34,500 nucleotides of DNA from a virus. Positions 1 to 34,500 of the stretch are shown piece after piece. The stretch is from IMG/VR virus record IMGVR_UViG_3300034062_000891, positions 1-34,500 of that record; one strand, written 5' to 3'. Below the pieces are notes generated by a model that worked only from the letters and a program-made list of their open reading frames with translations, had not been told where the DNA came from and made no database searches. How positions within the stretch are numbered: the first letter of the stretch is position 1; each line of letters starts with the position of its first letter. The position numbers and the translations under genes were made by a program.

Positions 1-2566
1 TATTATAAGTACTTGCACCATTATTACCAGTAGTAGTTAATGCTATTGATGCTCTTGATCTTGCATCTGTATAATATAAATTTGTACCCTCTGTTAAATT
101 AGTAGTAGTCTTATTACCAAAGGCAGTATCAAATCTGCTTTGTGTATAATATAAATTTGATCCCTCTGAAATATTAGATGTAGTACCAGCAGTTTTAGTC
201 CATAAATTAGTACTAGAAACATATTGTAATATATCACCATTAGATGGACTTTGTGCAGCTACATTATGTAGCTCATCCATCTCATATCCATTTTGTATAT
301 TAACCTCTATTTGGCCCTGGTTAGCATGGCTTCTAGTTACTACACCAATATATACTAAATGATTTGGAGCGTATTGCTTAGTACTTGTATATTCACCAGC
401 AGTAGTACTGCTTAAATATAATTGAGTACCTTCTGTAAATGCTAAAGTATTTAAACCAGTTAAATCACCTACACATACTACATATCCATTCTGGTTATTA
501 GTTATATCTGCTTGCACTAGTCCAAAAGTCTGCGCAGATGTAGAATCACCAGTAGCTATTGCTTTACTTACTAAAGATTTATTTCCACTTGCACCGCTTA
601 TATATACTATAGTGCCTTTTGTCAAAGTTGCACCAGTTTCATTTCTTACTTGTCTCACTATTGTGCCAGCTTGACCAGCTATAGGAAATGATACTAATGA
701 TCCATCACCAGCTATATACTGCGTAGTATCACCAGTCGCAGTCACTGAAAAAACACCACTAGTACTGATTGGTGATCCACTCACTGCAAATGCGCTCGGC
801 ATTGTTAGGCCTACACTCGTTACCGATCCAGTATATTGATCTGCACTTGATATTGTAAAATTAGGATAAGTACCAGTGATGGTAGTAGTGCCAGATGCAC
901 TTAATGCTACCACTTGATCTGGTGCAGTATTTGTAATAACACCACCAGAATAACTTATACCAGTTCCAGCGCTATTCGCTGCTCTTGCTCTTGTAGTAGT
1001 AAAGTATTGATTTGTACCCTCTGCTATATCTGTAGTAGTTAAACTAACTGCGCCAGTATATCCATTCACTGAGCTTACTGCATCTGTATTATCTACTTTA
1101 TCCCAGGTAGATCCGTTAAATATGATCCAGTCACCCACTTTCCAATCTGTGATACCATTAATGTTAGTGCTACCAGCTACAGATACAATATAATAATATC
1201 CTTTTGTACCTACACTAGAGGTAATGCTAGGACTATTTGTGCTTGCATTCCATGTACCCTGGTACATCACTCCTCCTACTAAAGCACTGATCTGATTTTG
1301 CACCTTACCAAATGCACCTAATATAGTATCAGTATCTGCAATAGTTCCACCTGGTGTCAAGTTTAAACCAGTTAGCACCTTACCAGTAACTGCACTATTA
1401 ACTAATGTAGGATTAGCATATGTACCACTTAATTCACCACCAGCAGCTATGCCACTGATTGTAGTTAAGTATGTGCTATTATCATAGCTTATTGTAGTAC
1501 CATTGATCTTAACAAAGCCAGTGCCATTTAAGGCATCTTGCTTAGCTTTAAATGTATTATAGTCTGTGCTTGTAAGTAAACCAGTAGTGCCACTTGCAGC
1601 AGTAGGGATCGCAGTCTGAGATGCAGCAGTCACTAAGCCTTTTGCATTCACCTGGATAGTAGGTACACTTGTACTTGTACCATATGATCCTACATTACTA
1701 TTCACATTCTTTAAAGTCAATGTAGTATCTGATCCAGTATTACCAGTACCAGTTACATCACCTATAAAACTCAAAGCACCAGATGGAATAAATACTGCAT
1801 CTGTAGTTACACCAGTAACTAAGCCTTTAGCATTTACAGAGATAACTGGGATAGCAGTAGATGATCCATAAGTACCTACATTGCTATTCACATTTTTTAA
1901 AGTTAATGATGCACCAGTGCCAATTACGGCAGCAGTACCACCACTCACATCCATATCACCACTAGTCAAATTGCCATAAGTTAAGGCATTTTGCGCTCTG
2001 GCATTTGTAAAGTATAAATTTGTACCCTCTCCTATGTCTGTAGTGCTTAAAGTTAAGCTACTACCTAAAGCTACATCTTTTGTATTAATGGTTACTTTAT
2101 CATGTAAAAGGCTAGTATTTGGGATGTCATCTAAAGCAATCACACCAGTAGTATTTTGATATACTACCCCACTATTGCTATCACCACTTACTGCAAATCT
2201 TGCTCTTTGATTAGTAAAATATAAATTAGTATTCTCTGTAACTTGCAAGCTTGTATAGTCACCACTTTGTGCAGTCACTACACCACTTCTACCAAATACA
2301 GATATAACTGAATTATTATCTGATCCATTAACCCATGCAGTGCCATTATATTTTAATACTTGCCCACTTGCTGGGGATGTTAATGTAACATCTGCTAATT
2401 GCGTTAATGTATAATCACCCTCTGTAGCTACCACATTACCTACTCTACCAAATACTGAGTACACATTATTAGGCAATGGGTAAGCACCAGTTTGAGCTTG
2501 TATATTCACAATGTCATTAGTGACATTTACCTCTATAATCTGATCTGCTACATTTATTATTTCCAT
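1..2566 (-). CDS. Tail fibre protein, N-terminal part (partial, runs off left edge)
   Basis: An open frame starts at the ATG at 2566-2564 and stays open to base 1, giving 855 visible residues with no stop. The start overlaps the stop of the upstream gene (TAATG), so the two are probably translationally coupled. The protein is Gly/Ser/Thr/Asn-rich and built of repeated modules. The motif N-L-Y-[FY]-T-x2-R (with Q for L once) occurs five times, near 2210, 2010, 1000, 145 and 80. Short blocks of the type GxVxSVFGRxG recur near the N-terminus. A WKVGDWIIFNGSTWDKVDN segment lies near 1090-1140. This composition is typical of fibrous adhesins of Bacteroidota phages that bind host surface polysaccharide. 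The C-terminus may be the S74-containing fragment at 33420-34500. The fibre role is inferred from repeat style and position next to head and tail genes. Confidence 0.8.
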   Translation of the reverse strand, partial: MEIINVADQIIEVNVTNDIVNIQAQTGAYPLPNNVYSVFGRVGNVVATEGDYTLTQLADVTLTSPASGQVLKYNGTAWVNGSDNNSVISVFGRSGVVTAQSGDYTSLQVTENTNLYFTNQRARFAVSGDSNSGVVYQNTTGVIALDDIPNTSLLHDKVTINTKDVALGSSLTLSTTDIGEGTNLYFTNARAQNALTYGNLTSGDMDVSGGTAAVIGTGASLTLKNVNSNVGTYGSSTAIPVISVNAKGLVTGVTTDAVFIPSGALSFIGDVTGTGNTGSDTTLTLKNVNSNVGSYGTSTSVPTIQVNAKGLVTAASQTAIPTAASGTTGLLTSTDYNTFKAKQDALNGTGFVKINGTTISYDNSTYLTTISGIAAGGELSGTYANPTLVNSAVTGKVLTGLNLTPGGTIADTDTILGAFGKVQNQISALVGGVMYQGTWNASTNSPSITSSVGTKGYYYIVSVAGSTNINGITDWKVGDWIIFNGSTWDKVDNTDAVSSVNGYTGAVSLTTTDIAEGTNQYFTTTRARAANSAGTGISYSGGVITNTAPDQVVALSASGTTTITGTYPNFTISSADQYTGSVTSVGLTMPSAFAVSGSPISTSGVFSVTATGDTTQYIAGDGSLVSFPIAGQAGTIVRQVRNETGATLTKGTIVYISGASGNKSLVSKAIATGDSTSAQTFGLVQADITNNQNGYVVCVGDLTGLNTLAFTEGTQLYLSSTTAGEYTSTKQYAPNHLVYIGVVTRSHANQGQIEVNIQNGYEMDELHNVAAQSPSNGDILQYVSSTNLWTKTAGTTSNISEGSNLYYTQSRFDTAFGNKTTTNLTEGTNLYYTDARSRASIALTTTGNNGASTYN

Positions 2567-2937
2567 TACGGCTTAGTTATATCTTCTTGAACAAAAAAAG
2601 TACCCCACAAATATGTCTTTACCTCATTACTCGGAAATCTTACATTCATATCATATACATAAGATCCAGCAGCTATATCTACTACCTTATTCAATGTAAT
2701 CTGATTATTATTAATACCTCCAATAGTTACACCTCCGCTAGTAGTGCTTAATGTCAAAGCAGCAGTAGGCGCATCTGCGCTGGTCCTTACTTGTACCACT
2801 ATGGTACATCCAGTTAAACTTATAGGGGTATCATCTGCCAAAAGAGCAAATGTTTGCATCCAGCTATCATTGCGCCAGATCTTTATGTTATATTGCGCTG
2901 GTCTTAAATCAGCGCTTGTACTTGTATTGCAGCTCAT
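2566..2937 (-). CDS. Small virion protein next to the fibre, possible fibre adaptor
   Basis: This 123-residue protein begins with an ATG at 2937. It has no signal peptide or membrane segment. The pattern of a short beta strand with W, then 'DDTPISLTGCTIVVQVR', then strands ending in 'YLWGTFFVQEDI' resembles the small Ig-like phage proteins with 'xxxTWxxxFxLxDxGxPIDLTGYT' that sit at the baseplate or upstream of fibres (BppU-N-like). Its stop overlaps the fibre start, which suggests it attaches or positions the fibre. That role is inferred from fold pattern and location. It could also be a neck protein. Confidence 0.5.
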   Translation of the reverse strand: MSCNTSTSADLRPAQYNIKIWRNDSWMQTFALLADDTPISLTGCTIVVQVRTSADAPTAALTLSTTSGGVTIGGINNNQITLNKVVDIAAGSYVYDMNVRFPSNEVKTYLWGTFFVQEDITKP

Positions 2938-2955
2938 AGTAATATATATATTTTT

Positions 2956-3390
2956 TTAGTTAGTAGGCATGTCACATGCATCAAAATCAGAATATGTGGT
3001 CATCTGAAAGGTAACCTCTACACCACTTAAATAGTCCTCAAATTTATCCAGGATTAAATTATAGGTGATGTTATCATCAATGGTCCAGGGATTTGCTCCG
3101 TTTCTTAGCTTACTGATAATATCAGCGCATACTTGCAGTCTATCACTAGCCACATCTGCCTCAAATTCTGCCTCCATTCCAGCCTTATCTAAAAACCATA
3201 GGCTAATGCTATACACTTGCTCTCTGCCTACATTTAGTGATCCACTATTTATCGCAAAGCATGACACTGGATAGACTGGCTGCTCATCTACAAAAAGCCA
3301 CTCTCTGGGTGTCGCATTTTTTACGCTTTTGATCATTGCATGCGATTCCAGCAATGTCCTTATTTGCTTTATTACTTGATTGTAAGTCAT
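2956..3390 (-). CDS. Probable tail completion / neck protein
   Basis: This 144-residue alpha/beta protein starts at the ATG at 3390 ('MTYNQVIKQIRTLLESH'). It lies between the head-tail adaptor gene and the small fibre-adjacent gene. It has a helical N-terminus, central strands with a 'YSISLWFLDKAG' segment, a helix with 'DRLQVCADIISKLR', and a strand-rich C-terminus ending 'EVTFQMTTYSDFDACDMP'. This arrangement and length fit the tail terminator/completion proteins that cap the tail tube at the connector in siphophages. No catalytic motif is visible. The assignment rests on size, secondary-structure pattern and position after portal and adaptor. Confidence 0.5.
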   Translation of the reverse strand: MTYNQVIKQIRTLLESHAMIKSVKNATPREWLFVDEQPVYPVSCFAINSGSLNVGREQVYSISLWFLDKAGMEAEFEADVASDRLQVCADIISKLRNGANPWTIDDNITYNLILDKFEDYLSGVEVTFQMTTYSDFDACDMPTN

Positions 3391-3425
3391 AAAATTTCTG
3401 CTTTACTTTATCTAAAAACTCCCTT

Positions 3426-3995
3426 TTATAACTTCTGGTTTTTGTTTGGGTAGTCATAATTTGATACTATTCGTTTACCTTTACGGCCTAAAAATATAGG
3501 AGATGTGTAAGCTTGCATTTGAGGAGCGATCGTATCTAGCTCAGCTACACCGCTTAAATATTGTGGATAGTCTTGCTCATTTGCTCTTAAAAAGTCTATT
3601 AATCTTTGCTTATAAAACTCACCATTGCTGATATATCTACGCTCTAATAATTCAAGCTGGCCTTTTGATGGCGCATTGCTCTCCTCACTAGTCTTTTGAA
3701 ATACACCCTTACTGAAAAACTGAAAGCTAGTCATGGTTACAAGTTCACCCATAGTAAACCATAATAATGCATCTGCTATGTAGTTATTCATCAAATCTAT
3801 CTCTTTTAGATTCAAATCATCATTCTCTACACCAGCTTGCAATCTGTTATATAGATTAGATCCTAGCGCTGGTAAGATGTACTTATCCTGGGCCAATTTA
3901 ATCACTGGCTTTAATTGCTTACCATCTATTCCTACGCTAACCGCAGTTCTACTTTTTATAAACTCTTCATTTATAAAGTTTATGTTTAAGCTCAT
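3426..3995 (-). CDS. Head-tail adaptor protein (DUF6712-like)
   Basis: This 189-residue, mainly helical protein is encoded four bases downstream of the portal stop. The N-terminal 'FINEEFIKSRTAVS' segment, the 'YILPALGSNLYNRLQ' helix and the 'ADALLWFTMGEL' helix are characteristic of the DUF6712 proteins found after the portal in Bacteroidota phages. Those are regarded as head-tail connector subunits analogous to HK97 gp6. It would form the ring under the portal that links capsid to tail. The C-terminus is basic and disordered-looking ('NYDYPNKNQKL'). No enzymatic residues are evident. The family is recognised by pattern, not by a search. Confidence 0.6.
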   Translation of the reverse strand: MSLNINFINEEFIKSRTAVSVGIDGKQLKPVIKLAQDKYILPALGSNLYNRLQAGVENDDLNLKEIDLMNNYIADALLWFTMGELVTMTSFQFFSKGVFQKTSEESNAPSKGQLELLERRYISNGEFYKQRLIDFLRANEQDYPQYLSGVAELDTIAPQMQAYTSPIFLGRKGKRIVSNYDYPNKNQKL

Positions 3996-3999
3996 TTTA

Positions 4000-5988
4000 T
4001 TACTTTTTTCTTGTTACTATTTTAACATCCCATCTATGGCGGCAGTAAGGTCTGTGATTTCCATTTGGCTCAGTAAACCATCCACCTCTACGATCCCATA
4101 CAGAGTAGCCTAATCTCTCACTGATATTCTCAATGTCTGCTCTGCTCCAAAGCTTTGTTTTAGCAAGCTTTAACATCCTAGCGCAAAATGGTCTATTACG
4201 ATCATCTTCTGGCCCAGCATATGTATATCTTAATAAAACCTCTGTAGTAGTAGTCTTATCTCCACCAGGGATCTTTCTCAAAGGCTTTGTTAATTCACTT
4301 ACTAAAGGCTTGTATTTAGGACTTAGTATGCTTAACTCTGTACCTAATACTTTTAAATATCCCTCAGCTTGTAAAGCAGATATAGTAGTATTTATCACTT
4401 CTACATCTCTATTCAAAACTTTAGCCAGTACCTCTGGTGTGATCCTTTTATCTTTACTTATTAAGTCTAAGATATTTGCTTTTAACTTATCCAGCTCAGC
4501 ATCAGCGAAAAAATGAAAATCTTTTGCCTCATGAGTACTCACTACCTCAAAATCTTCTACATTATCACCACACGCTCCAAACTCATTCAATAGGATCTCA
4601 TCTTGCTCTGCTGCAAATGCTGCAAACTCAGTCTGTGGATCTTCATCAATGCCTAAAAATGTATTCACATCATTATCACTGAATCCAAAGCCACTCTTTA
4701 GCATTAGGCTAGCTTGCTGCTTATTGATCTTTCCAGATCCAAACTGGCGCACTATACGCATCACATTTTGATATTGTCTGCCAGTCAAATTCTTAATAGA
4801 ATCATTAGCCTCTGCCATTGGTGTAGCTTGAGGCACACCACTAGCTGGTGTAGCAGTCATCTCTGGCTGCAAGCCTAGCTTCTCTCTGATCTCTTCTCTA
4901 GTCATATTAGCAGACATAATAGCTTCGCTAAATTCAAAGCTTAAAGGCTCTACTGGTACTATTTTCCACTCACCAGCAATACCAGCCATGTTCATTAAAT
5001 TGCTAAAGTTTCTCTCATGCTCTTGCTGGCGCTCATTCACATATGTATTCTGGAATATTTGATAGGCATCTCTGATCTCATTTCTTGCACCTAATTGGCC
5101 CTCAGTTTTGATACCAAATAAGGTAGGAGAGGTAACCTGGTGACAAGCAAATATCTCTTGCTGGATCAAGTTATTAATATTAGTAAAATCTTCTTTTGTT
5201 AAGTTCGTATCACCTAGATCCACAATATCTACTGCATTCTCTTTTGATGGATTAAATGCAATTACCACTCTATCCCCATCATGGTTAGCGAATTTACGCT
5301 TGAGATCCATCTCTACCTCTGCTTGCTCTTCTTCTTGAGGTAAACCATTATTAAAATTGATAAGCTTAGTAGCTACAAAGTTTTTCTTAGCATTACCTAA
5401 GATATGGCGGCTTACTTGAATATCACTCTCAATATAATTTAAACCCTGGAAATAGCTAGGCAAAGGATATACATCACTTTTTGGATTGTATTGCTTTACA
5501 AATAAGATTTGCGCTCCCTTCGGATTGCTAGGATCAAATCCTGGATATTCTCTAGGCTTCTCTTTAAAGTCTGATTTGCTCCAATCATCTTTAATATAAA
5601 AAGTCGTTTGATCTTTACTTACTCTTACTTTTTGGAACTCAATATGATATACATCTGCGATCTTGCCTAATGCATTCCAGATCACTTGAAGATAATAGCC
5701 ACCATGTAGCTCATCATCAAGTATTGATCTTTTCATGATCTGATTCCAGCTTTCACCTTTAGTATTAGCTGCTTTAGGCACATCATCAAAACCTTTACCA
5801 TAGATATAGTTAAGCTTTCCTTTAATGATAGCGCCATGCTTTGGTGATTCACCATACAAGCTAATAAGATAATTAGAGTAGTCATTCTTAGCACCAAACT
5901 CTATATAGTTGCGGCCTTTTTTCTCTTCAAAAACTGGCTGCTCTGCCTGGTCAAATTCTACTCTTACAAATTGATATTTACTGCTCAC
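4000..5988 (-). CDS. Portal protein with C-terminal winged-helix and MuF-like domains
   Basis: This is the dodecameric portal through which DNA enters and leaves the capsid. An ATG at 6024 would overlap the upstream gene by 47 bases. I prefer the GTG at 5988 (protein starts 'MSSKYQFVRVEF'), which overlaps by only 11 bases and begins where portal homology should begin. Numbering below uses the 6024 start (674 residues). Residues 35-390 carry the portal core, with 'FGAKNDYSNYLISLY', 'GKLNYIYGKGF' and the 'FACHQVTSPTLFGIKTEGQLG' region. Residues 508-567 look like a winged helix ('ITPEVLAKVLNRDVEVINTTI'). Residues 600-670 carry C614, H657, C661 and H663 in an 'RPFC...HRPYCRHRW' pattern like the C-terminus of MuF-type minor head proteins. 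No separate minor head gene is seen, so the fusion probably replaces it. Confidence 0.85.
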   Translation of the reverse strand: MSSKYQFVRVEFDQAEQPVFEEKKGRNYIEFGAKNDYSNYLISLYGESPKHGAIIKGKLNYIYGKGFDDVPKAANTKGESWNQIMKRSILDDELHGGYYLQVIWNALGKIADVYHIEFQKVRVSKDQTTFYIKDDWSKSDFKEKPREYPGFDPSNPKGAQILFVKQYNPKSDVYPLPSYFQGLNYIESDIQVSRHILGNAKKNFVATKLINFNNGLPQEEEQAEVEMDLKRKFANHDGDRVVIAFNPSKENAVDIVDLGDTNLTKEDFTNINNLIQQEIFACHQVTSPTLFGIKTEGQLGARNEIRDAYQIFQNTYVNERQQEHERNFSNLMNMAGIAGEWKIVPVEPLSFEFSEAIMSANMTREEIREKLGLQPEMTATPASGVPQATPMAEANDSIKNLTGRQYQNVMRIVRQFGSGKINKQQASLMLKSGFGFSDNDVNTFLGIDEDPQTEFAAFAAEQDEILLNEFGACGDNVEDFEVVSTHEAKDFHFFADAELDKLKANILDLISKDKRITPEVLAKVLNRDVEVINTTISALQAEGYLKVLGTELSILSPKYKPLVSELTKPLRKIPGGDKTTTTEVLLRYTYAGPEDDRNRPFCARMLKLAKTKLWSRADIENISERLGYSVWDRRGGWFTEPNGNHRPYCRHRWDVKIVTRKK

Positions 5989-6352
5989 AATTATATGATT
6001 TAAATTCGTTACAATTTCCAGCATACTCTACTGGTGTCTCTGTGCATGCTTCATGTAAATACATAAAGCCTTCCTCTACTATACCCCCACTTAGGGCCTC
6101 ATCTACATTTGTGGCACTTGCTTGCTCTCTTATCTTATATCTCCATGTGCCAGGCTCACTACGATTAAACTTTGCCTTTGCTACCACTACCTCTTGAAAT
6201 CTATTATCTGTGCTTATATTTGTTCCTACAAATTTAACTATTTTCTCATTAGCACTGGTGAAAATGAATAAATATTTTGGATTAGTCAGAGTAGCTAATT
6301 CTAGGCCAGTGAAAATTATATTTTGATCAGCTCCCTTCGTTATATGTATCAT
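5978..6352 (-). CDS. Small virion-associated protein between tail tube and portal
   Basis: This 124-residue protein starts at the ATG at 6352 and follows the terminator at 6366-6395. It has a compact beta-rich N-terminal domain ('GADQNIIFTGLELATL', 'FNRSEPGTWRYKIREQAS') and a short tail with three cysteines ('CTETPVEYAGNCNEFKSYNCEQ'). The general pattern matches small Ig-like structural proteins found beside portal genes in Bacteroidota phages. It may be a neck or decoration protein. I do not recognise a precise family. Its stop codon overlaps the preferred GTG start of the portal gene, so the two are probably co-translated. Confidence 0.5.
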   Translation of the reverse strand: MIHITKGADQNIIFTGLELATLTNPKYLFIFTSANEKIVKFVGTNISTDNRFQEVVVAKAKFNRSEPGTWRYKIREQASATNVDEALSGGIVEEGFMYLHEACTETPVEYAGNCNEFKSYNCEQ

Positions 6353-6365
6353 CTTCTATAAATTT

Positions 6366-6395
6366 AAAAACCCTACCCACATCTAGTAGGTAGGG
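6366..6395 (-). terminator. Rho-independent terminator after the tail tube gene
   Basis: On the minus strand a 7-bp GC-rich stem CCCTACC/GGTAGGG (6389-6395 paired with 6371-6377) closes an 11-base loop and is followed at once by TTTTT. It sits 36 bases past the stop of the gene at 6432-6950 and before the start at 6352. Confidence 0.8.
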
Positions 6396-6431
6396 CATAA
6401 TAAATAACTGCTTCTAGTATATAACTAAAGA

Positions 6432-6950
6432 TTAACCAGCAGTCTCTAGCGCTGCACCTACACTAGCGCTAACTTGTAAGAAATCATCTGGCTCTACACC
6501 AGTCAATGTAATATTGTATCCGTTACGATCACCAGCAGCAGTACCAGATCCACTTTCTGTAGATGCTAAGTATAAGCCATGATCAGCTCCGTACATTCTA
6601 TAATTGCCATCCATATCTAAAGTCACTACCATTAACTTATTCTTAGCTAATGTTCTTACTACATTTGCAGTAGTGCTATCTCTCTTGTTAAGAGGTAGTA
6701 CCACTTGATGAGTATAGAATACAGATCCATTCTCCTCAGATGCAGTAGCATTAGAAGATGTATTTGCAGTTGCTCTAGGCACTTCAAACTTGTAGAATCT
6801 TTTACCAGCAGCCTTAGTGATACCAGTAACTAAACCGCTCACCTCAGCAATGCTAGAAATATTGCCAAATTCAGCAATATATACGGCAGAAACACCACCG
6901 ATATTTTCACGACAATCTATTGAATAGCCGCTTGTAATTGCACATGCCAT
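6432..6950 (-). CDS. Putative major tail tube protein
   Basis: This is a 172-residue, Ala/Gly/Thr/Ser-rich, beta-dominated protein with no signal peptide. It begins 'MACAITSGYSIDCRENIGGV' and ends with an 'NITLTGVEPDDFLQVSASVGAAL' strand pair. Length, composition and the central 'FYTHQVVLPLNKRDSTTANVVRTLAKNKLMVV' region fit tail tube proteins of Bacteroidota siphophages, which polymerise into the tube around the tape measure. It is the only gene bracketed on both sides by strong terminators (6366-6395 and 6965-6993), consistent with separately tuned expression of an abundant virion protein. A head decoration protein is the main alternative. Confidence 0.6.
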   Translation of the reverse strand: MACAITSGYSIDCRENIGGVSAVYIAEFGNISSIAEVSGLVTGITKAAGKRFYKFEVPRATANTSSNATASEENGSVFYTHQVVLPLNKRDSTTANVVRTLAKNKLMVVTLDMDGNYRMYGADHGLYLASTESGSGTAAGDRNGYNITLTGVEPDDFLQVSASVGAALETAG

Positions 6951-6964
6951 GTTAAAAAAATTTT

Positions 6965-6993
6965 AAAAAAAAGGTGGTGTTTTTTCACCACCC
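6965..6993 (-). terminator. Rho-independent terminator after the major capsid gene
   Basis: On the minus strand a GGTGGTG/CACCACC stem (6986-6992 with 6973-6979) encloses an A6 loop and is followed by eight T. It lies 21 bases past the capsid stop. The T-run merges into the leader of the next gene, whose ATG is at 6950. Confidence 0.85.
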
Positions 6994-7013
6994 TTTTCTA
7001 GTTAATATTAAGA

Positions 7014-7973
7014 TTAGATTGCTGATTTAAACTTCACACATAATGATGTGTAAGCTACACCAACACCTAATTTGAATGCTACTCTGTATCTAACTTCGTT
7101 AAAATCTTGAGAGTACCAGATCTTATAGTTCTCTTCTTCTGCTTCTAAATCAAATGCCATAGCGATATTTGATAAAGTTGTAGCGTAGATGTCACCAGTA
7201 CCATTCAATCCGTTTACTGCTACTAATTCTACATTAGTACCTGGGATGATGAAAGTTTGTGTAGCATCACCATCTACCTTATAGTTGTATAAGTTTAATG
7301 CTTGATAAGCTAATACTGCTAATCTGTAAACATCATTACCTACAAATACTTTTAAATCTTCTGCATCAATGATTTCTACTGGGATAGCTTTGTACACACC
7401 ATTCAATACACTTACTACATTTGCAGCAGTAATAGTAGAGATAGGGCCACCAGATACATAACCAGATACATTCGCATTCACTGGAGATCCAGCATCAATG
7501 ATCTTGATTAAACCATCAAAACGCTTTAAATTCTCACTTGTAGAATCTGTATCACCTTGCCATAAACCGATTTCTAATTGCTTAGCAATCATCTTATTTT
7601 TTTGCTCTGTAAACTTTGTAGAGAATTCTGCCCATCCGAAATCTTCATAAGTAGATCCAGCTTTCAAAGCTTCTTGAGTAAAGTAAGCTTCAAAATCTTT
7701 AGTACAGATTGCTTCTTCTACTTTAATCTTACCTACTGCGATAGTAGCTTGAGAGATAGTAGTAGTACCAGATGCATTCCAACCACAAGCATCAGCTTGA
7801 AAGTTTGCTAATGTAGCTAATTTAGGAACTGCTACGCTTGATTTAGTCTTAGGTAATAAGATACCACCAGACTTGATCAAAGATTGTGTTTTTGCAGCGA
7901 ATACTGCTTCTGTTAACAAAGGCGCAATGTCTTGTTTGGTATATGCGCTTATGCCTGAAAATGATAATGCCAT
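7014..7973 (-). CDS. Major capsid protein (HK97 fold)
   Basis: This 319-residue protein would assemble the icosahedral shell. It begins 'MALSFSGISAYTKQDIAPLL' and has the usual order for HK97-fold capsids: a helical N-arm, a strand segment ('SVAVPKLATLANFQAD'), an E-loop-like region with 'KIKVEEAICTKDFEAYF', a spine helix with 'EQKNKMIAKQLEIGLWQGD', and P/A-domain strands ending 'EVRYRVAFKLGVGVAY'. A 319-residue length with the scaffold-like protein in a separate gene fits small siphophages. The A-rich leader (AAATAAAATG) suits strong initiation in Bacteroidota. It follows protease and scaffold genes and ends in a strong terminator. HK97 is the known family architecture, and the assignment is by pattern. 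Confidence 0.85.
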   Translation of the reverse strand: MALSFSGISAYTKQDIAPLLTEAVFAAKTQSLIKSGGILLPKTKSSVAVPKLATLANFQADACGWNASGTTTISQATIAVGKIKVEEAICTKDFEAYFTQEALKAGSTYEDFGWAEFSTKFTEQKNKMIAKQLEIGLWQGDTDSTSENLKRFDGLIKIIDAGSPVNANVSGYVSGGPISTITAANVVSVLNGVYKAIPVEIIDAEDLKVFVGNDVYRLAVLAYQALNLYNYKVDGDATQTFIIPGTNVELVAVNGLNGTGDIYATTLSNIAMAFDLEAEEENYKIWYSQDFNEVRYRVAFKLGVGVAYTSLCVKFKSAI

Positions 7974-7989
7974 TTTATTTAATTTTTAA

Positions 7990-8592
7990 TTATGAACAAA
8001 TTGATTTTGAAAATTCAGCAAATTCTGCTCTTACATCTTTTTTATCTGTAGCAAAAGCATTACTTGTCTTTACACTTGCATCTGGTGCAGCTTGAGGTGC
8101 TTCTACAAGCATCTTGCTAATCTGCATCAAGCCTTCAATAACTTTATTAGCTTGAGTAAGCTTGCCTTCATATTGTGCAAACTTCTCTTCATATGCTTGA
8201 AACTTCTCGTTTGTAGCAGATTCAAAAGCAGCAAATTTTGCGCTCATTTCATCTTCTACTTTACTAGCTTCTACTTCTACTTCTACTTTAGCTTCTGCTG
8301 GTTTGATCTCCATGATCACACCATTATCACCTAAAACGATCATAGTGCCATCTTCTAGCATATGTTCTCCTACTGGAGCTGGAGCGCCAGCGATAGTAAC
8401 AATACCACCTACTGCCATCTCTGTAACTTCTACCATTGTACCATCCTTTAATTTAGCCTCCATCATTTTTACTGGAGCTGCTTCTGGTGTACCAGAAACT
8501 GGTGGCATAGTATCTGAAAAGTTCTCTTCGCCTTTTACTAATTCACTAAAGAATTCTTGTACTTGGCTTAAAATTGTTTGTGCATCTTTCAT
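7990..8592 (-). CDS. Capsid scaffold-like protein with acidic coiled coil
   Basis: This acidic 200-residue protein lies between the prohead protease and the capsid genes, the normal place for a scaffold. Residues 1-25 form a helix. Residues 45-100 form a beta segment with two 'DGTM' turns ('LKDGTMVEVTEMAVGG' and 'LEDGTMIVLGDNGVIMEI'). Residues 100-165 are a Glu/Lys/Ala-rich coiled coil. The C-terminus 'RAEFAEFSKSICS' could be the capsid-interacting end. Scaffolds of this type hold the capsid proteins during prohead assembly and are then cleaved by the protease. The beta domain with a duplicated DGT turn is a recurring element in Bacteroidota phage scaffold genes, and its function is unknown. 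Confidence 0.65.
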   Translation of the reverse strand: MKDAQTILSQVQEFFSELVKGEENFSDTMPPVSGTPEAAPVKMMEAKLKDGTMVEVTEMAVGGIVTIAGAPAPVGEHMLEDGTMIVLGDNGVIMEIKPAEAKVEVEVEASKVEDEMSAKFAAFESATNEKFQAYEEKFAQYEGKLTQANKVIEGLMQISKMLVEAPQAAPDASVKTSNAFATDKKDVRAEFAEFSKSICS

Positions 8593-8613
8593 ATTGATTA
8601 TATATTAAATTGT

Positions 8614-9357
8614 TTAATAAGGTACTTTTAATAATTCTGCTAACTCTGCTAGCTTTTGTTCTGCGTATGTTTTCTCTCTATTATCTGGTAAAGCATAATC
8701 AAAAAATCCCTCTACGCTAAATCCTTTTACTTTACCCTCTTTTATTAATTTCCATGCTTGAGGATTCTCTACATAGAATGATCCAAACCAGCTACCATCC
8801 TTTGCATCTTCAAATCCCTCCATAGGTAATATACCTCTAGAACGATCTACTATAAAACTTTCAAACATTACCAGGCCATCTAATCTCATATCACTATCAT
8901 GCATCAAGTTTACATTTTGCTGATAGCCTTTCTTTGCAAACTTAATAGATATATCCTTAATTGTCTCTGGCTTGAAGATCACATAATGCTCACCAAATTT
9001 GCTATTATTTCTGTAGATAGGCTCATCTGCTAGCATTAAAGGTCCAGATATAATATGCTTATCTTCATCCTGGATTGCAAAAGCTGCCTTCTCTTTTGGA
9101 GCTGCAAAATGCTGATCCCAGATAGAATTACAAATAGCTACTGCTTGCTCTGATTCTTTGCCCTCGTTTATAATATAGCTAATACATCTAGGTAAAAATG
9201 CATCCTGGCCTTCGCCTTTAGATGGCTGCACAAAGTCTTGATTAAATACTACAAAATCCTTTTGAATAGCTGGCTTATCCACCAATGCAATGTATGATAC
9301 CTCAGCGCTATCACCTAGATCCTCTTGTATTTTTAATTCGTAAATAGGTAAATCCAT
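8614..9357 (-). CDS. Prohead serine protease (XkdF-like)
   Basis: This 247-residue protein would mature the prohead by cleaving scaffold and capsid arms. The domain from about residue 88 carries the XkdF-type pattern: 'GPLMLADEPIYR', 'YVIFKPETIKDISIKFAKKG', 'LMHD' with H153, 'FESFIV', 'GSWFGSFYVENPQAWKLIKEG', and 'VKGFSVEGFF' with S204. H153 and S204 are the likely catalytic pair. An extra segment at residues 50-85 has 'LPRCISYII' and 'QAVAICNSIW' (C58, C76), a short Cys-containing module between the two halves. The gene sits directly upstream of scaffold and capsid. XkdF is the known family. Which residues catalyse is inferred. Confidence 0.8.
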   Translation of the reverse strand: MDLPIYELKIQEDLGDSAEVSYIALVDKPAIQKDFVVFNQDFVQPSKGEGQDAFLPRCISYIINEGKESEQAVAICNSIWDQHFAAPKEKAAFAIQDEDKHIISGPLMLADEPIYRNNSKFGEHYVIFKPETIKDISIKFAKKGYQQNVNLMHDSDMRLDGLVMFESFIVDRSRGILPMEGFEDAKDGSWFGSFYVENPQAWKLIKEGKVKGFSVEGFFDYALPDNREKTYAEQKLAELAELLKVPY

Positions 9358-9391
9358 AATATTAAATATAATTTTTGAGGTATGTGTACTT

Positions 9392-11086
9392 TTAGCTTAT
9401 TCTAGCTGCTCTATTTAATCTTCTGATTCTCTCCTGGTTACCAGTTACATCACTCTCTACCACATATGCTTTAGCTGCAATATTACCAATCTGATTAACT
9501 TGAGCTTGATTTAAAGTAGTCACAGATGCTTGAGGTGATAATGGAGCTGCAAAATTGCTATTAATATTTTGACCTCCACCGCCACCAGATGATCCTGGCA
9601 CTTGCACAGATGTGATAGACTTAACTGCCTTTAAACCAGTAGCCACAATAGCTGCTACATTGGCAATCTTAGAAATAGTACCAAATGGCTCTGGTAATAC
9701 AGACTTTGCTCTAATTACCTCAGATGCTCCAATATAGGTATTAATCAAAGCAGATGCTACACCTAATGCCTTACCAGCAGCAGTCTGCGCTCCTACAATA
9801 GATCCCAAAGATTCCATAGCACTTGAGATGTCTAATGCTGCTCCTACTCTATATTGCCTCTCCTCTTCTGCTAGTTTTATTTTAGCATTAGTGGTCTCCA
9901 TGTCACTTATTAAGGTGGACTGGTTAAGCTTTATAGTACCATCTTGTATTTTTTTATTTAAAGATTCAGTAATCTCTACTTTTTTCTTTTCATAAAATTC
10001 CTTAAATTCTGCATCCTTTTTTTCTTGCTCTTTTCTTTCAGTAGCAGTCATACCATCAATACCTACTACCTCAGTACTTAAACTCTTTAACTTCTTTTGT
10101 CTTTTTTCGTAATACTCAACCTCTTTTTTTAATTGCTCATTATATAGCCTCTCCTCTTCTGCTATCTTTTCATCATTTAATCTTTTCTGCTTTTCTAAAG
10201 CTTCTTTTCTTGCTTGATTTCTTTTCTCTAGCTCCTCTTTCTCTTTATCTGTTAATTCTTGAGTACCAGCTACAAATCCTTTCTGAGCTTCATCATATCT
10301 TTTTTTAAAGTCTGTTACTGAACTTTTAGCACTTTCCCACGCACCAGCAAAATCACCTTTTAATATTTTGACTACTGCCTCACCTACTTTGCCTATGCTT
10401 TGTAAAAATGCAGTCAATGTGCTATAAGCTACCTCAAATGCTTTACTTACATACGGCAAAGCCTTAGTAGCTAAATTTATAAAGCCATCTATTAAAGGCT
10501 TCATAGCTCCTAAGATACCATTTAAGATCTTACCAAATTGAGTAGCGATAGGCTCTAGTTTTTTCATAGCGCCTTCATTCTTTGCGAATGCAGCAGCTAA
10601 GCCTCCTACTAATCCTACAAGTAATCCTATACCAGTAGCTTTTAAAGCAGCGCTCCATGATGATGTAGCTATCTCTAATTGTCTAATACCTTTACCTAGC
10701 ATGCCCACTGGTCCATCTGCATTTTCTAATGCACCAGCAAAATCATTAGCACCAGCTTTAGCATTTTCAATGCCATCTTCTACATCTCTGATCCTGGCAG
10801 ATAATTCCTTAAATTCAGCAGATCCAGCAGCAGTTAATTTTAACTGAGCCTTTAACTCTTTTAATTCTTTAACTGATCCAGCAGCAGCCTTAGTAGTACC
10901 ATTTAAATAGCCAGATAATTGCTCTATCTCAGTATTTAATCTATTAAATTCATCTGATCCTTTGGTGGTCTTATCAATCTCTTTTTTGAGATCTTTCATC
11001 TCTTCTTTTAACTCACCTATAGTTTTGCCAGAATACTTAGTATTTACTTGTATCTCTGCTGCTATCGTTGTCTTTTTATTTGCCAT
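9392..11086 (-). CDS. Tape measure protein
   Basis: This 564-residue, Lys/Glu/Ala-rich helical protein would set tail length and may help DNA entry. Residues 20-120 are heptad-like ('GELKEEMKDLKKEID', then the paired phrases 'GSDEFNRLNTEIEQL' and 'GSAEFKELSARIRDVE', an internal duplication). Residues 151-168 form a hydrophobic segment ('TGIGLLVGLVGGLAAAFA'). Residues 275-410 are a long charged coiled coil. The C-terminal third has hydrophobic helices, a Gly-rich linker ('GSSGGGGG') and a basic end ('ERIRRLNRAARIS'). At about 0.15 nm per residue this predicts a tail near 85 nm, which is an inference. The gene is unusually placed upstream of the head genes in transcription order. Confidence 0.8.
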   Translation of the reverse strand: MANKKTTIAAEIQVNTKYSGKTIGELKEEMKDLKKEIDKTTKGSDEFNRLNTEIEQLSGYLNGTTKAAAGSVKELKELKAQLKLTAAGSAEFKELSARIRDVEDGIENAKAGANDFAGALENADGPVGMLGKGIRQLEIATSSWSAALKATGIGLLVGLVGGLAAAFAKNEGAMKKLEPIATQFGKILNGILGAMKPLIDGFINLATKALPYVSKAFEVAYSTLTAFLQSIGKVGEAVVKILKGDFAGAWESAKSSVTDFKKRYDEAQKGFVAGTQELTDKEKEELEKRNQARKEALEKQKRLNDEKIAEEERLYNEQLKKEVEYYEKRQKKLKSLSTEVVGIDGMTATERKEQEKKDAEFKEFYEKKKVEITESLNKKIQDGTIKLNQSTLISDMETTNAKIKLAEEERQYRVGAALDISSAMESLGSIVGAQTAAGKALGVASALINTYIGASEVIRAKSVLPEPFGTISKIANVAAIVATGLKAVKSITSVQVPGSSGGGGGQNINSNFAAPLSPQASVTTLNQAQVNQIGNIAAKAYVVESDVTGNQERIRRLNRAARIS

Positions 11087-11109
11087 TTCTTATATAAATA
11101 TTATCTTAA

Positions 11110-14100
11110 TTAACAATCTCCACATGATTCTATAGGTACTGCACTATTTGCTGATCCGTTTCTTCTAAATTTCCTATATTTAAATACACCACTTATTCTT
11201 TGTTGTAACCAGAACTCATCATCTGTAAGCATATCTGCCCAGACTGCACTAGGTAAGCTAATTACTTGAGTACAATCGCATAAATTAGTGCCTACTACCT
11301 GGATAGATATACTGCCATACTCACCACCAGTACAAACCTCTGCTGATCCTATAAGTGATGCTCTGCCACTAAAAGTAGCAGTAGTGTAGCCACATGATGG
11401 AGAATTTGCCTGGATCAATGCGCCTACACCAGTAAAGCCATAAGTAGAAGAGCATGGATTATTATCTATAGTTCTTTGATGTAAATCATATCCCATACAT
11501 ATAGTATTTGATCCATCATTAACATAGTTAGGCGCAGTATTACATGGTACACTTGATGGCGCAGTATTGCCTACATTCACTCCATTTACTTGGTAATTTA
11601 AGTAAGTAGCTGAACATATATTTAAGTCTCTATATACTATATAATTTGTACATCCTATACAAGTAGTAAAGTTTTGATTAACCCAGTTAGCGTTATAATT
11701 ACATGAATCATCTGGCGGAGCAGTTGTACCCTGGTCCTCACCACCTACATAATAGCGCAAATAAGTAAGAGAGCATGGATTAGTATTTCTATAAACGATA
11801 TACTCAGTACATCCCCAGCATGTGGTATAACCCTGACTGGTTAAAATAGGTGATCCATTACAATCACCACTAGCTGGCGCAGTTGTACCTACATTTACAC
11901 CACCTACAAAATATCTATTATAAGTAGCAGAGCATGGATTGGTATCTCTATATACTAAATAATTGGTACATCCAGAGCATGTATAATAACCCTGGCTTGT
12001 TAAGTTTGCAGTATAATTACATGCACCATTACTAGGCGCAGTATTACCTACATTAACTCCGTTTACTCTGTAATTATTATAAGTAGAAGAGCATGGATTA
12101 GTATCTCTATATACTAAATAAGTCACACACCCAGAGCATGTATTATATCCCTGGCTAGTCCATTGTGCAGTAGTAACACAATCACCATTTGATGGTGCAG
12201 TATTTCCTACATTAACCCCATTTACTCTATAATTATTATAGCTAGGAGAGCATGGATTAGTATCTCTATAAACTAAATATGTGCTACAATTTGAGCATGT
12301 ATTATAAGACTGGCTCACCCAGTTAGGTACAAAATTACATGTACTTTCAGTTGGCGCAGTATTACCCACATTCACTCCGTTTACTCTGTAATTCTGATAA
12401 GTAGGAGAGCATACATTCGTATCTCTATACACTAAAGAATCTACACAATTATAGCAGCTACTATAACTTTGGCTGGTCCATTGTGCAGCAGTATTACAAG
12501 ATCCATTTGTAGGCGCAGTCAAGCCTACATTAACTCCGTTTACTCTGTACTCATTAAAAGTAGCAGAGTAAGGATTCACATCTCTATAAACTATGTAAGT
12601 ATTACAAGATACGCAAGTATTATAATTTTGAGATGCCCACTGAGGTGTAGCATCATAAGTAGCAGTATTTTTTTCTATTACTCTTAATAAATCTACTTTA
12701 GTTAGATCATTAGCCTCTGGTGTAAAATCTATTACTTTATTTAATCTATATAATCCACCATCAATATGCACATATCTACCAAAGTCAAGATCAAAAATAT
12801 CTTGATCTGTAAGCTTAAAATATCCAGTTAATAATCTACTATCTTTATCTGTAATCTCAGCTAAATAAGTAGAGTAGTATGTATTAAATAAATTATTACT
12901 TAGATCACCAGTAGCCAATGTAAAATAAAGCTGCTGAGGTGCGCCAAAGTTAATATCTTGAGTAGGAGCATCTGGATCATCTAAATGCCCAGCATAAAGA
13001 TAATCTGTTCTAGATGTTAAGCTTGTAGCTCCGTTATAAATAGTCCATGATGTAACACCAGTTTGATATGATGTCTGCATAATACGCAAATTATGATCCA
13101 TTGGATCTTCTTTAGTATTCTCATTAGACTTCTTATAAATAGCTGGAAATACTTTATCTTGCCCAGTTGCACTATATAAAACAGATGCACTAAAGATCAC
13201 TTCTACTTGTTCAGTATCCTTAACAAATTCCAGGCCATTATCATAGATCCTATCACCATATCCCTCACTATATTTCTTACGATATTCCTCATTGTAGTAG
13301 TCGTTGTCTTGTTTGTATTTTAAATTGTAATATCTAGCATTTATCTCACTCATTGGCTTTTGCTTGATCACTTTCTCTCTATCAAGCTTATTGCTCCAAT
13401 CTACCTGGCTACCATCCCAGAAATCCACATAAGGTGATATAATTAAATGATTAGTTTTATACTTATCCTCAGTCACCAAAAGATTAAACATCTTCAATAT
13501 AGAGATAAAGAAATCTTTTTGAAATATACCTTTAGGGATAGTATTATTAATCTGTAATGATTCATTATAATTAATAGGCACTAAGCTACTTGTAGTAGTG
13601 CTAATATCAAAAGCACCATCTAGCACTTGCATCTGATAGCTTACCGATCCAGTCCATTCTACAGATACTTGCAATGTATCACCATTGTTAATAGTATTAT
13701 TACTTGATGATAATGTTAAATTAAAGTAATTTGAACTAAAGCCAGCACCAATAAAATAGCTAGCTATAGTAGTGCCATTCTTTTTTAATCTTACATTAGC
13801 AGCATTACCTAGCACCCAAATACCATTTAATCTAAAGGTTAAGTTCATTGCTTTAGATGTACCAGTATAAGTAAATAAAGTATTTGAGCTGGTCAAAGTA
13901 AAACTACCTAATGTGGTAGATACAAAGCTCAAATTAAACGCAGAGCCAGATCCAGTATAAGCCTTTAGTTCTGGTGTGGCCTCTAATTGCACATTACTAT
14001 TCTTTTGTAAAATAGCCTGGTTATTTGGTATAACCAATCTCTTGAATTTAGCCTCGCTAAAAAATGGGCAATCATAAGTATAACTAGATCCAGCAAAAAT

Positions 14101-14703
14101 CTTATCTAGATATTCTTTTACATATAAGGCTGGCTTAAATGTATTGAATTGAAAGTCTTTTTTTGCAGTACCATATGCACCAGTACTTACATTACCATAA
14201 TCTATCAATGGATAGCAGTACCCAGATCCTGGTGTATTAGTCCAGCTACCCACAATATTAGATATATTATATGTATGATCATATGCACTAAAATCTAGAT
14301 CCTCTAGTCTTTTATTGCCTAATGCATTAACAAATCCGCCTAGCTCACCAAAGATCGCACATTCATACTCTACTGCATCTCCATTTTGTATGATCTCTAT
14401 TAATCTTAGTACACCCTTCATGATCTGTAAGCCATTTAATTCTATTCTGGCTTTTGCATTAATGGCAGCATTAAAATTATATAAGACATTATCACTAGCT
14501 GGATTATAAAAGTTTGCACTATTAAATTCAAAGATATTACCTAATAATTTATTATTATTTGTAGTGCCAGGTAGTACTATAGTCTTAGTAAATGATGTGC
14601 TTTTGCTATCTAGATTTTGTAGATCATCAATAGCATAAGTAATCTGGTTACTAAGACCTTCTGTTAAATCAAGCTCATATCCCTCTATAAATATTCTAGT
14701 CAT
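11110..14703 (-). CDS. Large tail (baseplate/hub-like) protein with Cys-rich tandem repeats
   Basis: This 1197-residue protein lies between the Dit-like gene and the tape measure gene. Residues 1-125 ('FIEGYELDLTEGLSNQITYA', 'SFTKTIVLPGTTNNNKLLG') and 380-680 are beta-rich and match the general pattern of tail-tip proteins conserved in Bacteroidota phages. The segment near residue 430 ('DFWDGSQVDWSNKLDREKV') is typical of that family. From residue 689 come seven tandem repeats of 53 residues, each with C-x2-C, 'YRDxNPCS' and 'VNGVNVGxTAP' elements, followed by a degenerate eighth copy and a Cys-rich C-terminal domain ending 'SCGDC'. The protein is probably a tail-tip or host-contact protein. 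The repeat function is unknown. Confidence 0.7.
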   Translation of the reverse strand: MTRIFIEGYELDLTEGLSNQITYAIDDLQNLDSKSTSFTKTIVLPGTTNNNKLLGNIFEFNSANFYNPASDNVLYNFNAAINAKARIELNGLQIMKGVLRLIEIIQNGDAVEYECAIFGELGGFVNALGNKRLEDLDFSAYDHTYNISNIVGSWTNTPGSGYCYPLIDYGNVSTGAYGTAKKDFQFNTFKPALYVKEYLDKIFAGSSYTYDCPFFSEAKFKRLVIPNNQAILQKNSNVQLEATPELKAYTGSGSAFNLSFVSTTLGSFTLTSSNTLFTYTGTSKAMNLTFRLNGIWVLGNAANVRLKKNGTTIASYFIGAGFSSNYFNLTLSSSNNTINNGDTLQVSVEWTGSVSYQMQVLDGAFDISTTTSSLVPINYNESLQINNTIPKGIFQKDFFISILKMFNLLVTEDKYKTNHLIISPYVDFWDGSQVDWSNKLDREKVIKQKPMSEINARYYNLKYKQDNDYYNEEYRKKYSEGYGDRIYDNGLEFVKDTEQVEVIFSASVLYSATGQDKVFPAIYKKSNENTKEDPMDHNLRIMQTSYQTGVTSWTIYNGATSLTSRTDYLYAGHLDDPDAPTQDINFGAPQQLYFTLATGDLSNNLFNTYYSTYLAEITDKDSRLLTGYFKLTDQDIFDLDFGRYVHIDGGLYRLNKVIDFTPEANDLTKVDLLRVIEKNTATYDATPQWASQNYNTCVSCNTYIVYRDVNPYSATFNEYRVNGVNVGLTAPTNGSCNTAAQWTSQSYSSCYNCVDSLVYRDTNVCSPTYQNYRVNGVNVGNTAPTESTCNFVPNWVSQSYNTCSNCSTYLVYRDTNPCSPSYNNYRVNGVNVGNTAPSNGDCVTTAQWTSQGYNTCSGCVTYLVYRDTNPCSSTYNNYRVNGVNVGNTAPSNGACNYTANLTSQGYYTCSGCTNYLVYRDTNPCSATYNRYFVGGVNVGTTAPASGDCNGSPILTSQGYTTCWGCTEYIVYRNTNPCSLTYLRYYVGGEDQGTTAPPDDSCNYNANWVNQNFTTCIGCTNYIVYRDLNICSATYLNYQVNGVNVGNTAPSSVPCNTAPNYVNDGSNTICMGYDLHQRTIDNNPCSSTYGFTGVGALIQANSPSCGYTTATFSGRASLIGSAEVCTGGEYGSISIQVVGTNLCDCTQVISLPSAVWADMLTDDEFWLQQRISGVFKYRKFRRNGSANSAVPIESCGDC
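11527..12639 (-). repeat. Seven tandem 159-bp (53-residue) in-frame repeats
   Basis: The array starts at the TGG codon at 12639-12637 and ends at 11527. Each unit encodes a consensus W-x-SQ-x-Y-x-TC-x2-C, then YLVYRDTNPCS, then YRVNGVNVGNTAP, then a final C. Units three to six are the most alike. Copies start with W, W, W, W, L, L and W. Copy one has Y in place of the C in 'NPCS', and copies two and seven read 'NVCS' and 'NICS'. A degenerate copy follows ('TICMGYDLHQRTIDNNPCSSTYG'). The unit length is constant in the first two copies, which I counted base by base, and the array total fits 7 x 159 bases. Confidence 0.9.
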
Positions 14704-14704
14704 A

Positions 14705-15838
14705 TTATCTTAATTGGCTATATCTTTTAGTATTCATCTTTACATCTAACTCTAATACTCTTAATCTATTATTCACATACTTGCTAATCTCAAAGTTATT
14801 TAATGCGATAGTTACTGGGTAATAATATCCATCTATCTCCATAAAAATCTGAGGTGAGTAGATTAACTCTTCTAGCCATTCATACTCTGCATCTGTAGGC
14901 GCATCCATGGTCAATCTCCACACATAATCACGCTGATTCAAATAATTAACTTTACCAGCATTATACTTGTTGTTTGTGTTATAATATGTCACACTATTAG
15001 ATCCTAATGTATAGTCTCTTTTCTCAAATTCTTTCCTATCTACATTAAGATTCAATCTGCTTGCCAAACCAAATTTAGCAGTATCAAACATGCCTAATCT
15101 ATTCATAAAATGTAGATTATAGCTAGTGTACTTTGGATTGCAGTCCAGGTAAATAGTGAATACAGATGTACCAATAGTAGCAGTATAATACTTAACACTG
15201 CTATCTATAAGTGTAGTAGATTTATTTAATGCTGGTGATCCTATGTTAAGCTCAGCAAATGGCTTAACTCCACCTAGGTTAAATGTAGTGCTATTGATCT
15301 GTGTATTATTCTGATTATATGTTACAATAGTTAAACCAGATACATCCTTAGCACCAATGAATATATTATCACCTATGCTTGCATTGATCTTACCTGGTCT
15401 GGTAGTCATTGCTTTATTGTTATATGCAGTAATATCAGATACTCTTCTCTTTAGTAAAGGTGCGCTCCAATTATAAGCAGTAACATTACCACTTACTAAG
15501 TTTAAATATGTTACACCGCTATACTCTTCACCGATTCTATATTGATAAGTCTGAGCTGCTTGGCCACTTACATTAGGCTCACATGTTAAAATGTTATCTG
15601 TAGGCTCAAACCATTCATAGGTCATGGTATTGCGCACAATAGGTCCAGCATCAAAGTACCCCTGGTTATTAGATGGCTCTGGGTAAATCTTCACCCTAGA
15701 TTGCTGCACACCTCCTACAAATACATCAAATACATATCTAAAATCTGTTACACCAGTTACGCTCGTATTAAATACATGCCATAAGGCATCCTGGCATGTC
15801 GGTGTACCAGATGGATATGCTAAATTACTTATTGCCAT
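14705..15838 (-). CDS. Dit-like / distal tail protein
   Basis: This 377-residue, beta-rich protein starts 'MAISNLAYPSGTPTCQDALW' and overlaps the upstream gene by 14 bases. It lies next to the large tail protein, with one base between them. The N-terminal half has jelly-roll-like strands ('DFRYVFDVFVGG', 'YFDAGPIVRNTMTYEWF'). The C-terminal third has a 'DAPTDAEYEWLEELIYSPQIFMEIDGYYYPVTI' arrangement ending in 'RVLELDVKMN', a layout common in proteins that form the distal tail ring. No catalytic residues are seen. The role is inferred from position and strand content. I do not recognise a named family with certainty. Confidence 0.55.
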   Translation of the reverse strand: MAISNLAYPSGTPTCQDALWHVFNTSVTGVTDFRYVFDVFVGGVQQSRVKIYPEPSNNQGYFDAGPIVRNTMTYEWFEPTDNILTCEPNVSGQAAQTYQYRIGEEYSGVTYLNLVSGNVTAYNWSAPLLKRRVSDITAYNNKAMTTRPGKINASIGDNIFIGAKDVSGLTIVTYNQNNTQINSTTFNLGGVKPFAELNIGSPALNKSTTLIDSSVKYYTATIGTSVFTIYLDCNPKYTSYNLHFMNRLGMFDTAKFGLASRLNLNVDRKEFEKRDYTLGSNSVTYYNTNNKYNAGKVNYLNQRDYVWRLTMDAPTDAEYEWLEELIYSPQIFMEIDGYYYPVTIALNNFEISKYVNNRLRVLELDVKMNTKRYSQLR

Positions 15839-16481
15839 TTCTCTTATTTATTCTTTCAAATGTTATTACTATATCAGTCTCTAAGGCTTCCGCCATTTTA
15901 ACCTCAAAATCTCTAAATGTCTCATTAAAGGCATCTGTGAAATAGTTAGTAGTCTTGATACCAAAACGCTTAATAAGGTAAGCTAGCGTATCTACTTGCC
16001 TATCTATTAATGTCTTTTTTTCTGCAAATCTCACACCCTTTCTCTCACCACCTATTCCTAATGCTTTGTCATTCATCACACTACTCACCTTAGCCTTTCC
16101 ACTTAATATATATCTTTTTAGTGATGCTCTGCCAGATTCTGGCATGCCATAATTCTTATACTGATAAGGTGATCCTGGCGCATTGGCACTTGATCTTACA
16201 CCCTTTACCCCTTCATTTGGATAATCATAATAATCCAGCATCCTTAATCTAAAGATGGTAATGCCATTCTCATTAACTATCTCTGGGATCATATTACTCA
16301 ATAATTCACCAGATGCGCTTAATGATTTTGCCTTAGCAAATTTATCTATATTAGTCAATAGAGTAGCACCATACTGCTCTATAACTCCATTTACTACCCC
16401 AAATTCGGTTATATCTTCACCACCAAAATCAGCTCCACTAGCTAAAGCTTCTCTTTGCGCTCTGTTGATATTGATACTCAT
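15825..16481 (-). CDS. Tail/neck protein of unknown type (HK97 gp10-like candidate)
   Basis: This 218-residue protein follows the tail assembly chaperone and overlaps its frameshift extension by 44 bases. The ATG at 16481 is the natural start ('MSININRAQREALASG'). Features are an N-terminal helix, a central segment with 'NENGITIFRLRMLDYYDYPNEGVKG', a basic 'GRASLKRYILSGKAK' segment, and a long C-terminal helix pair ending 'ALETDIVITFERINKRNGNK'. That C-terminal 'F...FE..MAEALE.DI' pattern resembles the ends of HK97 gp10-like and virion morphogenesis proteins that bridge tail and connector. This is a weak match, and the protein may simply be a Bacteroidota-phage tail protein without a known name. 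Confidence 0.45.
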   Translation of the reverse strand: MSININRAQREALASGADFGGEDITEFGVVNGVIEQYGATLLTNIDKFAKAKSLSASGELLSNMIPEIVNENGITIFRLRMLDYYDYPNEGVKGVRSSANAPGSPYQYKNYGMPESGRASLKRYILSGKAKVSSVMNDKALGIGGERKGVRFAEKKTLIDRQVDTLAYLIKRFGIKTTNYFTDAFNETFRDFEVKMAEALETDIVITFERINKRNGNK

Positions 16482-16725
16482 CTACTAGTCTTTTTTGTTT
16501 TAAATATGCCAAATCATTTAGGAACTGAATCACCGATAGATCATATACTGCATCTAAAGGAATGCCCTCCATCTCAGCTACTTGTTTTGCTGAGTATATC
16601 CATCCGAAATTTTCTGTGAATACACTCTCAGCATTTTTAGTCTCTTTTTGTTCTGCCTCATCATTTTCATCAGCAAGTCCGAATAAGCCTCTGTATTGTT
16701 CGTTAAATCCGCTAAGAGTATGCAA
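16438..16725 (-). CDS. Frameshift extension of tail assembly chaperone (T-like domain)
   Basis: This 95-codon open frame is in the -1 frame relative to the upstream chaperone gene, which it overlaps for 148 bases. Its only nearby start is a TTG at 16725 lying inside a run of nine T, so independent initiation is unlikely. A -1 slip at the T-run would fuse residues 1-164 of the upstream protein to these 95 residues, giving a 259-residue product. The segment has an acidic linker ('ADENDEAEQKETKNAE') followed by a small helical domain ('FGWIYSAKQVAEMEGI', 'VIQFLNDLAYLKQKR'). That layout fits the T part of lambda-type gpGT, which brings the tape measure and tube subunits together. Confidence 0.7.
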   Translation of the reverse strand: MHTLSGFNEQYRGLFGLADENDEAEQKETKNAESVFTENFGWIYSAKQVAEMEGIPLDAVYDLSVIQFLNDLAYLKQKRLVDEYQYQQSAKRSFS

Positions 16726-17216
16726 AAAAAAACCATTGCATTATAGCCATGTCTAAAATCAGCTTGCCTCATATCATCTGCATACTGCTCATGCTTATCT
16801 ACATCAAACGGCATAGGCACATAGGTCATTTTCCACCAGCTCCACTTCATAGGTGTGCAGATACTAGCCAGGATATTATGCATATCATTGATAGGATCAG
16901 ATTTGCTAAATGTCAATACCTCAATATATCTGCCAGTATTAAATGGCTTCTTAATCTCAAAGTTCAAGCTATATACTTTGCCATTTGCCACTATTAGACT
17001 TTTAGGTGCTTTCATTGTCTCTACTTGCACCTTTAGATCAAATGCCTTTTGTAGCTTATCACAAAGCTTTGCAAACTTCTTTAATGGCATCTTATCTATC
17101 TCCTCACTAGATTTATCTAGCAATATTTGCACCATCTTAGCTGCTTTCTCTAGCTCATCCTCTTCAAGACTAGCTATGGCATTAAGCCTCTGGAATTTGT
17201 CAATAGTTAATTTCAT
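16578..17216 (-). CDS. Tail assembly chaperone, short form (G-like)
   Basis: This 212-residue protein begins 'MKLTIDKFQRLNAIASLEED' 19 bases downstream of the large terminase. Residues 1-80 are helical ('KAAKMVQILLDKSSEEIDKMPLKKFAKL'). The middle is a beta/alpha domain with a Trp-rich 'MKWSWWKMTYVPMPFDVDKHE' region, and residues 145-164 include 'FRHGYNAMVFF' just before the slip site. Without frameshifting, a further 48 residues follow, rich in K, M and R. The length, the overlapping second frame and the location in front of tail genes fit the chaperone pair that keeps the tape measure protein ready for tube assembly. Assignment is from architecture. Confidence 0.7.
   Translation of the reverse strand: MKLTIDKFQRLNAIASLEEDELEKAAKMVQILLDKSSEEIDKMPLKKFAKLCDKLQKAFDLKVQVETMKAPKSLIVANGKVYSLNFEIKKPFNTGRYIEVLTFSKSDPINDMHNILASICTPMKWSWWKMTYVPMPFDVDKHEQYADDMRQADFRHGYNAMVFFCILLADLTNNTEAYSDLLMKMMRQNKKRLKMLRVYSQKISDGYTQQNK
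16725..16731 (-). promoter_or_regulatory. -1 ribosomal frameshift slippery heptamer T TTT TTT
   Basis: A run of nine T on the minus strand (16724-16732) is read in the upstream frame as GTT TTT TTT TGC. The heptamer T TTT TTT at 16731-16725 lets both Phe tRNAs re-pair one base back, after which TTG CAT continues the downstream frame. No clear downstream stem or pseudoknot was identified by eye. A sequencing error in this homopolymer is the main alternative. Confidence 0.7.
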
Positions 17217-17235
17217 ACTCTATTAAATATATTTT

Positions 17236-18402
17236 TTATATAACATGGTATTTACCTACCAGCTTGTGATCATTTCTACATTTATTTGCCAATGCCAAAG
17301 CTATCACGCAGTCATCATGAAATCCCTGAGGTGCTGAGTATCTAACCCCAGTAGGTGTGAATGTGTACTCAAATACCTCAAGCTCACCCTTTATAGGTCC
17401 TTCTGGAAAGCTTATCTGCTTTGTATGGATGGCGCTAGCCAAACCTTCTAAAAGCTGCTGCTTACTCACGCTGGTGAATTTAAAGCCATGCATCTGGTTA
17501 AACTTCTTTTGTAGATCCTCTACTATGGCATCACCCACACCAGTGCTATCAATTACGATAGGCACATTCTTAGGCAGCCTTAAAATAGTCTCTTTTGTTT
17601 GCATCCAATCTTTTTGGAATCTATCAAAATGCACCACATTGCCATTCTTATCTAGGCCTATGATGACAGACCAGTCCACAGACTTAGCCAGGTCAATTCC
17701 GTAATAAGCAGCCACCCCAGATGATGATCTGGTACAAGCCTGGATAAATTCAGATCCAAACGGATTAGAGGCATTCTCCATAGGATCTGCCATGTACTCT
17801 TGCTTAAATACCACACTAGGGAGCTGAGCTTTGGCAGCATCAATCTCAGATGGATCAATGAAAGGATTATCATAAGTGCTAAATTTAAACGATTCCCAGT
17901 CTGGCTCACCACCACGCATAAATAGGCTATAAAAATAATTTTTGCCTCTAGGTGTACTTAAAAAGATAGCCTTTCCTTTATAGTCTGTTAGTGTAGGTCT
18001 GATACTATTATTCCAGCCTTCCTCAAGATTAGAGATAAAGCTGGCCTCATCTATGATCACCAGGTGGAACTTCAAACCTCTCAGCGCATCCAATCTCTCA
18101 CCAGTAAAGAATCTAATAGATCCACCAGTAACAAAATTGATCATTAGATCAGTCTCATTCTTTTTATAGATCTTCTCTGGTAGCAGCTTACATATCTCCT
18201 TAAAAAATGTCTTACCTAGCTGATAGGTAGGTGTGATATAAGCAATGCTTTGTTTATGCAGTGCGCACTCTATTGATACATTCTGGCTAATTAATGATTT
18301 ACCAAACCTTCGCCCACACATCATCACCCTAAATCTAGCATCACTATCCAGCACTGCCTTTTGGGCCTGGTGTGGCTTAGGTAACTTAATCTGGAGATTC
18401 AT
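17236..18402 (-). CDS. Terminase large subunit
   Basis: This is the ATP-driven DNA packaging motor and genome-cutting nuclease, 388 residues. The N-terminal ATPase has Walker A 'GRRFGKS' (residues 30-36), Walker B 'LVIIDEAS' with D118 and E119, and a coupling motif 'FLSTPRG'. The C-terminal RNase H-like nuclease shows 'YYGIDLAKSVDWS' (D237), 'VIDSTGVGD' (D285, D291) and 'HDDCVIALALA' (D363, D364), the three acidic clusters expected. The length is on the short side for TerL but all motifs are present. It overlaps the gene upstream by 17 bases. Packaging chemistry (cos, pac or headful) cannot be told from this gene alone. Confidence 0.95.
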   Translation of the reverse strand: MNLQIKLPKPHQAQKAVLDSDARFRVMMCGRRFGKSLISQNVSIECALHKQSIAYITPTYQLGKTFFKEICKLLPEKIYKKNETDLMINFVTGGSIRFFTGERLDALRGLKFHLVIIDEASFISNLEEGWNNSIRPTLTDYKGKAIFLSTPRGKNYFYSLFMRGGEPDWESFKFSTYDNPFIDPSEIDAAKAQLPSVVFKQEYMADPMENASNPFGSEFIQACTRSSSGVAAYYGIDLAKSVDWSVIIGLDKNGNVVHFDRFQKDWMQTKETILRLPKNVPIVIDSTGVGDAIVEDLQKKFNQMHGFKFTSVSKQQLLEGLASAIHTKQISFPEGPIKGELEVFEYTFTPTGVRYSAPQGFHDDCVIALALANKCRNDHKLVGKYHVI

Positions 18403-18820
18403 ACTTGATTGTGATAGTATCTATGTTTGTATTCTCAGTTACTGCTCTATCAGTCATTCCTAAAGCATTCTTTGCATAGAAGATAGCCTTACCTTCATTC
18501 GCTACTATATCTGTAGCCAATGCCTTAAACATATCTACGATCTTATTGCAGATGTCATGATAAGGATGCGTAGGATCTTGTCTTACTTTCCAAAGGCCCA
18601 TCTTTGTGTAAAATTCAAACTCATGCTTTCTTAACCAGTGATGTAAGAAATAATCTATCGTTGGTACAAATCTATCTCTGATAGATACGATCTTACCAGA
18701 TCCAGTAGCCACCTCTTTAGTACCACTCATGCAATCATCACAATATGCATAGGCTAGATCCATTAGCTTCTCTTCATCTATATCCTTAAACTTTCTTGTT
18801 ACATGTTCTCTTGCTTCCAT
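18386..18820 (-). CDS. Probable terminase small subunit
   Basis: This 144-residue, mainly helical protein is encoded directly upstream of and overlapping the large terminase. The N-terminus ('EEKLMDLAYAYCDDCMSG') and the 'FVPTIDYFLHHWLRKH' helix fit the small terminases of Bacteroidota phages, which recognise the genome start and feed DNA to the motor. The C-terminus 'ITIKYESPD' is a short strand of the kind used for contact with the large subunit. It overlaps the glycosyltransferase-like gene upstream by 22 bases. The family is assigned by position and pattern. Confidence 0.7.
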   Translation of the reverse strand: MEAREHVTRKFKDIDEEKLMDLAYAYCDDCMSGTKEVATGSGKIVSIRDRFVPTIDYFLHHWLRKHEFEFYTKMGLWKVRQDPTHPYHDICNKIVDMFKALATDIVANEGKAIFYAKNALGMTDRAVTENTNIDTITIKYESPD

Positions 18821-19410
18821 ATCTTTAAATTTTTTGATCCGTTTCTATAAGCAGTAATATCATCCACATGCATCTGCCAGTACTTATTCACCAGCTCGCC
18901 TTTATCCCAGCCATATTCATCACCATTTGCATGCGATCCGATATGCTCTGCTTTACAATCTATTACATAGTATGTATAAAATCCAGCTAGGTTAGCACGC
19001 TCACAATAGTCCAGGTCTATTGGCCCATAAGGGAACATCTGCTCATTGAATATACCAATCTTATCTACCACCTTCATAGATAGTAGCCAGTTTGATATGA
19101 TATGCTCGCACTGGGCAGTATATCTTACATTGTCTAAGCTGCTTGCTACGATCCCAGCAAATGGGTAGCTTTTTAATGCTTCTACCTTTTTAGCTAGCCA
19201 GTTCTCTGGCTCTTTGATGTCATTTGCTAGATAGGCTATCGCATCATACTCATCTGCACCAGCTATATCTATAGCTTCATTTAATGCATTAGCTATGCCT
19301 TCTCTATTGATCAGCACATAGTCTGCCACATAACCAGCGCTCTTAATATTTTGCTCTAATATATCTAGAGGCCTATTGCCATATACCAGACATGCTATTA
19401 GTACTTTCAT
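18799..19410 (-). CDS. Glycosyltransferase, GT-A fold (family 2-like)
   Basis: This 203-residue protein has the layout of a compact GT-A glycosyltransferase: a beta-alpha start 'MKVLIACLVYGNRPLDIL', a nucleotide-sugar region 'NALNEAIDIAGADEYDAIAYL' followed by 'AND' in the DxD position, a 'GIVASSLDN' strand, and an acceptor region 'FPYGPIDLDYCERANLAGF' that corresponds to the EDxDxxxR segment of family 2. There is no membrane segment, so it would work in the cytoplasm. Its start overlaps the acyltransferase stop (ATGA), and its end overlaps the small terminase start. Sugar donor and acceptor are unknown. The DxD is imperfect, so activity is likely but not certain. Confidence 0.75.
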   Translation of the reverse strand: MKVLIACLVYGNRPLDILEQNIKSAGYVADYVLINREGIANALNEAIDIAGADEYDAIAYLANDIKEPENWLAKKVEALKSYPFAGIVASSLDNVRYTAQCEHIISNWLLSMKVVDKIGIFNEQMFPYGPIDLDYCERANLAGFYTYYVIDCKAEHIGSHANGDEYGWDKGELVNKYWQMHVDDITAYRNGSKNLKIWKQENM

Positions 19411-19895
19411 TTTACCTCATTTGGGCCTAGCCACTTTGCTGGATTGCCAGCATATTTTTGGTAAGGCTTAGTTATTAATTTTTTAGTTACCACTGCACCC
19501 ATACCGATCATACATCCTGGCGCTATCTCCATCTTTTGATGGATCACTGCATTTAATCCTACATTGCATTTATTATGCACTATCGTATGCCCTCCGATCT
19601 TTGCTCCACATGATAGCACCACATTTGGACCTATAAAACAATCATGGCCCACATGCGCATGCTTTAACATCCATACATCATTACTAATGTAGGTAGGTGA
19701 TGTAGTGCCAGCATCTATGGTCACATGACCAGTGATCACACATCCATCATTGATCACTACTGATCCTAGTGGCTTATCCCAGAAAGCCTTATGCTCTGCT
19801 GGTGCGCCTATGATGCAGTAAGGCCCAATGTATATATTATCTCCAATCAATTTAACATTGTCGTAAATAATCGCAGTCGGATGTATATAATTCAT
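19407..19895 (-). CDS. Left-handed beta-helix acyltransferase (LpxA-like)
   Basis: This 162-residue hexapeptide-repeat protein starts 'MNYIHPTAIIYDNVKLIGDN', very like the N-terminus of UDP-GlcNAc acyltransferase LpxA. Other LpxA-like elements are 'IGPYCIIG', 'SVVINDGCVITGHVTIDAGT', 'HVGHDCFIGPNVVLS', 'GGHTIVHN' and 'AVIHQ', with histidines placed as in the LpxA active site. It lacks the C-terminal helical domain (LpxA is about 260 residues). It ends with a 'YAGNPAKWLGP' tail like that of sugar O-acetyltransferases. It would transfer an acyl or acetyl group to a sugar or nucleotide sugar. Both neighbours overlap by four bases. The donor (acyl-ACP or acetyl-CoA) is undetermined. Confidence 0.8.
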   Translation of the reverse strand: MNYIHPTAIIYDNVKLIGDNIYIGPYCIIGAPAEHKAFWDKPLGSVVINDGCVITGHVTIDAGTTSPTYISNDVWMLKHAHVGHDCFIGPNVVLSCGAKIGGHTIVHNKCNVGLNAVIHQKMEIAPGCMIGMGAVVTKKLITKPYQKYAGNPAKWLGPNEVK

Positions 19896-20134
19896 AGCGC
19901 TATTTGATCTTTAAATGTTTTATAGACATTCACTAAGAATGTACCCACGCATGCGCCACATCTGTTATTATAAGTATAGATAGGATCTACCAGCTTATAA
20001 ACTTCAAGCAGCTCATTCTGGATCTCATGTGTAAATCCTACCAGCTCACCGCTCTTAATAAATAGATCATAAAAATGCTTATGCTTTAATAAGGTCTGCA
20101 TATGCTTCTCTTCTAAGTTTACTGATATGCTCAT
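19892..20134 (-). CDS. Small CxxC protein of the sugar-modification block
   Basis: This 80-residue protein starts at the ATG at 20134 ('MSISVNLEEKHMQTLL'). A longer reading from 20170 would overlap the glycosyltransferase gene further and begins with an unconvincing sequence. It has three short helices ('HFYDLFIKSG', 'EIQNELLEVYKLVD') and a C-terminal 'NRCGACVGTFLVNVYKTF' with one CxxC. That pair could bind a metal or form a disulfide. No known function is recognised. It is coupled (ATGA overlap) to the acyltransferase gene, so it may be an accessory of that enzyme or a virion protein. Confidence 0.5.
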   Translation of the reverse strand: MSISVNLEEKHMQTLLKHKHFYDLFIKSGELVGFTHEIQNELLEVYKLVDPIYTYNNRCGACVGTFLVNVYKTFKDQIAL

Positions 20135-21104
20135 AGTTGTACTTTGTTTTGGCCCAGTTGTAAAGATCATTACCCATCTTGATCCTTTCCTCTGGATTGT
20201 TAATTAAATATGTTAAATGTTTGTACCAATCTTTTTGGCTCTCTACCCATAGCACTGGTGCATCTGCATCCATACTATATGGCTCTACCTTACTCACTAT
20301 GCATGGTATTCTTTTACTTGCTGCCTCTAATATCTTTAAATTGCTTTTGCATGCATGCCAGTCACTTTCTTGCAAAGGTATTAGCATTATGTCTGCCTCT
20401 TCAAAATGGCTCATGTATGCATTTGGCAAAGTACTTGCAAGCTTCTTATTTGGTAGTCTGCCACCATCTGTGAATAAGCTCCATAGCTGATCCCAGTACT
20501 GCTTACTCACTGGATCACTATCTGTATAGCCACCTAGCACCATCTCTATATTATCAAAGTGATGCAGCCTCTTTACTGGACCTTTCAATAGCTTGATGTC
20601 ATCCATATGCGTAGATCCACCAGCCCAGAATAGTCTCACCTTATCACTAGGCTTCTTATCCTCTGTGTACTGGTGCTGGCCCAATGGTATGCAGTTAGGT
20701 AGTATTACCACCTTATCATGATACTGCCTAAGCTTTTGCGCCAGCCTTTCATTAGTGCATGTCACCAGATCAGCATACTTAATGTTATTGATCACTCGCT
20801 CTCTTTGAGGTGCGTAGAATTTATGTAATGGATGATTATAGGGTAGATCCCAGTCATCATCCATATCCATCACTATTTTAAAATGCTTCTTTGTCTCATC
20901 CCAGTTTTGATCAAATGGAGAGAATCTGTTATACAATAGTATATCAAATTGCCTTTCTTGTAGGATCTCTTCTGTAGGTACATTACATACATGGTTATAT
21001 GAATCTGGTAAGAATGCTAATGGTAATAGCACTCTATGCCATCCACATCCGCTCACCTTCTGGCTAATGCCCAGTACTTGTATTGTGTTATTTTCCCTGG
21101 CCAC
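20079..21104 (-). CDS. Glycosyltransferase, GT-B fold
   Basis: This is a 341-residue GT-B-type protein from the GTG at 21104. The ATG at 21194 would add 30 basic, non-conserved residues that overlap the small gene at 21088-21213, so the GTG is preferred. The N-domain begins 'NTIQVLGISQKVSGCGWHRV', with 'HFKIVMDMDDDWDLP' after it. The C-domain has 'RLFWAGGSTHMDDI', 'IEMVLGGY', then 'ADIMLIPLQESDWHACKSNLKILEA' in which the E-x7-E-like donor-binding end is replaced by 'KSNLKILEA'. The C-terminus 'NPEERIKMGNDLYNWAKTKYNYEH' is typical of family 4-like enzymes. Its end overlaps the next gene by 56 bases. Donor and acceptor are unknown. Confidence 0.75.
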   Translation of the reverse strand: MARENNTIQVLGISQKVSGCGWHRVLLPLAFLPDSYNHVCNVPTEEILQERQFDILLYNRFSPFDQNWDETKKHFKIVMDMDDDWDLPYNHPLHKFYAPQRERVINNIKYADLVTCTNERLAQKLRQYHDKVVILPNCIPLGQHQYTEDKKPSDKVRLFWAGGSTHMDDIKLLKGPVKRLHHFDNIEMVLGGYTDSDPVSKQYWDQLWSLFTDGGRLPNKKLASTLPNAYMSHFEEADIMLIPLQESDWHACKSNLKILEAASKRIPCIVSKVEPYSMDADAPVLWVESQKDWYKHLTYLINNPEERIKMGNDLYNWAKTKYNYEHISKLRREAYADLIKA

Positions 21105-21213
21105 GATATGCTTTTGGTTTTGGTGTGTGTTTGTTATAACTCTTTTTTGGTGATCCACATTTGCGCTTGCCAAATGTTTGCTTTTTTGAATCATTGCCTT
21201 TTGCCTTTGCCAT
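21088..21213 (-). CDS. Tiny basic protein, 41 residues
   Basis: This ORF begins ATG at 21213 and encodes 41 residues, about one third Lys or Arg, starting 'MAKAKGNDSKKQTFGKRKCG' and ending 'KPKAYRGQGK'. The phrase 'QTFGKR...KKSY...KPKxYxGQG' is a recurring small protein in Bacteroidota phages as I recall. It overlaps the preferred GTG start of the glycosyltransferase by 17 bases. Its role is unknown. Nucleic-acid binding is plausible from charge, and so is a virion-internal protein. Confidence 0.6.
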   Translation of the reverse strand: MAKAKGNDSKKQTFGKRKCGSPKKSYNKHTPKPKAYRGQGK

Positions 21214-21227
21214 ATATTATATTTTAT

Positions 21228-21359
21228 TTAGTCCATCCATTTGCCATGCTTTCTAAGATGCCAGAATCTATGCTTTAGCACTTCTATAATTAACTGCCAG
21301 AAAGTATCAGCATAGTACTCTCCCTCTTTTACTACAAGTTTAAAATTATATTGTTTCAT
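21228..21359 (-). CDS. Small protein, 43 residues
   Basis: This ORF starts ATG at 21359 and ends TAA at 21230-21228. The 43-residue product begins 'MKQYNFKLVVKEGEYYADTF' and ends 'HRFWHLRKHGKWMD', an amphipathic aromatic and basic sequence with no clear membrane segment. It lies one base downstream of the membrane protein gene and upstream of the 41-residue basic protein, tightly packed in the same transcript. The function is unknown. It may be a small regulatory or membrane-associated peptide. Confidence 0.5.
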   Translation of the reverse strand: MKQYNFKLVVKEGEYYADTFWQLIIEVLKHRFWHLRKHGKWMD

Positions 21360-21360
21360 A

Positions 21361-21600
21361 TTATTTAATTTTTTGTCCTAAAAATCCAGCGCCAAATATG
21401 ATCGCCACAAACTGGCTCACCTCAAATGGCAAGAAATAAAACACCACTGACATCCACACGCTTAAACATGTCACACAATCAAATGGCTTTATCCTTTGCT
21501 CAAATGGGATGTGCCATACCTTTTTTATAAAGTAAATTATTTTGGCCACATTCACAAAGTAATAAGCAAAAAAGAATCCAGCTAATGCTATTGTTATCAT
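21361..21600 (-). CDS. Small membrane protein with CxxC
   Basis: This 79-residue protein has two to three hydrophobic segments, at residues 3-20 ('TIALAGFFFAYYFVNVA'), 46-57 ('LSVWMSVVFYFL') and 62-75 ('SQFVAIIFGAGFLG'). A 'FDCVTCLSVW' CxxC lies between the first two. The C-terminus is 'GQKIK'. It lies one base after the sigma-like gene. The fold resembles small inner-membrane proteins found in Bacteroidota phages. Its function is not known. The pair of cysteines could coordinate a metal or join subunits. Confidence 0.55.
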   Translation of the reverse strand: MITIALAGFFFAYYFVNVAKIIYFIKKVWHIPFEQRIKPFDCVTCLSVWMSVVFYFLPFEVSQFVAIIFGAGFLGQKIK

Positions 21601-21601
21601 C

Positions 21602-22150
21602 TTACAAAGTTTTAGTTATACAAATATGTTTTAATTCTGCTCTAGTCTTTCTGATAATATCTTTTACATGCTTCTCTGGTATATTATAGAACTCAGCTAC
21701 TTTCTTGCATGATCTTACCTCCACATACTTAGTAAATAATATAGCCTCATGTGCATGCATCTCATCCTCAGCATGCTTATCATGTAATCTCTGGCTTGCT
21801 ATGGTAGCAAATTTAGGATTTAATTCTGGTAATTTAGTTTGACATCTTAAATATTCTATAGCCTTATCATAATCAGACTGCCTAAATTTTTTATAGAATC
21901 TGCTGGTAGAACTAAATGCCATATTAGTAATAATCTTAATAGAAAAACCAATCAAGCCATTAGAATCATAAATAGATTTGATCTTATCACAATCCATATT
22001 AAGTAGCGCTAATGCCATCTCTTGCTTTAGATCATCTTGAAGATCCAAAGGATGCACAGACTTAATCAGCCTACAGATTTCTGGGTGATTATAGATAAAT
22101 TCTATCATCTCATTGCATGTACTCGGTTTATTTTTTTCTATCTTATTCAT
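21602..22150 (-). CDS. Sigma-70-like / RNA polymerase-associated regulator
   Basis: This 182-residue protein starts at the ATG at 22150. A TTG six bases upstream is a weaker start. The N-terminal half has 'LDLQDDLKQEMALALL', which fits sigma region 2 as seen in small ECF-like factors of Bacteroidota phages. A basic 'SSTSRFYKKFRQSDYDK' linker follows. The C-terminus has 'KKVAEFYNIPEKHVKDIIRKTRAELKH', a helix-turn-helix like region 4. It is the first gene after the repeat-rich control region, which suggests a switch of transcription to the late leftward genes. The family is assigned by motif pattern. Loss of sigma activity cannot be excluded. Confidence 0.65.
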   Translation of the reverse strand: MNKIEKNKPSTCNEMIEFIYNHPEICRLIKSVHPLDLQDDLKQEMALALLNMDCDKIKSIYDSNGLIGFSIKIITNMAFSSTSRFYKKFRQSDYDKAIEYLRCQTKLPELNPKFATIASQRLHDKHAEDEMHAHEAILFTKYVEVRSCKKVAEFYNIPEKHVKDIIRKTRAELKHICITKTL

Positions 22151-22390
22151 TATCAATCATTTAACCTATATTTTGTACTAATGTACTCACTTAACCCTAA
22201 AAAAATTGAACTAATAAAAACTTTATCTCTTAAAAAAATGAGGACCAACAAAAAATCTACTTAAATTAAGTACACCAAGTACAGACTTTATAACTAATTG
22301 ATTTTCATTTAGTTTGGATGTACTCGGTTTGTACTCAATGTACTCGGTTTTTAGGCTTAATAATGAATTTTTGGCCAAAGTACTCAAAAA
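22118..22390 (-). promoter_or_regulatory. Control region with repeated TGTACTC motifs and palindrome
   Basis: No gene is visible between 22151 and 22422. TGTACTC or close variants occur at 22118, 22182, 22319, 22330, 22339 and 22379 (AGTACTC). The form TGTACTCGGTTT is exact at 22118, 22319 and 22339. The three copies at 22319-22350 are nearly tandem, about ten bases apart. The inverse motif appears twice at 22268-22281 (AAGTACACCAAGTACA). A perfect palindrome TACTTAA-A-TTAAGTA lies at 22258-22272. This is an operator array or a replication-origin iteron set upstream of the sigma-like gene. No promoter box was convincing. Confidence 0.6.
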
Positions 22391-22409
22391 TCCCTCCGTT
22401 TGGATTTTT
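22386..22409 (-). terminator. Terminator after the primase-helicase gene
   Basis: On the minus strand AAAAATCC (22409-22402) pairs with GGATTTTT (22393-22386) around an 8-base loop, the T-run forming the descending stem arm. It begins 13 bases after the primase-helicase stop. The stem is A/T-rich, so it is weaker than the capsid terminators. Confidence 0.5.
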
Positions 22410-22422
22410 ACTTAGCCATTTC

Positions 22423-24918
22423 TCAAAAGCTGCCATCGGATCTAGATAAGATTTTAAACTCATGTTTGTTATTATTTTGTCTGTTTCTTCTTGTTTCCAT
22501 TTTATCTCCTAATATGTCTGCTGCCACAGATAGGCCCTTCTTAAACCTTACTTGGCTATAATCCTTTTTATCAAGATCATTGATATTAAGAAAGCTGGTG
22601 TACTCTGCTCCAAACTCTCTCCACTGATCTCTCACCAGGTCATCATAGTAAGCTAAGAAATCCTCTCCAAAGTTAAGCTTTATATTCTTACGATTAATAG
22701 TAAATGTATTCTCAAGCTGGGGAATACCATTATCAAGATAAATTTGCACGCATTCTACCATAAAATTGTAAAAACGATTCCACTCATCACGATCCCAGTC
22801 ATTGAATAAAGCATTACCAAAAAAGTCCAGAGGTGTATTCTTATGATTAAAGAATGAGCTAAATTCTATGATGCGTACTCTTCGCTTACCATGCCCACCG
22901 CTATAGTTAATAGTGTAGTTAGTAGTAAATCCAAACTTAGGCGCATCATTATAGTTTATATATATCTCATCCTTATTCTTTTTTTCAATGGTGACACCTT
23001 CTGTAATCTTAGAATAGAATCCCTCAAAATCTACATTTTTACGGCAATCCTCAATCACTATAAGCTGAGTAGATAATTCCACACGCTGGAAAGCAAAAGA
23101 CTTATCTAGCTTAAAGTTTTTACCATCTATAGACACCAGGTTAATCATCTTACCGATAGCCTTAAAGAAAATACCCTTACCAGCTCCACCACCTTCTGCT
23201 TCATTCTCAGTCTCTTCTGCCAGGATCACTGCGTAGGACTTTGTCGGATCTTTATAGGTGTGCAGTAGATAGCCAATTAAAGCAATACAATAAGCCACAC
23301 GATCTGGATCATCATTAGATACCTTCTCAATAAACTTAGTGTACTGGACATAATTAAAATCTATATCATTCTCAATGTCTATATTAAAGTCTATGACTTG
23401 ATCTTTCCAGACATGCGCTCCAATCTCTCCATACTTTAAAAGCTCCTTTTTATTTTTAGTGATCTTTACCACACCATTTTTAAATGGGTAGTAGGCAGCT
23501 TGCTTAGTATGCTTTAAAAGATTTAATTTAATGTTAGGCATAAACTCAAACAGAGACTTATTAAAGTAAGCATCTGCGCCTTTGTATATAATCTCTCTAA
23601 GCCTACCTGGTGTGATGCCATCAAACTGGCTAGGCAGTCCATCAATATAATTATTAATAAACTTTTTAATTTGCTCTGTGTTAGTCTCAGAGACAAATCC
23701 ATCCTCTATCTTCACTAGCTTATAGTTCAGCTTATTATCATAGTAGTAGATATAAAAGCCACCATAATCTGATAGGAACGATAGGAACTTATTACGCTCT
23801 ATGGTAATGATACCTTTATCATTCACATTCCAAAATGCTAGGATCTTCTCAGACTTATCATTCTCTAATTCATTGACTATCTCCTCAGCTTTATCAATAT
23901 CTATATTATGCCTGGATGCAATATGTACGGCAATATTTCTGGCATCTAGGCCTTCATCCTTTTTTTTTATGTAGTCACGCTTTATATTTGCTGATACTCT
24001 GGTGCGCTGCTCACCATAGCCATCCTTAATTAATTGCTTTGCAGCTTCGCTAAAGTTATTATTATGCTCAAGTAGTGCATAGATAGCAAATGGCTTATAT
24101 CCTTTATTAGTCTCAAATTCTGTGGAGGTGCTAAATACTTTAAATAGGCCCAGGCCTCTGTGGTAGTCTGCTGAGATATGGCTATCAGTTTTACCTGGTC
24201 TCTTTAGGAAATCACGCTCGCCTCTGGTCTCTATCCAGGTCCAGCCATGATTCTCTAAAAGCTTTACCACATCACATTTAGCATTATAATCATCCCAGGG
24301 TGTAAGATTAAATGTATCACTATCATTCACTACTTGAGTAGTACGCACTTCTTTGATCACTTCATTAAATGATCTGCAAATAGATAGGATAGATTCTCTT
24401 TGCTCTATGGTGATTACATTGATCTCAAACTCTTTCTCTTTAGTGTACCCATCACTAGGAGGCGCTAGCACATAGCCACCCTCACCTCTGGTCTCAATGA
24501 GTACGATCTCTTTTGCATGTGGTGTCTCTTTAAGCTCCTCTTTTGTAGCATGGCGCATGGCTAGCTTTTGATTGCCTTCTACTACCTCGCATCTATAGTA
24601 CAGATGGTAACCACCAGACTTAGTGCGTACAATATAAAGCAAAGGCAATAGATCAGATAAAGCATCTTGTAGCCTGGTCCATAAATTACCAGACACATCA
24701 TATTTTAAATCTACATCTATGATCTCCAATCCACCAGAGACTGCGCCACCAATGATGGCTATATTCTTGCAGCGCTCATTTGTGAACTGGTGCTTTAGTG
24801 TGGCATCATCCATTATATTAGTTTGATACTCAGTCCAGGGAAATATGGCCCTCTTATTATCTCCGATAGGAATAACGGAAAAATTCTTGTTGGTGTAAAA
24901 TTTAGCAGCTTTTAGCAT
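22423..24918 (-). CDS. Primase-polymerase / SF3-type helicase fusion
   Basis: This 831-residue protein would prime and unwind phage DNA. Residues 1-185 form an archaeo-eukaryotic-type primase (Prim-Pol): 'LEIIDVD' with D68 and D70, 'TKSGGYHLYYR' with H105, and 'ETRGEGGYVLAPPS'. Residues 230-305 match the PriCT-like linker ('FKVFSTSTEFETNKGYKPFAIY'). The C-terminal helicase has P-loop 'GGGAGKGIFF' (K581), Walker B 'LIVIEDC' (E623, D624), motif C 'FTTN' (N667) and arginines R679-R680. It lies in a leftward block with the VRR-NUC gene and just upstream of the repeat region. No replicative polymerase is present in the window, so the host enzyme probably elongates. Confidence 0.9.
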   Translation of the reverse strand: MLKAAKFYTNKNFSVIPIGDNKRAIFPWTEYQTNIMDDATLKHQFTNERCKNIAIIGGAVSGGLEIIDVDLKYDVSGNLWTRLQDALSDLLPLLYIVRTKSGGYHLYYRCEVVEGNQKLAMRHATKEELKETPHAKEIVLIETRGEGGYVLAPPSDGYTKEKEFEINVITIEQRESILSICRSFNEVIKEVRTTQVVNDSDTFNLTPWDDYNAKCDVVKLLENHGWTWIETRGERDFLKRPGKTDSHISADYHRGLGLFKVFSTSTEFETNKGYKPFAIYALLEHNNNFSEAAKQLIKDGYGEQRTRVSANIKRDYIKKKDEGLDARNIAVHIASRHNIDIDKAEEIVNELENDKSEKILAFWNVNDKGIITIERNKFLSFLSDYGGFYIYYYDNKLNYKLVKIEDGFVSETNTEQIKKFINNYIDGLPSQFDGITPGRLREIIYKGADAYFNKSLFEFMPNIKLNLLKHTKQAAYYPFKNGVVKITKNKKELLKYGEIGAHVWKDQVIDFNIDIENDIDFNYVQYTKFIEKVSNDDPDRVAYCIALIGYLLHTYKDPTKSYAVILAEETENEAEGGGAGKGIFFKAIGKMINLVSIDGKNFKLDKSFAFQRVELSTQLIVIEDCRKNVDFEGFYSKITEGVTIEKKNKDEIYINYNDAPKFGFTTNYTINYSGGHGKRRVRIIEFSSFFNHKNTPLDFFGNALFNDWDRDEWNRFYNFMVECVQIYLDNGIPQLENTFTINRKNIKLNFGEDFLAYYDDLVRDQWREFGAEYTSFLNINDLDKKDYSQVRFKKGLSVAADILGDKMETRRNRQNNNKHEFKILSRSDGSF

Positions 24919-25163
24919 ATATCTTGTATTTTATAAATTGTGCGCACTTCAAATCCATGCTCTTGTAATTGTTCATGTCTATACTTTTGCAGTTCAGATA
25001 GCTTTCCTTTCTCAGTCTTGCACTCTATAAAAAATGTCTTACCATCTTTGAGTAGCATAAGGTCTGGCATTCCGTTTTTATTGCATTGTATGATCTTGAC
25101 TACAAGATAGCCTTTCAATTCAAAATGCTTAATGGCTTTACTTTGTATTATACTCTCTCTCAA
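24912..25163 (-). CDS. VRR-NUC domain nuclease
   Basis: This 83-residue protein is a stand-alone VRR-NUC (PD-(D/E)XK family) domain: 'MRESIIQSKAIKHFELKGYL', then 'NGMPDLMLLKDGKTFFIECK', then 'GKLSELQKYRHEQLQEHG'. D34 in 'GMPD' and E47-x-K49 in 'FIECK' are the metal-binding catalytic set. Members act as flap or Holliday-junction nucleases in DNA repair and phage replication. Its stop overlaps the start of the primase-helicase gene by seven bases, so the two are translationally coupled. A role in resolving replication intermediates is inferred. Confidence 0.9.
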   Translation of the reverse strand: MRESIIQSKAIKHFELKGYLVVKIIQCNKNGMPDLMLLKDGKTFFIECKTEKGKLSELQKYRHEQLQEHGFEVRTIYKIQDIC

Positions 25164-25278
25164 TTTCTTTTAGTTTTGGTTTCACTTCTTTTACAAACTT
25201 ACCTTTGATCATAATAAAGATAGGCTTTTTCTTTTCTTTGTCTGGTAATGGCTTACGGCCTCTGGTTTCTTTTTTCAT
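25138..25278 (-). CDS. Small basic protein, 46 residues
   Basis: This ORF runs from the ATG at 25278 to the TAA at 25140-25138 and overlaps the VRR-NUC start. The product begins 'MKKETRGRKPLPDKEKKKPI' and ends 'EIEREYNTK'. The 'RGRKPLP' core is AT-hook-like and recurs in small phage proteins ('GRPxLP...K'). It may bind DNA in the replication block. No family is known. Confidence 0.55.
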   Translation of the reverse strand: MKKETRGRKPLPDKEKKKPIFIMIKGKFVKEVKPKLKEIEREYNTK

Positions 25279-25286
25279 TTTTTATT

Positions 25287-25490
25287 TTATTTGTTTTGGT
25301 TATAAGTTTCGTTGTAGTATTCTTCTGCATAATCAAAAGGTGGTATCTGTTGACCAAAATTGTAAGCATTCATTATCTGCTCTTTTTCTTTTTCAAGTGC
25401 TTTATTAAAATTCTCTTGATAAATATCCATTTTAAAATAAGGGACTGCCTCTTTTATTTCATCAATTAATTCTTGCATTGCTGTTTTCAT
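25287..25490 (-). CDS. Conserved hypothetical protein of Bacteroidota phages
   Basis: This 67-residue, helical, acidic protein has the phrases 'KTAMQELIDEIKEAV', 'ALEKEKEQIMNAYNFGQQ' and 'AEEYYNETYNQ'. The last two form a signature of a small conserved protein common in Bacteroidota phages and prophages, with no known function. It is the first gene of the leftward early block, directly downstream of a candidate TATATTTG promoter box. An early regulatory or host-modifying role is possible but unsupported. Confidence 0.65.
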   Translation of the reverse strand: MKTAMQELIDEIKEAVPYFKMDIYQENFNKALEKEKEQIMNAYNFGQQIPPFDYAEEYYNETYNQNK

Positions 25491-25507
25491 ATATTTATTA
25501 TTTGCTA

Positions 25508-25515
25508 CAAATATA
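25508..25515 (-). promoter_or_regulatory. Candidate leftward Bacteroidota-type -7 box (TATATTTG)
   Basis: The minus strand reads TATATTTG, fitting the Bacteroidota sigma-ABfr consensus TAnnTTTG, 18 bases upstream of the leftward start at 25490. No good -33 TTTG lies upstream, but an A/T-rich tract does. It drives the small gene, VRR-NUC and primase block if real. Confidence 0.45.
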
Positions 25516-25530
25516 ATTTATAAAAACTTT

Positions 25531-25571
25531 AAAAAAAATTTTTTTTTATTAAATAAATAATCTTACATTTG
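25531..25571 (+). promoter_or_regulatory. Candidate rightward promoter: A8T9 tract plus TACATTTG
   Basis: An A8T9 tract (25531-25547) is followed 16 bases later by TACATTTG (25564-25571), a TAnnTTTG box. The SSB-like start is at 25606. The same design recurs before 30091. An imperfect inverted repeat GTAGT...ACTAC lies just after the box at 25577-25595. Confidence 0.55.
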
Positions 25572-25605
25572 TTCTCGTAGTATAAAACAAACTACATTTT
25601 TAATT

Positions 25606-26199
25606 ATGGCTTTAACAAAATCAGTAGGTACAAACACTATTTACCTATCAGTTGCAGATGGCAACCTAGTCCGCCAGCACAAAGAAGCAAACCAGTACAC
25701 CACACAAAGGATCACAAAGACTGGCAAAGTGGTGAATGAGGAATTTTTTAAGGATCTAACTGCTACCATTAAAAGCATCTCTACAAGAGAGAATGATTAT
25801 GGTAAGCAATGGCAGATCACTTTTGAGGATGGAGATTCTACATATGTTATTAGCTTAGGCTATAGCAGTAGATACGCTGCATCATTCTTAAAGGCTTTGC
25901 CAAATCTTAATTTATCTAAGCCAGTAAGATTCATGCCATGGGCCATGAAAGATAAAAATGATCCTACTAAGACTATAACTGGTGTAACATTGTACCAGGA
26001 TGGAAATAAGATCGCACCTTACTACACAAAAGAAGATCCTAATGGATTACCTCAAATGCAAAAGATTAAGGTGAAAGGTAAGGAGCAGTGGGATGATTCA
26101 GATATGATGGCATTCCTAGAAAATATGGCTTTAAACATTTTCACATCTTTAACCGCTATGGAATTAGAAGATGATGAAGATGATACTGCACCTTTTTAG
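25606..26199 (+). CDS. Single-stranded DNA-binding protein-like
   Basis: This 197-residue protein is the first gene of the rightward block. Residues 45-140 have OB-fold-like strands ('ATIKSISTRENDYGKQWQITF', 'YVISLGYSSRYAASFLKALPN', 'VRFMPWAMKD', 'ITGVTLYQDGNKIAPYYT'). The last nine residues 'DDEDDTAPF' form an acidic tail ending in a Pro-Phe-like tip, as in bacterial SSB proteins where the tip recruits partner enzymes. It follows the candidate promoter at 25531-25571 by 34 bases. The recombination nucleases follow it, which fits an SSB. Distant homology was not tested. Confidence 0.65.
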   Translation: MALTKSVGTNTIYLSVADGNLVRQHKEANQYTTQRITKTGKVVNEEFFKDLTATIKSISTRENDYGKQWQITFEDGDSTYVISLGYSSRYAASFLKALPNLNLSKPVRFMPWAMKDKNDPTKTITGVTLYQDGNKIAPYYTKEDPNGLPQMQKIKVKGKEQWDDSDMMAFLENMALNIFTSLTAMELEDDEDDTAPF

Positions 26200-26271
26200 T
26201 TTGGTGGTAAATGAAGCACCAGTTAGCCTTCTGGACAAAAAGGCGCTTTTTTACACCAAAAAATATTTAAC

Positions 26272-26463
26272 ATGCCAAATAATTATAGAATAGAAAGAGA
26301 CACAAATCTAGCAGATGATTTTGTACGCTACTTTTTGTATGTAGATGATAGATTCATCACTGGATCTGATACATTAGAAGAAATAGAGCGCATTGCTCAT
26401 CTTGTATGGCTTAATGATGGTAGCCTACATGTCAAAGAAACTATTAAAGAATATACTAAATAA
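26272..26463 (+). CDS. Hypothetical protein, 63 residues
   Basis: This short acidic protein begins 'MPNNYRIERDTNLADDFVRY' and has a strand-loop-helix layout with 'FLYVDDRFITGSDTLEEIERIAHLVWLND'. No family is recognised. It lies between the SSB-like gene and the PD-(D/E)XK nuclease gene in the same transcript, seven bases before the nuclease start, so it may be an accessory protein. Confidence 0.55.
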   Translation: MPNNYRIERDTNLADDFVRYFLYVDDRFITGSDTLEEIERIAHLVWLNDGSLHVKETIKEYTK

Positions 26464-26469
26464 AAAACT

Positions 26470-27234
26470 ATGTTAGTAAAAACACACCCTAATCAATTAA
26501 CATTTGTAGATGGCAGATTCTACACAGATGACAATGGCCAGCACTATCCTAGTGCTACCACAATTTTAGAGGCTTATCCTAAGCCTTACCAATTAATGCA
26601 ATGGATGAAAGAGGTAGGCAGCAAAGCAGATGAGATCAGAGATGCTGCTGGTAGAAGAGGATCAAATGTTCACCAGCTTACAGAGGATTATGATAATGGA
26701 TTAGAATGTAATCTATTAGATGATAATGGCAAGCCTAAGTATAGCCTAGAGGAATGGAATATGTTTGAGCGCTATGTGGATTTTAGCAAGATGTATAAGC
26801 CAGAGCATTTATTAATAGAGCAAACCTTTGTTAATGGATCATTAGGCTTTGCTGGTACTCTGGATCGTATTTGTACGATAGATGGTAAAAGCTATGTGCT
26901 TGACATCAAGACCAGTAATGGCATATATAATAGCTACTGGCTGCAATTAGCGGCATATGAGATGTTATACATGAATGCCTTTACCAGCTTAGATGTAGCT
27001 CAAAAATTAAATTTACCAGCTACTATTGATGGTGTAGCTATCTTATGGCTTAATGCTAAGACCAGGACCTATGGCAAAAATGGAGCTATTCAAGGGCCAG
27101 GCTGGCAGATGGTGACCAGAGAGGATAGATCAAAAGACTGGGATTTATTCCAATCTGTGCAAAAGTTATGGTTAGCTGAGCATGAAGATGATAAGCCTAG
27201 AGAATTTAGTTATCAATTATCTCATAAAAAGTAG
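26470..27234 (+). CDS. PD-(D/E)XK exonuclease (RecB/Cas4-like)
   Basis: This 254-residue nuclease of the RecB-type PD-(D/E)XK superfamily carries 'GRRGSNVHQL' (H68), 'LGFAGTLDRI' (D132), 'YVLDIKTSN' (D145, K147) and 'WLQLAAYEML' (Q159, Y163), the standard catalytic order. The N-terminal 'YPSATTILEAYPKPYQLMQW' segment is typical of the phage branch of this family. It probably degrades 5' ends or trims ssDNA for recombination with the SSB-like protein and the SF2 helicase nearby. It has no separate helicase domain. The role is inferred from family and operon. Confidence 0.85.
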   Translation: MLVKTHPNQLTFVDGRFYTDDNGQHYPSATTILEAYPKPYQLMQWMKEVGSKADEIRDAAGRRGSNVHQLTEDYDNGLECNLLDDNGKPKYSLEEWNMFERYVDFSKMYKPEHLLIEQTFVNGSLGFAGTLDRICTIDGKSYVLDIKTSNGIYNSYWLQLAAYEMLYMNAFTSLDVAQKLNLPATIDGVAILWLNAKTRTYGKNGAIQGPGWQMVTREDRSKDWDLFQSVQKLWLAEHEDDKPREFSYQLSHKK

Positions 27235-27246
27235 TAATTTTATCCC

Positions 27247-27978
27247 ATGGCTACCAAAAGAAAACGATTATATTTTGACATAGAGACTAGTCCGAATATT
27301 GGATTCTTTTGGCAGTCTGGGTATAAATTAAATATTGGCTATCAAAACATCTTAAAAGAAAGAGCGATCATTTGCATTTGCTATAAATGGGAGGGAGAGA
27401 AAGATGTGCAAGCATTGACCTGGGATAAAAAGCAAAGTGATAAAAAGATGCTGCAAGATTTTATAAAGATAGTAGATAGCGCAGATGAGCTGGTAGGGCA
27501 TAATGGTGATAAATTTGATCTTGCCTGGATTCGCACTAGATGTTTATTTCATGGCATTCAAATGTTTCCTAACTATACTACCATAGATACTTTAAAAGTA
27601 GCTAGATCAAAATTTAAATTTAATAGCAATAGGCTAAATTATATAGCAGACTTTTTAGGCATTGGCCAGAAGATCAAAACAGATTTTGATCTCTGGAAAG
27701 ATATAGCCTTAAAGAATGACATGAAGGCGCTAGATAAAATGGTTAAGTATTGCAAAATGGATGTAGTGTTATTACAAAAAGTACATGAGCATTTGAGTAC
27801 ACACATACCAGCTAAAACCCACTATGGTGTGGTGTTTGGTGAGGATAGAGGTACATGTGCTAATTGTGGATCAGATGATTTGATAAAGCATTCTAATAGA
27901 GTATTAGCATCTGGATCAAAAAAGATAGTTTATAAGTGCAAGACTTGTAGTCACTATACTACTAAAAATGATAAATGA
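27247..27978 (+). CDS. RNase H-fold 3'-5' exonuclease with zinc ribbon
   Basis: This 243-residue protein has the DEDD motifs of the DnaQ/polymerase-exonuclease family: 'YFDIETSP' (D11, E13), 'GHNGDKFDLAWI' (D91) and 'YCKMDVVLL' (D172, with Tyr at 168). The C-terminus adds a zinc ribbon, C204-x2-C207 ('CANC') and C231-x2-C234 ('CKTC'). It resembles the exonuclease part of phage polymerases (YprB-like), but no polymerase domain follows. It may proofread or process ends in recombination. It overlaps the next gene start by four bases (ATGA). Confidence 0.85.
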   Translation: MATKRKRLYFDIETSPNIGFFWQSGYKLNIGYQNILKERAIICICYKWEGEKDVQALTWDKKQSDKKMLQDFIKIVDSADELVGHNGDKFDLAWIRTRCLFHGIQMFPNYTTIDTLKVARSKFKFNSNRLNYIADFLGIGQKIKTDFDLWKDIALKNDMKALDKMVKYCKMDVVLLQKVHEHLSTHIPAKTHYGVVFGEDRGTCANCGSDDLIKHSNRVLASGSKKIVYKCKTCSHYTTKNDK

Positions 27979-28199
27979 TGAAGGCAGAAGATGTGCAGAT
28001 AGGTGGTGATCATTACAAGATATATAAGATCCAGCCTACAGAATTTATACATAGCAATAGCATACCTTTTATAGAGGGCAATGTTATTAAGTATGTGATG
28101 AGGCATAAACATAAAAACGGCATAGAAGATTTAAAAAAGGCAAGACATTATATAGACTTATTAATTCAATATGAGTATGAAGATCCCAAAAAATTTTAA
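27975..28199 (+). CDS. DUF3310 family protein
   Basis: This 74-residue protein has the full signature of DUF3310: 'GGDHYKIYKIQPTEFIHSN', 'PFIEGNVIKYVMRHKHKNG' and 'EDLKKARHYIDLLI'. The family is widespread in phages and linked to nucleotide metabolism, though a biochemical role is not settled. It starts at either of two adjacent ATGs (27975, 27978), overlapping the exonuclease stop. It is probably co-translated with the neighbours. Confidence 0.9.
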   Translation: MMKAEDVQIGGDHYKIYKIQPTEFIHSNSIPFIEGNVIKYVMRHKHKNGIEDLKKARHYIDLLIQYEYEDPKKF

Positions 28200-28203
28200 C
28201 AAA

Positions 28204-28368
28204 ATGAAAGCTACAGAGCAAGAGGCATGGTTAGTGAAAAAGTACACTGAGGTGGTGCAATTAGAGCAGCATATAAAAAAACTTTTGGCAATGGTGAGAG
28301 GTGGTCAAGCTATATTTTTCCCAGATAATATAGATAGGCCAGATGAGGCTATATTAAAAGATGCTTAA
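28204..28368 (+). CDS. Small hypothetical helical protein
   Basis: From the ATG at 28204 this reads as 54 residues ('MKATEQEAWLVKKYTEVVQL', then 'GQAIFFPDNIDRPDEAILKD'). A start at 28171 is also open but overlaps the DUF3310 gene by 29 bases and adds a low-quality N-terminus, so I prefer 28204. It is helical and charged. No family is recognised. It overlaps the zincin start by eight bases, suggesting translational coupling. Confidence 0.5.
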   Translation: MKATEQEAWLVKKYTEVVQLEQHIKKLLAMVRGGQAIFFPDNIDRPDEAILKDA

Positions 28369-28633
28369 AATTAAGATCATATATCGGAAGCTGGGCAGAG
28401 AGAAGGCCCATGGCATGGCATCCAGTGATGGCATAGTGGAGCTTGATGAGCGCCTAAAAGGAAAGAAGCATCTAGAGATTCTGATCCATGAGGTGTTACA
28501 TTTATTATATCCCAGAAACTCAGAAGAGACTATAGTGCGTAATTCTGTGACATTAACCAGGATTCTCTGGAAAGAAGGCTATAGGAGAATAGATCAAAAA
28601 GAAGATGAGCCATTACAAGATGGCCAGATATAA
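28361..28633 (+). CDS. Zincin-like metallopeptidase (HEVLH)
   Basis: This 90-residue protein carries H43-E44-V-L-H47 ('LIHEVLHLLYP'), an HExxH zinc site, with further acids at 'SEE' (residues 54-56) that could supply the third ligand. 'IVRNSVTLTRILWKEGYRRI' follows. It is very short for a peptidase, but small single-domain zincins of this style recur in Bacteroidota phage early operons. The substrate is unknown and host-directed proteolysis is possible. The same frame remains open for 27 codons after its TAA stop. Confidence 0.7.
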   Translation: MLKIKIIYRKLGREKAHGMASSDGIVELDERLKGKKHLEILIHEVLHLLYPRNSEETIVRNSVTLTRILWKEGYRRIDQKEDEPLQDGQI

Positions 28634-28671
28634 TACTGCATTACCTCTGAGCAGTTTAATATGATGAGGTC

Positions 28672-28736
28672 ATGGCTGGGAATAAATTATCAAATAGGGG
28701 TGTTTGGTTATGTTTAAACGATCCCAGCCATTTTTT
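28672..28736 (+). terminator. Hairpin with ten-pair stem and T-run (terminator-like)
   Basis: ATGGCTGGGA (28672-28681) pairs perfectly with TCCCAGCCAT (28722-28731), followed by further T to 28736. The 40-base loop is unusually large for an intrinsic terminator, so it may act as an attenuator or a structured RNA between the zincin and helicase genes. Confidence 0.6.
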
Positions 28737-28752
28737 ACATTAAATTTTACCA

Positions 28753-29979
28753 ATGCAATTAAGAGATTATCAAGTAGATATTGCTGATCAAGCTATAGCT
28801 ATACTTAAAGAATTTGGCCTGGTGTATCTAGCCATGCAAGTGCGTACTGGTAAGACTATTACCAGCTTGCATATTGCTAGCTTATATGGTGCAAAGAAAG
28901 TATTATTTGTTACTAAGAAAAAGGCCATTAGCAGCATCCAGGATGATTATGATAATAGTAACTGCTTGTATGATATTGATATAATTAACTTTGAGCAAGT
29001 ACATAAAGTAATACAAAGCTATGATGTGATCATAGTAGATGAGGCACACTCTTTAGGGCAATACCCTATACCATCTGAGCGCACAAAAGCTTTAAAAGTT
29101 ATATGCGAAGGCAAGCCAATTATTTATTTATCTGGCACACCTAGTCCAGAATCTTATGCGCAGATGTACCACCAGTTTTGGATCAGCAGCTATAGTCCTT
29201 TTAATGGATATGCTAACTTTTACAAGTGGCATAAAGAGTATGGCATCCCAGCTAAAAAATATGTATTTAATAGGGAGCTTGCAGATTATAGCAAAGTAAA
29301 GCAAGAGAGGATCAGTACAGAAATATCACATCTTATGCTCACTTATACTCAAGAGGAGGCAGGCTTTGAAAGCCTGGTGCATGAGGTGATCTTATATGTG
29401 CCTATGTCTGATCGCATTAAATGGGCAATAGATAGGATTAGAAAGGATAAGTTATTTAGGACTAAAGATGGCCAGTTAATACTAGCAGATACGGCAGTAA
29501 AAGAGATGCAGAAAATCCACCAGATATGCTCTGGATCAGTCAAGACTGAGGATGGCAATGCAGTGATATTTGATGATACTAAGGCTAATTTTATCAAAGA
29601 GCGCTTTAAGGGCCAAAAGATAGCCATATTTTACAAGTACATAGCAGAAGGTATGCAGCTTAGGGTAACCTTTGCTGGGCGCATTATAGAAGATCCTATG
29701 GCTTTTAATGAGGCATTTGGTGATGCAGTATTTATTTCCCAGATTCAATCTGGCAGAGAGGGCATTAATTTAAGCTCAGCAGATGCGCTAGTGATGTATA
29801 ATATTGATTTTTCAGCAGTTAGCTACTGGCAGTCCAGGGCCAGAATGCAGACAAAGGATCGCACAGAGGCATCTAATGTGTACTGGATATTCACCCAGGG
29901 AGGCATAGAGGAGCGTATTTTCGGCATGGTCCAGAATAAAAAAGATTACACTTTAAGCCATTTTAAAAAATATATTTAA
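28753..29979 (+). CDS. SF2 DNA helicase (DEAH, SNF2-like)
   Basis: This 408-residue helicase has 'RDYQ' at its N-terminus, Walker A 'QVRTGKT' (29-35), DEAH box (D96-H99), motif III 'SGTP' (127-130), and, in the second RecA-like domain, 'ISQIQSGREGINLS' and 'YWQSRARMQTKDR' (motifs V and VI with arginine finger). The N-terminal and C-terminal halves are both complete. It is typical of phage helicases that act with SSB and nucleases in recombination or replication restart. It follows the hairpin at 28672-28736 and ends shortly before the A7T8 promoter tract. Confidence 0.9.
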   Translation: MQLRDYQVDIADQAIAILKEFGLVYLAMQVRTGKTITSLHIASLYGAKKVLFVTKKKAISSIQDDYDNSNCLYDIDIINFEQVHKVIQSYDVIIVDEAHSLGQYPIPSERTKALKVICEGKPIIYLSGTPSPESYAQMYHQFWISSYSPFNGYANFYKWHKEYGIPAKKYVFNRELADYSKVKQERISTEISHLMLTYTQEEAGFESLVHEVILYVPMSDRIKWAIDRIRKDKLFRTKDGQLILADTAVKEMQKIHQICSGSVKTEDGNAVIFDDTKANFIKERFKGQKIAIFYKYIAEGMQLRVTFAGRIIEDPMAFNEAFGDAVFISQIQSGREGINLSSADALVMYNIDFSAVSYWQSRARMQTKDRTEASNVYWIFTQGGIEERIFGMVQNKKDYTLSHFKKYI

Positions 29980-30018
29980 AAAAATTTTTTTTAATTAAAT
30001 TAAAATACCTTAGCTTTG
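29978..30018 (+). promoter_or_regulatory. Candidate rightward promoter: A7T8 tract plus TAGCTTTG
   Basis: An A7T8 tract (29978-29992) is followed 18 bases later by TAGCTTTG (30011-30018), with the next ORF at 30091. It repeats the design at 25531-25571. The roughly 70-base leader contains TAGG/CCTA pairing and a repeated TTTTTAA element before the ATG. Confidence 0.5.
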
Positions 30019-30090
30019 ATTTATCAATGCGTTTAGGAAGGTATCGCCTATGGAACAATCTTCATACTTTTTAATTTTTAATTTTTAATT

Positions 30091-30219
30091 ATGAACACGC
30101 TGAAAACACCACAACAAAAAGCAAATGAGCGCTACCGCTCAGAAAGTATTAATCCGCTATATGCTGGCATTATCCTGGCAGTAGCTTTTATCTTAACTGC
30201 TATAATTGAAAACCTATGA
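30091..30219 (+). CDS. Small membrane peptide, 42 residues
   Basis: This peptide reads 'MNTLKTPQQKANERYRSESI' then a hydrophobic segment of about 18 residues ('LYAGIILAVAFILTAII') and ends 'ENL'. It looks like a single-span inner-membrane peptide. A repeated TTTTTAA leader precedes its ATG. It is the first gene after the candidate promoter at 29978-30018. Function unknown. Confidence 0.55.
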   Translation: MNTLKTPQQKANERYRSESINPLYAGIILAVAFILTAIIENL

Positions 30220-30332
30220 TAAAGACTATATTAACCTTTATAAAGTTTTTTATAATAGCAGTGCCACTGGCATGCTTCTTATATGTAACATTATTTTTAA
30301 TCGCAAAAATGAAAGAATATGGCAAATCATAA
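30216..30332 (+). CDS. Small membrane peptide, 38 residues
   Basis: The ATG overlaps the stop of the gene before (ATGA). The product is 'MIKTILTFIKFFIIAVPLAC' and then a continued hydrophobic 'FLYVTLFLIA' with a basic tail 'KMKEYGKS'. It is a single-span membrane peptide. Its stop overlaps the next start. The tight packing of two membrane peptides suggests a joint function, possibly at the host envelope, which is an inference only. Confidence 0.5.
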   Translation: MIKTILTFIKFFIIAVPLACFLYVTLFLIAKMKEYGKS

Positions 30333-30504
30333 AGCATGGGTAGATTTACCCATAGTACATAAAATAGCATTAGTAGGTAAGATCACACACCTTTTACAGA
30401 ATCAATACCCTTATTACTTAGAGATGCTGGATATGATCAGCAAAGCAGAGGATGATGGAATTTTTAGTGATGTAGTAATAAATAATACAGATGAGCAGAT
30501 TTAA
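30319..30504 (+). CDS. Hypothetical protein, 61 residues
   Basis: This small helical protein begins 'MANHKAWVDLPIVHKIALVG' and has a 'LLQNQYPYYLEMLDMISKAED' segment, with an acidic C-terminus. It overlaps the previous stop by 14 bases and the next start by 14 bases. No family is recognised. It lies directly upstream of the DnaA-like gene and may work with it. Confidence 0.55.
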   Translation: MANHKAWVDLPIVHKIALVGKITHLLQNQYPYYLEMLDMISKAEDDGIFSDVVINNTDEQI

Positions 30505-30880
30505 AGATGTACTTAAATATATCCAGCTTTACACTGGATGCAATGATCACGCATTAAAAAGAATTGATGTGATGCTGCAAGAGAAGATCAAAGCAGTGCC
30601 AGATAAAATAGTAGAGGTAAGGTATGTGGAGAAATTCTCTAGGAAGGGAATAGATCCAAATTTAACTCTTGCTGATTTTACTGAGCAATATTGTGTAGCA
30701 AATAACACTAGCTATAAAATGCTTTGTGATAGATCCAGGAAAACTGAGATAGTAATAAATAGGAATAGATTTGTAACATCTGCCTATAAAGAAGGCTACT
30801 CTGCCAGTGAGCTGGGTAGATATTTAGGATTTTGTCATGCTAGCATATTGCATGCATTGCATGAATCTAAGAAAAAGTAG
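30491..30880 (+). CDS. DnaA domain IV-like DNA-binding protein
   Basis: This 129-residue protein ends in a domain like the DNA-binding domain IV of the replication initiator DnaA. Residues 80-125 have the order R-x-R, 'IVINRNRFVTSAYKEGYSASELGRYLG', then 'CHASILHALHE', which corresponds to the SxxEIG...HTTVxxA helices of DnaA. The first 55 residues are a separate helical part ('RFKDVLKYIQLYTGC'). There is no AAA+ ATPase domain. It could bind a phage origin or compete with host DnaA. It is the last gene of the rightward block and overlaps the endolysin convergently by 14 bases. Confidence 0.75.
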   Translation: MSRFKDVLKYIQLYTGCNDHALKRIDVMLQEKIKAVPDKIVEVRYVEKFSRKGIDPNLTLADFTEQYCVANNTSYKMLCDRSRKTEIVINRNRFVTSAYKEGYSASELGRYLGFCHASILHALHESKKK

Positions 30881-31337
30881 AATAGGTAGTCTTACCATTC
30901 ACCTTAGTAGCCTTTAGGATTTGATTTCTTAAAGGCTTCTTTGTTGTATAGCTTACATGTACCCAGTCTGGATTAGTAGCATTCCCAAATTCGTAAATAA
31001 GCTGATCAAATTTTAAGTTATCCTTAATGTAATCAAATACCATTTTATTAGTTACACCATTGCTAGAATTATCCATATCAATGTCTATAGCCTCACCTTT
31101 GCTATGCTGAGAAGTAGGAGATGCACCTGGTGTCACTGCATTAAGAGCCTCTGATCTGTAGCCAGATGAGATATGAATAGGCACTCTAAAGTGATTACGG
31201 ATCTTCTCAAATACATTTTCTGCTAATGCTTTAAAGTTTTCTATATGCTCTGGTGTAGGCATATTACTAATACCATGTCTTTTAGCAGATTCACTTCTAG
31301 TAACCTCAGCTAGATCAAGATGCTCAGATAATTTCAT
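30867..31337 (-). CDS. Endolysin, peptidase M15 family
   Basis: This 156-residue M15-type D,D- or L,D-carboxypeptidase would cut peptidoglycan peptides at lysis. The motif order is 'SSGYRSEALN', 'SQHSKGEAIDID' with H78 and D85, 'DQLIYEFG', and 'DWVHVSY' with H127. H78, D85 and H127 are the expected zinc ligands. No signal peptide is seen, so export would depend on a holin. It is the last gene of the leftward lysis block. Confidence 0.9.
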   Translation of the reverse strand: MKLSEHLDLAEVTRSESAKRHGISNMPTPEHIENFKALAENVFEKIRNHFRVPIHISSGYRSEALNAVTPGASPTSQHSKGEAIDIDMDNSSNGVTNKMVFDYIKDNLKFDQLIYEFGNATNPDWVHVSYTTKKPLRNQILKATKVNGKTTYSTFS

Positions 31338-31338
31338 A

Positions 31339-31425
31339 TTAGATCATTTTAGAGAAAAAATAAATGATTAAAGATCCCCATAATATGGCAGCTCCTATCA
31401 ATACTCTTTTTTCGTAATTAGTCAT
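31339..31425 (-). CDS. Tiny membrane peptide, 28 residues
   Basis: This ORF starts at the ATG at 31425 and overlaps the end of the holin-like gene by eight bases. The product is 'MTNYEKRVLIGAAILWGSLI' and then 'IYFFSKMI', a single membrane span with a basic N-terminal turn. It sits between holin and endolysin genes, so it may be a lysis regulator or second holin. This is a weak but well placed call. Confidence 0.4.
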   Translation of the reverse strand: MTNYEKRVLIGAAILWGSLIIYFFSKMI

Positions 31426-31633
31426 TTTTTTTAAAAATTTTTTCTACAGATGTAAGGCCCAAAGTTCCAAATGCTAACATGGCTACTGCCTCTACTAAAA
31501 TAGGAGATGGTGCAGTATGCTCATCACTAAACTGATTATGGTACATAGTAGCACATAATGCAATAGTACAAAGAAGGCCACAAAGGCGCTTCATGCTTAA
31601 TCTACCATTATCTTCTGTAAAAAATTGCTTCAT
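31418..31633 (-). CDS. Putative holin, 71 residues
   Basis: This protein begins 'MKQFFTEDNGRLSMKRLCGL', a conserved start of small phage holins in Bacteroidota. It has two hydrophobic segments ('LCGLLCTIALCATMY' and 'ILVEAVAMLAFGTLGL') and a basic C-terminus 'EKIFKKND'. It is next to the M15 endolysin. Holins form inner-membrane lesions that release the endolysin. The role is inferred from topology and position. Confidence 0.65.
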   Translation of the reverse strand: MKQFFTEDNGRLSMKRLCGLLCTIALCATMYHNQFSDEHTAPSPILVEAVAMLAFGTLGLTSVEKIFKKND

Positions 31634-31634
31634 A

Positions 31635-32030
31635 TTAATGCAGTTGGCTAAATTGAAAAATGATGATAAAGATTAACATGAGCTTGCTGGCTGCATGGAT
31701 CTTATCTAGCTTCTTTTGGTTTTCCTCAAAGCTTTCATATATACGCTTATTTTCTTTGTATTTCCATTTCCAGCTATAAAAGCTATCTTTTGTAATAGAA
31801 AATGTAGTGAATATACTATCATATATATATTTATTTCTATTTAGGGAATCTTGTAAAGTAGATATTTTAGCACTCATATTACTAAAAACGCTATTAATTG
31901 TATCCATCTGCTGCACTCTCATTATCAGTACACTATCACCCTTATAATATCTTTTAATGGGATATTGGCAAAAGCTTGACTGGTACAATAGAATCACTGC
32001 TAGCGCTATCAAGCTTAGCTTTAGTCTCAT
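31635..32030 (-). CDS. Membrane protein with signal-like and C-terminal spans
   Basis: This 131-residue protein has an N-terminal hydrophobic signal-like segment ('LSLIALAVILLYQSSFC'), a periplasmic helical region with 'ISTLQDSLNRNKYIYDS' and 'ENQKKLDKIHAAS', and a C-terminal hydrophobic span 'LMLIFIIIFQF'. This two-ended topology recalls a unimolecular spanin, but the lipobox-like 'SSFC' has Phe in the -1 position and is weak. It overlaps the o-spanin candidate by 77 bases. Confidence 0.45.
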   Translation of the reverse strand: MRLKLSLIALAVILLYQSSFCQYPIKRYYKGDSVLIMRVQQMDTINSVFSNMSAKISTLQDSLNRNKYIYDSIFTTFSITKDSFYSWKWKYKENKRIYESFEENQKKLDKIHAASKLMLIFIIIFQFSQLH

Positions 32031-32247
32031 TCAATTCAATTTTTAAAGATTGTATAGTATTCACTGCCTCTTTTACCAGTCTAGTCTCAGCCTGGGCAGC
32101 CTTTTTTTGTATTAATAATGATCTCTCTGTAGTAGCTTTTGTCTGTTGTAATAACTGCTCTAACTCATAATCTTTTGCTAGATCCTCACTAGGCTGCTGC
32201 GCAGTTAGTGTGCATCCAGATAGTAATATGATCCATAAAATCCTCAT
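31954..32247 (-). CDS. Outer-membrane spanin (o-spanin) candidate, lipoprotein
   Basis: This 97-residue protein starts 'MRILWIILLSGCTLTAQQ' with a clear lipobox L-S-G-C at residues 9-12. The rest is helical with a coiled-coil region ('LEQLLQQTKATTERSLL', 'VNTIQSLKIELNETKAKLD'). It starts at the last base of the i-spanin gene stop (TAATG). The lipoprotein plus coiled-coil pattern next to an i-spanin candidate fits Rz1-like o-spanins that fuse inner and outer membranes at lysis. Confidence 0.7.
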   Translation of the reverse strand: MRILWIILLSGCTLTAQQPSEDLAKDYELEQLLQQTKATTERSLLIQKKAAQAETRLVKEAVNTIQSLKIELNETKAKLDSASSDSIVPVKLLPISH

Positions 32248-32516
32248 TATTTTAAAGATTTAATAGCGCCTAATTGCTCTAATGTAGATAGCTTAGTAGA
32301 TGATACTGCGCTGATACTATCAGATTTTCTTAAAGCATCACTCACTATATCCACTCTATGCTCAAGCTTTTCTATCCTTAAATCTTGGCCTTTAGCTTGA
32401 TTCTGAAAAGTAGAGCGCACATCCACATATAAAGCAGATATGCCTACAAGTACGATAAATAGCGTAGCTACTATCGGATTCTTTGCAAATGTTTTAAAAT
32501 CAATTGGTAATGCCAT
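32247..32516 (-). CDS. Inner-membrane spanin (i-spanin) candidate
   Basis: This 89-residue protein has an N-terminal membrane span ('NPIVATLFIVLVGISALYV') followed by a periplasmic coiled coil ('DLRIEKLEHRVDIVSDALRK'). The order TM then coiled coil is that of Rz-type i-spanins. It is directly upstream of the lipoprotein gene with a one-base overlap, the usual spanin pair layout. Roles are inferred by topology. Confidence 0.65.
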   Translation of the reverse strand: MALPIDFKTFAKNPIVATLFIVLVGISALYVDVRSTFQNQAKGQDLRIEKLEHRVDIVSDALRKSDSISAVSSTKLSTLEQLGAIKSLK

Positions 32517-32517
32517 C

Positions 32518-33054
32518 TTAAAAAATCTTTTTATAGTAATTAAATCCTATGCCTCTATTTGAATAAGATATGCCTATAAAATCGCTTTTTTTGGTTTTTA
32601 TACTCAATCCTACACCTATAGTATTTAAGCCTCCGTATGCGCCTAAAAATAGCTCATTCTTTGGTTTGTATGGTATTCTTAGTTCTCTAGTCTCTTTGAT
32701 GATCTTATGTGTGATATTAGCATGTACTGATCTGCCAAAGATGGCATTTTTGCTGATAGTATCAGTAATGGCTATAGATCCATCTTGAATCTTGATGGTG
32801 TCTTTGTAGATATTCTTAGCAAAGTAATCCTTTAGAATAGCCATAGTATCTACTAGTGTAGATAAGGCTATAGTATCATAGATGGTAGTATCTTTTAAGA
32901 TTTTCTTACCTGGTCTATATACTATAGAATCATGAGATACTTCTAAGGTATCTATTGTAGTAATAATAATAGGCTCATCCTTTCTGTACTTAGACTTATC
33001 AAATACAAAAAATATAGCTATGCAGATCAATAATGTATATACTATTGATCTCAT
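32518..33054 (-). CDS. Membrane-anchored beta-rich protein
   Basis: This 178-residue protein has an N-terminal membrane span ('SIVYTLLICIAIFFVF'), a periplasmic segment with repeated 'DTI' motifs ('TIDTLEV', 'TIYDTIAL', 'ITDTISK'), and a C-terminal beta hairpin region 'LFLGAYGGLNTIGVGLSIK' ending 'GISYSNRGIGFNYYKKIF', which looks like outer-membrane barrel strands. It lies between holin-like and spanin genes in the lysis block. It may assist envelope disruption. The family is not recognised. Confidence 0.5.
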   Translation of the reverse strand: MRSIVYTLLICIAIFFVFDKSKYRKDEPIIITTIDTLEVSHDSIVYRPGKKILKDTTIYDTIALSTLVDTMAILKDYFAKNIYKDTIKIQDGSIAITDTISKNAIFGRSVHANITHKIIKETRELRIPYKPKNELFLGAYGGLNTIGVGLSIKTKKSDFIGISYSNRGIGFNYYKKIF

Positions 33055-33227
33055 TTTTTAATCTTTTTTGTGGCTTTGTAATAGTAGCGGATTGCCATAA
33101 TTCCAGATACAATAGCAACCAGTCCAGCTAGTAAAGTTACTATAGGCTGTATAGTGGTAATAGATACTATTGCACTTAATACGCTTAATCCAGCTCCAAA
33201 ATCTGCCTGGCTGCTATTGTGTGTCAT
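33051..33227 (-). CDS. Small membrane protein, holin-like, 58 residues
   Basis: This ORF runs from the ATG at 33227 to the TGA at 33053-33051, overlapping the next start by four bases. It has two hydrophobic stretches joined by a short turn ('GLSVLSAIVSITTI' and 'IVTLLAGLVAIVSGIMAI') and a basic C-terminus 'YYYKATKKIKK'. That is class II holin-like topology. It is the second holin-like gene of the block. Confidence 0.55.
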   Translation of the reverse strand: MTHNSSQADFGAGLSVLSAIVSITTIQPIVTLLAGLVAIVSGIMAIRYYYKATKKIKK

Positions 33228-33230
33228 GGT

Positions 33231-33398
33231 TTAATCTTCTTTTTTTAGATCCATTACTGGTGTCTCAATTTGAGGACCAGGATTCTGTTCTTGTTGTAAC
33301 TTACCAAAAAACTCTAATAATGGCAAGCCAATCTCTGTAGGGATCTTGTTAATAAATGCTTTTAAATCTTGCAAATTTTGCTCTGATAATGTGATCAT
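33231..33398 (-). CDS. Small hypothetical protein, 55 residues
   Basis: This ORF runs from the ATG at 33398 to the TAA at 33233-33231. The product begins 'MITLSEQNLQDLKAFINKIP' and continues with a helix 'LLEFFGKLQQEQN' and a Pro/Glu-rich tail ending 'VMDLKKED'. It is the first gene after the fibre and may be a fibre chaperone or lysis gene. No family is recognised. A TAAATTTG sequence at 33422-33415 precedes it. Confidence 0.5.
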   Translation of the reverse strand: MITLSEQNLQDLKAFINKIPTEIGLPLLEFFGKLQQEQNPGPQIETPVMDLKKED

Positions 33399-33419
33399 AA
33401 TATATTATTTTTTACAAAT

Positions 33420-34500
33420 TTATGATTTATTCTCTAATGCTGATACTTTAGCAGAAAGTTCTTGTATTGCCTTAACTAATATTGCAGTAATACCCTGATA
33501 ATCTACAGACTTCCATTGCCCTTCATTAACTAAAGCTGGAATTATCTCCTCAACCTCTTGAGCAATAAATCCATTAACCTCATTAGTTGATTCTTTCCAG
33601 TTAAATTTACGAGGTTTTAAATTTAATATTTCATTTAATCCATAAGATATATTTTCAATATTATCTTTTAATCTTGCATCTGATTCAGCTACATAGTTTT
33701 TAACATATACAGAGCCAGAGTTAGATGCTGGTCTAATATACCAATCTCCATATGTACCATAATGTAAATGTGACGCATTACCTCCTTTACTTGGATTCCT
33801 AAATTGAGCAGTTCCACTTGTTGTATTATTTCCATGCACATGCAATGCTACCTCATCTGTATCAGTATTATTTATACAAACACTACCATTATCTCTAATG
33901 CGCATTCTTTCTGTGCCATTAGTCATAAAAATAGTTGGTGCATTTTCCTCTTGAGCTATATAAAAATTATCATCATTTGACCCTCCATATCCAACAAATG
34001 CTTTTCTTACACCACTTGAACGATAAAACGACATATAACCATCACCAATAGTATCAGCGCAAGTAAGCCTTAAAGTTTCACTTGTACCAGATGGAGTATA
34101 TATTTTAAAAGCACTTGTAGTACTAACATTAAATCTTTCAACAAGAGATGCATTATTATTAGCAGTACCACTTGTTACACCATAATAAACTAAAGAGCCA
34201 CCTTCAATCCCAAATAATCCAGCAGCACCATTAATAGTATATTTATAATTACCATCTGATCCTACATATAAATTGCCACCCCAGTAACTACTTGCACTTG
34301 ATCCATCTTGTAATAAAGACATTGATACTCCTATCTGTAATGCTTTATATGAACTATTCCAAATATTAGGATTTATACCAATTCCTACATTACCAGTAGA
34401 TGTGATAGTTAATCTATCTATTTGACTTGTTGCAAATGCTAAACTTGTATATGAGCCAGTACTACCATAAGTTGATGCTATTCTACCTATTGTACCAGTA
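33420..34500 (-). CDS. Tail fibre C-terminal part with S74 intramolecular chaperone (partial, runs off right edge)
   Basis: The frame is open from 34499 down to the TAA at 33422-33420, giving 359 visible residues. An internal ATG at 34322 is not the real start, since in-frame residues continue upstream of it. The C-terminal domain is a peptidase S74 chaperone: 'ESDARLKDNIENISYGL', 'LKPRKFNWKES', 'NGFIAQEVEEIIPALV', 'VDYQGITAILVKAIQEL'. In this family the domain trimerises the fibre and then cuts itself off just before the Ser of 'SDxRLK'. The remainder is Gly/Asn/Ser-rich fibre. It is probably the end of the gene that begins at 2566. Confidence 0.85.
   Translation of the reverse strand, partial: TGTIGRIASTYGSTGSYTSLAFATSQIDRLTITSTGNVGIGINPNIWNSSYKALQIGVSMSLLQDGSSASSYWGGNLYVGSDGNYKYTINGAAGLFGIEGGSLVYYGVTSGTANNNASLVERFNVSTTSAFKIYTPSGTSETLRLTCADTIGDGYMSFYRSSGVRKAFVGYGGSNDDNFYIAQEENAPTIFMTNGTERMRIRDNGSVCINNTDTDEVALHVHGNNTTSGTAQFRNPSKGGNASHLHYGTYGDWYIRPASNSGSVYVKNYVAESDARLKDNIENISYGLNEILNLKPRKFNWKESTNEVNGFIAQEVEEIIPALVNEGQWKSVDYQGITAILVKAIQELSAKVSALENKS

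Follow-up and report, generated by a model that had tools for sequence, protein, structure and literature searches.

Why does a virus carry genes for sugar- and acyl-transferring enzymes directly in front of its terminase genes, and on what would these enzymes act? Here we address this question for a single 34.5 kb virus record, which is referred to as the window (the whole stretch of DNA analysed, 34,500 nt). The module lies on the minus strand, where the following genes precede the structural genes in the order given.

Positions 21602-22156, minus strand: sigma-70 region-4-like regulator (sig), conserved in position and first gene of the conserved stretch; its Sigma70_r4 match (E 0.0021) is below the Pfam cut-off.
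Positions 21361-21600, minus strand: small hydrophobic protein (tm79) with a conserved C42xxC45; constant upstream neighbour of the module.
Positions 20079-21194, minus strand: GT-B-fold glycosyltransferase (GT-B) of the phrog_7162 family (E 1.6e-60), 371 aa from ATG 21194.
Positions 19892-20170, minus strand: small soluble CxxC protein, 92 aa (80 aa from ATG 20134), with invariant C71 and C74.
Positions 19407-19895, minus strand: predicted left-handed beta-helix sugar N-acetyltransferase (AcT), 162 aa, with a conserved HxGHD motif; nearest to Pcryo_0615 (PDB 8e62).
Positions 18799-19410, minus strand: GT-A-fold (GT2/GT27-like) glycosyltransferase (GT-A), 203 aa, with invariant N63-D64, D132, D134 and H156.
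Positions 18386-18820, minus strand: terminase small subunit (TerS), assigned from phrog_606 (E 0.012) and its position before TerL.
Positions 17236-18402, minus strand: terminase large subunit (TerL), with Pfam Terminase_6N and 6C above cut-off and phrog_2 (E 3.7e-46).

The earlier note had described four ORFs forming an operon with the terminase genes, and both their coordinates and this arrangement were borne out. The CxxC gene may start at ATG 20170 or at ATG 20134 (in two aligned relatives, the protein begins where the shorter version would), which gives an overlap with GT-B of 92 or 56 nt, respectively. The CxxC/AcT and AcT/GT-A overlaps are 4 nt each, and those of GT-A/TerS and TerS/TerL are 22 and 17 nt. 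Alternative starts for GT-B are ATG 21194, TTG 21173 and GTG 21104, the last being the choice of the earlier note; the reading frame continues without a stop as far as ATG 21194, and an alignment revealed a similar N-terminal extension, at least in part, in several relatives. The gap between tm79 and GT-B (about 21230-21420) has an aligned identity of about 33% with three phages (L002, L005 and L006) that are otherwise about 95% identical, and many relatives carry an extra gene of 77-103 aa between tm79 and GT-B. The tm79 protein, which has the motif PFDCxxCLSxW including C42xxC45, gave no match in Pfam or PHROGs, and throughout the group its gene nearly always lies at a distance of one or two genes from GT-B.

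A hexapeptide Pfam family matches the acyltransferase above its cut-off, and the predicted model is a beta-helix (pLDDT 95). The closest solved relative is Pcryo_0615, annotated in its PDB title as the N-acetyltransferase for 2,3-diacetamido-2,3-dideoxy-D-GlcA; the profile match is full-length (E 1.1e-55), and the superposed models agree with a TM-score of 0.93-0.95 at 1.0-1.6 A and about 50% sequence identity (49-51%). The earlier note had called the enzyme LpxA-like, and acylation of lipid A by an enzyme of this type would indeed agree with the 98 bits at which LpxA profiles match it. The score for the curated LpxA family TIGR01852 (97.8 bits) is, however, far below the cut-off of 231 bits, the C-terminal alpha-helical domain of LpxA is missing (162 versus about 260 aa; the model ends with helix repeats and short strands), and identity to LpxA entries is 19-27%, as against about 50% to the sugar N-acetyltransferase. 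We consider lipid A acylation highly improbable and rejected the LpxA assignment because of the score, the missing domain and the nearest structure. Membership of the NeuD/PglD family (TIGR03570) was rejected as well, since only the beta-helix part is matched, with 86 bits against a family score of 160.8 bits, and the N-terminal Rossmann-like domain is absent. Of the structural types proposed for comparison, neither LpxA nor PglD thus fits, and the label is corrected to a Pcryo_0615-type sugar N-acetyltransferase. Because profile and fold place AcT with Pcryo_0615 and the LpxA score is widely missed, its predicted reaction class is sugar N-acetylation; the likeness gives the class and not the sugar. 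The remark that such an enzyme is uncommon in phages does not hold for this group, as a pattern scan of IMG/VR recovered at least 549 relatives.

The two glycosyltransferases differ in how readily they are recognized. GT-B matches the phrog_7162 glycosyltransferase profile over its full length (E 1.6e-60, residues 44-364). GT-A is weak by sequence (Pfam GT2, E 0.002), and profile searches of both enzymes against PDB sequences yielded marginal hits only. The predicted model of GT-A (pLDDT 88.6) nevertheless matches solved GT-A enzymes, among them protein O-GalNAc transferases (GT27), WrtF and the viral protein A197 of STIV, so that the predicted fold makes the assignment secure. No informative match was found for the CxxC protein, whose gene is missing in lineages with the 'rgrpkk' gene.

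Conservation of the module was assessed with 76 loci drawn from IMG/VR as TerL relatives, of which those covering the stretch from sig/tm79 to TerL represented 19 lineages after removal of TerL duplicates at 95%. GT-B is present in 18 of these 19 lineages, and AcT and GT-A occur together in 14; the sole lineage without GT-B (L077) has a TerL of 34% identity. The order sig-tm79-GT-B-CxxC-AcT-GT-A-TerS-TerL recurs, with variations, in dozens of IMG/VR contigs with TerL identities down to about 60%, which is far beyond chance. Among the closest relatives, dN is well below dS, indicating purifying selection on the module. Inactivating substitutions among relatives, which the earlier note had named as counter-evidence, were sought and found to be absent; in the aligned relatives, the key residues are invariant in GT-B (motifs KSNLKxLEAA and DxDDxW), in AcT (GHD, N115/H119/Q120 and other glycines) and in GT-A (N63-D64, D132, D134 and H156).

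Within this conserved frame, AcT and GT-A behave as a unit. In a set of 45 dereplicated lineages, which includes loci from GT-B and AcT queries and is therefore query-biased, both genes are present in 29 lineages and both absent from 16, and neither ever occurs alone. Most lineages without the pair have other genes at the same place; the main replacement genes were found in none of the 29 lineages with the pair versus 13 of the 16 without it (query-biased, phylogeny ignored). These replacements comprise a SAM-methyltransferase-like gene of 175-180 aa (Methyltransf_23, E 2.5e-5, below cut-off), a phrog_21658 methyltransferase, a protein of L126 with Methyltransf_23 above cut-off, and an unassigned family of 220-233 aa. 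The last appeared by eye to be a likely heptosyltransferase (GT9), which was unconfirmed by Pfam, PHROGs and PDB profile searches. A FkbM match at L122:9877-10392 is weak (E 0.016).

Sequence divergence is similarly uneven among the closest phages. Identity drops to 72-77% in a segment of AcT (L005 and L002) and to 76-77% in GT-A (L006), although these phages are about 95% identical elsewhere in the region; dS reaches 0.83 for AcT in L005 and 0.98 for GT-A in L006, whereas the remaining genes of the comparison have values of roughly 0.06-0.5. Such local drops are the signature that allele exchange between related phages would leave.

Another possible reading is that the module builds a sugar chain on modified DNA bases. 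The earlier note considered DNA glycosylation of the T4 type unlikely, and our searches support this. Profile searches of the record, run with positive controls (Tet_JBP recovers the TET enzymes of L064, L065, L114 and L129), gave no match to Thymidylat_synt, Tet_JBP or N6_N4_Mtase, and no other base-modification enzyme was found among its larger scanned proteins; glycosylation of the T4 or TET type was therefore rejected for this phage. Among close relatives, N6_N4_Mtase is absent from L002, L004 and L005, and Tet_JBP from L002 and L004. DNA hypermodification would find support in distant relatives with DNA-modification genes next to the module, either in the slot flanked by GT-A and TerS or immediately upstream of sig; there, a ParB domain is accompanied by an N6/N4 methylase, by a TET/JBP dioxygenase and a transferase, or by the DpdA/QueC/QueD/QueE/FolE set. 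However, relatives with TET/JBP bring their own extra transferase-like genes, an N6/N4 methylase lies outside the module in some relatives, and the presence of AcT is independent of recognized DNA-modification genes (Fisher P 0.74; 45 lineages, phylogeny ignored). Because the module persists with or without such genes, it appears independent of any one base chemistry, and we regard a role in DNA hypermodification as improbable.

The slot before TerS has a varied content of its own, in which the ParB domain is constant and the modifying partner changes. In L043 (6029-9633), the genes between GT-A and TerS encode ParB_N, a DpdA-like transglycosylase (phrog_887, E 1e-55), QueC, QueD, QueE and FolE; this 7-deazaguanine set looks complete, and L043 is likely a DNA-modifying phage. 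The same set is found upstream of sig in L137. A ParB domain, a transferase-like gene (unassigned, 300 aa, or of the phrog_842 type in L114) and a TET/JBP dioxygenase occur near the module in L065 (7271-9640), L064, L067, L114 and L129; these phages measure about 34 kb, and the combination is a candidate cassette for DNA hypermodification. In L053 (8485-9624), L054 (8523-9668), L062, L073 and L076, the slot before TerS encodes a fusion of a ParB N-terminal domain with an N6/N4 DNA methylase.

Bacterial genomes help to decide to whom the module belongs. Close AcT relatives occur in Chitinophaga, in Chitinophagaceae and in one Cytophagales MAG, and of these five loci in genomes, four are clearly phage blocks: L080 retains sig, tm79, AcT, GT-A, GT-B, ParB and TerL, L078 and L082 retain the block with g212, g218 and g377, and L079, a prophage of Chitinophaga whose terminase is a different one, carries the AcT, GT-A and GT-B families between TerL and the portal gene. 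On the basis of the prophages in Chitinophagaceae, the host phylum is probably Bacteroidota. Strong matches to GT-B were found in 2 of 299 genomes of the family and 1 of 396 of the phylum (the single shared match being the phage block L082), and those to AcT in 2 of 396 sampled host genomes. GT-B is a phage family, since it is nearly absent from host chromosomes. Given this rarity of GT-B and AcT, and their linkage with the head genes of two types of phage (by the TerS/TerL overlap in the window and in the order TerL-module-portal in L079), we conclude that the module belongs to phages. The same counts, and the phage origin of four of the five AcT loci, lend no support to its recent capture from the LPS locus of a host.

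We consider it somewhat probable that the four genes make up a soluble module, expressed late, which places a variable glycan with an N-acylated sugar on a virion protein, the late expression, the acceptor and the benefit being presumptive. Of the earlier suggestions of virion or host-glycan decoration, the former fits best, the latter fits less well, and lipid A drops out as a target. Judging from the gene order, the glycan-building genes would be transcribed late, together with those for packaging and structural proteins. AcT would N-acetylate or N-acylate an amino sugar in the manner of Pcryo_0615, its presumed substrate most likely being a host-made UDP-sugar. A dehydrogenase or aminotransferase for this substrate, and hence an amino-sugar pathway, was not recognized in the phage, and the host must therefore supply it. 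This is conceivable, because there are Bacteroidota that produce 3-amino uronic sugars and attach them to proteins (the Wbp/Vim pathway of Porphyromonas and Tannerella; PMC7468200). GT-B and GT-A would then transfer sugars, including the acylated one, to a structural protein of the phage, presumably in the cytoplasm; an acceptor there is favoured because transmembrane-type segments were not detected in GT-B, AcT or GT-A. Virions would leave with a short decorated glycan, and exchange of the AcT and GT-A pair for methyltransferase-like genes would provide related phages with different glycans.

Several other genes of the window deserve mention. A 1197 aa tail protein (11110-14703) has repeated Cys/Thr/Ser-rich units (CxxCxTYLVYRDxNPC...NVGNTAP) and no Pfam match; it is conceivable as a putative glycan acceptor. 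Two open-ended minus-strand ORFs at 2-2566 and 33420-34499, of which the latter encodes an S74 chaperone domain, look like one tail fibre split by the ends of the record; joining them is off frame by one, and a few bases may be missing.

The main rival to virion glycosylation is the remodelling of host surface glycans late in infection, and it holds this place since bacterial O-antigens contain sugars of the Pcryo_0615 type. In this reading, the two transferases would attach an AcT-altered sugar to LPS, to capsule or to a lipid-linked precursor on the inner membrane face, with the proposed effect of blocking re-adsorption of progeny, excluding superinfection or masking receptors. According to its PDB title, Pcryo_0615 takes part in making an unusual diacetamido sugar, and sugars of this type occur in the O-antigen of that organism (PMC8040287); variable decorating enzymes would also suit a surface glycan, the hydrophobic tm79 constantly adjoins the module, and an isolated Flavobacterium phage (Immutovirus) has a larger cassette with transferases, aminotransferases and a pilin-glycosylation-type acetyltransferase. 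Nevertheless, flippases of the gtrAB kind and bactoprenol transferases were not recognized in the block, the benefit to a lytic phage would be limited, and in the C. varians prophage, TerL and portal flank the module, a position from which the lysogen is unlikely to express it. We therefore regard surface remodelling as possible but rather doubtful. An extension of virion glycosylation, which we offer tentatively, is that a constant GT-B primes the virion protein and exchangeable decorators (an N-acetylated amino sugar or a methylated sugar) vary the glycans of near-identical phages, much like serotype variation, beside an exchangeable DNA-modification slot.

Virion glycosylation has been demonstrated in few tailed phages. 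A compact module found in nearly all members of a large environmental phage group, for whose AcT a solved structural relative exists and whose decorators are swapped in nature, would make a virion-glycan role in free-living phages directly testable. The site just upstream of TerS, which gathers glycan and DNA-modification genes, is also useful for finding new modification chemistry. Among known systems, Pcryo_0615 resembles AcT in its fully alignable length, about 50% identity and near-identical fold, but is part of a bacterial sugar pathway, whereas the phage lacks a recognized dehydrogenase or aminotransferase for the substrate. The cluster of the Immutovirus (Flavobacterium phage vB_FspM_immuto) likewise unites transferases with an AcT-related acetyltransferase; it is much larger, includes genes for amino-sugar synthesis, belongs to a 160 kb phage and has no adjoining terminase in the stretch examined. 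A four-transferase block of Phapecoctavirus shares the GT-B family (about 31-33% identity), but adjoins primase/helicase genes and is without an acyltransferase in the stretch examined. A197 of STIV is, like GT-A, a small stand-alone viral GT-A enzyme (TMq 0.57, TMt 0.60), described as essential to the virus, for whose coat protein glycosylation has been proposed (PMC10551542); it differs from the module as a single enzyme of an archaeal virus with 16% identity. The mycobacteriophages Che8, Corndog and Myrna (Freeman et al. 2023, as cited in PMC12363180 and PMC11256854) likewise encode their own glycosyltransferases, which modify capsid and tail-tube proteins in the cell. Their hosts are Actinobacteria, the passages citing that work mention no acyltransferase partner, and the transferases of one cluster F relative are described near the 3' end of the genome, whereas here they overlap the terminase operon. 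Assembly of a virion-protein glycan in the cytoplasm, as in the mycobacteriophages and as proposed for STIV, would be the most economical account of the module.
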